Origin: Phycisphaerae bacterium
GTDB taxonomy: Bacteria; Planctomycetota; Phycisphaerae; Sedimentisphaerales; Anaerobacaceae
Assembly (NCBI GenBank): GCA_012744475.1
Contig: JAAYBV010000008.1
Coordinates: forward strand, 1-64,000
Length of the DNA stretch: 64,000 bases
Direction: 5' to 3'
Shown here: one piece after another, positions 1 to 64,000 of the stretch
Position numbering within the stretch: position 1 is the stretch's first letter
Layout: each line of letters opens with the position of its first letter
Notes under the pieces: model-generated
Seen by the model: only the letters and a program-made list of their open reading frames with translations
Database searches by the model: none
Told to the model about the DNA's origin: nothing
Made by a program: the position numbers and the translations under genes

Positions 1-1
1 G

Positions 2-277
2 CTTGCCGATGGTGATACGCATGCCGTCGAAGCCATCGGCAAACTCCGCCTTGCTCCGTTTGCCGCTGCCACACAGGGCGCTCCGTGGTGGAAAACGGGC
101 CTTGCCGCGAAATTCGCACAGACACGGCGTCACCACGAACTCGGAATTTCCTGGACGCCCGAGGGATATTTCGGTACACTGTATATGAAGTGTGCGTATG
201 GGAGCCATGCCTGCGGAGATTTCGACGATGCAACCGACGGCGTGTGGCGCCAATGTATATGTCACAGGGCGCCGTAG
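2..277 (+). CDS. Possible C-terminal fragment of an unidentified protein (cut by window edge)
   Basis: A reading frame is open from the left edge for about 91 codons and ends at a TAG just before the next gene. The peptide includes WWKTGLAAKF and SWTPEGYFGTLYMKC, which read like ordinary protein, but I recognise no family. In DNA this GC-rich a frame of this length can occur by chance, and other frames over the same bases are also partly open. Sequence to the left of the window would settle it. Confidence 0.3.
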   Translation, partial: LADGDTHAVEAIGKLRLAPFAAATQGAPWWKTGLAAKFAQTRRHHELGISWTPEGYFGTLYMKCAYGSHACGDFDDATDGVWRQCICHRAP

Positions 278-352
278 ACTGTGGTCTGTCTTGGGCTGTC
301 TCCGCGATCGGGATTCTTGTTCTTGCACTCATAGGATCGAAAGGGCACGGGG

Positions 353-1171
353 ATGAAGGGGCTTGCGGTGTTGTCTGTGCTGTGTGCGGTCTGTCTGTTG
401 TCGGTGGGGGGGGGCGTAGCGGAGGGGCAACGAGACGGCCACCCGGAGTCGAAGGGTGCAACTCCGATGATCGTGTTGACGGGGTTCGACGTCAACGACC
501 AGAGCATGGATGTGCGGTACAAGATCGTCAATCGGCGCACGCATGACATCTGGGTCTGCGACGCGGTCTATCTCAAGGACAGCAAGGGCAAAGACGTGCC
601 GCCGTATCACGACGTCTACATGGCCGAGGATGGTCTAACCCTCGTGGTTCGCAAGCAGCTTGAGGTTCTGTATGAACGGTCGCCGTCTGTCCCAAGGGAC
701 TACGCGGGGCACTATGTTCGCTTGCGCGCGGGTGAGGAACAGGTCGGATCCTTGTCCCTATCGCTTCCCGCTGAGCAGAGCGTCGTTCTTGCCCTTGGCT
801 GGCCGCCCGCTGGGGGATTTGCGACACGCATGGCGTTGAGGGTCGGATTCCATGACGAAGATCTGCGGGAGAAGATGCGCAGGATCGTCAGCGTGGCGGA
901 GCGCATTGGCGGTGCCCAATTGACTTGGTCTGATTTCACGGCCGAAGAGTATGACATCTACCGCCAGTATTTCCACGGGCTGTGGGTCTCGGCCACATTC
1001 GGAGGATTGGCCGGCTTCAACGATGCTTGGCCGGAAGGCAGCGAAGAGATTGAGATCCCGTATTCTCTGACGCCGCAATTCGTGAGCACGGAGTCCTGTC
1101 TTGAGATAGTGATCGACGGCGTACTCATCCCCCTGGCTCCCGATTCCTTCCCTGTTCCGTACGTTGATTGA
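353..1171 (+). CDS. Exported hypothetical protein, 272 aa
   Basis: The protein begins MKGLAVLSVLCAVCLLSVGGG, a Sec-type signal peptide with probable cleavage after about residue 25. The remainder is soluble, with alternating strand-like segments (for example MIVLTGFDVNDQSMDVRYKI) that suggest a beta-rich fold. AAGGG lies seven bases upstream of the ATG and supports this start. It converges on the esterase gene that ends 27 bases downstream. I do not recognise the family and assign no function beyond an envelope location. Confidence 0.75.
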   Translation: MKGLAVLSVLCAVCLLSVGGGVAEGQRDGHPESKGATPMIVLTGFDVNDQSMDVRYKIVNRRTHDIWVCDAVYLKDSKGKDVPPYHDVYMAEDGLTLVVRKQLEVLYERSPSVPRDYAGHYVRLRAGEEQVGSLSLSLPAEQSVVLALGWPPAGGFATRMALRVGFHDEDLREKMRRIVSVAERIGGAQLTWSDFTAEEYDIYRQYFHGLWVSATFGGLAGFNDAWPEGSEEIEIPYSLTPQFVSTESCLEIVIDGVLIPLAPDSFPVPYVD

Positions 1172-1197
1172 GTGGGGTTCTGGTCGGGACTGGGTTC

Positions 1198-3351
1198 CTA
1201 CGGACGCTTGAGCGCGGCGCTGGGATCGCCCGTGGGGGGCGGGGCGTGGTCCTCGTCGGCGGGCGGGCCGAGCAGTTCGGTCAGGATCGGTTTCAGGGCG
1301 TCGGCCCAGACCTGATAGCCCCTGAGCGACAGGTGCAGCCCATCGACCGTCATGCCGTCGTATAGCCTGCCGTCCTGGTCCGCGAGCTTGTCGTTGATGT
1401 TGAGATACCGGATCTTGTTGCCGTCGGCGAATCGGGCGATGTTCTTGTTGATCCTGGCGATCACGGGCATGACCGCCGTGGGATTGGCGGAGCGGTCGTT
1501 GCGAGGAGTGATGCCCATCAGGATGATCGTGGCTTGGGGCGCCTTCTTGCGGCAGATGTCCAGGATGGCCTCGATGCCTGCGGTCACTTCCGCGATCCTC
1601 GGATCGTCGTCCCCGCGTGAGGACGAGCCGCCGACGTCGTTGGTGCCAGCCATGAGCACGATCACCTTGGGATGAACGTTGTCCAGTTCTCCGTTCTCAA
1701 GACGCCAGAGGATGTTCCGCGTGCCGTCCCCGCCCCAGGCGAAATTCGCCGCGTTCCAGCCGAAGAAGTTCTGCTTCCAGTTGGCCAGTAGCTGGGGGTA
1801 GTCCAGCGCTCCCCAGCGGCGGGTGATGGAATCGCCCTCGAAGTAGACGGCGATGCGGCCTTTGCGGACCTTTTCGAGCAACTGGGTGTGGGCGGTTCGC
1901 GAGTTCTGGTCCGTGCGTTCGACGGACCGAACGGCAGCGGGTACTGGCGTGATGGCCGCCGGTAGCGGCGGGGCCTTGATGTACCGGCCTATCCATTCGA
2001 AGAAGGCCGGCCAGTTGGGACCCGACGTGTGGCCGCCTTCGTGCTGGCGCCAGGCCAACTCGCCTCCGATCAGCGTTCCAACCGGAGGCATCGGGTCCGT
2101 CAGGTAGTTGCCCGGCGTGCCGAAACCCTTCCTGCCCAGGAGTTCGTATACCGGGCCGGCCAGCACACCGGCCATGAAGCTGCCGCGGGCGTCCACCCAA
2201 GGCGGATCGCCCGGAGGGACTCCGTAGCTGATGAAGCACGGACGCGGGGCGCACAAGGCGATCAGTTCGTGCGAGTCCACCGGCAGATCGGCCGCGGTCA
2301 TGCAGGGATCGGATGCGCCGTACTTGAGGAAGTTGCCGGCCATCCAGTGATATTCGCCCTTGCCGGTGAGGTTCTCGAGCGCCTCGCCAAATATGTGGCG
2401 ATGCAGCTTCGCACCGCCCTCGCCGGAGGAGGCGACAAAGGCGACCGCGATGCGTTCGTCGAAGGCAGCCGCGACGAGTGCGGCCTTCCCAAAACGAGAC
2501 ACGCCTTCGATGCCGACCTTCTTCGCGTCCACCCTGGCGTCGGGATTGGCCTCGAAAAAGTCGATCAGCCGGCTGACGCCCCAGCCCCAGGCCCGCAGGG
2601 CGCCCCATTGATCGGGCTGGCGAGGCTTGCCCTTGTTGGTCAGGCCGATGATGCCCTGGCGCAGACTCATGCCGCCCCTGTCGGCCTGGATGCTGCCGGG
2701 ATTGATGAAACCATAGCCCCACCCGTGGGCGATGACCTGCTGCATCCAGGATGGCCCGCCGCGGCCGCCTCGCCCACCGCCAAAGCCGCCGCCGAATCCG
2801 AACTCGAGCATCATGGGCACCGGCTCCGTTGCGCCGGCCGGGACCGTGAAGCTCGCCGCGATGTTCACCGTGATCTCCGGGCACGCCGAATTGTCAACGT
2901 GACCGACGAGTGTCTTAGTGACCGTCGGGATGCCTGCGCTGTTGCCATCGGTCGTTGCCGTCACTTCCCAGGCCACCTTCGGCACGTTCGGCGGAATCCG
3001 CCCGTACACCTCACGCTCGAAGTCCTCGACGATTTCCGCACGCCTCGCGGCCCATTGCTCCGGCCTGGTCAACCTGGTTCCGTCCTTCATCGTCAGCACA
3101 TCGGGCATCGTGTCGTGGTAAGGATTGGCCTTCTCCTCAGTGAACCGCTCCTGATTCTGGCCGCTCTCGCCCGGACGCAGGGCCCGGATCCCCAACTGAT
3201 CCATCATGTGCTGGTGGTCGTCGTATCCGTCCGCAGTGGCCGGACTCGCACCGCCGCCCACTGCTGCCCGAGTCGATGGATTCACGAGAGTCACTGTCCC
3301 CAGAAACGCCAGGACACTACAGGCGATCGAATGCTTCAGACCCATAGACAT
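1198..3351 (-). CDS. Exported two-domain esterase: CE15-like glucuronoyl esterase plus SGNH/GDSL hydrolase
   Basis: The protein has about 717 residues. A perfect AGGAGG five bases before the ATG fixes the start; a longer in-frame extension upstream has no such signal. A signal peptide is followed by an alpha/beta-hydrolase domain resembling CE15 glucuronoyl methylesterases, with nucleophile motif GVSRFGK (Ser285) and EGGHTSGPNW (His441). A glycine-rich stretch FGFGGGFGGGRGGRGG lies near residue 190. From about residue 495 a second catalytic domain shows the SGNH blocks GDSIT (Ser508), GGDGTRNI, GTND and DGLHLS (Asp670, His673). CE15 enzymes cut glucuronic-acid ester links between xylan and lignin, and many SGNH carbohydrate esterases remove acetyl groups. 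The fusion therefore suggests removal of two kinds of side group from one polysaccharide. Both families are clear; the substrates are inferred. Confidence 0.85.
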   Translation of the reverse strand: MSMGLKHSIACSVLAFLGTVTLVNPSTRAAVGGGASPATADGYDDHQHMMDQLGIRALRPGESGQNQERFTEEKANPYHDTMPDVLTMKDGTRLTRPEQWAARRAEIVEDFEREVYGRIPPNVPKVAWEVTATTDGNSAGIPTVTKTLVGHVDNSACPEITVNIAASFTVPAGATEPVPMMLEFGFGGGFGGGRGGRGGPSWMQQVIAHGWGYGFINPGSIQADRGGMSLRQGIIGLTNKGKPRQPDQWGALRAWGWGVSRLIDFFEANPDARVDAKKVGIEGVSRFGKAALVAAAFDERIAVAFVASSGEGGAKLHRHIFGEALENLTGKGEYHWMAGNFLKYGASDPCMTAADLPVDSHELIALCAPRPCFISYGVPPGDPPWVDARGSFMAGVLAGPVYELLGRKGFGTPGNYLTDPMPPVGTLIGGELAWRQHEGGHTSGPNWPAFFEWIGRYIKAPPLPAAITPVPAAVRSVERTDQNSRTAHTQLLEKVRKGRIAVYFEGDSITRRWGALDYPQLLANWKQNFFGWNAANFAWGGDGTRNILWRLENGELDNVHPKVIVLMAGTNDVGGSSSRGDDDPRIAEVTAGIEAILDICRKKAPQATIILMGITPRNDRSANPTAVMPVIARINKNIARFADGNKIRYLNINDKLADQDGRLYDGMTVDGLHLSLRGYQVWADALKPILTELLGPPADEDHAPPPTGDPSAALKRP

Positions 3352-3570
3352 GGCTTCCTCCTGCTCGGTCTGCCGTCTTCTATAGATGACATCTTGTTCA
3401 CGATGTGCCGACATCCGGATTGCGATACATCTGCCGGCTACCCGGTGCCGAGAGTCACGTTTGATTATATGCGGGCGAAGCGTATCGGCAAGATGAAGAA
3501 TTGTCGAGATCGCTATGCCTTGGTAGAGTAAGCCGCGACATGGAACCGTTATGAGGCACGCGAACGCGCC

Positions 3571-5481
3571 ATGAACCAGGGCAGAGGCAAGTCGAAACAC
3601 AGCAGACCGGTGAAGTCCCGGCGCTTAGGCCGATGGGCCGCCGCTGGGATTGTGCTGATCGCCACGGCGGTGTTGTATCTGCCGGCCTTGGACAACGGGT
3701 TCACCAACTGGGACGATGACCGCCAGGTGGTTGCCAATCCGGTGATCCGCGATCTGTCGCCGGAAGGGCTCAAGAGCATCTTCTCCAGCTTCACGGTGTC
3801 TTTGTATCAGCCGCTCACCTCGCTGGTCTTCGCGGTGCAGTACCGCTTCTTCGAGCTGGACCCCAGGGCCTACCACGCGGTCAACGTCCTGCTGCATCTG
3901 GCGAACATCCTGCTGGTGTATGTTCTGGTCCGGTCGCTGTCGCAGCGGACAGCCATCGCGTTGATCGTGGCGGCTCTGTTTGCGATTCATCCGCTCGGTG
4001 TCGAGGTCGTGGCGTGGGTTTCCTCGCTGAGCATTCTGCTCTCGACGTCGTTCTACCTGGGGGCTTTGATCGTCTACCTGACGTACACGAGATCCGGCAG
4101 GATATGGCATCTGGCGGTGGTGTATGGGCTCTTCTTGCTGGCCTTACTGGCGAAGTTCAGTGCCGCGACTCTCCCGCTGGTGCTGGTCGTGATCGATCTG
4201 TATCTGGGGCGGCGACCGGTCCGTCGGGTGCTCGTCGAAAAGGCGCCCTTTGTCCTGCTGTCGATCGTGTTCGGCGTGATTGCGGTGTACGCCCGCGGTG
4301 GCGCCAGCCACCTTCAGGATTTCGCTCTGCGTTATTCGCTGCTGGAGCGAGTCTGCATCGTGTCTTATTCGTGTCTGTGGTACGTGGGCAAGCTGCTCTA
4401 TCCGGCGAATCTGTCGGTGTTCTATCCGTTTCCGAGCAAGCCGGACGGATGGCTGCCGGTTGTGTTCTATCTGGCGCCTCTCATCCTGGTGGCTCTGGCC
4501 GGCGGCGTCTGGTTCAGCGGCAGACATCGCCGGCTCCTGGCCTTCGCGGCGCTGTTCATGGTCGCTTCGCTCGTGCTGGTAATACAGGTCGTGCCGATCA
4601 GCGAGCTGATGGTCTGCGATCGCTACGCCTACATCCCCTGTATCGGGCTGTTTTTCCTTGTCGGAACCCTGATCGTGTGGATCGCTTCACGCGGCCGCAT
4701 CTGGACGGCAGTGGCGCTGGTTTCTATGGTGGTCGTTCTGGGTCTCCTGGGGCATTCCACATTCCGGCGGATCGAGGTGTGGAAGGACAGTCTGACGTTG
4801 TGGAACGATGTCATCGGCAAACGGACCGACCTCTGGGTCGCCTATCTGAACCGCGGACTGGCGCGCGCGGAGGCCGGCCGTCACGAGGCGGCCATCGCCG
4901 ATCTCGACGCCGCGCTGCGGCTCAATCCCAATTCGGATCTGGCCTTGAACAACCGTGCCGGCTGCTATGCCTACCTCGGCAACTGGCAGGCGGCGCTGCG
5001 CGACTTCGACGGTGCGATCCAGGTGAAGCCCAAGCCCGATTACCTCATCAATCGGGGCATCGCCAAGCGAAGGATGGGAGACCCACCCGGCGCGATCGGG
5101 GACTTCAGCACCGTCATTGCGGCTGACCCCCTAAACGTCCGGGCACTATGCGAGAGGGCCGACGCTTATCGGGAGGCCGGCAACTGGACAGCAGCCATTG
5201 CGGACTATGAGAACGTTCTGCGGCTCTATCCGGCCCACTCGCATGCTGCTCTCTGGCTCGGAGCCGTGCTGCTCCAGACAGGGGACTCCGAGAGGGCTGT
5301 GACTTTGTTAAACAGGGCGATTGACCTCGGACACCCGGACTTGGGTTCAGCGTACCTGTTCATTGGAATCGCCTATCAGCGGCTGGGACAGCGCGAGCTT
5401 GGGATCGAGGCTCTGCGGAAATCACAAGAACGCGGAGACAGCCGAGCGACCGCCGAACTGCGCAGGATCCAGGAAGAATAG
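3571..5481 (+). CDS. Polytopic membrane protein with C-terminal TPR repeats
   Basis: The protein has 636 residues. The first ~400 contain about ten hydrophobic helices, starting with GIVLIATAVLYLPALDNGFTNWDDD. That early loop, with its N-W-D-D signature, resembles the GT-C-type membrane glycosyltransferase-like proteins (PMT/TMTC-like) common in Planctomycetota. Residues ~415-636 are TPR units, for example AYLNRGLARAEAGRHEAAIADLDAALRLNP. The arrangement resembles TMTC-type O-mannosyltransferases, but sugar-transfer activity is only inferred from topology. The gene stands alone, divergent from the CE15-SGNH gene. Confidence 0.75.
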   Translation: MNQGRGKSKHSRPVKSRRLGRWAAAGIVLIATAVLYLPALDNGFTNWDDDRQVVANPVIRDLSPEGLKSIFSSFTVSLYQPLTSLVFAVQYRFFELDPRAYHAVNVLLHLANILLVYVLVRSLSQRTAIALIVAALFAIHPLGVEVVAWVSSLSILLSTSFYLGALIVYLTYTRSGRIWHLAVVYGLFLLALLAKFSAATLPLVLVVIDLYLGRRPVRRVLVEKAPFVLLSIVFGVIAVYARGGASHLQDFALRYSLLERVCIVSYSCLWYVGKLLYPANLSVFYPFPSKPDGWLPVVFYLAPLILVALAGGVWFSGRHRRLLAFAALFMVASLVLVIQVVPISELMVCDRYAYIPCIGLFFLVGTLIVWIASRGRIWTAVALVSMVVVLGLLGHSTFRRIEVWKDSLTLWNDVIGKRTDLWVAYLNRGLARAEAGRHEAAIADLDAALRLNPNSDLALNNRAGCYAYLGNWQAALRDFDGAIQVKPKPDYLINRGIAKRRMGDPPGAIGDFSTVIAADPLNVRALCERADAYREAGNWTAAIADYENVLRLYPAHSHAALWLGAVLLQTGDSERAVTLLNRAIDLGHPDLGSAYLFIGIAYQRLGQRELGIEALRKSQERGDSRATAELRRIQEE

Positions 5482-5571
5482 GGATACCCGGAAGGACACC
5501 GTTGGGGGCTGCAAGCCTGAGGCTGCGGTAGAAGGAGGCAATGCCGTTCTTGTAGTCAGGGAGTCAACGCG

Positions 5572-6048
5572 ATGAAGAGACATACGAAAGCCGCCTTGAT
5601 CGTTGTAGTGGGGGTAATGGGAGTCTCCTTGTGGAAGCACTATAAGGAGGACTATGGAGTGCGCGTCGATTCGGTGTGGTGGTTGCCGTCAGAGGCTCAG
5701 AACATAACCTACATACGAAACGACGCGATTGGGATCGCCGAGTTCGACATTGAGCGGGCGGCATTTGAGAAATGGTGTGCGCGCCGAAAGATGCCTCTTC
5801 GCGAGTTGCGCGATGAAGAAGAGCATACCGTAGATCGATGTCTGTTGTTGCTGGAACAGAGAAGGATCATACCGACAGACTCTGAGCCGAACGATGTAGA
5901 GGGCGGCCTGCGCGGAATGGAGCGGGCCAGCAAGGGCCTTGACGCGGGGGACCTGTTCTACGAAGAGCGCTGGAGCAGCGGCGGCGGATACAGTATTGGA
6001 TATGACGTCGAAGAAGAGCGAGGCTACTACGCATATGCGCATCATTGA
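5572..6048 (+). CDS. Small single-span membrane hypothetical protein, 158 aa
   Basis: An N-terminal hydrophobic stretch (AALIVVVGVMGVSLW) after MKRHTK is a signal anchor. It is followed by a charged ~130-residue domain rich in Glu and Arg that ends in a Gly/Tyr-rich tail (SGGGYSIGYDVEEERGYYAYAHH). I recognise no family. The ATG lies 90 bases after the preceding membrane-TPR gene on the same strand, so cotranscription is possible. The 140 bases between this gene and lpxI hold nothing I can support. Confidence 0.6.
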   Translation: MKRHTKAALIVVVGVMGVSLWKHYKEDYGVRVDSVWWLPSEAQNITYIRNDAIGIAEFDIERAAFEKWCARRKMPLRELRDEEEHTVDRCLLLLEQRRIIPTDSEPNDVEGGLRGMERASKGLDAGDLFYEERWSSGGGYSIGYDVEEERGYYAYAHH

Positions 6049-6188
6049 TGATCACGGGGAGTCCGGGGCCATCCGCACTGAAGGTACCGGCCAATCCGAG
6101 GGGTAGTTGCTGATCGCCGAAGCTCCTGATGCTGCGTAGGCGGTCGAACAGGAGGATGGCGTGGTGCGCCCGGCACAGCGGGCGTGGG

Positions 6189-7037
6189 TCAGCGGCCGAC
6201 GATGCAGATGCCAAGCTGGTCGGCGAGGGCGACGGTCTGCGGCTTGTCGATGACGATCGTCCGGCCCGCTTCGATCGCCAGGCACCTGGCTCCGCTGGCG
6301 GCCAGGTCCCGGATCGTGTCGGGACCGACGCAGGGGACGTCGAAACGCGGGTCCTGCCTGGGCTTGGCGGTCTTGATAAGGGTCCAGCCTCCGGCCTTGC
6401 AGAACTGGCCGGCTCGCTTGATCATCTCGGCGGTGCCCTCGATGGCCTCGACGGCGATCACTTCGCGCTCGCGGACCGCAATGGCCTGGCCGATGTCCAT
6501 CTGGCCGAGCTGCCTGGCCAGAGGCCACCCGAACTCGATATCGCTCTGCACCTGTGCGGAGGGCTGGTGTTTGGTCATGACGCCGGAATCGGCCAGGTGT
6601 TGCTCGCAGTACATCGTGGAGTTCTCCAGGCGAATGCCGCCGGTGGCCAGTTCGTCGGCCAAGGCGGTCAGAAACACATCTGTCTGTTTGCTCCGGCCGC
6701 GAAGCCGCCAGTAGTACATGCGGAACGCCCGCCAGTCGGGAATATATCGCAGAATCCGTCTCGGTGTGAACAGGTGCGACTTCGTGACGGTGCCGACCAT
6801 GATGGTGTCCGTCACACCGTGCTTGCGAAGCCGACGAATCCAGCTTCCCGGACGGGCCACCGCGACTTCGTAAAACACGTCCACCTCTTTCGCCAGCGCC
6901 GTGTCGACGTAGCCCGCCAGGCCGACGCATACAACACGCCGGCCCGTTTCCTTCGCGCCGCTGGCCACCATAAAGGGCAAACGCCCTCCGCCTGCGATCA
7001 GGCCAACGACACCGGGTTCTGTGATAGAGACGGCCAT
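6189..7037 (-). CDS. lpxI: UDP-2,3-diacylglucosamine diphosphatase LpxI
   Basis: At 282 residues this matches the usual LpxI (former DUF1009) length. The N-terminal GLIAGGGRLPFMVASGAKE and the C-terminal region around GPDTIRDLAASGARCLAIEAGRT are characteristic. LpxI hydrolyses UDP-2,3-diacylglucosamine to lipid X and UMP in the cytoplasm, step four of lipid A synthesis, and replaces the unrelated LpxH in many lineages. Its presence implies lipid A and an LPS-type outer membrane, in line with lptE and the bamD-like gene elsewhere in the window. It lies downstream of a family 9 glycosyltransferase on the same strand, separated by a repeat-like element. Confidence 0.9.
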   Translation of the reverse strand: MAVSITEPGVVGLIAGGGRLPFMVASGAKETGRRVVCVGLAGYVDTALAKEVDVFYEVAVARPGSWIRRLRKHGVTDTIMVGTVTKSHLFTPRRILRYIPDWRAFRMYYWRLRGRSKQTDVFLTALADELATGGIRLENSTMYCEQHLADSGVMTKHQPSAQVQSDIEFGWPLARQLGQMDIGQAIAVREREVIAVEAIEGTAEMIKRAGQFCKAGGWTLIKTAKPRQDPRFDVPCVGPDTIRDLAASGARCLAIEAGRTIVIDKPQTVALADQLGICIVGR

Positions 7038-7102
7038 GCTCTTCTCAAGCGGCTTTCCTGGCGAAACGTCACGCTGCGAACGTCCTGAGGGCTGACCGTT
7101 TC

Positions 7103-7203
7103 GTCATCCTGGATCCCGATGAATATCGGGATGAAGGATCTGGGCTGAGGACGAGAGGCACCTCTTCTGCTGTGGCCAAATCCTTCAATTCGTTCAGGAT
7201 GAC
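7103..7203. repeat. Palindromic intergenic repeat (REP/MITE-like), about 101 bp
   Basis: The element is bounded by the inverted 9-mers GTCATCCTG and CAGGATGAC. Inside, ATCCCGAT-GAAT-ATCGGGAT (7113-7132) is a perfect 8-bp inverted repeat with a 4-base loop. A second pair, ATCCT and AGGAT, lies near the right end. It sits in the 270-base gap between the glycosyltransferase and lpxI. The layout is that of a small non-autonomous dispersed repeat, but no second copy occurs in this window, so the repeat status is inferred. Confidence 0.5.
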
Positions 7204-7306
7204 AAGGCGGCATCCGCGCGAGGACTTTTCGTGATCCGTATAGAAGCAGAATTCTATCCGATGGTCCGAAGGGGTCAACCTCATAGTGCCAGGAGAGGGT
7301 CTGGTT

Positions 7307-8374
7307 TCACGGTGCGGCGTGCGGAGCGATACCTTCGATAATCACCTTCTGGAGGTCGGGGCAGGGCTGTGTCGTGAATCGGTCGTGAGTGTCCTGAAGG
7401 ACGGTCAGGGCCGGACCGATCGGCTTATACAGTGCCGGATCGGTCGGTCCGAACAGGGCGAACGTGCGCAACCCCATGCCCGCGGCCAGGTGGGTAACGC
7501 CGCTGTCGTTGCCGATCACTACGTCGGCGCACGACAGCAGATCGACCACCTGACTGAGGGGCAGATGGGCCATACACTTGGCGGTGACGTACAGACGCGC
7601 CTTGTCCATGCTCTCGAAGCGTTCCACCTCGGCCGGTCCCAGCAGGAACAGAACCTCGATTCCCCGGTCGCGCAGGGTTCGGGCGACGCTCAGGAAATTC
7701 TCCAGGTGCCAGCACTTGTGGCGTCCGCCGCTGCCGGGCTGGATCACCACCAGTCTCTTGGACACGTCGATCCCCGCCTGTTCGAGCAGCTCCAGTCCTC
7801 TTTCGCGGTCGCCCTCGGTTACCTCGATGAGGATCTGGTCGGCGGCGAGGCCGAGCCGGTCGGACGGCAGGCCGCTCTGAAGGGCAAACTGCTGGACGTA
7901 GTACTCTGCGACGTGCTGCTTGCTCTCCTGCGGCGGTTTGAGCGAGAGAGTGATGATCTCGGCGCTATGGCTGCAATTGGCGGTGAAGATCAGGTTCTGC
8001 TCGAAGTCTCCGTCCGGCTCGCCCAGAAACGTGACAATCCAGGCGTAATCGGCGAATGTGTCGATGAGCGGATCGCGGTCGGCCAGATCGAACTTGGCCG
8101 GCTCGACGAACAGACGGTGCAGGTCGGTCGAATCGATGGACCGAATGCTGCTGACGCAACTGCGTCCGGGCAGGATGCCGATGTACTCGCTGTGTCCGAC
8201 GATATCGACGCCGCCGAGGCCCAGCGCCTCTTTCATAAGCTTGGCCAGGGGCAACGTGAGAATGCAGTCGCCCAAGGCTCCCGGCTGGAGAATGACGGCC
8301 CGCTGTGCCTCCTTGGCCACCTGTGCACCCTTTTCCACGAGCAAACTCAGAATGTCATCACTCGTCTGCACCAT
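7307..8374 (-). CDS. Glycosyltransferase family 9 (heptosyltransferase-like)
   Basis: The protein has 355 residues in a GT-B fold. The N-terminal motif RAVILQPGALGDCILTLPLA is the family 9 acceptor-site signature. The C-terminal nucleotide-sugar half carries VVIQPGSGGRHKCWHLENF and ADVVIGNDSGVTHLAAGMG. Family 9 enzymes add heptose (or a similar sugar) to the LPS inner core at the cytoplasmic membrane. The acceptor and sugar here cannot be read from sequence. The neighbouring lpxI on the same strand supports a role in LPS or another cell-surface glycan. Confidence 0.85.
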   Translation of the reverse strand: MVQTSDDILSLLVEKGAQVAKEAQRAVILQPGALGDCILTLPLAKLMKEALGLGGVDIVGHSEYIGILPGRSCVSSIRSIDSTDLHRLFVEPAKFDLADRDPLIDTFADYAWIVTFLGEPDGDFEQNLIFTANCSHSAEIITLSLKPPQESKQHVAEYYVQQFALQSGLPSDRLGLAADQILIEVTEGDRERGLELLEQAGIDVSKRLVVIQPGSGGRHKCWHLENFLSVARTLRDRGIEVLFLLGPAEVERFESMDKARLYVTAKCMAHLPLSQVVDLLSCADVVIGNDSGVTHLAAGMGLRTFALFGPTDPALYKPIGPALTVLQDTHDRFTTQPCPDLQKVIIEGIAPHAAP

Positions 8375-8393
8375 TATGGTTTCCGATTATACC

Positions 8394-8692
8394 TCATCTT
8401 GGGTTCGGCGGCAAGCTCCGATCGTCTGTGCCAGGCAAATGGTCTGGTGTTCGAGGTTCAGCCGTCAGCCCGTTGCGCTGGAGCACTCTGGCATAATGAC
8501 CGGTGGCGAGGAACTCCGCTCCCGCCTCCTGGACGAAGCCCCAGAGTCTGCCGAATCTGACAAGGCGATTGCACATCACGTACGGATTGGGCGTGTGGGC
8601 TTCCGCGTATTTGGTGAAGAAGTAGCGGCGGCGACGGAACTGTCTACGCCCCCACTGAGGGTGACGACCACTCTGCGTCTTTGCGTCATCAT
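8394..8692 (-). pseudogene. mnmA: Internally deleted and truncated mnmA remnant
   Basis: From an ATG-ATG at 8692 the frame reads MMTQRRRVVVTLSGGVDSSVAA, the N-terminus and PP-loop (SGGVDSS) of tRNA 2-thiouridylase MnmA. Near 8624 the match jumps to another frame and to a later part of MnmA: YFFTKYAEAHTPNP, then MCNRLVRFG, then EAGAEFLATGHYARV. About 65-80 residues between SSVAA and YFF are missing. After GHYARV the homology stops, and a TGA at 8394 follows, so roughly the last two thirds of the enzyme is absent. MnmA makes the s2U34 modification in several tRNAs, so an intact copy would be expected elsewhere. The segments and frame jump are seen directly; calling it a decayed copy is inference. 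Confidence 0.8.
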
Positions 8693-8726
8693 GCAGACTC
8701 AAGAGTTGGCCTGTTTCCCGGAGTTC

Positions 8727-10901
8727 CTATGGGCCGGGGGCGACGTCCTCGTAGCTGGCCTCCGATCCCCCCATGCGGAATTCATCGTGGTAGAGCACGC
8801 GCCGGCTGACGGCGTCGTTGGGCGGGTCTGAATCGCGCCAACCCTTGTACAGTCCCATCTTGAAGTAGGGGCCGTGCGCATCGTTGAACGCGTTGGGCCC
8901 ATCCTGGTCGATCACCTTGTCGCCGTCTTTCCAGACCTGGAGAAATCCATCCGAACCGTACGACCATTTTACGTGGACGACCCAATCGGTCCAGACGCCT
9001 CTGCGATAGGGGCCCAGGTCGTAGTTGCGCGTTCCGCCGTACTGCCGCGTTCCGCTCTCGAACGTGTTGCGCTTGGCGTCCCACCGGCTGACCCAGCTCC
9101 AGCGGCCGCTGGTGGTCGACAGGGCCATCACGGGGTTGCGCCAGTTTTCGCCGATGTCAAAGTCGGGCACCGCGTGCCACTGCGCCACGATCTCCCATAT
9201 CCGGTCGGGCCGGTAGTCCTCCGGCAGGAAGATGCTGAAGCCGTACCAGTACTCTCTGCCGACCTCAGTCCCGGGACCGCTGACTTCGGTGCGATAGGAG
9301 ACTTCGTCCTTTTCGCGGTCCAGCAGTGTCTTCATGGCCTGCCTGCCCGCCCTGGACAGGTCGCGGGCCACGCGCGGCGCGTTGCCCGATGTCTTCCAGC
9401 CTTTGAGGTCCTCGGTTTCGAAGTCGCTCTCGAACAGCAGTCCCTGTCGCTGCCTCTGGGCGCTGACGATCCGCAAGGCGATGTCGTCTGTGTATGGCGG
9501 CGTCTCCAGTGCGTGCAGGCCGCTGTCGTGCGTGAACGACTGGCTGTCCGCGATCTGGCCGGTCTTGGTGTCGATCCATTCGGCGTTGTAGGACCCGCTC
9601 GGCAGGTCCACCATCAGCCGAGTCAGGTTGTTTCCGTTGACGTAGATCGCGTAGGCCTGGCCCGCTTGCACCAGCGCGCGGGCCGTCGTGCCCGCGGGCA
9701 GGTCGGAGGTGAGGACCGAGTCGTTCGGACGCATCCTGACGAAATCGAAGCCATTGATGAAGTCTCGGAGGATGCCCAACTGCCTCCAGAGCTCGGGACC
9801 GCCTCCCCCTGGTGCGTTGATCTTTGCCGAGCCGTCTTCGTGCCCGACCGCAAAAGAGTAGTCCAGGTTGCTGTAGACGGCGCCGCCGGCGATGATGAAA
9901 TCCCATCCTTCGAGTCGGTACGGCTTGACCCGGTCATCGCCGGCGAATCCGGTTTCGTCGTCGCCAATGACCCGATCCCAATGATAATTCTGCGCCACGG
10001 CAATCGGGGGCTTGGCGTAGTGGAAGTTGAAGATCGAGACGTGGGCGCTTGGGTTCTCGACGACCTGCGCCTTGTTGGCGATGTTCTGGGCGATCAGGTG
10101 CCTGTTCTCGAACCCGGCCTCGGCGCGGGCGATGGTCTCGGCGATGTGGTGCTGCCAGTCCAGCGTCACGCCACCGAAGTACGGCTCGTTGCAGATCTCA
10201 TAGTAGACGTTATCGAAATCCTGCAGCGTCTCGGCGATCTTGCGGACCATCGCTTCCTGGATCGCCAGCAGTTGGGGATGCCCGAGCGTGTAGACCGCCG
10301 TTCGCTCCATGGTTCCCACGTCGTTGACGTTGTTGCGGGCGTTCATCGGGCTCAGGTCCCACATGCTGTCCTCGTAGAACGGGCAGAACAGGACCAACTC
10401 CACCACGATGCCGCGCCGGCCCGCTTGCGCGACGAAGTCGGCCAGACGCTGGAAGTACTCCGGATCCCATTTCGTCAAGTCGAACCTGTTGCCCCCGTTG
10501 GCATAGCCTCCGACGTCGCTCCGCGCCCAGGGGCAGAGCAGGTCTCCTTTGGCCGGAGCGAGCGTGTTCCTCTCGATGTTGAACGCTCCCGGCGGCTCGC
10601 AGTAGGCACCGCTGAACGTGCGCGTCAGGTTGAATCCGTTGGCCTGTAGCGTATCGAGGTACTTGACGTAGTCGAACGCGCGGTTCAGGACGGCGCCGTA
10701 GTGCTCGCCCGACGTGATCAGGATGGTGGGCTTATCCCGCCAGAGAAAGTAGTGGGGGTTCTCCGGGTGCAGGGCAATCGGCGCGGCGGCGCGAGCCTCG
10801 CCGATCCAACCTGACGCCAGGATTGCCAGAGCGACCAGCGTCCATCTGAGCAATGCGCCGGCACGTACGCGATCGGTTCGAGTCCTTGTTCGTCTGTCCA
10901 T
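8727..10901 (-). CDS. Exported glycoside hydrolase-polysaccharide lyase fusion
   Basis: The protein has about 724 residues. AGGAGAAGG just upstream supports the ATG of MDRRTRTRTDR; a signal peptide ends near RAAA. Residues ~40-470 look like a clan GH-A (GH5-like) barrel, with acid/base candidate Glu239 in YYEICNEPYFGG and nucleophile candidate Glu316 in GDDETGFAG. From about residue 487 to the end is a heparin-lyase-I-type polysaccharide lyase jelly roll (Pfam Polysacc_lyase style), seen in LLFESDFETEDLKGW, EYWYGFSIFLPEDY and WTDWVVHVKWSYGSDG. One polypeptide thus appears to join a hydrolase and a lyase. The oxidoreductase gene ends 28 bases upstream, indicating an operon. The substrate is unknown; a uronic-acid-containing polymer is a reasonable inference. 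Confidence 0.8.
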   Translation of the reverse strand: MDRRTRTRTDRVRAGALLRWTLVALAILASGWIGEARAAAPIALHPENPHYFLWRDKPTILITSGEHYGAVLNRAFDYVKYLDTLQANGFNLTRTFSGAYCEPPGAFNIERNTLAPAKGDLLCPWARSDVGGYANGGNRFDLTKWDPEYFQRLADFVAQAGRRGIVVELVLFCPFYEDSMWDLSPMNARNNVNDVGTMERTAVYTLGHPQLLAIQEAMVRKIAETLQDFDNVYYEICNEPYFGGVTLDWQHHIAETIARAEAGFENRHLIAQNIANKAQVVENPSAHVSIFNFHYAKPPIAVAQNYHWDRVIGDDETGFAGDDRVKPYRLEGWDFIIAGGAVYSNLDYSFAVGHEDGSAKINAPGGGGPELWRQLGILRDFINGFDFVRMRPNDSVLTSDLPAGTTARALVQAGQAYAIYVNGNNLTRLMVDLPSGSYNAEWIDTKTGQIADSQSFTHDSGLHALETPPYTDDIALRIVSAQRQRQGLLFESDFETEDLKGWKTSGNAPRVARDLSRAGRQAMKTLLDREKDEVSYRTEVSGPGTEVGREYWYGFSIFLPEDYRPDRIWEIVAQWHAVPDFDIGENWRNPVMALSTTSGRWSWVSRWDAKRNTFESGTRQYGGTRNYDLGPYRRGVWTDWVVHVKWSYGSDGFLQVWKDGDKVIDQDGPNAFNDAHGPYFKMGLYKGWRDSDPPNDAVSRRVLYHDEFRMGGSEASYEDVAPGP

Positions 10902-10929
10902 GTCATCCTTCTCCTGGCAGGGGCGCTGC

Positions 10930-12249
10930 TCAGAGCGTCCATCCCGGTCGGTAGGGACGCCGGATGTAGGCATCGGCTTCCGGGCAGCCGACGGCCTTGA
11001 GGTTTGCGGCGTCCCACGAGAGCTTGCGGCCGGTGCGCAACGCCACGTTGCACAGCAGCGCCGCCTCGGTCAGCGCGCCGCTGTAATCGAAATTGCACGT
11101 GGTGGGACCGCCTGTCTTACAGGCTTCGATCCACTCGCGATGGTGGCCGATGGAGTTCGGAATGAACGGCTCGGGCGGCACGAAACCAGCGAACTGGGCC
11201 TCGGGCAGCAGTTGGTGCTTGCCGTAGTCGGCCAGCAGCATGCCCTTGGAGCCGATGAACAGCACGCCGCTGGACCATTGCGGCACGTTTCTCTCCTTCA
11301 CGAGTGCGGGATAGCCGCCGCCGTTGTACCAGGTCAGCGTCACGGGCGGAAGGTCGCCGCGACCGGGATATTCCTGGCGCGCGATGGTCCATTTGGCGGC
11401 GCTCTCGCGATGGACGGGCCCTTCGGCCTCGATGGTGGTCGGGTGCCGCAACTTCAGCGCCCAGAAGGCCAGATCGCAATAGTGGCAGAAGAAATCGCCC
11501 AACTGCCCGTTGGCAAAGTTCCACCAGTATCGCCAGTGGAACGGCGCATAAGCGGGGCTGTAGAACCGGTACGCGGCCGGCCCGAGCCAGAGGTCCCAGT
11601 CCAGTGTTTGCGGGACATCGTGGTGTTCGGTTGGCGCATCGGGCTGGCTCATGTCGGCGGGCTTGGGCGGACCGTCGAAGTTGGCGCCCAGCCAGACGTG
11701 AACCTCACGCACCGGACCGATCGCGTTGCTCTGCACCAGCTCGACGACGCGGCGGTAGTTGTTCTCCGCGTGGATCTGCGTGCCCATCTGTGTGACGAGG
11801 TTGTTCTCGCGGGCGATGTTTGCCATCATCCGGGCTTCATAGACGCTGTGGGTCAGGGGCTTCTCACAGTAGCAGTGCTTGCCGAGCTTCATCGCCATCA
11901 CGCCGGCAGGGGCGTGGGTATGGTCCGGCGTGCCGATCACCACCGCATCGATCTGATTGTGCATCTCGTCAAGCATTCTGCGGAAGTCCTTGTACCGCTT
12001 GGCGCCGGGATGCTGTTCGAAGGTCCTGGCGGCATGGGCCTCGTCGACGTCACACAGGGCCACGAGGTTTTCACTTGCGACGCCCTCGATGTCAGCGGCG
12101 CCGCGGCCGCCGATTCCGATGCCGGCGATGTTGAGCTTGCTGTTGGCGGAAGTCCCGCGCACCAGCCGGCTGTCGGACAGGATGACCAGGCTCGAGCCGG
12201 CCCATGCGGCGTTGCGGAGAAATGTACGGCGGGTCAGTTTGCGCTGCAT
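10930..12249 (-). CDS. Tat-exported Gfo/Idh/MocA family oxidoreductase
   Basis: The 439-residue protein begins MQRKLTRRTFLRNAAWAGSS, a twin-arginine signal. The NAD(P)-binding Rossmann motif GIGIGGRGAADIEG follows, then VALCDVDEAHA, the loop VIGTPDHTHAP and the catalytic EKP motif in CYCEKPLTHSVYEA. The C-terminal half is the typical beta-sheet substrate domain. Members oxidise or reduce sugars, inositols or glycosides; exported members are very common in Planctomycetota and may carry their cofactor through the Tat system. It is first in a unit with the GH-lyase gene, which fits modification of sugars released by that enzyme. The exact substrate is unknown. Confidence 0.9.
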   Translation of the reverse strand: MQRKLTRRTFLRNAAWAGSSLVILSDSRLVRGTSANSKLNIAGIGIGGRGAADIEGVASENLVALCDVDEAHAARTFEQHPGAKRYKDFRRMLDEMHNQIDAVVIGTPDHTHAPAGVMAMKLGKHCYCEKPLTHSVYEARMMANIARENNLVTQMGTQIHAENNYRRVVELVQSNAIGPVREVHVWLGANFDGPPKPADMSQPDAPTEHHDVPQTLDWDLWLGPAAYRFYSPAYAPFHWRYWWNFANGQLGDFFCHYCDLAFWALKLRHPTTIEAEGPVHRESAAKWTIARQEYPGRGDLPPVTLTWYNGGGYPALVKERNVPQWSSGVLFIGSKGMLLADYGKHQLLPEAQFAGFVPPEPFIPNSIGHHREWIEACKTGGPTTCNFDYSGALTEAALLCNVALRTGRKLSWDAANLKAVGCPEADAYIRRPYRPGWTL

Positions 12250-12368
12250 CGTTTGCCACTCCTTACTATCTTGAGGAACGGATCGTGCGAACTGACGTCC
12301 ACGGTATCACCTGCCTTCCAGCCGGTCAAGTCTGCGTTTCTGCCGCTCATGCCGGCGCGAGCGAGTAC

Positions 12369-12397
12369 TTGACAACGCCACATCCGGCGTGTCTATA
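12369..12397 (+). promoter_or_regulatory. Possible sigma-70 promoter giving a very short leader
   Basis: A perfect TTGACA is followed after 17 bases by TCTATA (3 of 6 consensus matches), with TATAGG overlapping it. Transcription would begin at about 12404, which is the ATG of the lipoprotein gene, so the mRNA would be nearly leaderless. The -10 is weak, so this is tentative. Confidence 0.35.
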
Positions 12398-12403
12398 GGG
12401 ACT

Positions 12404-13225
12404 ATGCAAAAGCTGTTGCGGATATCACTGATCGCCGTCTTGAGCCTGTGCGGGTGCGAACGAGGTCTGGACCCCCATGGCGTGCGATCCGGACGAAGTC
12501 CCCAGGACGCATCCGAAGCCGCCGTGTCCGGGACCTTCTCCATCGTGGCCGTCGACCCCAACACCGGCGTCTGCGGCGCCGCGGTGGCGAGCAAATACCC
12601 TGCGGTGGGCAAGGTGGTTCCCTATGTGCGCGCGGGAGTGGGCGCTTTCTGCACCCAACACTGGCACAACCCCGAGTGGGGAGAGCATGCGCTGGACCTT
12701 CTGGCCAAGGGGCGTTTGCCTGAACAAGTCCTCGCGGAACTGCTTCGGAACGATCCGCGTCGGGACAAGCGGCAACTGGCCATAATCGATATGTCGGGTC
12801 GGGCCGCGAATCGCAATCCTGCGGATGCGGACCCATCGGGCATATGGTGGGGCGCCGTCAGCGGCAGACACTACGCGTGCCAGGGAAACACCCTGACCGG
12901 TCGCGACGTCATTTTCGCCATGGCCGAGGCCTACGAGCAGACGCAAGGCAGCCTTGCCGATCGCTTGATGGCGGCGTTGATCGCGGGCGATTGCGCCGGC
13001 GGCGACCATCGGGGACGTCTGGCCGCGGGCATCCGAGTGGCCCGGAAAGGGACCAAAGGCTACTGGCTGGAATTGTACGTGGACCAAAGCGACGACGCCG
13101 TCGTCGAACTGGCCGGAGAATATGCCGCCGTGGAGCACGAGGCCAAAGGACAATGGCCGGGCGGCAGGCTCCCGTTTACGCATCCCTGTCCGCCATCTGC
13201 GGCGGATGACACAATCGACAAGTAA
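12404..13225 (+). CDS. DUF1028-family (Ntn-hydrolase-like) lipoprotein
   Basis: From the ATG at 12404 the protein has 273 residues and begins MQKLLRISLIAVLSLCGC, a lipoprotein signal. A GTG 15 bases upstream is a less likely start. The conserved DUF1028 core follows: GTFSIVAVDPNTGVCGAAVASKYPAVG split across two strands, then VGAFCTQHWHNPEWGEHALDLL and GRDVIFAMAEAYE. The family has an Ntn-hydrolase-like fold and no firmly established substrate. It overlaps the next gene by one base (TAATG), so the two are probably translationally coupled. Confidence 0.8.
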   Translation: MQKLLRISLIAVLSLCGCERGLDPHGVRSGRSPQDASEAAVSGTFSIVAVDPNTGVCGAAVASKYPAVGKVVPYVRAGVGAFCTQHWHNPEWGEHALDLLAKGRLPEQVLAELLRNDPRRDKRQLAIIDMSGRAANRNPADADPSGIWWGAVSGRHYACQGNTLTGRDVIFAMAEAYEQTQGSLADRLMAALIAGDCAGGDHRGRLAAGIRVARKGTKGYWLELYVDQSDDAVVELAGEYAAVEHEAKGQWPGGRLPFTHPCPPSAADDTIDK

Positions 13226-13716
13226 TGCTCTGCCAGTCGATAGTCATGGACCCGAACGAAAAGCAACACTTGTACGACCTGACTCTTGGTGCCATACGTG
13301 AGCTGATCGAGGCAGAAACGGACCCTATCGCCGTCATGGCGACCGTCGTGTGCGAGCTGCACCACCGATTCGACTGGTTCGACTGGACCGGATTCTATCG
13401 GGTCGTCTCGCCGGGACTGATGAAGGTCGGTCCGTACCAGGGGCCGCACGGCTGTCTTGAAATCTCATTTGATCGGGGCGTGTGTGGTGCGGCCGCTCGC
13501 CTGCGCCGGACGCAGATCGTGCCGGACGTTCGCGCGTTCCCCGGCTACATCGCATGTTCGAGTTCGACGCGCTCGGAGATTGTGGTGCCCGTGCTCACGC
13601 CGCAGGACGAGCTTGTGGCGGTGCTCGATATCGACTCCGACCAGCCGGATGCGTTCAGCGAGGTCGACCGCATCAACCTCGAAACGCTCTGCCGGATGGT
13701 TGGCCGCGTCGGTTGA
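13225..13716 (+). CDS. msrC: GAF-domain free methionine-(R)-sulfoxide reductase
   Basis: The protein has 163 residues, the usual length for fRMsr. The three conserved cysteines are present: Cys77 (GPHGCLEI), Cys87 (DRGVCGAAA) and Cys111 (GYIACSSS). Their offsets of 10 and 24 equal those of the E. coli enzyme. The core VPDVRAFPGYIAC and SEIVVPVL is typical. The enzyme reduces free methionine-R-sulfoxide in the cytoplasm at thioredoxin's expense. The ATG overlaps the stop of the DUF1028 gene; an internal ATG at 13246 is an alternative start. Family assignment is secure; the cellular role alongside a DUF1028 lipoprotein is unexplained. Confidence 0.85.
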   Translation: MLCQSIVMDPNEKQHLYDLTLGAIRELIEAETDPIAVMATVVCELHHRFDWFDWTGFYRVVSPGLMKVGPYQGPHGCLEISFDRGVCGAAARLRRTQIVPDVRAFPGYIACSSSTRSEIVVPVLTPQDELVAVLDIDSDQPDAFSEVDRINLETLCRMVGRVG

Positions 13717-13723
13717 TCGCTGA

Positions 13724-14272
13724 TCACCTCCGTCGTTGCTTGAGGCCGGCGATGGTCGCCTCCACTTCGAATCTCAACTCGTCCGGCTCGAGCATGGCGG
13801 TCCGGCCGTCCAGGAAGAGCACGCTGCACCTGCCTTCGTGGACCGGTTCCGGCTCGTACAGCAACACGTTTGTCGGCGCCATGTCCAGGGTCTGGCCGGC
13901 GATGTAGACGTACTGGGGTGCGTTGGGCTCGGCGCAGTGAAACAGGCGGGAGCCGTAGCCGCAGGTGTCGATCAGCGCCTGCTGCGTCGGCGGCAGGCTT
14001 TCGTTGCTGATTGCGTACATGTGAAGGCTCTGCCAGACGGTGCGCAGGTTGTTCTGGCATTGCAGCGCCGATGCCTTTTGGCTGGTCTGGATCATGGCAG
14101 TCGAGTACTGCTGACCCGCCTGGCCGACCATCTTGAGAATCCAGAGGACTCCAAGGGCCAGCAGCCCGAAGAAGACCGCGGCGAAGATGAGATTCGTGAT
14201 TGTGCCGCCGCGCACCAAGCGTCCAGGTAGGCCGCCGGATCGATTCGCTTTCTTGCTGTTGCACGCATCCAT
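13724..14272 (-). CDS. Pseudopilin-like membrane protein with H-X9-DG motif
   Basis: The start at MDACNSKKANR is favoured by AAGG about eight bases upstream, giving 182 residues. A single hydrophobic segment (LIFAAVFFGLLALGVLWILKMV) is followed by NNLRTVWQSLHMYAISN. Near the C-terminus HEGRCSVLFLDG fits the H-X9-DG signature of planctomycetal prepilin-processing-associated proteins (DUF1559 type). The usual type IV prepilin cleavage box is not obvious, because ~20 charged residues precede the hydrophobic helix. It may be an inner-membrane pseudopilin relative or a divergent sensor; function is unknown. It converges on msrC with only 7 bases between. Confidence 0.7.
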   Translation of the reverse strand: MDACNSKKANRSGGLPGRLVRGGTITNLIFAAVFFGLLALGVLWILKMVGQAGQQYSTAMIQTSQKASALQCQNNLRTVWQSLHMYAISNESLPPTQQALIDTCGYGSRLFHCAEPNAPQYVYIAGQTLDMAPTNVLLYEPEPVHEGRCSVLFLDGRTAMLEPDELRFEVEATIAGLKQRRR

Positions 14273-14551
14273 AGTCTGGCCTTTCACCGTCGACGAGATT
14301 ATCGAACCCAATCCTATGGCAGCCCTGTCATAGCGTCAACAGAAAGCGTGCGGCTGTCGACTGGACACGGCGAGGACGCCGGTTTTGTGTTTCGCGTGTC
14401 ACACCGCCGCGATTGATTTCGGATGAGGGTTGACAGAGGGGCGTCAGCCGGACGATAGTGGCGTTGGCGGCCGACGGCGGGTCGGACGTGACGGCCATCG
14501 CAACTTGAGTGCAGAAAGATCAACGTCACCGCTGGTTCTTGGAGGCTTCAC

Positions 14552-16069
14552 ATGAGAGATTCGAGGATGCGTTTGTGGGTTGTGCTGGTGGTGGGAATCG
14601 GCCTGGCGGTGGTGGCGACGGCCCAGGACGGGGCGCTGACGCCGGCGCAGATCGAGCGGATTCGAAGCGACTTCCAGATGGACGCCCATGCGCGGGCGAT
14701 GCGCAACGCGCTGACCAGCACGGGCATCCGCGACATCGCCGAGAACCGCGAAATCCTCGCGGCCCACAACAAGCAGTTCAGCCACAAGATCAAGACCAAA
14801 GGCATCAGCAATCAGAAGAGCAGCGGACGGTGCTGGATGTTTGCCGGTTTCAACACGATCAAGCCGGTGGTGCTGAACAAGCTTGATCTGGACGACTTCG
14901 AGTTCTCGCACATCTATCTTCAGTTCTGGGACAAGATGGAGAAGGCCAACGCGTTCCTCGAATACATGATCGAGTATCGCGACCGCGATATCCAGGATCG
15001 CGACGTGGTCTTCCTGCTGAAAGACCCGGCCCCGGACGGCGGGTACTGGGAGAACTTCGTGGACCTCGTCACCAAGTACGGCGTGCTGCCGAGAGAGGCG
15101 ATGGCCGAGACCGCCAGCTCGGAGAATACCGGCATGATGAATCGGGCCCTGTCGCGAATCCTGCGCAAGGACGCCGTGGAGCTGCGCGAGGTCTACAAGG
15201 AGACCGGCTCGGTCCGCAAGATGCGCGAGGCCAAGCCCAGGATGCTCGCGGAGGTGTACCGTGTGCTGGTCCTGAATCTGGGAGAGCCGCCCCAGGAATT
15301 CGCGTGGCGCCACAAGGCCAAGGACAAAGGCGATAAGGACGAAAAGAACGAGGCGGATGAGGGTGAGGACGAAGATGAGGATGGGGACAAGGCCCAGGAC
15401 GAAGAGAACGGCGACGAAGCGGACGAGAAGCCTGACGATGATTATGACGTGGAACAGGACTGGAGCGAGCTTCGCATCTTCACGCCCAGGGCGTTTTACG
15501 GCGAGTTCGTCGGCCTGGACCTGAGCCAGTACGTCAACGTTGCGGACGACCCGATCCGGCCCAAAGGCGGCCATTACGAAGTCCAACTGACCAAGAACCT
15601 CTACGATGGGCAGAACGCCCACTACGCCAACGTGGACCTTCAGACGCTGAAAGACCTCGTCGTGAAGGTTCTGCTGGACAACAAGCCGGTGTATTTCGCG
15701 GCCGATGTCTCGCCCGACCAGGACAGCAAGGCAGGCATCATGGCCCGCAATCTGTACGACTACGAATCTATCTACGCCCTTGAAATGGGGCTGAACAAGA
15801 CGGAGCGGCTGTTGTTCCGCGACAGCACGATCAACCACGGCATGGCGTTCATCGGCGTCGACCTGGCGGACGGCAAGCCGGTCAAGTGGCTCGTGGAGAA
15901 CAGTTGGGGCAGCGACCGCGGCAGCGGCGGACTCTGGACCATGTACGACGACTGGTTCGTCGACAACGTCTACAACATCATCGTGCATCGCGACTACGTG
16001 CCCGACGAGGTGCGCAGAGTTCTCGAACTGCCCGCCGAGAAGCTGCCGGTTTGGGACCCGATGTGGTAG
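14552..16069 (+). CDS. Exported C1-family peptidase (bleomycin hydrolase / aminopeptidase C type) with acidic insert
   Basis: The protein has 505 residues. A signal peptide (MRLWVVLVVGIGLAVVATAQ) is followed by the papain-like catalytic sites of the bleomycin-hydrolase group: Cys94 in KSSGRCWMF, His429 in INHGMAF and Asn450 in VENSWGS. Family members are usually cytoplasmic hexameric aminopeptidases, so a signal peptide implies a periplasmic or secreted version. Residues ~255-303 are an insert made almost entirely of Lys, Asp and Glu (for example DEGEDEDEDGDK), not part of the usual fold. TTGGAGG six bases upstream fixes the ATG. Likely job: trimming peptides imported or generated outside the cytoplasm. 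Confidence 0.85.
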   Translation: MRDSRMRLWVVLVVGIGLAVVATAQDGALTPAQIERIRSDFQMDAHARAMRNALTSTGIRDIAENREILAAHNKQFSHKIKTKGISNQKSSGRCWMFAGFNTIKPVVLNKLDLDDFEFSHIYLQFWDKMEKANAFLEYMIEYRDRDIQDRDVVFLLKDPAPDGGYWENFVDLVTKYGVLPREAMAETASSENTGMMNRALSRILRKDAVELREVYKETGSVRKMREAKPRMLAEVYRVLVLNLGEPPQEFAWRHKAKDKGDKDEKNEADEGEDEDEDGDKAQDEENGDEADEKPDDDYDVEQDWSELRIFTPRAFYGEFVGLDLSQYVNVADDPIRPKGGHYEVQLTKNLYDGQNAHYANVDLQTLKDLVVKVLLDNKPVYFAADVSPDQDSKAGIMARNLYDYESIYALEMGLNKTERLLFRDSTINHGMAFIGVDLADGKPVKWLVENSWGSDRGSGGLWTMYDDWFVDNVYNIIVHRDYVPDEVRRVLELPAEKLPVWDPMW

Positions 16070-16099
16070 GAGACTGCGTGAGAAGGGAACCTGCCGATC

Positions 16100-17719
16100 C
16101 TACTTGACGGGCATGGTCTGGCTGAAGGCGCCTTTGAGCCGCTCGGTCCTGGTGAAGACGTTGATCGTCACGTCCATCTCGATCGTGCCCGGTTCGGCGC
16201 CGCTGCGCAGGCGAACGTCCACGGAGCCGACTTGGGTGTCGAACATGCTCTTGCCGCGATAGTGCGCCAGAGCCGTGAGCAGTTGTCCGGTCGCGGTCAC
16301 TTTCCCGTTCATCACCAGCGGAGTCCCCTCGGCCTGAGGATCGACGCCATTGGCACAGAAGCCGAGCGTCCCGTTGGCCGCGATGGCCCACCGCGCGCCT
16401 TCGAAGACCTCGCGCAATTTGGCCTCCGCCTTGTCGCGGGGCTGCACATCCCAGCCCATTCCGATTCCAATCACCGGGTTGTTCGTGTTCGCTGGCCTGC
16501 ATTCCCAGGAGACGCTTTCGATGCGGGCGATCCTTCCGGCGGTGTGGACACCCGCAAGGTCCTCGATCCGGACCGGTCTGACAGGTGCGGCTTGGGCAGG
16601 CGTGCCGGCCCCTCGCAGGATGGCGACGCCGATAGGTTGGATATGGTAGCCAAACGGCCATCTCGCCTCGCGCGAGCCGTCGAGCTTCAGCAGCAGCAGT
16701 CCGCCGGTGCCGTTGATGCCTTCGACGTACATTTCCGGATCGGCGACGACGTATGTGTCGTCGGACCATTGCGCGGCCCCTGTGGGCCGGCGCATCGGTC
16801 CCGAGCTCTCCTCGGGGGTCTTGAAGGTGAGATCCTCGAATCGGCCGTCCGGGTGACGGACGAAGACACCCCCATCGATGACGGATGTGGTGACGCGCTG
16901 CAAGGAGTATTGGCTGCGTCGTCGTGCGCCGGTGTAGATGGGCTCCTTGCTCGTTCGGGTGCTGCCGGTGTCTAAGAGGACGACTCGGCCGGCCGCATCG
17001 ATGAACAGATGAGTCGGCCTTCGCCAGTACGTGTCGTATTCTTCACTGCCGGGCCGGCGGTTCTCAACTAGGCAAGTTGCAGCGGGGGGATTCGTCTGCA
17101 TGTCGATTTGGAAGAGCCCGCCCTGGTTCTTGTGAATTAGAATCATTCCGGCGGAGTTCTGCGAGGTCTCGTGGAGATAGCTGGTTGCGACCAGCCATCC
17201 ATTCCCCGCACCGGTCACCGCCGTCATACGGATCAGAGGCTTGTCCTTGCTCTCGATCAGTTGCTGCAATTGCCCGTTGGCGTTCAGACGCCACAGGCCG
17301 GAATCGCGATCGGCGATCACAGGTCGGCCCTGATCGTCGATCCCCAGGCCCACATCGAGTCCGAACGGACCGCCGCCTCTGGCGGTGTCGGCCTGGAGAA
17401 CCACCTGGGCCGATCCGTCGCCGGCGATGCGCCACAGCTTGACCTTCTCGGTCAGCAGCCTCGGTTCGTCGATCACGTAGAAGCAGCCCCGTTGCGCATC
17501 GGCGACGATGGCCTTGGGACTGTGGAACCTGGCGGTACCGTACGGAATGGGCTCCTGTCCCACCAGCCGGTACAGGTCGGGCTCTTCTCTGGCGACAAAG
17601 ACCACTAAGTCGCGAGGCCCCGTCGGCGGCGCGATCTGGCCGTCCGCCGGTCGGGTCCAGAGCAACCCCGTCAGGGCGGCGATCGACAACAGCACAGGTG
17701 CCTTGGCTGGAAAGCCCAC
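16100..17719 (-). CDS. Exported beta-propeller-like (NHL/SMP-30-type) protein
   Basis: AAGGAGG five bases before a GTG identifies that codon as the start (VGFPAKAPVLLSIAALTG), giving about 539 residues with a signal peptide. An upstream ATG in the same frame lacks a ribosome site. The body has repeated blade-like segments, such as HSPKAIVADAQRGCFYVIDE, GLDVGLGIDDQGRPVIADRD and RPTHLFIDAAGRVVLLDTG, typical of NHL or gluconolactonase-like propellers. The last ~130 residues, from about WECRPANTNNPVIGIG, form a different domain. No catalytic residues can be assigned. It diverges from the M14 peptidase gene. Confidence 0.65.
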   Translation of the reverse strand: MGFPAKAPVLLSIAALTGLLWTRPADGQIAPPTGPRDLVVFVAREEPDLYRLVGQEPIPYGTARFHSPKAIVADAQRGCFYVIDEPRLLTEKVKLWRIAGDGSAQVVLQADTARGGGPFGLDVGLGIDDQGRPVIADRDSGLWRLNANGQLQQLIESKDKPLIRMTAVTGAGNGWLVATSYLHETSQNSAGMILIHKNQGGLFQIDMQTNPPAATCLVENRRPGSEEYDTYWRRPTHLFIDAAGRVVLLDTGSTRTSKEPIYTGARRRSQYSLQRVTTSVIDGGVFVRHPDGRFEDLTFKTPEESSGPMRRPTGAAQWSDDTYVVADPEMYVEGINGTGGLLLLKLDGSREARWPFGYHIQPIGVAILRGAGTPAQAAPVRPVRIEDLAGVHTAGRIARIESVSWECRPANTNNPVIGIGMGWDVQPRDKAEAKLREVFEGARWAIAANGTLGFCANGVDPQAEGTPLVMNGKVTATGQLLTALAHYRGKSMFDTQVGSVDVRLRSGAEPGTIEMDVTINVFTRTERLKGAFSQTMPVK

Positions 17720-17918
17720 AGAGACCTCCTTCTGCGATATTGCCTGACGCCGGGAACGATCGCAAGCAGAAACCGCGCCAAATCGCATGTGCGGCATCGC
17801 TCGCATCCGGGATGTCGGGGCAATTGACAAGGCCGATATTGCCGGGTATAGTGCGTCGTCGGACGGTAAGGAGTATCGAGCCGACGGGATATCAGACGAT
17901 CCACAGGAAGGGAATCAA

Positions 17919-20579
17919 ATGGCGTGCTCATATCGGTTTGGCGTCCTCCTGCAACCTCTCTGCGGATGGCCTCTGGCATCACCTGCCGTGCGTCGAACGA
18001 TCCTCGTCTTTGCTCTGTCTGCGCTGGCCCTGGAGCTGCCGGCAGCCTCTGGACAAGTGTCGAATCGCGTGACGGTCGATGCGAACTATCCGGGCGGCAA
18101 TATCGTGGTCGAGCGGATGGAGGGGGATACCATTTTCCTTCGGCCCGACCTACGCGAAACGCAGGGCTGGTGGTTTTACTGGAACTTCCGCGTCGCAGGG
18201 GCGCAGGGTCGGACGCTGACGTTTCGGTTCAGCGGCGAGAACCCAATCGGTGTTCGAGGTCCGGCGGTCAGCACTGATTCAGGCCGGACGTGGTCATGGC
18301 TCGGAACCGACGCTGTGAAGGCCAGTTCGTTCGCATACGCGTTCCCACGGGATGCCGCCGACGTGCGGTTCTGCTTCACGATACCTTACGTCGAAGCCAA
18401 CCTGAAGGAGTTTCTGGCGAGCTTTGCCAATCACGCGAGCCTTCGCGTCGACGAGCTTTGCCAAACGCAGGCCGGACGGTCGGTCGAGAGGATTCATGCC
18501 GGGCAGCTCGACGGCGATCCGCGGTTTAGAGTCCTGCTGGCCGCCCGACACCACGCCTGCGAATCGACAGCCAGCTTCGTTCTGGAAGGCGTGCTCGACA
18601 TCGTCCTGTCCGACAGCGACGACGGTCAGTGGTTCCGGCGGAACGTCGAGGTCATGGCGATTCCGTTTGTAGACAAAGATGGCGTCGAAGCGGGCGACCA
18701 GGGCAAGAACCGCAATGGCCGCGACCACAACCGCGACTACATCGGTCCCAGCGTCTACTCATCGGTCGCCGCGCTGCGGACCTTCGTGCCGAACTGGTCC
18801 AATGGCAAGCTTTGCGCGGCGTTCGATCTGCACTGTCCTCACATCAGGGGCGAGTACAACGAGGTGATCTACATCCCGGGGCATTCCGACGAACGCATGT
18901 GGCAGGAGCAGCGGCAGTTTGGGCGGCTGCTCGAAGAGGTCCAGCGCGGTCCGCTGGTCTATCGCGTCTCCGACAACCTGCCATTCGGCAAAGAGTGGAA
19001 CAAGTCGGACAGCTTCAGCGCGGGGCGGAGTTTCAGCCGATGGGCGGCGGACATCGAGGGTCTGCGGCTCTCGGCAACGTTCGAGATCCCGTATGCCAAC
19101 GCTGGAGGTCAGCCGGTGACCGCCGAGAGCGCCCGCACGTTCGGCCGAAGCCTTGCCAGGGCGATCCGCGTCTACCTCGAACGCCTCGACGAGCCGAAGC
19201 GGGAAGGGGGCGCATCGGCGGCTCGGCCGGTGCAGGTCGGTGGGGTCCTTCCCCAGATGACGGTGATGGCCCATGGGCTGGGCAGCAACTCGGAAGCAGG
19301 CATTGGCGCGCTGATTCCGTGGGCGGACAAGCTGTGGGCGGTGGGCTATGTCGCGCATATTCGAGGCCAGGGAATCGGCCTCTATGAGATCAGCGACAAC
19401 ATGACGATGCGGCGTCACCCGGCTTCGGTGTCGCTGACCGGCACCTTCGCCAACCGGTTCGCGCACTGGCCCAGCGGGCAGGCGTTCATCGGGCCGTACG
19501 CGATCGATATCGACGGCAACGTCCGCACGATTGAGGGGCTCAAGAATTACCGGCTGTGCGCCACGTGCGAGCATCTGAAGGAACCGCAGAACAAGGTCTA
19601 TTTCCTGGGCATGGAAGGGGGCTTCTGGGAGGTGGATGTCCGCAGCCTCGAAGTGACGCACCTGTTCGACCTGCGCAAGGAGTTGGAGATTGCCGGGGCC
19701 AAAGAGCACTTCAAGAGCGCCTTCACGGCCCAGAACCGTGTCGTAGTCGCCAATAACACGTACGACGAGCAGGAATTCCTGGAGCGTCGCCGGGCCGGGC
19801 GCCTGGGCCAGTGGGACGGCGAGAAATGGACCATCATCGAGCGCAACCCCTTCGTCGAAGTCCACGCCAGCGCCGGCGACAGTTCTTATGGCGGAAACAC
19901 GCTCTACGCAACGGGCTGGACGCGGTCGAGCGTCGTGCTGCGTGTCCTGGTCAACGGCACGTGGCAGCGATATCTGCTGCCGAAGTCCAGCCATAGTTGG
20001 GATCATGCCTGGAATACCGAGTGGACGCGAATTCGTCACGCGGTGACCGAACGCTTGCTGATGGACGTGCATGGGATGTTCTATGAATTGCCGGCGCTCG
20101 CCTATGGCGGCCACATCTGGGGCATCCGGCCGATCTGCTCGCACCTGCGGGTGGTCCCGGATTTCTGCCACTGGCGCGGGCTGTTTGTGATGGCTTCGGA
20201 TCAGATCGATCACGATCAGGGCCAGCCGCAATCCGGCCTGTGGTTCGGCGACCTCGATGACCTGTGGCAGATGGGCAAACCGACCGGTTGGGGCGGGCCC
20301 TGGTGGGATACGCCAGTGCAGGCACAGGAGGTCTCGGACCCCTTCCTCATGACCGGTTTCGACAAGAAGGTGGTGCACCTGGCCCACGACAACGAGGAGA
20401 ACGTGACGTTCGACTTGGAGGTGGACTTCCTCGGCGACGGCAGTTGGCACCGGTACCAGGTCTTCCGCTTCCGCAAGGGCTACCGACACCACGAGTTTCC
20501 CGATGGCTATTCCGCCCACTGGGTCCGGGTGCGGGTGGACCGCGCCTGCAAGGCCACCGTGCATTTCACGTATAACTGA
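17919..20579 (+). CDS. Exported M14-type zinc carboxypeptidase fused to a large C-terminal propeller-like region
   Basis: GGAAGGGAATCAA before the ATG sets the start, giving 886 residues with a signal peptide. The N-terminal ~430 residues carry the M14 catalytic set: zinc ligands His212 and Glu215 in RHHACES, third ligand His305 in DLHCPH, catalytic Glu389 in ATFEIPYA, and NRNGRDHNRDY between them. From about residue 445 a second region of ~440 residues begins PQMTVMAHGLGSNSEAGIG and runs as strand-rich repeats to the end. It resembles a conserved planctomycetal propeller-like module I cannot name. M14 enzymes remove C-terminal residues from peptides or cut murein peptides. The peptidase call is firm; the C-terminal role is unknown. 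Confidence 0.85.
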   Translation: MACSYRFGVLLQPLCGWPLASPAVRRTILVFALSALALELPAASGQVSNRVTVDANYPGGNIVVERMEGDTIFLRPDLRETQGWWFYWNFRVAGAQGRTLTFRFSGENPIGVRGPAVSTDSGRTWSWLGTDAVKASSFAYAFPRDAADVRFCFTIPYVEANLKEFLASFANHASLRVDELCQTQAGRSVERIHAGQLDGDPRFRVLLAARHHACESTASFVLEGVLDIVLSDSDDGQWFRRNVEVMAIPFVDKDGVEAGDQGKNRNGRDHNRDYIGPSVYSSVAALRTFVPNWSNGKLCAAFDLHCPHIRGEYNEVIYIPGHSDERMWQEQRQFGRLLEEVQRGPLVYRVSDNLPFGKEWNKSDSFSAGRSFSRWAADIEGLRLSATFEIPYANAGGQPVTAESARTFGRSLARAIRVYLERLDEPKREGGASAARPVQVGGVLPQMTVMAHGLGSNSEAGIGALIPWADKLWAVGYVAHIRGQGIGLYEISDNMTMRRHPASVSLTGTFANRFAHWPSGQAFIGPYAIDIDGNVRTIEGLKNYRLCATCEHLKEPQNKVYFLGMEGGFWEVDVRSLEVTHLFDLRKELEIAGAKEHFKSAFTAQNRVVVANNTYDEQEFLERRRAGRLGQWDGEKWTIIERNPFVEVHASAGDSSYGGNTLYATGWTRSSVVLRVLVNGTWQRYLLPKSSHSWDHAWNTEWTRIRHAVTERLLMDVHGMFYELPALAYGGHIWGIRPICSHLRVVPDFCHWRGLFVMASDQIDHDQGQPQSGLWFGDLDDLWQMGKPTGWGGPWWDTPVQAQEVSDPFLMTGFDKKVVHLAHDNEENVTFDLEVDFLGDGSWHRYQVFRFRKGYRHHEFPDGYSAHWVRVRVDRACKATVHFTYN

Positions 20580-20649
20580 GCGACGCCCGCAGCCTGGGGC
20601 GAACTGAGAATTGGTTCTTGCCAATCGAGGCGGTTTGAGGAGACACAAA

Positions 20650-22179
20650 ATGGGACGAGCGGATAGAAGGCACGGCGGGGCCGCACGGTCTGCGGCGCTG
20701 GTCGTGGTGCTGTCGATGGCATGCGCGGGCATCGCGCAGGACCTGGCGGAGTTCGAGTCCCGCGTGACGCAGTTCACGCTGGACAACGGGCTGCGCTTCA
20801 TCGTGCTTCAGCGCCACGAGGCCCCCGTGGTGACGTGCTACACGCACGCCAACGTCGGGGCGGTCGACGAGGTCACCGGCATCACGGGCCTGGCACACAT
20901 CTTCGAGCACATGGCCTTCAAGGGCACGCGAACGATCGGGACGAAAGACTACGAGGCCGAGGCCATAGCGCTCGCGAAGATCGACGCGGCGTTCGAGGCG
21001 ATCAAGGCCGAGAAGGCCAAGCTCGGTGCGGTCGACGAACAGCGACTGGCCCAGCTCCGCCGGGAGTTTCAGGAGGCCCAGCAGGAGGCCCAGCAGTACC
21101 TCGTCCACGATGAATTCGATGAGATCCTCAAGCAGGCGGGCGGCGTGGGACTCAACGCGGGAACCAGCTCCGACTACACCGTCTACTTCGTGAGCCTGCC
21201 TTCGAACAAGCTCGAACTGTGGATGCTGCTGGAATCGGACCGCTTTCTCAATCCGGTCCTGCGCGAGTTCTACAAGGAGAAGAACGTGGTGATGGAGGAG
21301 CGTCGGCTTCGGACGGAGACACAGCCGGTCGGCAAGCTTCTCGAGGAGTTTCTTGCGGTCGCCTACAAGGCGCACCCCTATGGCGAGCCCGTCATCGGGC
21401 ACATGAGCGACGTCGAGGCCATTACCCGTGCGGAAGCTGAAGCGTTCTTCCGGACGCACTATGGTCCGAGCAACCTGACGATGGCCGTCGTCGGCGACGT
21501 CGATCCGGCCCGCGTCCAGACGCTGGCCCAGGAGTATTTCGGGCGGATTCCGTACCGCCCGGCGGCCGAGCCGGTCGAGACCGTCGAGCCGCCGCAGCCC
21601 GGCGAACGCCGCGTCGTCGTCGAGGACCCGGCTCAGCCGTTCGTGCTGATCGGTTACCATAAGCCGAGTATCAATCACGAAGACAACGCCGTGTTCGACG
21701 CCATTACGGACATCATGGGCAGCGGACGCACGTCGCGGTTATATCGCCGTCTCGTCCGGGACCAGAAGATCGCGATGGCGACGTCCGGCTTCCAGGGCAT
21801 GCCGGGGCAGAAGTATCCGGGACTGTTCCTGTTCTACGCGATGCCGGCCCGGGGCCACACGAACCAGGAGTGCGAACAGGCGATCTACGCAGAGATCGAG
21901 CGTCTCCGGAGCGAGCCGGTCACCGCGCAGGAGCTTGAAAAGGCCAAGACGCGGGCCCGCGCCGCCCTGATTCGACAACTCGATTCCAACTCGGGTCTGG
22001 CCGAACTGCTGACCTTCTATGAGGTTCTGACGGGCGACTGGCGGAATCTGTTCAAGCAGCTCGAACAGATCGACCGTGTCACGGCCGAGGACGTCCAGCG
22101 GGTCGCCCGGACGTATTTCACGACGAAGAACCGGACGGTTGGCATCATCGAGACGACCATCAGTGAGAGCGAATCCTGA
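20650..22179 (+). CDS. M16-family metallopeptidase, catalytic subunit type
   Basis: GAGGAG seven bases upstream favours the ATG of MGRADRRHGG, giving 509 residues with a signal peptide ending near AGIAQD. The inverted zinc motif HIFEH (His83, Glu86, His87) is intact in GLAHIFEHMAFKG. A charged helical insert (about residues 110-155) separates it from the downstream NVVMEERRLRTE region. M16 enzymes degrade small peptides, often as a pair of related chains. The next gene, 14 bases downstream, encodes a second M16 chain without the zinc motif, so an active/inactive heterodimer is likely in the periplasm. Confidence 0.88.
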   Translation: MGRADRRHGGAARSAALVVVLSMACAGIAQDLAEFESRVTQFTLDNGLRFIVLQRHEAPVVTCYTHANVGAVDEVTGITGLAHIFEHMAFKGTRTIGTKDYEAEAIALAKIDAAFEAIKAEKAKLGAVDEQRLAQLRREFQEAQQEAQQYLVHDEFDEILKQAGGVGLNAGTSSDYTVYFVSLPSNKLELWMLLESDRFLNPVLREFYKEKNVVMEERRLRTETQPVGKLLEEFLAVAYKAHPYGEPVIGHMSDVEAITRAEAEAFFRTHYGPSNLTMAVVGDVDPARVQTLAQEYFGRIPYRPAAEPVETVEPPQPGERRVVVEDPAQPFVLIGYHKPSINHEDNAVFDAITDIMGSGRTSRLYRRLVRDQKIAMATSGFQGMPGQKYPGLFLFYAMPARGHTNQECEQAIYAEIERLRSEPVTAQELEKAKTRARAALIRQLDSNSGLAELLTFYEVLTGDWRNLFKQLEQIDRVTAEDVQRVARTYFTTKNRTVGIIETTISESES

Positions 22180-22193
22180 AAGGCGGGCGGGAA

Positions 22194-23648
22194 ATGAAGA
22201 GCGAGCGAATACACCATCTGATGCTGAGCCTGTGTCTTCTTGCGGTCGTCGGTCTGGCGGCGCCGGTTCTTGCGACGGAGCGGACGCCCGACCACAGGCG
22301 CCTCAACTACCCCAGGCTGAATGACGTTGTCGTGCCCGAGGTGCAGCGCGTGACTCTGGCCAACGGGATGCGGCTGCTTATATTGGAGGACCATGAGCTG
22401 CCGCTGATCTACGTTTCGAGTCGAATCCGCGTGGGCTCTGTCTACGAGCCCCCCGACAAGGTGGGCCTGGCCGACATCACTGGCGAGGTCATGCGCACCG
22501 GCGGAACGACCAGCAGGACCGGAGATGAGCTGGACGACGAGCTGGAGCAGATTGCGGCCTCCGTCGAGACGAGCATCGGACAGGATGCCGGGTATGCTTC
22601 CGTCTCTGCGCTCAAGGGGGACATCGACAAGGCCCTGGCCATCCTGGCGGACGTGCTGATGCATCCGGCGTTCCGCGACGACAAGATCGAGCTGGCCAAG
22701 ATGCAGCATCGCAGCAGTATTGCCAGGCGGAACGACTCGCCGCGTTCCATCGCGTCGCGGGAGTTCGACAAGCTCATTTACGGTCCCGCCAGCGTGTACG
22801 CCAGGCACACCGAGTATGCGACCATCGACAACATCACCCGGGGCGATCTGGCGGCGTTTCACAAGCGGTTCTTCGGACCGAACAACATGATGCTGGCGGT
22901 CTGGGGCGACTTCGACACGCGGGAGATGGTTGCCAGGATCGAGAAGGCCTTCGAAGGATGGGAGAAGATCGATCTGTATCTGCCCGCCAAACCCGAGGTG
23001 GATTACGCCTGGCGCTCCACAGTGAACCTGGTGTCGCGGCCCGACCTGAACCAGTCGAATATCTATTTGGGCCATATCGCCGGACTTATGAGCGATCCGG
23101 ACTACGCGGCCCTGACCGTGATGAACCAGGTCCTGGGCGGCGGCTTCACCGGCCGGTTGTTCAAGAACGTGCGCTCGCGGCAAGGTCTGGCCTATTCCGT
23201 CTTCGGGACGTATTCTTCTCGCTACGATCGTCCCGGAGTCCTCTCCATGGGCTGCCAGACGAAGTCGGAGAGCACCGTCCATGCGATCGAGGCGATTGTC
23301 GCGGAGGCCAGGAAGATGACCACCGAAGAGGTTACGGATGAGGAGCTGGAGCTGGCCAAGGACAGCTATCTCAATTCCTTCGTGTTCAACTTTGACAGCA
23401 CCGCGGAGATCATCAGTCGCCTGATGACCTACGATTACTACGGCTACCCGCCCGACTTCCTCCAGAAGACTAAGGAAAGCATCGAGAAGGTCACCAAGGC
23501 CGATGTCCTGCGGGCCGCGCGGGCGCATCTGAGGCCCGACGCCATGCAGATTCTTGTCGTGGGGCGTCCCGAGGATTTCGACCGGCCGCTTTCGACGCTG
23601 GGCGAAGTCCGCTCGATCGACGTCACCATCCCGACGCCGGGCAAGTGA
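22194..23648 (+). CDS. M16-family protein lacking the zinc motif (partner subunit)
   Basis: The protein has 484 residues with a signal peptide (MLSLCLLAVVGLAAPVLATE). The M16 fold is clear from VTLANGMRLLILEDHELP, NNMMLAVWGDFDTREMVARI and RSRQGLAYSVFGTY. Where the catalytic chain has HxxEH this one reads GLADITGEVMRTGG, so the zinc ligands are absent. This matches the non-catalytic partner known from bacterial M16 pairs and mitochondrial processing peptidase. It follows the catalytic gene after 14 bases and is followed closely by a sulfatase gene. Confidence 0.85.
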   Translation: MKSERIHHLMLSLCLLAVVGLAAPVLATERTPDHRRLNYPRLNDVVVPEVQRVTLANGMRLLILEDHELPLIYVSSRIRVGSVYEPPDKVGLADITGEVMRTGGTTSRTGDELDDELEQIAASVETSIGQDAGYASVSALKGDIDKALAILADVLMHPAFRDDKIELAKMQHRSSIARRNDSPRSIASREFDKLIYGPASVYARHTEYATIDNITRGDLAAFHKRFFGPNNMMLAVWGDFDTREMVARIEKAFEGWEKIDLYLPAKPEVDYAWRSTVNLVSRPDLNQSNIYLGHIAGLMSDPDYAALTVMNQVLGGGFTGRLFKNVRSRQGLAYSVFGTYSSRYDRPGVLSMGCQTKSESTVHAIEAIVAEARKMTTEEVTDEELELAKDSYLNSFVFNFDSTAEIISRLMTYDYYGYPPDFLQKTKESIEKVTKADVLRAARAHLRPDAMQILVVGRPEDFDRPLSTLGEVRSIDVTIPTPGK

Positions 23649-23683
23649 GTTCGAAACCGTCTTTTCATCGAGGGACTTGTCTG

Positions 23684-25144
23684 ATGGAGCAACGGAAGAT
23701 GGCCGAGCGAAACAGACAGAACTGGACGCGACGCAGTTTTCTCAAGGCCACAGGGTTTGTCGCCGCCTCCGGACTGCTGGGCGGTTGCGCGAGCCGACCG
23801 AAGCGGCTGGCCGGGCCGGGACAACCCAACATCATCTTCATCCTGGCCGACGATCTCGGGTACGGCGACCTCGGTTGCTACGGGCAGCAGAAGATCCGGA
23901 CTCCCAACATCGACCGCATGGCTGCCGAGGGTATGCTCTTCACCGATTGCTACGCCGGCAGCACCGTCTGTGCGCCGTCCCGTTGTTCGCTGATGACGGG
24001 TCTGCACACCGGGCATGCGCATGTGCGGGGCAACAAAGAGGCCAAGCCGATGGGGCAGTTGCCTCTGCCCCCGGATGCGGTGACCGTTCCCAAGCTGCTC
24101 AAGAGTCGCGGCTACGTGACGGGCCTGATCGGCAAGTGGGGTCTGGGCGGGCCCGGCAGCAGCGGCGCGCCCAACAATCAAGGGTTCGACTACTCCTTTG
24201 GATACCTCTGCCAGAGGCACGCGCACAATTATTACCCCGAATTCCTCTTCCGCAACGACGAGCGCGTGCCGCTGGCGAACAAGGTTGCGGGCGACCGGAC
24301 GGACGGTGCAGGTGTGGCCACCGAGAAGGTCCAGTACTCTCATGACCTGTTCGCGGAAGAGGCGCTGCAATTCATCGAGCAGAACCGCCAGTTGCCGTTC
24401 TTCCTGTACCTGGCCCTGACGATTCCGCACGCCAATAATGAGGCGGGCCAGCAGGGGATGGAGGTTCCTTCGTACGGGCCTTACGCAGGCGAGGACTGGC
24501 CCGAGCCGCAGAAGGGCCGTGCCGCGATGATCACGCGGATGGATGGCGACGTCGGACGCCTCCTGGACAAGCTCAAGGCCCTTGGCATCGACGAGGAAAC
24601 GCTGGTGCTGTTCTCCAGCGACAACGGTCCGCACAAGGAAGGCGGCGCCGATTCCGCGTTCTTCGACAGCAACGGGCCCTTGCGAGGCATCAAACGCGAC
24701 CTGTATGAAGGGGGCGTCCGCGTGCCGCTGATCGCCCGCTGGCCGGGCAGGATTGCCGCTGGCTCGGGCACGGACCACGTCTGCGCGTTCTGGGATTTCC
24801 TGCCGACCTGCTGCGATCTGGCCGGCGCGGTGCCGCCGGACGATACCGATGGGTTCTCGATCCTCCCCACGCTCTTGGGCAAGCCCGGTCAGCAGCGGAG
24901 GCACCGTTATCTGTACTGGGAATTCCACGAACAGGGCAAGAAGCAAGCGGTCCGCATGGGCGACTGGAAGGGCGTCCGTCTAAACGTGGCGAACGATCCC
25001 GACGGGCCGATCGAACTGTATGACCTGCGAACGGACCTCGGGGAGACGACGAACCTGGCCGACGAGTATCCCGAGACTGTGACGCAGATCGCCTCCCTGA
25101 TGAAGGCGGCGCGCAGGCCGTCCGAGGCCTGGCCTTTCCCATAG
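23684..25144 (+). CDS. Tat-exported arylsulfatase-family sulfatase
   Basis: From the ATG at 23684 (GAGGG upstream) the protein has 486 residues; an upstream GTG overlaps the M16 stop and is less likely. The signal TRRSFLKATGFVAASGLLGGC combines a twin-arginine motif with a lipobox-like cysteine. The alkaline-phosphatase-superfamily start PNIIFILADDLGYGDLGCYG supplies metal ligands. Cys96 in VCAPSRCSLMTG is the CxPSR residue converted to formylglycine. In anaerobes that conversion needs anSME, which is not in this window. It would remove sulfate esters from sulfated polysaccharides or smaller sulfated molecules; the substrate is not readable. Confidence 0.9.
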   Translation: MEQRKMAERNRQNWTRRSFLKATGFVAASGLLGGCASRPKRLAGPGQPNIIFILADDLGYGDLGCYGQQKIRTPNIDRMAAEGMLFTDCYAGSTVCAPSRCSLMTGLHTGHAHVRGNKEAKPMGQLPLPPDAVTVPKLLKSRGYVTGLIGKWGLGGPGSSGAPNNQGFDYSFGYLCQRHAHNYYPEFLFRNDERVPLANKVAGDRTDGAGVATEKVQYSHDLFAEEALQFIEQNRQLPFFLYLALTIPHANNEAGQQGMEVPSYGPYAGEDWPEPQKGRAAMITRMDGDVGRLLDKLKALGIDEETLVLFSSDNGPHKEGGADSAFFDSNGPLRGIKRDLYEGGVRVPLIARWPGRIAAGSGTDHVCAFWDFLPTCCDLAGAVPPDDTDGFSILPTLLGKPGQQRRHRYLYWEFHEQGKKQAVRMGDWKGVRLNVANDPDGPIELYDLRTDLGETTNLADEYPETVTQIASLMKAARRPSEAWPFP

Positions 25145-25220
25145 CAGGCTCGACGTGCCCCGGGACGGCCGAACCTCGTTTCCGGTGCGAAATCCGAAGG
25201 GCAAAATCCACTTTTCCTCG

Positions 25221-25249
25221 TTGACAGGGTCGGGGGGCTGTTATACACT
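25221..25249 (+). promoter_or_regulatory. Sigma-70-type promoter for ppdK
   Basis: A perfect -35 TTGACA and a -10 TACACT are separated by 17 bases, about 130 bases upstream of the ppdK ATG. An overlapping TATACA is an alternative -10. No competing motif is visible between the sulfatase stop and ppdK. Confidence 0.6.
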
Positions 25250-25380
25250 GACCGCCTTTATCTGCCCGGCAGGAAATCCCGATCTCGTTGTCGGGGTCGG
25301 GCTACAGTGAAATTCGCGGAGCCGATCCGAAACAACAATGCTCTCGCACTGATGACACGAGCAAGAAGGAGAAAGCAAGC

Positions 25381-28092
<2,712 letters not shown>

Positions 28093-28099
28093 GACGGCA

Positions 28100-28127
28100 T
28101 TGACAGACGCCGTTTGGGCGGTACAAT
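28100..28127 (+). promoter_or_regulatory. Sigma-70-type promoter for tRNA-His
   Basis: TTGACA and TACAAT are separated by 16 bases, starting 8 bases after the ppdK stop codon. The predicted transcript start at about 28134 lies 35 bases before the tRNA. It is among the closest consensus matches in the window, which fits a stable-RNA gene. Confidence 0.7.
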
Positions 28128-28131
28128 GCAG

Positions 28132-28164
28132 GGTGCGTCGGGTCTCCCCGGCGCACCTTGTTTT
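28132..28164 (+). terminator. Terminator-like hairpin between ppdK and tRNA-His
   Basis: An 11-bp stem (GGTGCGTCGGG with CCCGGCGCACC, one G-T pair) and a TCTC loop are followed by TTGTTTT. As a terminator it would end ppdK transcripts. It also lies at the very start of the predicted tRNA-His primary transcript, downstream of that promoter, so it could reduce tRNA transcription or be removed during 5' processing. Confidence 0.6.
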
Positions 28165-28168
28165 CGTG

Positions 28169-28242
28169 GTGAGAGTAGCTCAGCTGGATAGAGCACCAGA
28201 TTGTGGTTCTGGGGGTCGCGGGTTCGAATCCCGTCTTTCACC
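28169..28242 (+). tRNA. trnH: tRNA-His (anticodon GTG)
   Basis: A full cloverleaf folds. The acceptor stem is GTGAGAG with CTTTCAC and one G-T pair. The D arm is GCTC/GAGC. The anticodon stem CCAGA/TCTGG holds loop TTGTGGT with anticodon GTG. The T loop is TTCGAAT. A G at 28168 and the discriminator C at 28242 provide the G-1:C73 pair diagnostic of bacterial tRNA-His. CCA is not encoded. Confidence 0.97.
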
Positions 28243-28490
28243 CTTTGCGGGTCTGTGATCCTCTCTAACTGTCCGTCGTGCCGGCGTTTGACGGCTCTGT
28301 TCTCCCCACTTTTCTGCAATGTGGGGGTGGCGGAAGACGTCTTTCGTACAGAATGTGCTTTGTGGCGGCGCCGGGTCCCCATACAATGCACGCAGCGAAT
28401 CGCTGCGGGGGCAGAGGTGGACAGGCGGTTCGCTGCCCGGGATGCGGCTGGCCCGCAACGATGGAAAAACTGTGCGATGGAGGCCAATCT

Positions 28491-30131
28491 GTGACTGCTG
28501 ATTCTCGGAACGACTTGGGGTTGCACCAAGCCGGATATGCCCTCCTTTCAACCTGGATGCTGTGCTTTGTGTTCATCTTCGGTATGGCCGGCGGATGCAG
28601 CCGGGAGCACTACAAGGCGCAGGCGGACAAGGAAGTCTACGAGATCCTCGAAGACAAGTGGCAGGATGACTTCGGGCAGATGGCCAACTACCGGATCAGC
28701 GACGGCGGTCCGAATAACGTGGAGGTCCTCGAAGCGGTCCCGTCCGACCGCGTTTTGAGCCTGGCCGAAGCGGTCGAGATCGCGACGCAGTACAGCCGGG
28801 AATACCAGTCCCAGAAGGAATCGCTCTACCTGGCGGCGCTGGACCTGACGCTGACGCGGCATCGGTACGCGCCGCAATGGCTCGGAACGTTCGACGCCTT
28901 CTATGCGAGAAACAACGAGCGGGAGGACATCACTGCAGGGGCCGAAGGCAGCGTCAACAAGACGTTTCTCCTTGCCAATGGCCTTCGGGTCACCAGCGGT
29001 CTGGCCCTGGACTGGAGCCGGTTCCTGACGGGGGACCCGCAAACCTCGCTGGGTTCCGTGCTCACGTCCACCCTGGCCTTTCCGATCCTCGGCGCCGGCG
29101 CCGGTCTGTCCGAATGGGAGAACCTGACACAGGCCGAGCGCAATGTGTTGTATCGAATCCGTACGTTCAACCGCTACCGTCAGACCTTTGTGGTCTCGGT
29201 CATCAGCGACTACTATCGGGTCTTGCAGCAGCGGGAGGCCGTTCTCATCCAGGAGGCCAGCTACGCCAGGCAGGTGGAATCGACGAACCAGTTGCGCATG
29301 GAGGTCGACGTAGGTCAGCGACCCGCGTACGATTTGGGTGAAGCCGAGCAGCGGCTGCTCACCACCGAGCAGGCGCTGGTTTCGGCGCGCCAGCGTTATG
29401 AACAGACGCTGGACACGTTCAAGGTCCGCCTGGCCTTGCCCACCGACGCCAACGTGACGCTCGATCCGAACGAGTTGACGGCGCTGGCCGACATCGGGAT
29501 CAGCGAGCCGGCGTATACCGAGGTCGAGGCTATGGAGCTGGCCCTGGATCGTCGTCTGGATTTGGCCAACACCCGCGATGGCCTCGACGATGCCCAAAGG
29601 AAGCTGGAGCTGGCAGCCAAAGGGCTGGGCGTTCAATTGAACCTGGTCGGCAGCGCGAACGTCGCCTCGGAACCGGAGACGAAGTTCGCCTCGCTACAAT
29701 TCGACGAGGGCAACTATCGGCTGGGATTGGAGGGCGACCTGCCGCTGGACCGAAAAGCGGAGCGTAATGCGTATCGCGAGGCGCTGATCACGGCCCAGCA
29801 GCGTCAGCGAGGCTATGAAGAGCAGGTGGACGAGATCAAACTCGGCGTCCGCCAGGCGTATCGCGATCTGGCGGAGACGGCCGAGAGCTATCGGATCCAG
29901 CAGATCGGGCTGAACCTGGCCCGGAAGCGCGTGGAGGTCGAGAAGCTGTCGCTCCAGTACGGGCGCGGAACCGTGCGATTGCTGCTCGACTCCGAGGATG
30001 CGCTCGTGCGGGCACAGAATGACGTGCTCAGCGCGCTGGTCGATCACACGATTGCGAAGATGAGCTTCTTTCGAGATATCGGCGTCTTACAGGTCAGACC
30101 GGATGGAATGTGGGAGCATACGGCACCATGA
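28491..30131 (+). CDS. TolC-family outer-membrane efflux lipoprotein
   Basis: GGAGG seven bases before a GTG favours this start; the frame is open further upstream but without a ribosome site. The ~546-residue protein has a lipoprotein signal ending FIFGMAGGC (Cys36). It then shows the helical-hairpin pattern of outer-membrane efflux proteins: LSLAEAVEIATQYSREYQSQ, RLLTTEQALVSARQRYEQ and KRVEVEKLSLQYGRGTVRLLLDSEDAL. It would form the outer-membrane channel of a tripartite exporter. Its stop overlaps the adaptor's ATG (ATGA), so the pair is translationally coupled, followed by ATPase and permease genes. Confidence 0.88.
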   Translation: MTADSRNDLGLHQAGYALLSTWMLCFVFIFGMAGGCSREHYKAQADKEVYEILEDKWQDDFGQMANYRISDGGPNNVEVLEAVPSDRVLSLAEAVEIATQYSREYQSQKESLYLAALDLTLTRHRYAPQWLGTFDAFYARNNEREDITAGAEGSVNKTFLLANGLRVTSGLALDWSRFLTGDPQTSLGSVLTSTLAFPILGAGAGLSEWENLTQAERNVLYRIRTFNRYRQTFVVSVISDYYRVLQQREAVLIQEASYARQVESTNQLRMEVDVGQRPAYDLGEAEQRLLTTEQALVSARQRYEQTLDTFKVRLALPTDANVTLDPNELTALADIGISEPAYTEVEAMELALDRRLDLANTRDGLDDAQRKLELAAKGLGVQLNLVGSANVASEPETKFASLQFDEGNYRLGLEGDLPLDRKAERNAYREALITAQQRQRGYEEQVDEIKLGVRQAYRDLAETAESYRIQQIGLNLARKRVEVEKLSLQYGRGTVRLLLDSEDALVRAQNDVLSALVDHTIAKMSFFRDIGVLQVRPDGMWEHTAP

Positions 30132-31792
30132 AACCTAATGCAGGCAGTTCGATGCAGGACAAATCGGCGAGCAAACATCCGGCCATCCAGCGGACTGGGC
30201 GACCGAAGAAGCGGCGATGGTTGCTCCCGTTGGTTCTCTTTCTCATTGCGGCAGGCGCGGTCGTGCTGGTGGCTTCCATCAAGGGGAATGCGGGCGCCGG
30301 CACAACGTCCGGGGGCACGTTCACGGCGCGCCGGGACAACCTGGTCATCACGGTCAGCGAGGGCGGCAGCATCCGCGCGCACAAGTCCATCGAGTACCGC
30401 TGCGAGGTGGAATCGCGCGGCGCGCAGATCACGATCCTGAGCATCGTTCCGTCCGGGGCGTACATCAGTCAGAAGGACGTCGACGACGGGATGGTCCTGG
30501 TCAAGCTGGATTCCTCCTCCCTGGAAGACCAGTTGATCCAGGAGAGGATGGAACTGGCCAGCGACCAGGAGACCGAGACCTCCGCGAAGGAGGCCTACGA
30601 CATTCAGGTGATTCAGAATGAGAGCGACGTTGCTGATGGGCGGCTCCAGGTTCGGTTCGCTCTGCTGGATCTTCAGAAGTACCTCGGGGCGGCTCTGGCG
30701 GAACGGCTGACGCGAGACGTCAACGATGCGGTGGACCTGACCGAGTACGTGGCGCCGTTTCTGGTGGAGGTCAGGGATGATCCCAACATGCTGGACGGCA
30801 CGGCCGCCGGGCAGGAGCTGAAGCGGCTGAACGACGACATCGTTCTCGCCGAGGGCAACCTGAAAACGGCGCAGGCGCGATTGGCTGGAACGGAGAAGCT
30901 CCACGACGCCAATTACGTCTCGGAACTGGATTTGCAGGGGGACCGGCTCACGGTCGTCAACCGGGAATTCGCCGAGCAGAACGCCAAGGTGAATCTGGAT
31001 CTGTTCCTTCGTTACGATTTCCCGAAGGATGCCGAGCAGGCCCTGAGCGACTACATTGAAGCCGGACGCAAGCTCGAACGAACCTTCGCGGAATGCCGCT
31101 CCAAATTGGCGCAGGCGCAGGCCAGATTGGCCAACGCCCAGGAGCGGCTCCGGGCGCAGCAGAAGCGCGTCAGCGAGCTCGAGCAGCAGATCGCCAACTG
31201 CACGATGCGCGCCAAGGCCCCGGGCCTGGTGATCTACGGCACCGGCAGCACGGGAGACATGTTCCGCGCGATGCGAGGCCGAGGAGGCGGTGGCGCCGGC
31301 AGCGGCATGATCGCCGAGGGCGAGACCGTCTTTGAAGGCCAGACGATCATCTCGATGCCCGATACCGCCACCATGGTGGCCGAGATCAGCGTGCACGAGA
31401 CCGAGGTGGACAAGGTCCGTCCGGGACAGCCGGCCACGATCGTCATGGATGCGTTTCCCGACCAGGTGCTCCACGGCGAAGTGCTGGAAGTGGCTCCGCT
31501 GCCCGACCAGCAGCGCGGCTTCATGAATCCGGACCTGAAGGTGTACACGACCCTGGTGAAGATCGACGGGACGCACGACTTCCTCCGAACGCGGATGTCG
31601 TGCCGGGTCGAGGTTCTCGTGCGCGAGCTGGACGACGTGGTCATCGTGCCGATTCAGGTTGTCGCTACTCGTGGAGGTCGGAAGGTCTGTTACATCGCAA
31701 CCCCGCAGGGGCCGCAGCCGCGCGAGGTGCAGACCGGCGCCTTCAACGACACGTTTGTGCAGATCGTCAGCGGTCTGGAAGGCGGCGAATAA
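30128..31792 (+). CDS. HlyD/MacA-type periplasmic adaptor, ended by an in-frame TAA
   Basis: The ATG overlaps the TolC-like stop (ATGA). The 554-residue product has one N-terminal membrane span (WLLPLVLFLIAAGAVVLVAS), a lipoyl/barrel region (TVSEGGSIRAHKSIEYRC), a long coiled-coil hairpin (residues ~130-370, e.g. AQARLANAQERLRAQQKRV) and a C-terminal barrel (PGQPATIVMDAFPDQVLHGEV). It should link the inner-membrane pump to the outer-membrane channel. The end reads VQIVSGLEGGE, then TAA, then in the same frame VLLNPPLF. Homologues normally continue through this point (pattern GLxxGExVLLNPP), so the gene looks split by a stop codon. Confidence 0.88.
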   Translation: MKPNAGSSMQDKSASKHPAIQRTGRPKKRRWLLPLVLFLIAAGAVVLVASIKGNAGAGTTSGGTFTARRDNLVITVSEGGSIRAHKSIEYRCEVESRGAQITILSIVPSGAYISQKDVDDGMVLVKLDSSSLEDQLIQERMELASDQETETSAKEAYDIQVIQNESDVADGRLQVRFALLDLQKYLGAALAERLTRDVNDAVDLTEYVAPFLVEVRDDPNMLDGTAAGQELKRLNDDIVLAEGNLKTAQARLAGTEKLHDANYVSELDLQGDRLTVVNREFAEQNAKVNLDLFLRYDFPKDAEQALSDYIEAGRKLERTFAECRSKLAQAQARLANAQERLRAQQKRVSELEQQIANCTMRAKAPGLVIYGTGSTGDMFRAMRGRGGGGAGSGMIAEGETVFEGQTIISMPDTATMVAEISVHETEVDKVRPGQPATIVMDAFPDQVLHGEVLEVAPLPDQQRGFMNPDLKVYTTLVKIDGTHDFLRTRMSCRVEVLVRELDDVVIVPIQVVATRGGRKVCYIATPQGPQPREVQTGAFNDTFVQIVSGLEGGE

Positions 31793-32494
31793 GTGCTGCT
31801 GAATCCTCCGTTGTTCACGGAGTCTGCGGCCACTTCGTCGTTCCGTGAGCGACCGCGGAAGAACGGAAGCAATGCGAGCGACGCGAACGACTCATCCGCC
31901 GCGGCGCCGGCAGGAGAGGCGATGGGGCCAGCCCCGGCGACTCCGCAGATGCCGGGCGGGGTGGAGATGACCGATGAGATGCGGCAGCAGATGCGCCAGT
32001 TCAGACGTCAGGGCGATGGTCCGGGAATGCCGGGCGGCGCCGAGATGACGCCCGAGCAGCGGCAGCAGATGATGGAACGCTTCCAGCGTCAAGGCGGTGG
32101 CCCGGGAATGCCCGGCGGCGCCGAGATGACGCCCGAGCAGCGGCAACAGATGAGGGAACGCTTCCAGCGTCAGGGCGGCGGTCCGAGGATGCCCGGCGGC
32201 GCCGAGATGACGCCCGAGCAGCGGCAACAGATGATGGAACGCTTCCAGCGTCAGGGCGGCGGTCCGGGGATGCCCGGTGGCGCCGAGATGACGCCTGAAC
32301 AGCGTCAGCGGATGATGGAGATGACGCCCGAGCAGCGCCAGCAGATGATGGAGCGTTTCCAGCGACAGGGTGGTGGCCGCGGTCGCCGTGGCGGGAACGA
32401 TCCTGCGGGTGGGCAGGCCGGCCAGGAGACTCCGCCCAGCGGCCAGTCCGAGGCAGCACCGCCAGCGCCGCCGGCGGATGACCAGGCGAAGTGA
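31793..32494 (+). CDS. Repeat-rich C-terminal tail of the adaptor, separated by the in-frame TAA
   Basis: This 233-codon frame begins at the GTG immediately after the adaptor's TAA and in the same frame. Its first residues, VLLNPPLF, complete the adaptor's conserved end. The rest is low complexity: an Ala/Ser linker, then near-identical 27-residue units of the form MPGGAEMTPEQRQQMMERFQ followed by RQGGGPG. Such Met/Gln/Arg/Gly-rich tails are familiar on planctomycetal adaptor proteins. It may be expressed by reinitiation at the GTG (GGAAGG lies about ten bases upstream), by stop readthrough, or not at all. I regard it as one half of a broken or recoded gene, not a separate protein family. Confidence 0.65.
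   Translation: MLLNPPLFTESAATSSFRERPRKNGSNASDANDSSAAAPAGEAMGPAPATPQMPGGVEMTDEMRQQMRQFRRQGDGPGMPGGAEMTPEQRQQMMERFQRQGGGPGMPGGAEMTPEQRQQMRERFQRQGGGPRMPGGAEMTPEQRQQMMERFQRQGGGPGMPGGAEMTPEQRQRMMEMTPEQRQQMMERFQRQGGGRGRRGGNDPAGGQAGQETPPSGQSEAAPPAPPADDQAK
31949..32376 (+). repeat. Tandem 81-bp coding repeats (27 residues per unit)
   Basis: Unit starts at 31949, 32027, 32108, 32189 and 32270 are spaced 78, 81, 81 and 81 bases. The first unit is diverged and the fifth is cut short, running into a second copy of its own MTPEQRQQMMERF core at 32321. The central units are nearly identical in DNA, which indicates recent duplication. Confidence 0.9.
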
Positions 32495-32533
32495 TGTTCC
32501 GGCCCCGACAGGAGGCGAAGGATACCTGCAACG

Positions 32534-33259
<726 letters not shown>

Positions 33260-33265
33260 GACGCT

Positions 33266-34573
33266 ATGTTCTTCTTTCGTCTCAAACGCACGATCAAGTT
33301 GGGAGCCAAGAGCCTCTGGATGCACCGGCTGCGGTCGACGCTGACGGCGCTGGGCATCATCTTCGGCGTCTCGTCCGTCATCGCCATGCTGGCGATCGGC
33401 GAGGGGGCCAGCCGGGACGCCCAGGAGAAGATCGCCCAGCTCGGCAGCCGCAACATTATCATCAGGACCATCAAGCCGCCCGAAGACCAGGCCGCCGGAG
33501 GGCAACAGCAGACCCTGATGGAATATGGCCTGACCTACGACGACGCCGAACGGTTTCAGAACGGCATTCCGGACGTCCAGGTGATCGTGCCGAACCGGCG
33601 GATCTCACAGCAGGCGCTGTATCGCACTCGCCGGGTGTCTCTGGAGGTCGTCGGGACCGTCCCCTGGTATCCGGAGATCTCTCCCACCCGTGTCCGGTTC
33701 GGGCGTTTTCTCAGCACCACTGACATGCACTACAAGCAGGGTGTCTGTGTTCTCGACGAACGCGTGGTCAAGGAGCTGTTCGCCTTCGACGACCCCATCG
33801 GCCAGGATGTGAAGATCGGCGGAGACTACTACCGCGTGGTGGGGATTGCCACCGAGCAGAGCAAGACGCCGGCTTCCACCGAACTGGAAACGAAGGACGC
33901 CACCGGAGCCAAGAAGGCCGCCGGCGCCAACGTGGGCGCTATGTACGTCCCCTTGACGACGGTGAAAGAGCGCTTTGGAGAGATGTCCCTGCAAGTCTCC
34001 TCCGGCGGCGCCGGGACGATGGAACGGGTCGAGCTCCAGGAGATCATCGTGCAGGTCCAGGATGTGGACATGGTCATGGGGACACGCCAGAGCGTCCAAA
34101 CACTTCTGTCCCGCTTTCACAAGAAGAACGATTACGAGATCGTCGTCCCGCTGGAATTGATGCGGCAGGCCAAAGACTTCCAGCGGATCTTCACCATTGT
34201 CCTCGGGTCCATCGCGGCCATCTCGCTGCTGGTGGGCGGCATCGGGATCATGAACATCATGATGGCGACCGTCAGCGAGCGTACGCGTGAGATCGGCATC
34301 CGTCGGGCCCTCGGCGCCAAGAAGAGAGACATCGTAATTCAGTTCCTCTCCGAGACCCTGATCCTGACGCTGTCGGGCGGCCTGCTCGGGATGGGGCTCG
34401 GCGCGCTGATCCCGTTCTTCGTGACGCACTTCGGGCAGATGCGCACGGTGATTACGGGCAGTTCGCTGATTCTGGCGTTCGGCATCAGCGGGGCCGTCGG
34501 CATCGCTTTCGGTCTATATCCGGCCTATCGGGCCGCCAACATGGACCCCATCGAGTCGCTGCGGCACGAGTGA
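33266..34573 (+). CDS. MacB/FtsX-type ABC transporter permease
   Basis: The protein has 435 residues. AGGACGCT precedes the ATG. The N-terminal span HRLRSTLTALGIIFGVSSVIAML is followed by a ~250-residue periplasmic domain and three C-terminal spans, including GSIAAISLLVGGIGIMNIMMATVSERTREIGIRRALGAKK, the FtsX-domain hallmark. ATPase and permease are separate chains here, unlike fused MacB. With the TolC-like channel and HlyD-like adaptor it makes a complete tripartite exporter for a drug, peptide, lipid or siderophore-like molecule; the cargo is not readable. Confidence 0.93.
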   Translation: MFFFRLKRTIKLGAKSLWMHRLRSTLTALGIIFGVSSVIAMLAIGEGASRDAQEKIAQLGSRNIIIRTIKPPEDQAAGGQQQTLMEYGLTYDDAERFQNGIPDVQVIVPNRRISQQALYRTRRVSLEVVGTVPWYPEISPTRVRFGRFLSTTDMHYKQGVCVLDERVVKELFAFDDPIGQDVKIGGDYYRVVGIATEQSKTPASTELETKDATGAKKAAGANVGAMYVPLTTVKERFGEMSLQVSSGGAGTMERVELQEIIVQVQDVDMVMGTRQSVQTLLSRFHKKNDYEIVVPLELMRQAKDFQRIFTIVLGSIAAISLLVGGIGIMNIMMATVSERTREIGIRRALGAKKRDIVIQFLSETLILTLSGGLLGMGLGALIPFFVTHFGQMRTVITGSSLILAFGISGAVGIAFGLYPAYRAANMDPIESLRHE

Positions 34574-34609
34574 TGGCGTTTCGTTTGTGGGATGGCCGGT
34601 CCGGGTGCG

Positions 34610-35356
34610 TCAGCCGGTGAACTGGGTGGCGTCGGGCCGGGGCTCGGAGCCCGATTCCTTCTTCATGCCGGGCGGCATAGTCAGGCCGATCCGGCCGCGC
34701 TGATCGCGGAAGTCCGTGATGATCTTGACCGCTTCGGCCGGGTCGTCAGTCACGGTGAAGACGTTGAGGTCTTCCGGCGAGATGTATCCGTGCTCACCCA
34801 GCATCGTGTCCTTCAGCCAGGCAATCAGCCCGTCCCAGAACTCATGGCACATCAGGATGACCGGGAACTGGATCTGCTTGAGCGTCTGGATCAGAACGAG
34901 CGACTCAAACAGTTCATCCATCGTTCCGTAACCGCCGGGGAAGACGATGAACCCGTGTGCGTACTTGAGGAACATGACCTTGCGCACGAAGAAGTAGCGA
35001 AAGTGCAGAGAGAGGTTTTGGTAGTCATTGGGGATCTGTTCCATCGGCAGCTCAATGTTCAGGCCGATGCTGGTCCCGCCGGCCTTGGCGGCGCCCTTGT
35101 TGGCGGCCTCCATGATGCCGCCTCCGCCTCCGGTGATGACCGCAAACCCGGCCTTGGCGACTTGGCAGGCGGTCTGAACGGCCATCTTGTAGTAGCGGTG
35201 ATTGGGATGCGTGCGGGCCGAACCGAAGATCGAAACGGCTGGACCGACGGAGGCCAGTTCCTCGAATCCTTCCGTGAATTCGGCCATGATCCGGAACATC
35301 CGCCACAGGTCTTGCACCGGTTTGTCGGGGGTGTCGATCATTTCATTCGTTTCCAC
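34610..35356 (-). CDS. LOG-family nucleotide 5'-monophosphate phosphoribohydrolase
   Basis: At 248 residues with a Rossmann-like fold, it carries the LOG motifs ITGGGGGIMEAANKGA and PGGYGTMDELFE. Family members split the ribose-base bond of nucleotide monophosphates such as cytokinin riboside phosphate or AMP; bacterial roles are mostly housekeeping salvage. It is the last gene in the tight minus-strand run behind nth (24-base gap) and converges on the permease gene. Confidence 0.9.
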   Translation of the reverse strand: METNEMIDTPDKPVQDLWRMFRIMAEFTEGFEELASVGPAVSIFGSARTHPNHRYYKMAVQTACQVAKAGFAVITGGGGGIMEAANKGAAKAGGTSIGLNIELPMEQIPNDYQNLSLHFRYFFVRKVMFLKYAHGFIVFPGGYGTMDELFESLVLIQTLKQIQFPVILMCHEFWDGLIAWLKDTMLGEHGYISPEDLNVFTVTDDPAEAVKIITDFRDQRGRIGLTMPPGMKKESGSEPRPDATQFTG

Positions 35357-35380
35357 TGATTCAGATGGTCGACCGTTCTG

Positions 35381-36091
35381 CTACCACAGGTCGGGTCGAT
35401 GGGCGGCCGGACAGAAGGCCGCGATCGGACAGGCCGGACAGTCGGGCTTTCGGGCCTTGCAGAGGTTCCGGCCGTGGAAAACCAGCAAATGGCTGAACAG
35501 CGTCCAATCCTTCTTGGGAACTATTTCGGCCAGATCGAACTCCAGCTTTACCGGGTCCGAGTTATCGGACAGTGCAAGGCGGCGGGAGAGGCGAATCACG
35601 TGGGTGTCGCACACGATTCCGGGGGTGCCGAAGGCATTGCCGAGCACCACGTTGGCGGTCTTTCGACCAACGCCGGGAAGGGCGGTCAACTCCTCCATTG
35701 TCTGAGGGACCTTCCCTCCGAATTCCTTGGCAATCCGGGTGCAGGCGCCCTTGATGTTCTGTGCCTTGTTGCGGAAGAACCCGGTGGTCCGGATATCTTC
35801 TTCGATTTCTCTGACGTCCGCCCCGGCCCAGTCAGAGGCGGATCGGTACTTCTCAAAGAGGTCTTTGGTTACGATGTTGACGCGCACGTCCGTGCACTGG
35901 GCCGAGAGGATCGTCGCGACGAGCAGTTCGAGCGGATTGGTGAAGTTCAGCGCGACTTTGGCGTCGGGATAGGTCTTCTTCAGGATGGGCCAGATGTCTT
36001 TGACACGCTGCTGAGCGGCGGCCTTGTCAAAGCCGCTGGCCCTGGCACTGGATTTCCTGTTCGCCTGCCCGGCGGCCTTCTTCTTTGCCAT
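35381..36091 (-). CDS. nth: Endonuclease III
   Basis: The protein has 236 residues including a Lys/Ala-rich N-terminal extension. The helix-hairpin-helix LPGVGRKTANVVLGNAFG contains the catalytic Lys, and CDTHVIRLSRRL the catalytic Asp. The 4Fe-4S loop C-x6-C-x2-C-x5-C is complete in CKARKPDCPACPIAAFC. The enzyme removes oxidised pyrimidines and nicks the AP site in base-excision repair. Its ATG directly abuts the TAG of dsbD, so translation is probably coupled. Confidence 0.96.
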   Translation of the reverse strand: MAKKKAAGQANRKSSARASGFDKAAAQQRVKDIWPILKKTYPDAKVALNFTNPLELLVATILSAQCTDVRVNIVTKDLFEKYRSASDWAGADVREIEEDIRTTGFFRNKAQNIKGACTRIAKEFGGKVPQTMEELTALPGVGRKTANVVLGNAFGTPGIVCDTHVIRLSRRLALSDNSDPVKLEFDLAEIVPKKDWTLFSHLLVFHGRNLCKARKPDCPACPIAAFCPAAHRPDLW

Positions 36092-37936
36092 CTACCTCGG
36101 TCCCTCCGGCAACGTCTTGAGTAGATCGATCAGTTCCTGTTTGTCGAAAATCCCTCGCAGCTTGTGCACGTTACCGTCGGGCAGACGCACGATCGTCACC
36201 GGCACGTTGCCCGCCTCGCCATAGACTTGCCGGAGGTCTTGTGTCGCAGGGTAGTCGATGACTGTGGTGTCCGCCAGGACCGCCAGCACGTTCTTCTTCT
36301 GCAATTGTTGAATCACCCCGGGATCGCGGTAGACCTTCCGTTCCACGACCTTACAGTTGGTGCACCAATCGGCGGTGAATTTCAGCAGGACCGGCCGGCC
36401 GCGCGATGCGGCGCCGTCGACGACGGCGCGATCGTACGCTTGCCAGTCGACCGCGCCTCCTTCGGGGGCGTCCCATGCCGGAAGCAGCCACAGGGCGCCG
36501 CCGACCGCCGGAACCAGCGCGATGAATCGAACCAGACGTCTCTTTCTGGCAGGCGTCGCGAACCCCACCCACGTGCCCCACATCCAGACGCAGAAGCTGA
36601 ACACGATCCCGTACAGCAGAACGTTCAGGAGACGGTCCTTCGGCAGAGCCGCCAGCGTGATCTTGACGGCGATGAAGAACAATAGAAAGCCCGTGGATTT
36701 CTTGAAAATCTCCATCCACGTTCCCGGCTTGGGAATGCGATCCATCAGGGAGGGGACAGAGACGATCACGGCGTAGGGCAGGGCCATCCCGGCGCCCATC
36801 AGCACGATCGCGATGCTGCTGACCAGCAGAGGCTGGGTCTGCGCCCAGACGAGAACGAATCCGAGCAGGGCGCCGCTGCACGGGGTGCTGAGCACGCCAG
36901 CGAAGAACCCCATCCCCGCCGTGCCGAGCAGGCCGGAGCCGGCGCTCTGTCTGCTTGCGAGGCCCGACGGCACTGACAGCGTGATCACGTCCAGCATGGC
37001 CAGGCCGAAGAACACGATTGCCAGAAACAACACGATGACCGCCTTGGGATAGCGAAAGAGGCTATTCAGGTCGAGGACCGCGCCGGTCGTGAGGTTGATG
37101 ATCGCCGAGACGAGGGCGAAAGCCGCGAAGAACAGAATCACGCCGGCGCAGAATGCCAGCCCGCCCGCCAGACGACCGCCGCCGGATCGCTTGGACTGGT
37201 CGATCAGCCGCATCAGGATCAACGGGATCACCGGCAGCACGCACGGCATGATGTTGATCGAGAGGCCCGCGACGATGGCCAGCAGATAGTACACCGCTGT
37301 GCTGTAGGGCAGGACTTCCTGTCGGCTCGATGTCCCATTCGGCTGGGTCGGCTCCTGAACGGATGAGGACACCGGCGTGCCTGTCTGCACGACGGGAGGC
37401 GCCTCTGCCGGTTTGGCTTGGGTCTGTCCTGTTGCGGTCCCGCCCGCGAAGTGGATGACGGCGGTCACCGTCTTGTCGAAAGGAGGCAGACACAACTGGC
37501 TCGTGCAGGCCATGCCGGTGATGCGAACGCTAACGCGGACCGGCTCACTCGCCGTCGAACTCAAAGGGACCAGGACACGAAAGTCGCCGACGTGGACTTC
37601 CACGTCCTTCTCGAGCCCGACGTCGTGGAACATCTGCCAGGGAGGGAAGACCGCCTCGCCGAACTCCAGGCCGTCTCCCGAAGGGCGAATCCTCAGGTTG
37701 AATTGCGGGGCCGGGGCGGTTTCGGATCTCGCGTAGTAGTGCAGGTCGTCGGTGCCTGTGAAGACCACGGCCAAAGCCGGTCGATCGTCGGTGCGTATCG
37801 CTTCGAGACGGACCTGAGAGTACTCGTCGTCCACGCGCGCCAGCTCAACCGCCTCGTCGCCCTCGGCGCCGCTGGCCCACGAGCCGCACAGAGCGATCCA
37901 CACAGCGCATACGATGACCTGCCTGCTTGCATTCAT
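36092..37936 (-). CDS. dsbD: DsbD-type thiol:disulfide interchange protein
   Basis: The protein has 614 residues. A signal peptide and N-terminal periplasmic immunoglobulin-like domain (to ~residue 190) are followed by eight or so membrane spans beginning AVYYLLAIVAGLSINIMPCVLPVIPLILM. A C-terminal thioredoxin domain holds the CxxC pair Cys525-Thr-Asn-Cys528 in FTADWCTNCKVVERKVY. DsbD moves electrons from cytoplasmic thioredoxin across the inner membrane to periplasmic reductases or the cytochrome c maturation path. The intramembrane cysteine in MPCVLPVIP is present. It lies 33 bases downstream of ftsH and abuts nth. Confidence 0.93.
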   Translation of the reverse strand: MNASRQVIVCAVWIALCGSWASGAEGDEAVELARVDDEYSQVRLEAIRTDDRPALAVVFTGTDDLHYYARSETAPAPQFNLRIRPSGDGLEFGEAVFPPWQMFHDVGLEKDVEVHVGDFRVLVPLSSTASEPVRVSVRITGMACTSQLCLPPFDKTVTAVIHFAGGTATGQTQAKPAEAPPVVQTGTPVSSSVQEPTQPNGTSSRQEVLPYSTAVYYLLAIVAGLSINIMPCVLPVIPLILMRLIDQSKRSGGGRLAGGLAFCAGVILFFAAFALVSAIINLTTGAVLDLNSLFRYPKAVIVLFLAIVFFGLAMLDVITLSVPSGLASRQSAGSGLLGTAGMGFFAGVLSTPCSGALLGFVLVWAQTQPLLVSSIAIVLMGAGMALPYAVIVSVPSLMDRIPKPGTWMEIFKKSTGFLLFFIAVKITLAALPKDRLLNVLLYGIVFSFCVWMWGTWVGFATPARKRRLVRFIALVPAVGGALWLLPAWDAPEGGAVDWQAYDRAVVDGAASRGRPVLLKFTADWCTNCKVVERKVYRDPGVIQQLQKKNVLAVLADTTVIDYPATQDLRQVYGEAGNVPVTIVRLPDGNVHKLRGIFDKQELIDLLKTLPEGPR

Positions 37937-37969
37937 CTCGATATCCCTGCCAACAACAAGGCGAAAACC

Positions 37970-40063
<2,094 letters not shown>

Positions 40064-40073
40064 CTTGCGCAGT

Positions 40074-40613
40074 TTACCAATGGGTTTCCATTAGCTCTAC
40101 GATCTTCTGGGCCAGCTTGTTTGCCGCGAGGGCCGCGGCATAGGTGAAGTCCTGGTTCTGGAAATCTGAGTAGCTGGCCGCGGCGGTGACTGTCCGGCTA
40201 TTGATCATGAGCTGGCCGTTGTTGAGATTCTTCCAGTTCACGGTCGCCGTCAGCACCACCTCCTTCTCCAGCGGCCGCGCCAGTTCACGTTCGATGGTCA
40301 GTGCCGACTCGTCGATAGAGATCAACTGGCCGGTGATGACGCTGTCGGCCCGGTCTCTGCTGGAAACGATCTTGTAAGGGGTCATGGTCTCGATACGCTT
40401 GGCCAGTGCGTCGGACAGCGTGTATTCGACGCCCCGGCGGAAGCTGCGATTGTCGAACATCTCCAGGCAGACGCTTTGGATGTCCTCCGGATACAGGCTC
40501 TGGTTCGAATAGCCGCCCGGCGAAGCACAACCGGCCAGTCCCGTCGCGGCCAGCGCACCGGCAGCAAGCAGAAGAACCCAGCGGCATCGGATTGTACGCG
40601 GACTACTGTTCAC
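40074..40613 (-). CDS. lptE: LptE-like LPS-assembly lipoprotein
   Basis: The 179-residue protein has a lipoprotein signal ending ATGLAGC (Cys29). The mature part follows the short LptE plan: SVCLEMFDNRSFRRGVEYTLSDALAKRIE, then VITGQLISIDESAL. LptE plugs the LptD barrel that inserts LPS in the outer membrane. Its start overlaps the end of the bamD-like gene by 11 bases and ftsH follows 10 bases later. Family similarity is moderate, but the context strengthens it. Confidence 0.8.
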   Translation of the reverse strand: MNSSPRTIRCRWVLLLAAGALAATGLAGCASPGGYSNQSLYPEDIQSVCLEMFDNRSFRRGVEYTLSDALAKRIETMTPYKIVSSRDRADSVITGQLISIDESALTIERELARPLEKEVVLTATVNWKNLNNGQLMINSRTVTAAASYSDFQNQDFTYAAALAANKLAQKIVELMETHW

Positions 40614-41598
40614 GGGCTTGCATCCTGTCGAGGAGCTCCTGCCGGGCTTCCTTGGCCATTTGGGCCGCTTCGGTGTTGGGCCAGTTTTCGGTCACCATGT
40701 CGTAGTAAAGGTTGGCGGCCTCCACCCGCTTGGTGCGCTGGTAGTAGCGGCCGATCGTATACTGCTTGTAGGCCATCTGCTCGTCGATTCGCTCAAGTTT
40801 GGCCGGAATGTCGTGTTTTGCGGCGTCCTCCGGATAACGCAGAGCGAACCGCTCGTAGTAGGTCTTGGCCGTCGTCAGCTTGGAGGCATCCAGCAGCGGC
40901 TGCCGCTTCTCCGGCGGCTTGTTGTAGGCCGCGAAGTTGTCTTCCGCCATCCGAAGGATCGCCCTCTTGCCGATGGGCCCCATCTCCCAATACGATGCGA
41001 TCTCGGACCATTTGAGATAGGCTTCGATGTACTTTTCCCTCGCTTCGTAGTGCTCGGCCACAGCAATAGCAGCCTTCAGACCGATGCTGTTGGGTTCGTC
41101 CAGGCCGGTGCGGTCGCTGAGCTTCTCCATGATCTCCACGCCTTCGGCATAGCCGCGGATGTTGATAAGGCCTAGCACGCGTTTCTTGCGACCAGCCAGG
41201 TAGGCGGTGGCGATCTCGAATTGCCGGTCCATCACGGCATTGGCAAACTCGCTGGTTGGGTGATCCTTCAACAGCTTCTCGTACTTGACCATTGCTCTGG
41301 CGTAGCGGTCGTTCCAGAACTCCAGCTCGCCCACCGCAAAAAGCTCGAGGTCGGGCCCGGCGTGCTGTGGAAAGTCATCCTTGATGCGGGCCAGCGCATC
41401 TTTGACGTCTCCGGCGTCCCCGGCACGCGTCGTGTCCTTAAGCTTGGCAACGGCTTGCAGGTAGCGCTGGTGAGGATCGGCGACAACGGATTTCCGCTCG
41501 GTCCCGTCCTGGGGCCTGGATGTCTCGGTCGCCGAGACGCCCAAGCACGATATCGCCATCAACACAAGCAGGCTGGCATTTCGCATCTGGTTCATCAT
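40603..41598 (-). CDS. BamD-like TPR protein (outer-membrane assembly)
   Basis: The 331-residue protein has a signal peptide (LLVLMAISCLGVSATE) and TPR-like helices, for example LEFWNDRYARAMVKYEKLLKDHPTSEFANAVM and RTKRVEAANLYYDMVTENWPNT. BamD is a lipoprotein of the BAM complex that folds outer-membrane barrels. The usual lipobox cysteine is not clear here; the only candidate is in AISCLG, so it may be periplasmic. It heads the lptE-ftsH-dsbD-nth-LOG run. A general TPR envelope protein is the alternative reading. Confidence 0.7.
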   Translation of the reverse strand: MMNQMRNASLLVLMAISCLGVSATETSRPQDGTERKSVVADPHQRYLQAVAKLKDTTRAGDAGDVKDALARIKDDFPQHAGPDLELFAVGELEFWNDRYARAMVKYEKLLKDHPTSEFANAVMDRQFEIATAYLAGRKKRVLGLINIRGYAEGVEIMEKLSDRTGLDEPNSIGLKAAIAVAEHYEAREKYIEAYLKWSEIASYWEMGPIGKRAILRMAEDNFAAYNKPPEKRQPLLDASKLTTAKTYYERFALRYPEDAAKHDIPAKLERIDEQMAYKQYTIGRYYQRTKRVEAANLYYDMVTENWPNTEAAQMAKEARQELLDRMQAREQ

Positions 41599-41663
41599 TT
41601 CGGGTTCGGTCCATTCGGAGGCTCAAAGAAGGACGTCTCCCGCAGTGGCCTCAAACGGGCCTC

Positions 41664-41691
41664 ATTATACCGGCTGGTCCCGTCAATGCAA
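41664..41691 (-). promoter_or_regulatory. Promoter for the bamD-like/lptE/ftsH/dsbD/nth/LOG run
   Basis: On the minus strand TTGCAT and a perfect TATAAT are separated by 16 bases, about 65 bases before the bamD-like ATG. Downstream gaps between the six genes range from an 11-base overlap to 33 bases, consistent with one transcript. The -35 is weak. The rest of the 299-base divergent gap up to 41898 shows nothing else I can support. Confidence 0.5.
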
Positions 41692-41897
41692 CGCACACTT
41701 ACAAATATGCATCGCCAGCGAACGCCCCTGTCGCCCAAGTGCGACCGACCGGCCCGATTTGCCTTTACCGGCTGCGCGGGAGGCGATATAAGCTGGAATT
41801 GAGCACGGCTCTGCGGCCTCCATCACGCTGTGGACCAACGTCCGGGGGCCGGGCCTCTGGGGTGCATCGGGAAGGTTTGGAATTAAGGAGGTACACC

Positions 41898-43613
41898 ATG
41901 AAGCGAGGTTGGGCACTGCACGTCGTCGGGGTTCTCAGCATCGTAGGCGGTTTCGGCTGCGGACGTGCGCCGTTGGCCAAACTGACCCCCGGCAGAGAGA
42001 ATGTGCGGCAGATTCCCACGGCGGAGTATGTCGACAGAATGAAAGCGGGATGGATCGGCCAGATGGCCGGTGTCGGGTGGGGCGGACCTACCGAGTTTCG
42101 TTACAAGGGGGCTATCATCCCCGAGGACCAGATGCCCGAGTGGAAACCCGCGATGATCAACCAGTTCGAGCAGGACGACATCTATGTGGAGATGACCTTC
42201 CTGCGAACGCTGGAGGTGCACGGATTCGACGTGTCCATTCGGCAAGCGGGCATCGATTTCGCCAATAGCGGCTATCCGCTCTGGCACGCGAACAAGGCTG
42301 GGCGTGATAACCTGCGGAACGGCATCGCTCCGCCGGATTCGGGCCACCCCAAGTTCAACAAGCACGCGGACGACATCGACTATCAGATCGAGGCGGACTA
42401 CGCCGGGCTGATCGCTCCAGGCATGCCCAACGTGGCGATCCAGTTGGGTGAGAAGTTCGGGCGGCTGATGAACTACGGCGATGGCCTCTACGGCGGGCAG
42501 TTTGTCGCCGGAATGTACGCCGAGGCGTTCTTCGAGAAGGATATGATCAAGATCATCGAGGCGGGGCTTCGCTGCATCCCGAAGGACAGCCAGTACTATG
42601 AATGTATCAGGGACGTGCTCCGCTGGCACGCAGAGCACCCGGACGACTGGACAAAGACGTGGCAACGGATCAACGAGAAGTACCATCTGAATCCGGTGTA
42701 TCGCCGCTTCTCGTGTTCGGGCCCGGAGGACGAGTTCAACATCGATGCCAAGATCAACGGCGCCTACATCGTCATGGGACTGCTATATGGCCAGGGTGAT
42801 CCGGACCAGACGATCATCATCTCGACGCGGTGCGGCCAGGACTCCGACTGCAATCCGTCGAATGCCGCCGGCATCCTGTTCACCACTATCGGGTTCAAGA
42901 ACCTGCCGGAGAGGTTCAAGATCGCGCTGGACCCATGGGGCAAGTTCAGCCATACGCCATATAACTTCCCCACGTTGATTCGCGTCTGCGAAGACCTGGC
43001 CCGCGACGCTGTGAAGAACTGCGGCGGGAAGATCGAGGCGAATGAGCAGGGAGAGGAGTGTTTTGTGATCCCGGTCCAAAGCCCTCGCCCGAGTCGCCTG
43101 GAGAGGTGCTGGGAGCCAGGACCGGCCCAGGAGACGCGGTATTCGAAGCAGGAAATGGCCAAGATCACCGCGCTGCTCGGCAAGGACATGTCCGACGCGA
43201 TCGAGAAGTTCGCTCCGGGCTGGAAGGTGGTCCAGTGCGGCGAGGAAATGGCTCCGGGCATCCGCAAGGAGCTGCGTGGGCGGCAGAATGTCCTTGTGAC
43301 GCATCCTCTGAACCAGGAAATCGGCTGCATTATCAGCCGGACGGTCAAGCTGCCCGCGAACGAAGACAGCACGCTGAAGCTGGTCGTGGGCCACGACCCT
43401 CGGGGCGACTGGGACCTGATCGTGAAGGTCGATGGAAAGCAACTGCTGCGAAAGACGATTGGCCCGGATACGACCACGGTCGGATGGACCGAAGTTGGGG
43501 TCGATTTGTCGCCATACGCAGGACGCACTGTCAAGATCGAGCTGGTCAACGAGCCGACGGGCTGGCGTTTTGAGGCCGCCCACTGGGCTGAGATTACTCT
43601 GTCCAGCCGGTAG
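41898..43613 (+). CDS. Exported ADP-ribosylglycohydrolase-family lipoprotein
   Basis: A perfect AAGGAGGT precedes the ATG, giving 571 residues. The signal ends GGFGC (Cys21), a lipobox. The ADP-ribosylglycohydrolase fold is indicated by GWIGQMAGVGWGGPTEF, DDIYVEMTFLRTLE (metal-site Asp pair) and the C-terminal metal motif GQDSDCNPSNAAG. The last ~150 residues, after about 420, form an extra beta-rich module (VKLPANEDSTLKLVVGHDP) like a carbohydrate-binding fold. Known members cleave ADP-ribose from protein or dinitrogenase reductase in the cytoplasm. An envelope lipoprotein cannot meet those substrates, so this one probably acts on another N- or O-glycoside. Confidence 0.85.
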   Translation: MKRGWALHVVGVLSIVGGFGCGRAPLAKLTPGRENVRQIPTAEYVDRMKAGWIGQMAGVGWGGPTEFRYKGAIIPEDQMPEWKPAMINQFEQDDIYVEMTFLRTLEVHGFDVSIRQAGIDFANSGYPLWHANKAGRDNLRNGIAPPDSGHPKFNKHADDIDYQIEADYAGLIAPGMPNVAIQLGEKFGRLMNYGDGLYGGQFVAGMYAEAFFEKDMIKIIEAGLRCIPKDSQYYECIRDVLRWHAEHPDDWTKTWQRINEKYHLNPVYRRFSCSGPEDEFNIDAKINGAYIVMGLLYGQGDPDQTIIISTRCGQDSDCNPSNAAGILFTTIGFKNLPERFKIALDPWGKFSHTPYNFPTLIRVCEDLARDAVKNCGGKIEANEQGEECFVIPVQSPRPSRLERCWEPGPAQETRYSKQEMAKITALLGKDMSDAIEKFAPGWKVVQCGEEMAPGIRKELRGRQNVLVTHPLNQEIGCIISRTVKLPANEDSTLKLVVGHDPRGDWDLIVKVDGKQLLRKTIGPDTTTVGWTEVGVDLSPYAGRTVKIELVNEPTGWRFEAAHWAEITLSSR

Positions 43614-43659
43614 AGTGAACGCTACGGGCAGGCGGGGCTTGCCGTTGTCTTATTGCCGT

Positions 43660-43687
43660 TTGATGCAGCGGCCTTTTCTGGTATCAT
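43660..43687 (+). promoter_or_regulatory. Likely promoter of the tandem Tat-protein genes
   Basis: TTGATG and TATCAT are separated by 16 bases and lie 66 bases before the first ATG of the pair. The -10 matches five of six consensus bases and the -35 four. Confidence 0.45.
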
Positions 43688-43753
43688 AAAAGCGAGCCGA
43701 ATGGGCTACCGTGTGGGGTCTGCCCGTGTGGACTTGGTTGTCAAGGGGGCCGG

Positions 43754-44731
43754 ATGTCGAAGAACCTGGACCGTCGGTCGTTTCTGAGAAGCTCGCTGGT
43801 TGGATCGGCAGCGTTTGCCTCGGCCATGAGCCTGGAGGAGAAGGCCCTGCTGGCGGCGATGCAGGACGACTCGCCTCGGGGGCGGGGGCCTGCCGTCGAC
43901 GGGATGCCGGCGGGCAGGATTGGCAATGTGACGATCAGCCGCATCATCTGCGGCGGCAATCTCATCGGCGGCTACGCCCACAGTCGCGATCTGATCTACG
44001 TCTCCTCGCTTCTGAAGCACTACTTCACAGATGAGAAGATCATCGAGACGCTGACGCTCTGCGAGGAATCCGGCGTCAACACGATCAACGCCGGAACCAA
44101 TTCTCTCGGCGTGCTCAAGAAGTATTGGGACGAGCGGGGCGGGCGGATCCAATGGCTGGCCCAGTGTGTTCCCTCGGCCGACGACCTGACTGGCGACGTT
44201 CAAAAGGCGATCGACGCCGGGGCGACCGGCGCATACGTCATCGGCAACGTCGGGGACGCCTGGACGCGAGCCGGACGGGTCGATCTGATAGGTAAGGTGG
44301 TCGAATTCATCAGGCAGAACGGCCTGATCGCGGGCGTCGGCGGTCATGAGCTGGAAACGATCAAGGCCTGCGAGGAAGCCGCCTTGCCGGTGGACTTCTA
44401 CATGAAGACCCACCACAGCACCGATTATTGGTCGACCCGGCGGCCCGGGCAGAACAAGGATGTGATCGACAATTACGACGTGGACAACTACTGGGACAAA
44501 CACCCCGAACAGACGGCTGCGTATATGCAGAAGGTCCGCAAGCCCTGGATCGCTTACAAGGTGCTGGCGGCTGGGGCGGTTCATCCTTCGGATGGCTTCA
44601 AGTTTGCGTTTGAGAACGGCGCCGATTTTCTGTGCGTCGGAATGTTTGATTTTCAGGTTCGCGAGAACGCGATCATCGCCAGGAACGTATCGACCGGCCG
44701 GTTGAACCGCTCTCGCGCGTGGCATGCGTAG
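43754..44731 (+). CDS. Tat-exported TIM-barrel-like protein, first of a tandem pair
   Basis: The 325-residue protein begins MSKNLDRRSFLRSSLVGSAA, a twin-arginine signal. The body starts VTISRIICGGNLIGGYAHSR and has barrel-like repeats such as ETLTLCEESGVNTINAG, DVQKAIDAGATGAYVIGN and ENGADFLCVGMFDF. The opening resembles aldo/keto reductases (GG-N-G start, GVNTI), but the catalytic Tyr-Lys-His set cannot be located, so an NADP-dependent reaction is not claimed. Its closest relative in the window is the next gene, 14 bases downstream, which shares long matching blocks. Confidence 0.7.
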   Translation: MSKNLDRRSFLRSSLVGSAAFASAMSLEEKALLAAMQDDSPRGRGPAVDGMPAGRIGNVTISRIICGGNLIGGYAHSRDLIYVSSLLKHYFTDEKIIETLTLCEESGVNTINAGTNSLGVLKKYWDERGGRIQWLAQCVPSADDLTGDVQKAIDAGATGAYVIGNVGDAWTRAGRVDLIGKVVEFIRQNGLIAGVGGHELETIKACEEAALPVDFYMKTHHSTDYWSTRRPGQNKDVIDNYDVDNYWDKHPEQTAAYMQKVRKPWIAYKVLAAGAVHPSDGFKFAFENGADFLCVGMFDFQVRENAIIARNVSTGRLNRSRAWHA

Positions 44732-44745
44732 ATTGGAGTGATGGT

Positions 44746-45753
44746 ATGGCAGACAAGCAAGTCGATCGACGTGGGTTCATCAAGAAGTCCGTGGCGGCCT
44801 CGGCCGGCATGGCCCTGGGGCTGCACAGCTTCGAGGAGCAGAATCTCCGCGCGCAGATGAGCGAGGGCAGCGCCAAGGCCCCGGAGAAGTCGCAACCGGG
44901 AGCCTTTCCCTGTGGGAAGATCAAGGACCTGACGGTCAGCCGGATGTTCTGCGGCGGCAACCTCATCGGCGGATGGGCCCACAGCCGCGACCTGATCTAC
45001 GTTTCGAGCCTGGTCAAGGCCTACCACAGCGACGAGAAGGTGTTCGAGACCCTGGCGCTGGCCGAGGAGATGGGCGTTAACACGATTCTGGGCAATCCCA
45101 CCGCCGATCGCGTGCTGAATCGCTACTGGAATGAACGGGGCGGCCGGATCCAATTCATCTCCGACTGCGCCGCCGGCAGTACGATCAAGGAGGGCGTCAA
45201 ACGATCCGTGGATAGCGGCGCCCATGCAGTGTATGTACAAGGGGGGTTGGCCGATGCGGCTGTCCGTGACGGCAAGACCGACCTCGTCGGCGAAGCGCTC
45301 GAATACATGAGGCAGTTCGGTCTGCCCAGCGGGCTCGGCGCCCATGACCTCGAGACGATCAAGGCCTTCGTCAAGGCGGGCTTCAAGCCGGACTTCTGGG
45401 TCAAGACCCTGCATCCGGACAACTACTGGTCCGCGACGGCGCAGGAGCACCGCAAGGCGTTTGACGCCGTCGGGCCCTCGGGCGAAAGGCACGGCGAGCC
45501 TCACGACAACATGTGGTGCCGCAACCCGAAAGAGACGATCGAGTACATGAAGAGTCTCAAGGAGCCTTGGATTGCGTTCAAGGTGCTGGCGGCCGGGGCC
45601 CTCCATCCGCGCGAGGGCTTCAAGTTTGCCTTCGAAGGCGGAGCGGACTTCATCTGCGTTGGGATGTTCGACTTCCAGCTTCGCGAGAACGTGATTCTCG
45701 CCCAGAATACGCTGGCCGGCAAGCTCGACCGCGAACGCGCCTGGTGTGCGTAG
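44746..45753 (+). CDS. Tat-exported TIM-barrel-like protein, second of a tandem pair
   Basis: GGAG eight bases before this ATG selects MADKQVDRRGFIKKSVAAS, a twin-arginine signal; the product has 335 residues. It matches its upstream neighbour along the whole length: GGNLIGGWAHSRDLIYVSSL, WNERGGRIQF, GLGAHDLETIKAF, PWIAFKVLAAGALHP and FEGGADFICVGMFDFQ. The pair arose by tandem duplication and the copies have diverged. A periplasmic enzyme or binding protein acting on a sugar-like ligand is plausible but unproven. Confidence 0.7.
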   Translation: MADKQVDRRGFIKKSVAASAGMALGLHSFEEQNLRAQMSEGSAKAPEKSQPGAFPCGKIKDLTVSRMFCGGNLIGGWAHSRDLIYVSSLVKAYHSDEKVFETLALAEEMGVNTILGNPTADRVLNRYWNERGGRIQFISDCAAGSTIKEGVKRSVDSGAHAVYVQGGLADAAVRDGKTDLVGEALEYMRQFGLPSGLGAHDLETIKAFVKAGFKPDFWVKTLHPDNYWSATAQEHRKAFDAVGPSGERHGEPHDNMWCRNPKETIEYMKSLKEPWIAFKVLAAGALHPREGFKFAFEGGADFICVGMFDFQLRENVILAQNTLAGKLDRERAWCA

Positions 45754-45793
45754 CATCGACTACGCACCGGGCAATTGGGGAACGCAACAAAAA

Positions 45794-45821
45794 GGGCCTA
45801 TGCCTGTGATGGCATAGGCCC
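45794..45821 (-). terminator. Intrinsic terminator of the LamG/discoidin gene
   Basis: A perfect 11-bp stem GGGCCTATGCC/GGCATAGGCCC with a 6-base loop is followed on the minus strand by TTTTTGTTG. It lies 55 bases after the minus-strand gene's stop and 41 bases after the plus-strand tandem pair. The T-run is on the minus side, so it serves the large surface-protein gene. Confidence 0.85.
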
Positions 45822-45875
45822 TGAACACATCCATCGATCCAGCAGCCGCAAGGCTGGGATCACGATCCAACAATC

Positions 45876-48791
45876 CTACTCGGCTTTGCGTCCGAACCCA
45901 ATGTCGTCAACGTAAACGGTGCCGGTGCCGCCAGCGGCTGGGCTGGTTGCATTGCCGACGCCGATGACGATTCTCTGCACTCGGCCGAGGTTCACACCGT
46001 TCAGGTCGGTGTACGGAATCGTCCACTCCTGCCACGTGGGACGCGCTGTGATGGCCGCGTCGGCATTGGCTACCGTCTTGGTCTTGCCGGCGCTGTCCTC
46101 GATCGTTACGTACATGGCTTCCATCGAGCTGCCAACAGGCTGGGTGACGCCAATCTCAGCGATCTGCCAGGCCCCCGTGACGTTGCCGGTCGTCGAGAGA
46201 TTGGAGAACTCCGCGGCCGTTGCCACACTGGCGTTGTGGCTGGTCACAGCCAGACCGATGTAGACGTTGGTGGGCATGGCGATTTGCAGCGCCGGACTGA
46301 CTGTGATGTCCGTCCATGTGGCGCCGTCGGGCGACGTCTGCGCCGTGAAGACGTCGCCGGTTCGGGTCAGCTTCACCCAGTAGGGGGCGGCGAAGCCGGT
46401 CGTGTCGGTGCTGGCACTGGCGGCATCCACCACGGGACGACGCTGGAACGAAATGCTGTTTCCCGCCGGTACACATATAAAGGCGTGCGTCGAGCCGGGC
46501 GCCAGTGATTCGCGGATCATGATGCCCGCCTTGGCCCAGGGGTCACTGGGAACGATGCTGTCGACGCGGACCACCATCGAGCCGTTGCCGCTGAGACTCT
46601 TGTACGCGTAGCGGAATTCGTCGGCGTTGTTCCAGATGTCCGTGCCGATGGCGTTCATGATGATACTGCCGTCGGCTGCCTCCAGGAAGGTAGGCGCATT
46701 GCCGCGGATGTACAGCACGAGGCTGTCGGCTCCGTTGCCGGTCCAGTTCTGGGCCGGTTCGAATACCCGCTCTGCCTCGGAGTAGAACGGTGAGGCACTG
46801 TTGTCGTACTGGAGTGGCATCGACTGCGCACCGCTGTGAACGACCGTCTTCTCGGCAAACGGAGCTTCGACATAGCCCACCGTCGAGCCGTTGTCGTTGA
46901 CCCAGCCGTCAAGCCACGTGTCAAAGATGGCCTCGCCGGCTTCGACGTCGTCGGTGTAAGTCTCGAATCCGTCGATCAGTGCAAATTCCTGCGTCGAGAA
47001 GGTCCAGACATCGCCGGCCCAGGTGCTGATCGCCTCGGCCTCATTGACCTCGACGACCTGCCAGTAATACGTGCTGCCAAACTCCAGCGCCGGTGCGAAG
47101 CTCGCCGAATCGGCTGTGCCGGCCAGCGTCAGAGCATTCGGGTCTGTGCTCAGATAGACCTCGTGCGAGGCCGCCTCGCGGCCAGCGCGCCAGCTCATCA
47201 CCTTGCCGACCTCCACATCGGTGGCGCCGTCCGCCGGCTGCGGCTCTCTTGCCTGGACGGGCAGGTACATGAAGCGGACCTCGCTGAGGCCGTACTGGCC
47301 CAGCATGCCGAATCCGCTGTTGACGGTGAGCTTGACGTACTTGACCGCCAGCCCCTGGAAATCGATGGTCGAATTGTAGACGTAGGTTCCCTTGGCAGTG
47401 GCCTGATTGAGGTCGAAGTCGCCCAGGGCCGTCCACTCGGCGCCGTCGGTGGAGTATTCCACCGTGACGTTCTTGAGACCAAAGCCGAGCATCTTCTCGA
47501 ACATCACGTTGTAGTTCCAGACCTGGAGCTCATAGAGCTTGTAGACGCCGTCGAACTCATACTGGATGTAGAGAGCCGAACCATCGGCCGGCGCGTAGGC
47601 CACCCACATATCGTCGGCTTCGACGGAGTGCTGGTCCCCGGCATTGAGGCCGGAGCCGTCAACCGTCTTCTCCGGGCCGCTGGCGGCGTCAGAGGCGCCG
47701 TTGCTCGTGGCGACGACGTTGGGGACCGCATAGACGAACGGCTCGACCGTGAAGCTCCAGACGTCACCTTTGTAGATCGTTCCGTTCGCTGCGACCTCAT
47801 CGACGCGCCAGTAGTAGGTCTGGCTGAATTCCATGCGTCCCGGATCGAACGTGGTGCCTGTCTGGCCCTGGCTGACCAGCACGCCCATCGGATTGGCGCG
47901 CGTAGCGGCATCGACGTCGGCGGAACTCGTGCCGAAGTAGACGTCGTGGCTTGCGGCCGATGCACTCGCCTTCCAGCCAAGGTCTCTGTCCCGCGGCACA
48001 TCCGTGGCGCCGTCGGCCGGAACCGGCATCGACGCCAGGTTCGGGTCGGTAAGGCCGCCCATGATCTCCACGATCTCGTCGGCAGTCAGGGCCCGGCTGA
48101 ACAGCGAAAGGTCATCCAGCATACCGTTGGTCATCCGACGCGGGTCCTGTTCCCCGGAACCATCGCCGCCCAGGAAGATGGGGGAATTCCAGTTGACAGC
48201 CACATGGGCGACCGCATTGACAGCCACCTCCGTGCCGTTGAGATAGAATACCGCCTGCGTGGGCTCAATCGTCACAGCGGCGAAGTTCCATTCATTGTCG
48301 GCCAGATACGCATTCGGACGAAAACCCCACGTGTTCGATGCGTCGCCCCAGTGATAGCAGAGTTGGAGGTTGCCTGCATCGGGGTTGATATTCAGGCCGG
48401 TGGCTGTGGGGCGGGTCATGATGAAGGACGTCCAGGCCGCCTGCGCACCGATGGGTTTCATCCAGCCCGCCATCGTCGCATCGGTCAGGGTCATGTTTAT
48501 GGCGGGGATCTGGATCAGGTTGGGGTATTCCAGTTGCACGGCGTTGCCATAGACGCCAGGCGCCCATGTCAGAGTGCCAACCGCCGCCGCACCGCCAAGC
48601 CCGGAGTAAGCCGTGCCATCGTAATGGTTGCGGGAGGAATCGGCGACAGTGGTACCCTGGCCCTCGTCGCACGCCCACCAGCCGATCAGGGCCGGGTCAC
48701 TGAGGGCGTTGTAGGCCCCAAAGGCGGCGCCGCCCTGGATCAGGGCCAGCAACACGATCAGAAATGCGAAACAGGTGCATCGCTTCCACAT
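45876..48791 (-). CDS. Large secreted LamG/discoidin/Fn3-like surface protein
   Basis: The 971-residue protein has a signal peptide (FAFLIVLLALIQGGAAFGA) after AAGGAG and its ATG. Order of domains: a LamG/concanavalin-like domain (~30-245; ALIGWWACDEGQGTTVADSS), an Fn3-like module after PADGATDVP (~258-355), a discoidin F5/8-type C domain (~360-510; LYELQVWNYNVM), a second PADGATDV module (~520-605), and a C-terminal ~350-residue region containing a DUF1349-like domain (APYWVKLTRTGDVFTA). No catalytic site is visible. Such proteins bind polysaccharides at the cell surface or outside the cell. No PEP-CTERM or other sorting tail is seen at the end. Confidence 0.85.
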   Translation of the reverse strand: MWKRCTCFAFLIVLLALIQGGAAFGAYNALSDPALIGWWACDEGQGTTVADSSRNHYDGTAYSGLGGAAAVGTLTWAPGVYGNAVQLEYPNLIQIPAINMTLTDATMAGWMKPIGAQAAWTSFIMTRPTATGLNINPDAGNLQLCYHWGDASNTWGFRPNAYLADNEWNFAAVTIEPTQAVFYLNGTEVAVNAVAHVAVNWNSPIFLGGDGSGEQDPRRMTNGMLDDLSLFSRALTADEIVEIMGGLTDPNLASMPVPADGATDVPRDRDLGWKASASAASHDVYFGTSSADVDAATRANPMGVLVSQGQTGTTFDPGRMEFSQTYYWRVDEVAANGTIYKGDVWSFTVEPFVYAVPNVVATSNGASDAASGPEKTVDGSGLNAGDQHSVEADDMWVAYAPADGSALYIQYEFDGVYKLYELQVWNYNVMFEKMLGFGLKNVTVEYSTDGAEWTALGDFDLNQATAKGTYVYNSTIDFQGLAVKYVKLTVNSGFGMLGQYGLSEVRFMYLPVQAREPQPADGATDVEVGKVMSWRAGREAASHEVYLSTDPNALTLAGTADSASFAPALEFGSTYYWQVVEVNEAEAISTWAGDVWTFSTQEFALIDGFETYTDDVEAGEAIFDTWLDGWVNDNGSTVGYVEAPFAEKTVVHSGAQSMPLQYDNSASPFYSEAERVFEPAQNWTGNGADSLVLYIRGNAPTFLEAADGSIIMNAIGTDIWNNADEFRYAYKSLSGNGSMVVRVDSIVPSDPWAKAGIMIRESLAPGSTHAFICVPAGNSISFQRRPVVDAASASTDTTGFAAPYWVKLTRTGDVFTAQTSPDGATWTDITVSPALQIAMPTNVYIGLAVTSHNASVATAAEFSNLSTTGNVTGAWQIAEIGVTQPVGSSMEAMYVTIEDSAGKTKTVANADAAITARPTWQEWTIPYTDLNGVNLGRVQRIVIGVGNATSPAAGGTGTVYVDDIGFGRKAE

Positions 48792-49330
48792 AGAAGTTCT
48801 CCTTCAAAGAAGACCACACAACCGGTGCGCTGACCACTCATCAGGCACTCATCCCCCCATTCAACGTTCTTCACAGACCCGCGCAACCGCAACGGGCCAC
48901 GACCCATTTTCCCCCTCTGGAGACTCCACGAGATGGTATCGGCCGGATCACCTCCTTCCTGAATGAGACTGCCAGCATCTGGAGTGGGCAGAATGGGCCC
49001 GGCATGTGCAGGAACCATGCATTCCACGTCCCCCTCTGTCTTGTGGGTGCCAGGAATACACTGTGCCAGGTCCTCCGACACTGACCCTATGTGCGATTCT
49101 GAGTCTGGCGAGGCGTCTGTACCCTTCGATTCCCGGACGGGTCACCACCATCGAAAGGTCCAGAGATGTTACTCCTCACGATCACTTTCTTTATATCAAA
49201 TGGGTGGACCATCTGCAACGCTATTTTCTCGGACGTTATACCCCGGAAGGGTGCTGGGAGATAGATCCTCGATGCATCGGGCTGTCCGGGCACACATGCG
49301 TGGCCCGGATCTCGGCGGGTCGGGCGGTCC
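48792..49330. other. Gene-free stretch containing a 16S rRNA 3'-end-like sequence (48941-48957)
   Basis: No convincing gene lies in this 539-base gap; short frames here have no motifs or ribosome sites. On the plus strand 48941-48957 reads GGCCGGATCACCTCCTT. This matches the universal 3' end of 16S rRNA (GGCTGGATCACCTCCTT) at 16 of 17 bases, with the last 13 exact. Read on the minus strand it is AAGGAGGTGATCC, the full complement of that rRNA tail, 154 bases upstream of the LamG gene's ATG, with no start codon 5-10 bases after it. Confidence 0.6.
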
Positions 49331-51214
49331 TCAGACCTGGCCCACCTGTCCAAAGGCGAAGTAGAAGAAATAACCGGCGCCAAACTCACGGATGAGGACC
49401 TTGAGCGTCTCCTGCTGATTCTGGGGCTGCAAGCTGCTTCGAATCTGCACGAATCGTTGGTATCTACGGATGGTTTCAGAACTTATCTTGATCTTCCCCA
49501 GATCGGGCTTCTGCCTTTGGGATGCGTAGTAGATGAGGATCGCTTCCTCGTACAGAGGGGGGACCTGGCGATAGCCAAGGTCTTCGAGCCGGCCCACGTT
49601 CTCCATGATCTTGTCGAGCTTGCCGGTCAGCAGGTAGCACGCCATGAGGTACTCAAACGCCATCTTGTTGCGTGGGTTCCTCTCGAGCAGGGCGGCCAGC
49701 GTCTGGTCCACCGATTCGCGGCCAAACACCGCCAGCGGGTCGCTCAGCATGCAGGACCGGACCCGGTCGATGAAGGCCGCCTGGTCGGCCGGGAAGCCAT
49801 GCTCCAGGCCGTGGAGCAGGGCGTCGGCCGTGCCGCGATGGATGACGTCCCGCTGGAGGGCAGTCGCGTAGACACGAGCGGTGCTCGCGAGGTCTCTGAC
49901 GACATTGATCCACGCCAGTCGCTCCAGTGCGACGCCGAGATGGTCCTTGGTGGCCAGCAACTCGGATGCCAGCTTCTGGGCCATGTTGACGTGGCCCAGC
50001 TCAAAGAAGACGTCGCTCAGTTTCGCCAAAGCCAGGTCTGACTCCTTCTCCTCGTGGGTCAGCATAAGGGCATGAGGATTCAGGGGGAATCGGAACATGT
50101 CGTAGGGCAGCCGACCCTTGTGATACAGAGCCCGGAGGATGTCATGGTTTACGAAGACGTTGGTCATGCCTCTGGGCAGCCGATGACCGAGTTCGAGAAT
50201 CTCGTCCCACTGCCTCTGGCAGGAGTAATAATTCGACAACACATAGGGCTTGCGCCGTTCGTCATGGCCCCAGTAGAGTCCCAGAGCCATCAGCACGATG
50301 GGCAGGGCCGTCCATGCGGGTCCTTTCAGCAGGGCCGGCACAGGCCTTCGCCGTTCCTTGGCACTGTGCTTCTTGGTCGGCCTGGCGGCCTTCGGGCCAT
50401 GCTGTGCATGGGCGAGCGTCCGCGTCCGAACGAGCCCAAGTAATACGGTTAGGGGCGCGAGCCCGTACAGCAGGAGGACCAAGACTGTCTCGAAGCGGTC
50501 CATGCCGGCAGTCAGAGATGCGTCAAACGGACTGAGGGTGACAAACGCCCCGCCCGGAGCGATCAGGAACACGTATTGCGCCAGCACCCAGACGATCGCG
50601 ACACTTGCCGGCAGGACGAGAATCGCCACCGTCCAGTCCCTGCGAAGGAGCAGCGCATGTGCCGCCGTCAGGATGGCGAACACCATCAATGTCCCGGAAC
50701 CGCCCATCCAGAAGCCGAAGGTGGCGATCAGGCAGTATCCTGCGCCACGCGTCATGATGCGGCGAAGGGCGAGTCTCTCACACGCGAGCGACAGAGCCAG
50801 CCCCAACGCGACGGTCAGGCAGATCGCCAGCGGATGCTTGTAGCGGCTGTAGATCAGGAAGAATGCCACAGCCGGCAGGCTGGTCAGCCAGGCAGAACGC
50901 GCCACCCCGACCAGAGCAAGATGCCGCCGGAACAACTCGGCCAGTGCCAGTGCCGCCAGCACGATGATCGCCGCGCCCAGCCACGGGTAGTAGTACCCCT
51001 GCGAGAGCAGCCCGGTCGCGTAGAGGATGCCCCCGCCGGGCGCGCCTAACCGGTCCAGCAGGAATGCCTTTCCCGTGGCGAACAGAGGCGCAGCCGGAAG
51101 AATCGTTCCGAAGCAATGATAGAGCAGATCAGGCTCGACGACGAGCCATAGATAGACGAAGCACAGCGCGAAGAACAGCAGATTGTGCGGAAGCTGTCTT
51201 ACCCTGAACGTCAT
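49331..51214 (-). CDS. Polytopic membrane protein with TPR-like C-terminal half (DUF6057-like)
   Basis: The 627-residue protein has about nine N-terminal spans (e.g. LLFFALCFVYLWLVVEPDLLYHC, LGAAIIVLAALALAEL, FETVLVLLLYGLAPLTVLLGLV) followed from ~residue 310 by a soluble helical domain with YSCQRQWDEILELGHRLP and MAFEYLMACYLLTGKLDKIMENV. This layout resembles DUF6057 proteins of Bacteroidota; the match is from memory and tentative. AGGAG ten bases upstream supports the ATG. It lies 42 bases after the CxxCH propeller gene and probably acts with it at the inner membrane. Confidence 0.7.
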   Translation of the reverse strand: MTFRVRQLPHNLLFFALCFVYLWLVVEPDLLYHCFGTILPAAPLFATGKAFLLDRLGAPGGGILYATGLLSQGYYYPWLGAAIIVLAALALAELFRRHLALVGVARSAWLTSLPAVAFFLIYSRYKHPLAICLTVALGLALSLACERLALRRIMTRGAGYCLIATFGFWMGGSGTLMVFAILTAAHALLLRRDWTVAILVLPASVAIVWVLAQYVFLIAPGGAFVTLSPFDASLTAGMDRFETVLVLLLYGLAPLTVLLGLVRTRTLAHAQHGPKAARPTKKHSAKERRRPVPALLKGPAWTALPIVLMALGLYWGHDERRKPYVLSNYYSCQRQWDEILELGHRLPRGMTNVFVNHDILRALYHKGRLPYDMFRFPLNPHALMLTHEEKESDLALAKLSDVFFELGHVNMAQKLASELLATKDHLGVALERLAWINVVRDLASTARVYATALQRDVIHRGTADALLHGLEHGFPADQAAFIDRVRSCMLSDPLAVFGRESVDQTLAALLERNPRNKMAFEYLMACYLLTGKLDKIMENVGRLEDLGYRQVPPLYEEAILIYYASQRQKPDLGKIKISSETIRRYQRFVQIRSSLQPQNQQETLKVLIREFGAGYFFYFAFGQVGQV

Positions 51215-51256
51215 GCTCGTTCATCTCCTGGTTCGCGTGTTTCTTGTCCCGGAGGG

Positions 51257-52798
51257 CTACTCTCGCTCCTGCCAGGGATCGGAGGGCACGGTTTTCGGTG
51301 TCGCGCCCGTGATGGGCATGTCCGTGGCGATGGATGGCTCGGCCCGGGCCGCCTGCGCGAGCCGCCATCTGCTGACGTCAACCGGCCCGTTGACCAGTTC
51401 CGGGACACTGTATGTTTCCAGCAGCGAATCGTAATGGGCCGGGTCCCGCTGGGGTACGACGAAGGGCTTGTGCGCGGCGCCGGTTTCGTCCACGTAGCTC
51501 AGATACGTGCGGGTGAACAGGCCGCCCGGCCGCTTGCTGCTGAACGCGATCCACCGACTGTTGCTCGACCAACAGTGCCATGATTCCGAGTGTTCGCTGT
51601 TGATCGCCAACTTGCGATACTGCTTGGTGGCCATGTCCATGATGTAGAGGTCGCTGCTGGGCTGATAGATGGGAAAGCAGCCATAGCGGCACATACAGAA
51701 CAGCAGAAACCGTCCATTCGGCGAGAACCTTGGCAGTTGGATGCTCAGACCAGTCTCCTGAGCCGACAGGAAAGCTTCGGCCGTGCCCCATTGGCCCGTC
51801 TCGATGTCGTACGGAATGCGCCAAAGGTCATATTTGAGATCCTCGTAGTGGGCGGGGGGCACCGTGTTGCGATCCTCCCACAGGATCGGAGCGCTGCAGT
51901 AGTAGAGGTACTTGCCGTCGGGGGACCACGCGGGATAGGTTTCCAGCCGGTCTTTGTCGGCCAGTTCGGGCGGAGAGAAGGTCTTGCGGCTCTCGACCTG
52001 ATAGCACACCAGGGCCGAATCCAGGTCGGCCACGTCGCGGACCTCCAGTGCGCCTGCTCGAAAGAACTGGATCACCTTGTTCATGGAATACACCGCCAGC
52101 CGGCCGCTCGGGTGCCAGGCGGTGTAGCCCCACTTGGCGCCGACTTTGTCGACCCGGCCGTCTCGGGCCAGCAGCGTGTGGCTGCCATAGGTTGCGCTGC
52201 GCAGGCTGATGGACATCGTGTCCGGCTCATTGCGCACGAAACTGTGGCAGTTGAGGCATCCCTCGCCGAACGACCGGCCGTGCAGGACCACGGAGGTATC
52301 GTAGCTGCCGAGGTCTCGCTGGTAGATGCCGATGTCCTTCCACCAGTTGTAGATCGGCTTCATGAACCTGAACACCACAGTCCCATCGATGTCTTCATGG
52401 GCGATGGTGTTGACGACCGGCTGAAAGCGCCTCCATTGGCGGTCTGCACCCTGAACGTGGACATCGAAATGCAGATCGCGGCCCCGATTGGCGCTGAGCA
52501 GGGCGCGCCATGGGCGACGCGGGATGCGCATCTGCCCGGTCCTGCTGGAGACAGTAATGGGCGATCCGCTCTCTGACCGGATCTTCAGGAGATAAGCCCG
52601 ACCTTCTTCCAGAATCTGAAAGTTCAGAGGGGCGATGTTGGCGGGGATCACCGTGCCCGAGTAGTCGGGGCTCAGGTTGGGCTCGCGGGCGACTTCGCGG
52701 CACGTCTCCGGGGTTCCTGGAGAGCAGGACGCCACAGCAACAAGGAGGCCACAGAAGGTCACCATGTGGGCCCATTGTCTTGCCATATCACTTGCCAC
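51257..52798 (-). CDS. WD40/PD40-like propeller lipoprotein with a haem-type CxxCH
   Basis: Start is a GTG with AGGA eight bases upstream; 513 residues. The signal ends VAVASC (Cys25), a lipobox. The N-terminal ~150 residues are an unknown beta domain. A single haem-c motif, GEGCLNCHSF, places Cys181, Cys184 and His185 before the propeller, with Met in PDTMSI as a possible distal ligand. From ~200 onward are PD40/TolB-like blades: YTAWHPSGRLAVYSMN, YPAWSPDGKYLYYCSAP and LPRFSPNGRFLLFC. Combination of a cytochrome-c-like site with a TolB-like propeller suggests electron transfer or sensing at the envelope. Function is unknown. Confidence 0.75.
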   Translation of the reverse strand: MASDMARQWAHMVTFCGLLVAVASCSPGTPETCREVAREPNLSPDYSGTVIPANIAPLNFQILEEGRAYLLKIRSESGSPITVSSRTGQMRIPRRPWRALLSANRGRDLHFDVHVQGADRQWRRFQPVVNTIAHEDIDGTVVFRFMKPIYNWWKDIGIYQRDLGSYDTSVVLHGRSFGEGCLNCHSFVRNEPDTMSISLRSATYGSHTLLARDGRVDKVGAKWGYTAWHPSGRLAVYSMNKVIQFFRAGALEVRDVADLDSALVCYQVESRKTFSPPELADKDRLETYPAWSPDGKYLYYCSAPILWEDRNTVPPAHYEDLKYDLWRIPYDIETGQWGTAEAFLSAQETGLSIQLPRFSPNGRFLLFCMCRYGCFPIYQPSSDLYIMDMATKQYRKLAINSEHSESWHCWSSNSRWIAFSSKRPGGLFTRTYLSYVDETGAAHKPFVVPQRDPAHYDSLLETYSVPELVNGPVDVSRWRLAQAARAEPSIATDMPITGATPKTVPSDPWQERE

Positions 52799-52947
52799 GC
52801 GAGATTTCCTGTCTGAGCCTGCTCAGTTGGTAAACACAATCGCTGCGACGCCAGTCTCTCAGGTGCGCGAAGAGAATTCAAGTCCCAAGAGCCTGCCCAG
52901 CCGACGAAATCTCGCCGATGCGATGGCCCGCAGGGAACACGGACGCC

Positions 52948-53000
52948 AAAAAGAAGCCCCCGCATTTGATGAGGGAGAGGAAGCGAGACTTTGCGGGGGC
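52948..53000 (-). terminator. Terminator-like hairpin in the leader of the propeller/membrane-TPR unit
   Basis: On the minus strand a 9-bp stem GCCCCCGCA/TGCGGGGGC with a 27-base loop is followed by TTCTTTTT. No minus-strand gene lies upstream of it, so it either ends a small unannotated RNA or acts as an attenuator about 150 bases before the 52798 start codon. The other 500 bases of this divergent gap hold only the promoter at 53222. Confidence 0.5.
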
Positions 53001-53221
53001 CTGTGGACAATCGTTTCGGTATTCATCGTATCCGAGGTGGCTTGGTTCCGTCAAGCGCCGGTACGGAATCTTCCCAGGAACGCGAGGAGGCCCAAGCGAC
53101 CGTCGCGGAAACGGCGGCGACACATCATCATGATGACGGTCCAGGCCTTTGGGTATGACGGCCCAGAGCCCGGAGAAGGCCTCTGTCGTGTCGGATTGTC
53201 GGTTGGGCCGAACACCGCTTC

Positions 53222-53250
53222 TTGACGGTCCGGCCCTCACGTCTTATATA
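53222..53250 (+). promoter_or_regulatory. Sigma-70-type promoter for the ykgJ-hisS unit
   Basis: TTGACG and TATATA are separated by 17 bases. The predicted transcript begins about 45 bases before the first ATG of the two-gene unit. Confidence 0.65.
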
Positions 53251-53302
53251 GGGGGCGTGAAAGACAGATGCGCCCTGCATGAAGCCAAATGAAGGATGCT
53301 GG

Positions 53303-53710
53303 ATGGCCAAGAAGAGCCAATGTGACAGGTGTACAGGACTGTGCTGTCGGTACTTTGCGCTGCCGATCGAGACGCCGGAGACAAAGGACGATTTCGACGA
53401 TATCCGATGGTTTCTGTGCCACAAGGATGTCACGGTCTTTGTCGAAGACGGCGACTGGTATGTGAACGTCAAGAACAAGTGCCGTCACCTTTCCGAGACC
53501 GACTACCGGTGCCGGATCTACGAGAAGCGGCCGAATATCTGCCGCAAGTACAAGCACTCCGATTGCGACCTCGTCGATGGGGAGTATGACTACGAGCTCC
53601 ATTTCACCAACGACAAGGAGATGGAGGAGTACATTCGGATCAAGTTCGATAACAACGTGACCGAGAAGCGGCGGGCCACGAAGCGCAAGGGAAAGACCAG
53701 GAAGACATGA
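53303..53710 (+). CDS. YkgJ-family cysteine-cluster protein
   Basis: AAGG seven bases upstream favours MAKKSQCDRCTGLCCRYF, 135 residues; an earlier ATG at 53279 lacks a ribosome site. The family's cysteine set is intact: CDRCTGLCC, then CRHLSETDYRCRIYEKRPNIC and KHSDC. These residues probably bind zinc or an Fe-S cluster in the cytoplasm; the biochemical role is not established. Its TGA overlaps the ATG of hisS (ATGA), so the two are translationally coupled. Confidence 0.9.
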   Translation: MAKKSQCDRCTGLCCRYFALPIETPETKDDFDDIRWFLCHKDVTVFVEDGDWYVNVKNKCRHLSETDYRCRIYEKRPNICRKYKHSDCDLVDGEYDYELHFTNDKEMEEYIRIKFDNNVTEKRRATKRKGKTRKT

Positions 53711-55005
53711 AGATACCACCGGTAAAAGGGACGCGGGATTTCTACCCGCCCGAGATGGCCCGGCGCAACTGGATCATCGACGGGTGGAAGAGCGTTTCCA
53801 TTCGGAACGGCTTCGAGGAATACGACGGCCCGATCTTCGAACACCTGATGATGTACCAGATCAAGAGCGGTCAGGAGATCGTCGAGCAGCTCTTCTCGTT
53901 CCAGGACCGCGGCGGGCGGGATTTGGCGATCCGGCCGGAGATCACGCCTACCCTGGCGCGCATGGTCAACCAGCAGATCAACTCGCTGCCCCGACCGATC
54001 AAATGGTTCTCCGTGCCGCGGCTGTGCCGGGCCGAGCGGCCTCAGAAAGGACGGCTGCGCGAGTTCTTCCAGTGGAACATCGACATCATCGGCATCGACA
54101 GTCCTGAAGCGGACGCGGAGGTGATCTTCACATCGCTGGACTACCTTCGCATGGTCGGGTTGACGAGTCGAGACGTCCGGGCCAAGATCTCCAGCCGCAA
54201 GCTTCTGGCTTGCGTCCTGCGGGGCATCGGCGTCGAAGAGGGCAAATTCGACGGCATGTACGCCTTGCTGGACAAGAAGGCCAAGCTGCCGGCCGACACG
54301 TTCGAGGCGATGCTCGCCGAGCAGGTTCCAGACAAGGAGCAGGCCCGGCGCATCTCGGATTTCCTCGCGCTGAATTCCGCCGGCGAGATCGAGCGCGTCG
54401 TTCCCCTGAATGACGAGATCCGCGCCGCCGTCGAGCAGATGCAGAGTGTGTTTGCGACGCTGGAGCTGATGGGCGTGGCCGAGTACTGCGTGTTCGATCC
54501 GGCCATCGTGCGAGGTCTGGCCTACTACACCGGCGTGGTGTTCGAGATCCACGACATTGTCGGGGAGCTGCGCGCCATCTGTGGCGGGGGGCGATACGAC
54601 AACCTTCTTCGTGACTTCGGCGGGCCGGCGATTCCCGCCACCGGGATGGGCATGGGCGACTGCGTGCTGGAGATCCTGCTGCATCAGAAGGGACTTCTGG
54701 ACAGCCAGGTCCCGCCGCGACGGCTCGAATACTTCGTGGCCTGTGCGGATGCCGCCTGCGCCAAGGCGATGTACTCCGTGGCAGCCAGGCTGCGCGCCGC
54801 TGGCCATTCCGCCAATTTCAGCTACAAGCTGGGCGGGCTTTCCAAGCAGTTGAAGGAGGCCTCCTCCCAGAACGCCGCCCGGTGTGTTATCATCGGCCAG
54901 GAGTACTTGGACCGCCAGGAGCTTGTCATCAAGGACATGCTCAGCGGAGAGCAGACCCAGGTGCATGTGAATCAGTTGCTGCCGGAGCCGGGCGGAACGA
55001 CGTAG
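53707..55005 (+). CDS. hisS: Histidyl-tRNA synthetase
   Basis: The protein has 432 residues. Class II motif 1 follows KGTRDFYPPEMARR; motif 2 contains RLCRAERPQKGRLREFFQWNIDIIG; the histidine-binding VRGLAYYTGVVFEIHD and motif 3 GGGRYDNLL-GMGMGDCVLEIL are present. The C-terminal anticodon-binding domain ends the protein. It charges tRNA-His, whose gene lies 25 kb away at 28169. Start overlaps the ykgJ stop. Confidence 0.97.
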   Translation: MKIPPVKGTRDFYPPEMARRNWIIDGWKSVSIRNGFEEYDGPIFEHLMMYQIKSGQEIVEQLFSFQDRGGRDLAIRPEITPTLARMVNQQINSLPRPIKWFSVPRLCRAERPQKGRLREFFQWNIDIIGIDSPEADAEVIFTSLDYLRMVGLTSRDVRAKISSRKLLACVLRGIGVEEGKFDGMYALLDKKAKLPADTFEAMLAEQVPDKEQARRISDFLALNSAGEIERVVPLNDEIRAAVEQMQSVFATLELMGVAEYCVFDPAIVRGLAYYTGVVFEIHDIVGELRAICGGGRYDNLLRDFGGPAIPATGMGMGDCVLEILLHQKGLLDSQVPPRRLEYFVACADAACAKAMYSVAARLRAAGHSANFSYKLGGLSKQLKEASSQNAARCVIIGQEYLDRQELVIKDMLSGEQTQVHVNQLLPEPGGTT

Positions 55006-55057
55006 GTTTACCAGGGCACCGCTGGCGTGCCTGCCCGAGACGTGTGAGGAGATCGCA

Positions 55058-56176
55058 ATGAGCCGATACAGTCTATGGCAACTCGTCGTGTCCATGGTCT
55101 TGCTGTGGAGCACAGTTTGCCCACCTGTCGCGGCTCAGCCGCAGGGCGCAGAACTCTGGCCGCAGGTACATGCGAACCGCCAGGTGACGTTCTACCTTCG
55201 TGCAGCGGATGCTCAGCGCGTGCTGCTGGAGGCGAATTTCCTCGCCGAGCCGGAGCCGATGCTCAAAGATGCCGAGGGGCTCTGGTCGGTCACCGTCGAA
55301 CCGCTTGCCCCGGAGATCTACGAGTACAACTTCAAGGTGGATGGTCTGGCCATCGCCGATCCGATGAATCCGTTCGTCAAGGTCTGGCGCCGCAGCGCCC
55401 GGAGCATGGTCCTGGTTCCCGGTGACCCACCCATGTTCTACGAGGAGCAGGACGTTCCTTACGGGACCGTGCGTATCCACCGCTATCCTTCCAAGTCATT
55501 GGATACCACGCGGGGCCTTTACGTCTACACGCCCCCGGCGTATGAGACGTCGGGCCAGCTCAAGTACCCCGTGCTGTATCTGCTGCACGGCAGCGGAGAT
55601 ACGGAAGACGCCTGGACCATCGTCGGACGAGCCAACGCGGTCATGGACAACGCCTTGGCGGCCGGAAGGGCCAGGCCGATGATCATCGTAATGCCGTATG
55701 GGCACACGCCGAGCATCACGTCCGACCGGAGCCGGCCTCGAAACTGGAGAAGCTTCGAAGCCGATCTGATCGGCGATGTGATCCCGTTCGTCGAACGCAA
55801 CTACCGCGTACGCAGCGATTCGGAGCACCGGGCGATCGCCGGGCTGTCCATGGGAGGAGGGCAATCGCTGCGAATCGGGCTGGGACATCCGGAGATGTTC
55901 GGCTGGGTCGTTGCATTCAGCTCCAGCACGCCGACCGGTGAGGAACTCGATGTGTTGCTGGCCAAACCAGAGACACTGAACCAGAGTCTGAGGCTTCTCT
56001 GGATCGGTTGCGGCAGGAAGGACTTCCTGTTTGAGGCCAATCAACGGTTCCTGGCGGCGCTCGAAGCCAAAGCGATCAAGCACACCGCCCATATCACAGA
56101 CGGTGCCCACGAATGGCGTCTTTGGAGGTACTATCTGAACGAGGTGTTGCCACTCCTGTTCGACGCGAAGAAGTAG
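55058..56176 (+). CDS. Exported CE1/enterochelin-esterase-like alpha/beta hydrolase
   Basis: The 372-residue protein has a signal peptide ending VCPPVAAQ. Residues ~30-125 are an immunoglobulin/CBM48-like domain (QVTFYLRAADAQRVLLEANF). The esterase D-like catalytic domain follows, with YPVLYLLHGSGDTEDAW, nucleophile GLSMGGGQS and a C-terminal His near HITDGAHEWRLW. Similar proteins are feruloyl or acetyl-xylan esterases with an N-terminal E-set domain. The likely role is removal of ester groups from plant or algal glycans outside the cytoplasm. Confidence 0.85.
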   Translation: MSRYSLWQLVVSMVLLWSTVCPPVAAQPQGAELWPQVHANRQVTFYLRAADAQRVLLEANFLAEPEPMLKDAEGLWSVTVEPLAPEIYEYNFKVDGLAIADPMNPFVKVWRRSARSMVLVPGDPPMFYEEQDVPYGTVRIHRYPSKSLDTTRGLYVYTPPAYETSGQLKYPVLYLLHGSGDTEDAWTIVGRANAVMDNALAAGRARPMIIVMPYGHTPSITSDRSRPRNWRSFEADLIGDVIPFVERNYRVRSDSEHRAIAGLSMGGGQSLRIGLGHPEMFGWVVAFSSSTPTGEELDVLLAKPETLNQSLRLLWIGCGRKDFLFEANQRFLAALEAKAIKHTAHITDGAHEWRLWRYYLNEVLPLLFDAKK

Positions 56177-56256
56177 CTTCGCGGCGGTGGGGAGAGCCGA
56201 TATCGATCTCCGCGTGCAATCGGCGGCCTGGCCTGCGAGGGGAAGGTGACAGTCGC

Positions 56257-56772
56257 ATGAGGGACTCGGCGGCCAATCATTACGAGCGAGCGTTCGAAAG
56301 CTGGCTGATCGACCACCAGGTGGAGTACGTCCGCGCCGACGAGCACCAGCGCATCGGAACCGCCAGACAGACGGTCAAGAACTTCGATTTCCTCCTCTAC
56401 GCTCCTCTCGGCCGACGTATCGTGGTCGAGGTCAAAGGGCGAACATTCGCCGGAACGAGCCTGGCCGGGCTCAAGGGTCTGGAATGCTGGGTGACGCGTG
56501 ACGATGTTCGCGGGCTCGGCGCCTGGGCCAAGGCCCTGGGCCTAGGCCACGAAGCGGCCTTCGTCTTCACCTACCGGGCGGCACGCATCGACGTCGATTT
56601 CGACGGGCGCGACGTGCTCTGCCTCGGTCCGGACCGGTACGTCTTCTTCTGCATTCGCCTGGAGGACTACCGGCGGCACATGAAAGAGCGCAGCGTCCGC
56701 TGGCAGACGGTGACACTCTCGGCCGACCATTTCCGCGCCTGCGCGATCGACCTTCCGGTCTTACTCAAATAA
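56257..56772 (+). CDS. HYExAFE-family protein with PD-(D/E)XK nuclease-like core
   Basis: From the ATG at 56257, with GGAAGG upstream, the protein has 171 residues. HYERAFESWL near the N-terminus is the naming motif of this planctomycetal family. The core VKNFDFLLYAPLGRRIVVEVKGR gives the D...E-x-K arrangement of PD-(D/E)XK nucleases, with a preceding conserved Arg/Glu helix. No toxin, restriction or repair partner is adjacent. Nuclease activity is inferred from the fold-like motif. Confidence 0.8.
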   Translation: MRDSAANHYERAFESWLIDHQVEYVRADEHQRIGTARQTVKNFDFLLYAPLGRRIVVEVKGRTFAGTSLAGLKGLECWVTRDDVRGLGAWAKALGLGHEAAFVFTYRAARIDVDFDGRDVLCLGPDRYVFFCIRLEDYRRHMKERSVRWQTVTLSADHFRACAIDLPVLLK

Positions 56773-56927
56773 CAGGTCCCGCCGTCCCGGAGCCCCGTTG
56801 CGCTGCCTTCACCACCCCCCCCCCCAGAGGTTCCCCGTCTTTGAACGGGACTTGATCGAAACCTGCAAAGTGGATACACTGTGTTTCGAAACTGTGTAGT
56901 CGTCATTTCGAGTTCCCCTGGGAAGGC

Positions 56928-59900
56928 ATGGACATGAAGGCGACAACGCAAGGCCTGCCGGTCTCACCAGATCATCGCGGGCTGATTCTCCCTCTGTTCC
57001 TGATATCCGGTGCGACCGGTCTCGTCTACGAGGTGACCTGGATGCGGTCCCTCGGGACGGTCTTCGGCAACACGGTCTTTGCCGCCAGCACCATTCTGAC
57101 GGCCTTCATGCTGGGTCTGGCCATCGGAAGCTGGCTGCTCGGGCGGCACGCCGACCGCATGACGCGACCGCTGCGACTCTATGCCTGGCTGGAACTGGGA
57201 ATTGGCGTTTATGCCTTCGCCTTCCCGGCCATTCTGAACGCAGTGGACCGGTTCTACCTGTGGTTCTATCAGACGTACCAGCCGGGTCCTCACACGCTGA
57301 ATCTGGTTCGTTTCGTCGTCTCGATTCTGATTCTCCTGCTTCCGACTGTCTTGATGGGAGGGACCTTGCCGGTCCTCAGCGGGCTTTGGGCGGCGACGCC
57401 GGGCAGGAGCGAGTCGCACTTGCGGACCGGACAGGGCGTCGGTCTGCTCTATGCGGTCAACACGTTCGGCGCCGTCCTGGGTAGCTTCCTGTCGGGCTAC
57501 TACCTGATTCGGCTGCTGGGCGTGAATTCGTCGATTTACGTGACCGCGACGGCCAACGTGACCATCGGCGTTCTGGCCTGGCTGCTGTCCTTGGGGATCA
57601 GGCCGCGACCGGTGATTCCTGGAGCGGCCAGACGCAAACAGCAGGGCCTCGCCGCTCTCAGGGAACAGATTGCACGGGCGCAGGAATCACCCACCGTGTA
57701 CTCGGAGCGCGTCCGGACGATTGCCCTGGTCGGCGTTTTCGTGGCGGGATTCTGCGCGATGGCGATGGAAGTGCTCTGGTCGCGGGTGCTCGTGTTTGTC
57801 CTCGGGACGTCCGCTTACGCCTTCGCCTGCATGCTGACGTGCTTTGTTCTGGGCCTTGCCTTGGGCAGCCTCTTGTCGAGCGTGCTGCTGGTGCCTCGCC
57901 TGAAGGATCCGATTCTCGCGTTTGGAGTGATCGAATTTGCGCTGGCGCTGTCGATCCTGGGGTCGATCCAGATGTTGGGCTGGCTCTGGGCTCTCGATGC
58001 CTGGGTGCTCGAACGCATAGTCGACTGGAAGATCTCGTTCGCCGGCGACAGCGTGGTCCATTTCATCGACACCCTTGCCGTGATCATCGTTCCCACGGTC
58101 CTGATGGGAATGGTGTTCCCCGTCGCGGTGCGAATCTGCGCGCCGGTCTGGGAGACGGTGGGCCGGCGCGTGGGGCAGGTGTATGCGTCCAATACGATCG
58201 GCTGCGTCCTCGGCTCTGCGGCGGCCGGCTTCCTGGTGATCCCGCTTCTGGGATTGCGGAACAGCTTTCTGGTGGTTGTCGCGGCCCTCTTCGCCCTGGC
58301 GATTGTGCTGGTTGCGCTCTCGGACAAGCGACACAGAACGCTCGCGATGGCAGGGACGGTGGTTTCCATTCTGCTGGTGGCGGCCTGTGCCGTCTGGATT
58401 CCGCGCGACGTGTTCCTGCAAACCGTGAACACATATCACCATCCCAGCCGGATCGTGTTCATCGACGACGGCGTCACCGGAACGGTGACAGTCCATGATC
58501 TGCCGGATGGAGACCGCCTGATCGCCGTCGATGGAGTAGACGTCGCGGGCATGGACCTGATGCTGCGGACGACGCAGAAGCTCCAGGCGTATGCGCCGCT
58601 GCTGGTCCATGAGAACCCGCAGGACGTGGTGCAGATCGGCTATGGAAGCGGCGAGACCTGCGGGATCGGTCTGGATTTCGGTGTCGCGCGTTACACGATC
58701 GTCGACATCTGTCCGGGCGTATTCGAGGCCGGCGTGTTCTTCGACGAGATCAACCGCCGCTCGTATGCGAATCCGAAGCTCCGCAAGGTCATTATGGACG
58801 GCAAGAACTTCATCAAGATGACCGAGGAGAAGTTCGACGTCATCATGAACGATTCGACCTATCCGGGCACGACGGGCAGCTCGGCCCTCTACACGTACGA
58901 TCACTTCAAGGCCTGTCGCGACCGTCTCAAGCCCAAGGGTGTGCTGTCATGCTGGGTGCCGCTCGATCTGCGACCGGAGGATTTCCGCATCATCATGCGA
59001 AGCTTCCAGGCCGCGATGCCTCACAGCTCCTTGTGGGTGGTCAACAACTGCGTCAACAAACACGCCGTGCTCCTCGGGACGGTCGAGCCGATGCAGTTGG
59101 ACTTCCGCCGCATCAAGGCGATCGCCGAGCGTCCTGATATTGCCAAAGACCTCGAACAGATCAATGTATACTGCGTCTACGATTTCCTCGATTGCCTCCT
59201 GGTGGGCGAGAGGGAATTGACGAGCCTCGGCGGCCAGGGCCCTCTGCATACCGACGACAAGCCCTATCTGGAATTCGGCGCGGCGATCAAGCGCGACGTC
59301 GAGGGTTCCTGGCTCGACATCCTCCGCTCCATCAGCGAGCATTGCACGCCGCTGCTGGACCATGTGACGAACGTCCGCCTGCTGCCGGACGGGGAAAACC
59401 CGGCAGCGATACTCCAGCAGTACAGCCAGGCGACTCGGCACGTGCTGCAAGGTGTCGTGGGGGCGCTGATTGGCGATCCGGACATCATGAATGGGCAATT
59501 TGCGGCCGCCAGGCAAGCAAACCCCCAGGACCGGGACGTGGACAGCATCCTCGAAGAGCTGCGGGGAGAGATTCGGGCTCTGGAGGAAGCGGTTGAGCGG
59601 ACCCCCGGCGCCGCGGAGCTGCGCGGGCGTCTGGCGAAACGGTACGTGTTGTCGCAGGACTACGGCCGCGCCATCGAGCAATACGAGCACTTCGTCCAGC
59701 TCCGGCCGGGCGACGGGGCTGCCTGGAACAACTTGGGCATCTGTTACCGGCGTCTCAACGCGTTCGATCAGGCGGTCGCAGCGTTCGAGAACGCCCTGCA
59801 ACGGAATCCCCGCCTGCTCGATGCGTACACGAATCTGGCGGAGGCGCGGGACGCTCAGGGCGACTTGCCCGGCGCGATGGCAGCTCTGGAACGTCTGCTG

Positions 59901-60098
59901 CCCTTGCTGCCGCGGGAAGGGCAGGTCCGCACGCATGATCTGCTCGCTGGTTTGAGCGTCCGACAGCAGAAGAATGCCCTTGCGGTGCAGCATCTTGACC
60001 GCGCGATCGAGTTGGCCGCGCCTGACCGCCAGATGCAGCAGGTGCTCATCGCACGTCGGCAGAAGATCCAGCAGTTGACCGACGGACAGGCGCGCTGA
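56928..60098 (+). CDS. Fused MFS-like/spermidine-synthase-like membrane protein with TPR tail
   Basis: The 1056-residue protein may start at 56928 or at the second ATG six bases on. Residues ~15-500 form two six-span sets (ISGATGLVYEVTWMRSLGTVFGN; VGVFVAGFCAMAMEVLWSRVL), as in the SpeE-fused transporter family. Residues ~510-760 are a spermidine-synthase-like methyltransferase fold, with VQIGYGSGETCGIG near residue 568 and TIVDICPGVFEAG. Residues ~870-1050 are TPR units (AWNNLGICYRRLNAFDQAVAAFENAL). The synthase glycine loop is YGSG instead of GGGDG, so polyamine synthesis is doubtful. Members are often called fused MFS/spermidine synthase; role unknown. Confidence 0.85.
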   Translation: MDMKATTQGLPVSPDHRGLILPLFLISGATGLVYEVTWMRSLGTVFGNTVFAASTILTAFMLGLAIGSWLLGRHADRMTRPLRLYAWLELGIGVYAFAFPAILNAVDRFYLWFYQTYQPGPHTLNLVRFVVSILILLLPTVLMGGTLPVLSGLWAATPGRSESHLRTGQGVGLLYAVNTFGAVLGSFLSGYYLIRLLGVNSSIYVTATANVTIGVLAWLLSLGIRPRPVIPGAARRKQQGLAALREQIARAQESPTVYSERVRTIALVGVFVAGFCAMAMEVLWSRVLVFVLGTSAYAFACMLTCFVLGLALGSLLSSVLLVPRLKDPILAFGVIEFALALSILGSIQMLGWLWALDAWVLERIVDWKISFAGDSVVHFIDTLAVIIVPTVLMGMVFPVAVRICAPVWETVGRRVGQVYASNTIGCVLGSAAAGFLVIPLLGLRNSFLVVVAALFALAIVLVALSDKRHRTLAMAGTVVSILLVAACAVWIPRDVFLQTVNTYHHPSRIVFIDDGVTGTVTVHDLPDGDRLIAVDGVDVAGMDLMLRTTQKLQAYAPLLVHENPQDVVQIGYGSGETCGIGLDFGVARYTIVDICPGVFEAGVFFDEINRRSYANPKLRKVIMDGKNFIKMTEEKFDVIMNDSTYPGTTGSSALYTYDHFKACRDRLKPKGVLSCWVPLDLRPEDFRIIMRSFQAAMPHSSLWVVNNCVNKHAVLLGTVEPMQLDFRRIKAIAERPDIAKDLEQINVYCVYDFLDCLLVGERELTSLGGQGPLHTDDKPYLEFGAAIKRDVEGSWLDILRSISEHCTPLLDHVTNVRLLPDGENPAAILQQYSQATRHVLQGVVGALIGDPDIMNGQFAAARQANPQDRDVDSILEELRGEIRALEEAVERTPGAAELRGRLAKRYVLSQDYGRAIEQYEHFVQLRPGDGAAWNNLGICYRRLNAFDQAVAAFENALQRNPRLLDAYTNLAEARDAQGDLPGAMAALERLLPLLPREGQVRTHDLLAGLSVRQQKNALAVQHLDRAIELAAPDRQMQQVLIARRQKIQQLTDGQAR

Positions 60099-60127
60099 CC
60101 GCCGCACCGTTCGACGACAACGAAGAA

Positions 60128-60151
60128 GGGCCGGGTCCGACGACCCGGCCC
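60128..60151. terminator. Bidirectional terminator between convergent genes
   Basis: A perfect 10-bp stem GGGCCGGGTC/GACCCGGCCC with a CGAC loop lies between the ends of the MFS/synthase and anti-sigma genes. The minus-strand side continues TTCTTCGTTGT, so termination is probably strongest in that direction. Confidence 0.7.
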
Positions 60152-60175
60152 GTCGTGTGCTGAACCAACAGTGCG

Positions 60176-61492
60176 CTATGGACGAGGCAGCGTCTTCTCA
60201 AGCTCCGCCAGCACCTCGGCGCTGACGGTCTCGACGTGCAGGCTGCCGAAGATCACACGATATTCCGTCTCGGAAACCTGCCATCGCATCAGGACCTGAT
60301 CGGCGTCCTCCGGCGTGACGACATCGCCGTAGTAGGCGGGATGCTTCTGGTCCTGCGAGAGCGACATGTAGAACGAGCCGATCCCCACGACAGGCGCCAG
60401 GGTCTGCGTGAGTTCCTTGATTCGCTCATCCATGTCATCCTTCTCCGGCTGATGACCGTCCGCGACGCTCCGCTTGGCGAGGTCCTTCGTCACCGACATG
60501 AGCGTCACCATATCCAGCTTCTCCGGGTAGCGACCGCTCAACTCGGCAAACAGCCGCAGCCCCTGGATGGCGGTCTCTTCATTCATGGCCGGCATCTGGA
60601 GCGGTCCTCCGCCCAGAGTGGTATAATCATCCGGGATGACCGGCTCGAACTCGGAGGCGTCCACGACCACGTCCCACTGGAAATCGCCAATGACGCCATG
60701 CATGTGCATGTCACCCATCTGCATGTCCCTCTCAAGAAGGACCGGAAGCTGGGTCTTGACGTCCACCCAAATCTTGACGTCGACTTCGCCCATCATGCCC
60801 CCAAGATAGTTGGGATCGGTCGTCTGGAAGCCTTCGACCTCGACGCCGTCGATGGTGGATCGGCCCAGGCTCGTATACTGACAATCGAGAATCTGGCGGA
60901 TCATGATCCTCGGGTCATTGTTCTGTTTCAGTTGCTCTTCGAACGCGGCGTCGTCGAGGTCGATCTGCATGTACTTCTTCTGTCCCGGTATGAGGGTGAC
61001 CGCCTTCTTCTGCCGGGGCAGCATGTACGTCTCCTGCAGCATCGGCTCGGCGCCGTCGGGACCGGGGATTATCCTGTCCATTTCCATCGTCATCTTCATC
61101 CCCAACTCCTGCGATATCACGATCATGCCTCGCGCTTCCTGTTCCACGGGTGTGTTGCCAACGCTCGGGCCTGTCGTCAGGATGCTCATCTGGTACATAT
61201 ATGCGTTGACCTGCTGGAGGCGGCTAAGGACGTCGGCCAGGGCCACGCTGGATTGGGTGCCCGTCCACAGGAACAGGCCCATGACACAGGCGACGACAAC
61301 GGCGGCTGCAATAGCGAGTTTGGCGAATGAACTCTTCATGATCGATCTCCCTTTCACAATCAATGTCTCTGGTTTCTTTGTGTGTTCCTGCTGGGCCTGG
61401 AGCATATCCCGAAAGACTCGCTCATCGGCCTGCGGCCCAATGCCCAGCCTGGCGTCTCGAAAAGACTTTCTTATGTGGTCTGCGGGTCGCAT
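60176..61492 (-). CDS. Membrane anti-sigma factor with a LolA/RseB-like periplasmic domain
   Basis: The 438-residue protein starts 22 bases inside the ECF sigma gene, implying coupled translation. Residues 1-50 are a cytoplasmic part (PQADERVFRDMLQAQQEHTKK). One span follows, FAKLAIAAAVVVACVMGLFLW. The large periplasmic part opens DVLSRLQQVNAYMYQMSILT, then MIVISQELGMKMTMEMD and LIPGQKKYMQIDLDD, which resembles LolA/RseB-type lipid-binding folds. The job is probably to bind the sigma factor until an envelope signal releases it. No zinc-type HxxxCxxC anti-sigma motif is present. The anti-sigma call rests on position and layout. Confidence 0.75.
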   Translation of the reverse strand: MRPADHIRKSFRDARLGIGPQADERVFRDMLQAQQEHTKKPETLIVKGRSIMKSSFAKLAIAAAVVVACVMGLFLWTGTQSSVALADVLSRLQQVNAYMYQMSILTTGPSVGNTPVEQEARGMIVISQELGMKMTMEMDRIIPGPDGAEPMLQETYMLPRQKKAVTLIPGQKKYMQIDLDDAAFEEQLKQNNDPRIMIRQILDCQYTSLGRSTIDGVEVEGFQTTDPNYLGGMMGEVDVKIWVDVKTQLPVLLERDMQMGDMHMHGVIGDFQWDVVVDASEFEPVIPDDYTTLGGGPLQMPAMNEETAIQGLRLFAELSGRYPEKLDMVTLMSVTKDLAKRSVADGHQPEKDDMDERIKELTQTLAPVVGIGSFYMSLSQDQKHPAYYGDVVTPEDADQVLMRWQVSETEYRVIFGSLHVETVSAEVLAELEKTLPRP

Positions 61493-62043
61493 TGTCGCAC
61501 CTCACTGTTCAGCAGAGACCGCAGTCGTTCCATGCCGTAACGATATCGGCCTTTGGCGGTGTTCAGCGGCACGTGCTGCACCGCCGCGATCTGGCGGAAG
61601 CTCATGTCCATCTCCATGCGAAGGCTGAGCGCTTCGCGTTGCTCGTAAGGCAACTGTTGCAGCGCCTCGGCCAGCAGCGCGAGTTGTTCGCTGAGAATCG
61701 CCCACTGCGCAGGCCCTGGTCCGCCCGACGGAGGCAGCGATGCATCTTCCGGGCTGATTCCCCCATGTCGGTGGTTGTTTCGCCTGTGGTTGCGGACGCG
61801 ATTGACCGCGCTCGTGGTCAGGTAGCTGCGGAGGCTGCCGGTCAGTTTGATCCGCTCGGCCGAGCCGGCGAACGCCACGAAGACATCGTGCACAATGTCC
61901 TCGGCGGCGTTCCCATCGCCCAGCAGCACGGTGGCCAGCTTGAGCAGTTCCACCTTGTATTTGTCATAGATCCGGCGCAGGGCCTGCGGCGAGCCTCTCT
62001 TGAATCGGAGAATCAACAGTCTTTCCTCGACCATCCTGCGCAC
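61471..62043 (-). CDS. ECF-type RNA polymerase sigma factor
   Basis: The protein has 190 residues. Region 2 reads YDKYKVELLKLATVLLGDGNAAEDIVHDVFVAFAG with LRSYLTTSAVNRVRNHRR; region 4 reads LQQLPYEQREALSLRMEMDMSFRQIAAVQHVPLNTAKGRYRYGMERLR. A Pro/Gly-rich linker joins them. It would direct polymerase to an envelope-stress-type regulon. The membrane protein encoded immediately downstream, overlapping by 22 bases, is its likely anti-sigma partner. Confidence 0.92.
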   Translation of the reverse strand: MRRMVEERLLILRFKRGSPQALRRIYDKYKVELLKLATVLLGDGNAAEDIVHDVFVAFAGSAERIKLTGSLRSYLTTSAVNRVRNHRRNNHRHGGISPEDASLPPSGGPGPAQWAILSEQLALLAEALQQLPYEQREALSLRMEMDMSFRQIAAVQHVPLNTAKGRYRYGMERLRSLLNSEVRQCDPQTT

Positions 62044-62190
62044 CTGACTGAAACGCGATCGCTGTTCGGCCTATTACACACCAATGCACTGTGATTGGGT
62101 ATGGAGATCTTCCGGCGGTTCGTCGTTTTCTTGCAAGCGACGGCTGGCGGATTGTCGGGCGGATGTTACAATCGCCGGGCTTGGAGCCCA

Positions 62191-63441
62191 ATGGAGATGA
62201 CACGAGAGCACCCGACAGCCGATTCAACCCGGACCGCCCGGAGCTGGCCATTGTACGGCGCGGCTTTCGCCACTGCGCTGAGTTTGGGCATCTGCTGGAC
62301 CGCCATGCCTTTCGTCCTGACCGCCATCGGCGGCGCCGAGACCCACGTGGGCTATGCGCTGGCGGGCAACAGCCTGGCATACATGGCGGCGCTGCTGATC
62401 ACCGGCTCGTGGCTGGGACACCTGGATGTTCGTCGGGCGACGCGTCTGGCGACCATTGTGGCCTTGGTAGCCGCGGCCGCAATGGTGGCGGCGGTCTTTG
62501 GCGCGGGCCGACAGGGCGAGGTCGCCGGGCCGGCCTGGATCTGGATGATCATCGCGGCTGGAGGGTTCGGCGGTGCGGCCATGGCGCTGTTCTGGCCCTT
62601 CCTGATGAGCTGGGTCTCTGCCCGCTATGAGGGAGTCAGGCTGAATCGCCGACTCGGACGGTACAACGGTTCCTGGTCGAGCGGGGCCCTGGTCGGGCCG
62701 ATCATCGGGGCCTGGCTGGTCGAGCGGAATCCGCTGTGGCCGATGGTCGCGGCGGTGGGGTGCTTCGCGCTGTCCTTGCTGCTGCTGGTACTGGCCCGCA
62801 ACAATACGGGGCATACAGGCGAGGACGGACCGTCGGGTGCGCCGCCCGAGCCGATCCATGATCCGCGCGCGCTGATCGCCTATCGCTGGATGTCGCGAGT
62901 CGCTCTGTTCTGCGCTTGGGCCTCGCAGGCGATCGTACGGTCGCAATTCGCACTGCTCTTCGTGGCTCTGGGCTATTCGGAGGCGCAGTTCGGCATCTAC
63001 TACGCGGTCTTTGCGCTGTGCAATTTCCTGTCGCTGACGGCGGCAGGCCGCTGGGCTTTCTGGCATTTCAGGCTCGCGCCGCTTCTGGCGGGCCAGATGG
63101 TGCTCATGGTTGCTCTGCTGATGATGATCTATGGGCGGACGCTGGGGGTCTTCGTGGTCTCGGCGATCGTGCTCGGCCTGCCGTTCGGGTTTGCCTACAG
63201 CAGCCACCTCTACTATGGCGTCTCGGCCAGCCGCAACCGCTCGACTCGCATGGTGATCCACGAAATCGTGATCTCCGTTGGCGTCATCACGGGCGCCGGA
63301 ACAGGCGGCCATCTGGCCAGGCACGTCGGCCCGTATGCGCCCTACTGGTTCGCCGTCGCGCTGATCGGCCTGGGCCTGGTTGTCCAGCTGGCAATCTATT
63401 TCGCCTGCCGCACACGGTTCCCGCGACCGGAGGCAGGATGA
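62191..63441 (+). CDS. Major facilitator superfamily transporter
   Basis: The start at MEMTREHPTADST gives 416 residues; GGAG lies just upstream. A longer start at 62095 would add a non-hydrophobic leader without support. Twelve spans are visible, from WPLYGAAFATALSLGICWTAMPF to WFAVALIGLGLVVQLAIYFA, with a central cytoplasmic loop around residue 225. The loop motif between spans 2 and 3 reads LGHLDVRRATRLA. It is a single-subunit exporter or importer; the substrate cannot be read. It diverges from the sigma gene. Confidence 0.85.
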   Translation: MEMTREHPTADSTRTARSWPLYGAAFATALSLGICWTAMPFVLTAIGGAETHVGYALAGNSLAYMAALLITGSWLGHLDVRRATRLATIVALVAAAAMVAAVFGAGRQGEVAGPAWIWMIIAAGGFGGAAMALFWPFLMSWVSARYEGVRLNRRLGRYNGSWSSGALVGPIIGAWLVERNPLWPMVAAVGCFALSLLLLVLARNNTGHTGEDGPSGAPPEPIHDPRALIAYRWMSRVALFCAWASQAIVRSQFALLFVALGYSEAQFGIYYAVFALCNFLSLTAAGRWAFWHFRLAPLLAGQMVLMVALLMMIYGRTLGVFVVSAIVLGLPFGFAYSSHLYYGVSASRNRSTRMVIHEIVISVGVITGAGTGGHLARHVGPYAPYWFAVALIGLGLVVQLAIYFACRTRFPRPEAG

Positions 63442-63812
63442 AGTCTCCCGGCAAAAAAAAAACGTCTCCCGCCCGGAAATTCCTTGCAAACCCCGTCTAC
63501 ATAGCTGTAGAATTCAGAAAATGAGACATAAAGGCGGGCAGAAGCATCTATTATAAAACTGTGGTCTGCTATCATATCATACGTTTCCATTCATAACCGC
63601 CTGCCTTTGTGACCCGGTGAGTTTCTCTGCTGCTCGGACGCTGCGCGTAGAGCGTCCTGACGCACGAGGTGCAACATGCGCGGAGAATCTCCAATTCGGT
63701 CACGTTTTGACGCCTGCATTGAGCGAGAGGGGGGCGGTCTGCGCAGAACGGGCATGGACCGGTGTCCATACGGCCTCATATCTTCATAGCATCATATTGA
63801 AAGGAGCGGAAC
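63442..63812. other. Gene-free leader region of the right-edge gene
   Basis: No gene is evident in these 371 bases. A 10-A run lies at 63453-63462. TTGCAA and TAGAAT, 18 bases apart at 63484-63513, could be a promoter. Two perfect small hairpins follow: GGACGCT/AGCGTCC (63636-63657) and ATGGAC/GTCCAT (63754-63769). They suggest a structured leader of about 300 bases, but match no riboswitch class I know. Confidence 0.4.
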
Positions 63813-64000
63813 ATGGACAGGTTAGCGAGCAAGCGAATCATAGTGGCCGCGTGTGTCCTGATGACCGGGCTATGCGCGGCTGGGCAAGACCACACGATCC
63901 GGCCGGTTCCATTCAGAGTCGTCTACGCGGATGACGACGCCACCGGCGAAAACGATGGCACATCCTGGGCGGACGCGTTTGTGTATCTCCAGGACGCGCT
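63813..64000 (+). CDS. N-terminus of a secreted, probably beta-helix surface protein (cut by window edge)
   Basis: AAAGGAGCGGAAC precedes the ATG. The 62 codons present encode a signal peptide (IIVAACVLMTGLCAAGQ), then RVVYADDDATGENDGTSWAD and AFVYLQDA. The pattern DDDATG-NDGTSWADAF-LQDA marks the start of many planctomycetal right-handed beta-helix surface or cell-wall proteins. The C-terminal bulk, and any sorting tail, lies beyond the window. Confidence 0.75.
   Translation, partial: MDRLASKRIIVAACVLMTGLCAAGQDHTIRPVPFRVVYADDDATGENDGTSWADAFVYLQDA

Follow-up and report, generated by a model that had tools for sequence, protein, structure and literature searches.

The question raised by this locus is whether a TAA codon lying within the gene of a periplasmic adaptor, between the intact genes of an export operon, is a genuine mutation, and what such a stop would mean for the exporter. 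The window, that is, the whole stretch of 64,000 nucleotides that was analysed, is part of contig G000:C30 (143 kb), from a genome of 5.75 Mb assembled in 118 contigs. On the plus strand, the gene order is TolC-like OEP, adaptor, ABC ATPase, and MacB-type permease (Table 1). The adaptor belongs to the HlyD-like periplasmic adaptors, scoring 39.1 bits against PF16576 (cut-off 30) and 33.4 bits against PF13437 (cut-off 22.2). With the MacA equivalog profile NF008606 it reaches 48.1 bits against a cut-off of 342; it is MacA-like, not MacA.

Table 1 Features of the adaptor locus, with positions in the window
Feature	Position	Strand	Basis
OEP, TolC-like outer membrane efflux protein, operon partner, intact	28380..30131 (start approximate)	+	Pfam PF02321, E 3.4e-15; open frame
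MacA/HlyD-type periplasmic adaptor, 554 aa, shortened by TAA	30128..31792	+	PF16576 and PF13437 over gathering score; full-length alignment to congeners
In-frame TAA	31790..31792	+	Sense codon at the aligned site in 33/33 relatives
VLLNPP segment, conserved end of the adaptor core, now past the stop	31793..31810	+	Aligns with E. coli MacA about 359-363
Low-complexity variable tail, frame still open; dispensable in orthologs	31811..32494	+	Open frame; ortholog lengths
81-bp tandem repeat, 3.9 copies, coding EMTPEQRQQMMERFQRQGGGPGMPGGA	32006..32319	+	Within adaptor tail
MacB-type ABC ATPase, intact	32534..33259	+	PF00005
MacB-type permease (MacB_PCD plus FtsX), intact	33266..34573	+	PF12704, PF02687

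An in-frame stop codon divides the adaptor from its C-terminal end

The adaptor open reading frame (30110/30128 to 31792) has its most likely start at ATG 30128, the residue from which congeners align. Its C-terminus reads ...FVQIVSGLEGGE, with GLEGGE immediately followed by TAA at 31790-31792. Past the stop the same frame continues from 31793 to 32494, where GTG CTG CTG AAT CCT CCG encodes VLLNPP, followed by LF, and it stays open until a TGA at 32492-32494. The first-pass annotation had proposed that the TAA separates the adaptor from its own C-terminus and occupies the variable x of a GLxxGExVLLNPP ending. The first point is confirmed by the reading frames together with the uninterrupted gene in 33 of 33 relatives, and the second by homology that is unbroken on both sides. 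We judge the ending restored across the TAA to be no chance resemblance, since the codon sits at the variable x and the flanking homology is continuous, at 91-92% identity to the nearest congener.

The stop codon is absent from relatives

Of 80 related genomes searched, 76 contain the adaptor or a relative of it, and nine loci came from a scan of genome contigs; the related records are metagenome assemblies of Phycisphaerae/Planctomycetota. Every one of the 33 distinct relatives read at the aligned site (41-91% identical) has a sense codon there, for E, K, Q, N, T, A, V, D or R, and each continues for at least 16 further residues, a VLLNPP-like segment being kept in nearly all. The usual sequence around the site is GL..GE/D-x-V.LNPP-like, and the weakest match is KVSLVPS in L030. 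In the nearest relative (G001/L033, 91-92% identical) the codon is GAA, a single substitution away from TAA, and G004 and G005 have GAG, as expected if one substitution produced the stop, which had been the earlier suggestion. None of the 33 relatives read shares the stop, nor was the same stop followed by a separate downstream gene found in any of them. Judged from these alignments, only the window genome, of all those read, has the stop, which one substitution suffices to explain. This is the pattern of a disabled allele, a disabling change with no counterpart in intact orthologs; the conservation of the stop that would mark programmed readthrough or a split gene was not seen among the 33 relatives.

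The comparison also divides the conserved end of the adaptor, the VLLNPP segment, from a dispensable tail. Beyond the VLLNPP-like segment the tail of relatives ranges from about ten to about 180 residues, and the shortest orthologs have no tail, yet retain the segment. Within the tail, the 81-bp repeat at 32006-32319 is in frame and codes for MTPEQRQQMMERFQRQGGGPGMPGGAE; it is present in fewer copies in the congeners G004 and G005, and thus the copy number differs among species. A related MTPEQRQQ motif, 89% identical over 35 bp, occurs in the tail of a paralogous adaptor on contig C117 of the same genome.

These observations bear on the possibility that the split is tolerated or functional, the 554-residue adaptor working as such and the tail being made separately, through a restart of translation at GTG 31793 or low-level readthrough. 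The GTG directly adjoins the stop, a GGAAGG stands 10 nt upstream (31777-31782), the frame of the tail is unchanged and free of stops, and the tail is dispensable in orthologs. However, the stop is found in no relative, and the GTG and GGAAGG already exist in G001 as codons for V and LEGGE, that is, as ordinary coding sequence, and are therefore not evolved signals. Moreover, a product restarted at the GTG would have no N-terminal anchor and would presumably be cytoplasmic, so that the tail would not complete the adaptor. Nearly every ortholog retains the VLLNPP segment, which is therefore unlikely to be dispensable. We consider such a tolerated split improbable. Its more specific form, in which a real and fixed stop turns the core and the repeat-rich tail into two products through TAA-GTG termination-reinitiation and the adaptor works without VLLNPP, seems to us very improbable.

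Selection on both sides of the stop codon

Changes on the window branch and on the branch of its sister G001 were counted with G004 as outgroup; the neutral expectation is about 2.4-3.0 nonsynonymous changes per synonymous change. In the adaptor, 16 nonsynonymous and 51 synonymous changes fall on the window branch, versus 33 and 65 on the G001 branch (Fisher p 0.22). The tail is the informative part, because it would have been freed from selection once the stop appeared; in its comparable portion the counts are 4 nonsynonymous and 10 synonymous on the window branch versus 10 and 7 on the G001 branch, numbers kept small by the end of the G001 contig about 83 codons into the tail. Relaxed selection or further decay on the window branch was seen neither in the adaptor nor in the tail. 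The claim of the first-pass annotation that the downstream part shows no decay therefore holds, as borne out by the open frame, the retained repeats, and the tail counts.

Selection thus acted on both sides of the stop until very recently, so that the stop either arose only at the tip of the branch or is not real. On these counts the stop is either very recent or an assembly error, and its reading as a pseudogene or disabled allele appears compatible with a very recent event only.

Sequence quality around the stop codon

A base-call or assembly error, with the adaptor uninterrupted in the organism, would agree with two of the findings, namely that both flanks of the stop are without decay and that the difference is a single substitution shared by no relative. 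We compared the window with the open reading frames of G004, G005, G029 and G002, whose matches cover about 39 kb. The TAA of the adaptor is the only interior stop assignable to a conserved coding frame in the part compared; in the coding sequence for which congeners allow a comparison, no other interior stop and no frameshift was found. The remaining stop matches appear, from checks of their frames, to lie in antisense or shifted (shadow) frames, outside genes, or before gene starts. Apparent frameshifts at 37.97, 44.7 and 55.05 kb were judged to be opposite-strand shadow frames over intact genes, on the basis of a dsbD-like gene at 37.97 kb and of the lists of open reading frames at 44.7 and 55.05 kb. 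A scan for split genes that relied on intrinsic codon usage was insufficiently sensitive, as it missed the adaptor stop too. We found no paper on stop codons in such assemblies.

Since no second interior stop or frameshift emerged in the comparable coding sequence, the sequence is not visibly rich in errors, and this tips the balance slightly towards a real mutation and away from an error. By our own estimate, stop-making substitution errors in an assembled genome should also be few. An error is, nevertheless, a reading that we hold to be possible, if doubtful.

A reassigned or suppressed TAA would likewise leave the frame open past the stop. Against this, TAA terminates 14 of 86 long open reading frames in sampled stretches of the genome, the window has a single tRNA, which is a normal tRNA-His, and in none of the other conserved coding frames of the window was a TAA found. 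Neither the window nor the sampled stretches give the signs of stop reassignment, which we regard as extremely improbable.

As a separate observation, the plus strand of the window carries at 43754-45753 two adjoining, slightly overlapping paralogous genes of 325 and 344 aa that share HSRDLIYVSSL and a ENGADFLCVGMFDFQ-like sequence. They form an apparent tandem duplication, and G004 carries at least the first gene of the pair.

Predicted effect on the exporter

The explanation that we consider probable is one recent nonsense substitution in a MacA-like adaptor gene, with the exporter probably disabled or much reduced and a paralogous operon intact. The first-pass annotation had left three options for the stop, and of these a recent mutation or an error is favoured, whereas tolerance by readthrough or reinitiation is not, because the stop is unshared, readthrough has no conserved basis, and a restarted tail would lack a membrane anchor. 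Between the two favoured options, we give the larger part of our confidence to a very recent nonsense change and a clearly smaller part to a sequence error, a weighting that partly reflects our own prior. We infer both the reality of the stop base and its functional effect.

With such a nonsense substitution, translation of the adaptor would stop at codon 31790-31792. The shortened protein would retain the membrane anchor, the helical hairpin, and the lipoyl and barrel regions, and would lose the final conserved segment of the membrane-proximal domain together with the disordered tail. By alignment, the adaptor core matches E. coli MacA to residue 358 (GLEAGD), and the alignment of an intact congener runs on to MacA 363 (EVVIG); the lost segment corresponds to MacA 359-363, and therefore the stop takes away the end of the membrane-proximal domain. 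NCBIfam adaptor profiles also reach beyond the truncation point. In the AlphaFold model of an intact congener (10 sequences), the C-terminal end has a pLDDT of about 25-55, too low to confirm the strand.

The membrane-proximal domain of adaptors is important to pump function (PMC4446572). The G of GLEAGD/GLEGGE aligns with the signature glycine of MacA, the essential Gly353, and the lost segment lies just after it. The Gly353Cys change renders MacA inactive, the ATPase of MacB not being stimulated while partner binding stays intact (reviewed in PMC4338810). By analogy, the stop would likely cause loss or strong reduction of adaptor function, the shortened adaptor probably being unable to stimulate its MacB-like partner properly; partial function is possible, since MacA Gly353Cys still binds its partners. 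The exporter would probably be disabled or much reduced in the window genome. In addition, the untranslated stretch past the stop could exert a putative polar effect that lowers expression of the ATPase and permease.

The paralogous operon on G000:C117 has the OEP, adaptor, ATPase and permease, and its adaptor is uninterrupted (L056:12397-14365); this operon could buffer the loss of the window exporter. The event looks like one of the ordinary gene-breaking kind; if real, it would be a further case in which an efflux operon has just been broken while the organism carries redundant copies of the adaptor. Gene callers may annotate here a 233-residue 'hypothetical protein' which is nothing more than the adaptor's detached tail.

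Comparison with known systems

The orthologous adaptors of Phycisphaerae/Sedimentisphaerales (L033-L041 and others) are proteins of the same kind, 41-91% identical; those read extend 16 to 184 residues beyond the site at which the window adaptor is stopped. The homology to E. coli MacA (PDB 3FPP, 5NIK, 9QGY), the adaptor of the MacAB-TolC ABC efflux pump, covers ~245 residues including the GLEAGD ending. The neighbourhood, comprising an adaptor, an ABC ATPase, a MacB-like permease and a TolC-like protein, is of the same type. Unlike in MacAB-TolC, the ATPase and permease are encoded here by separate genes and the hairpin region is longer; unlike MacA, the adaptor gene has a long variable tail past the adaptor core, and its MacA equivalog score is 48 versus 342 bits.
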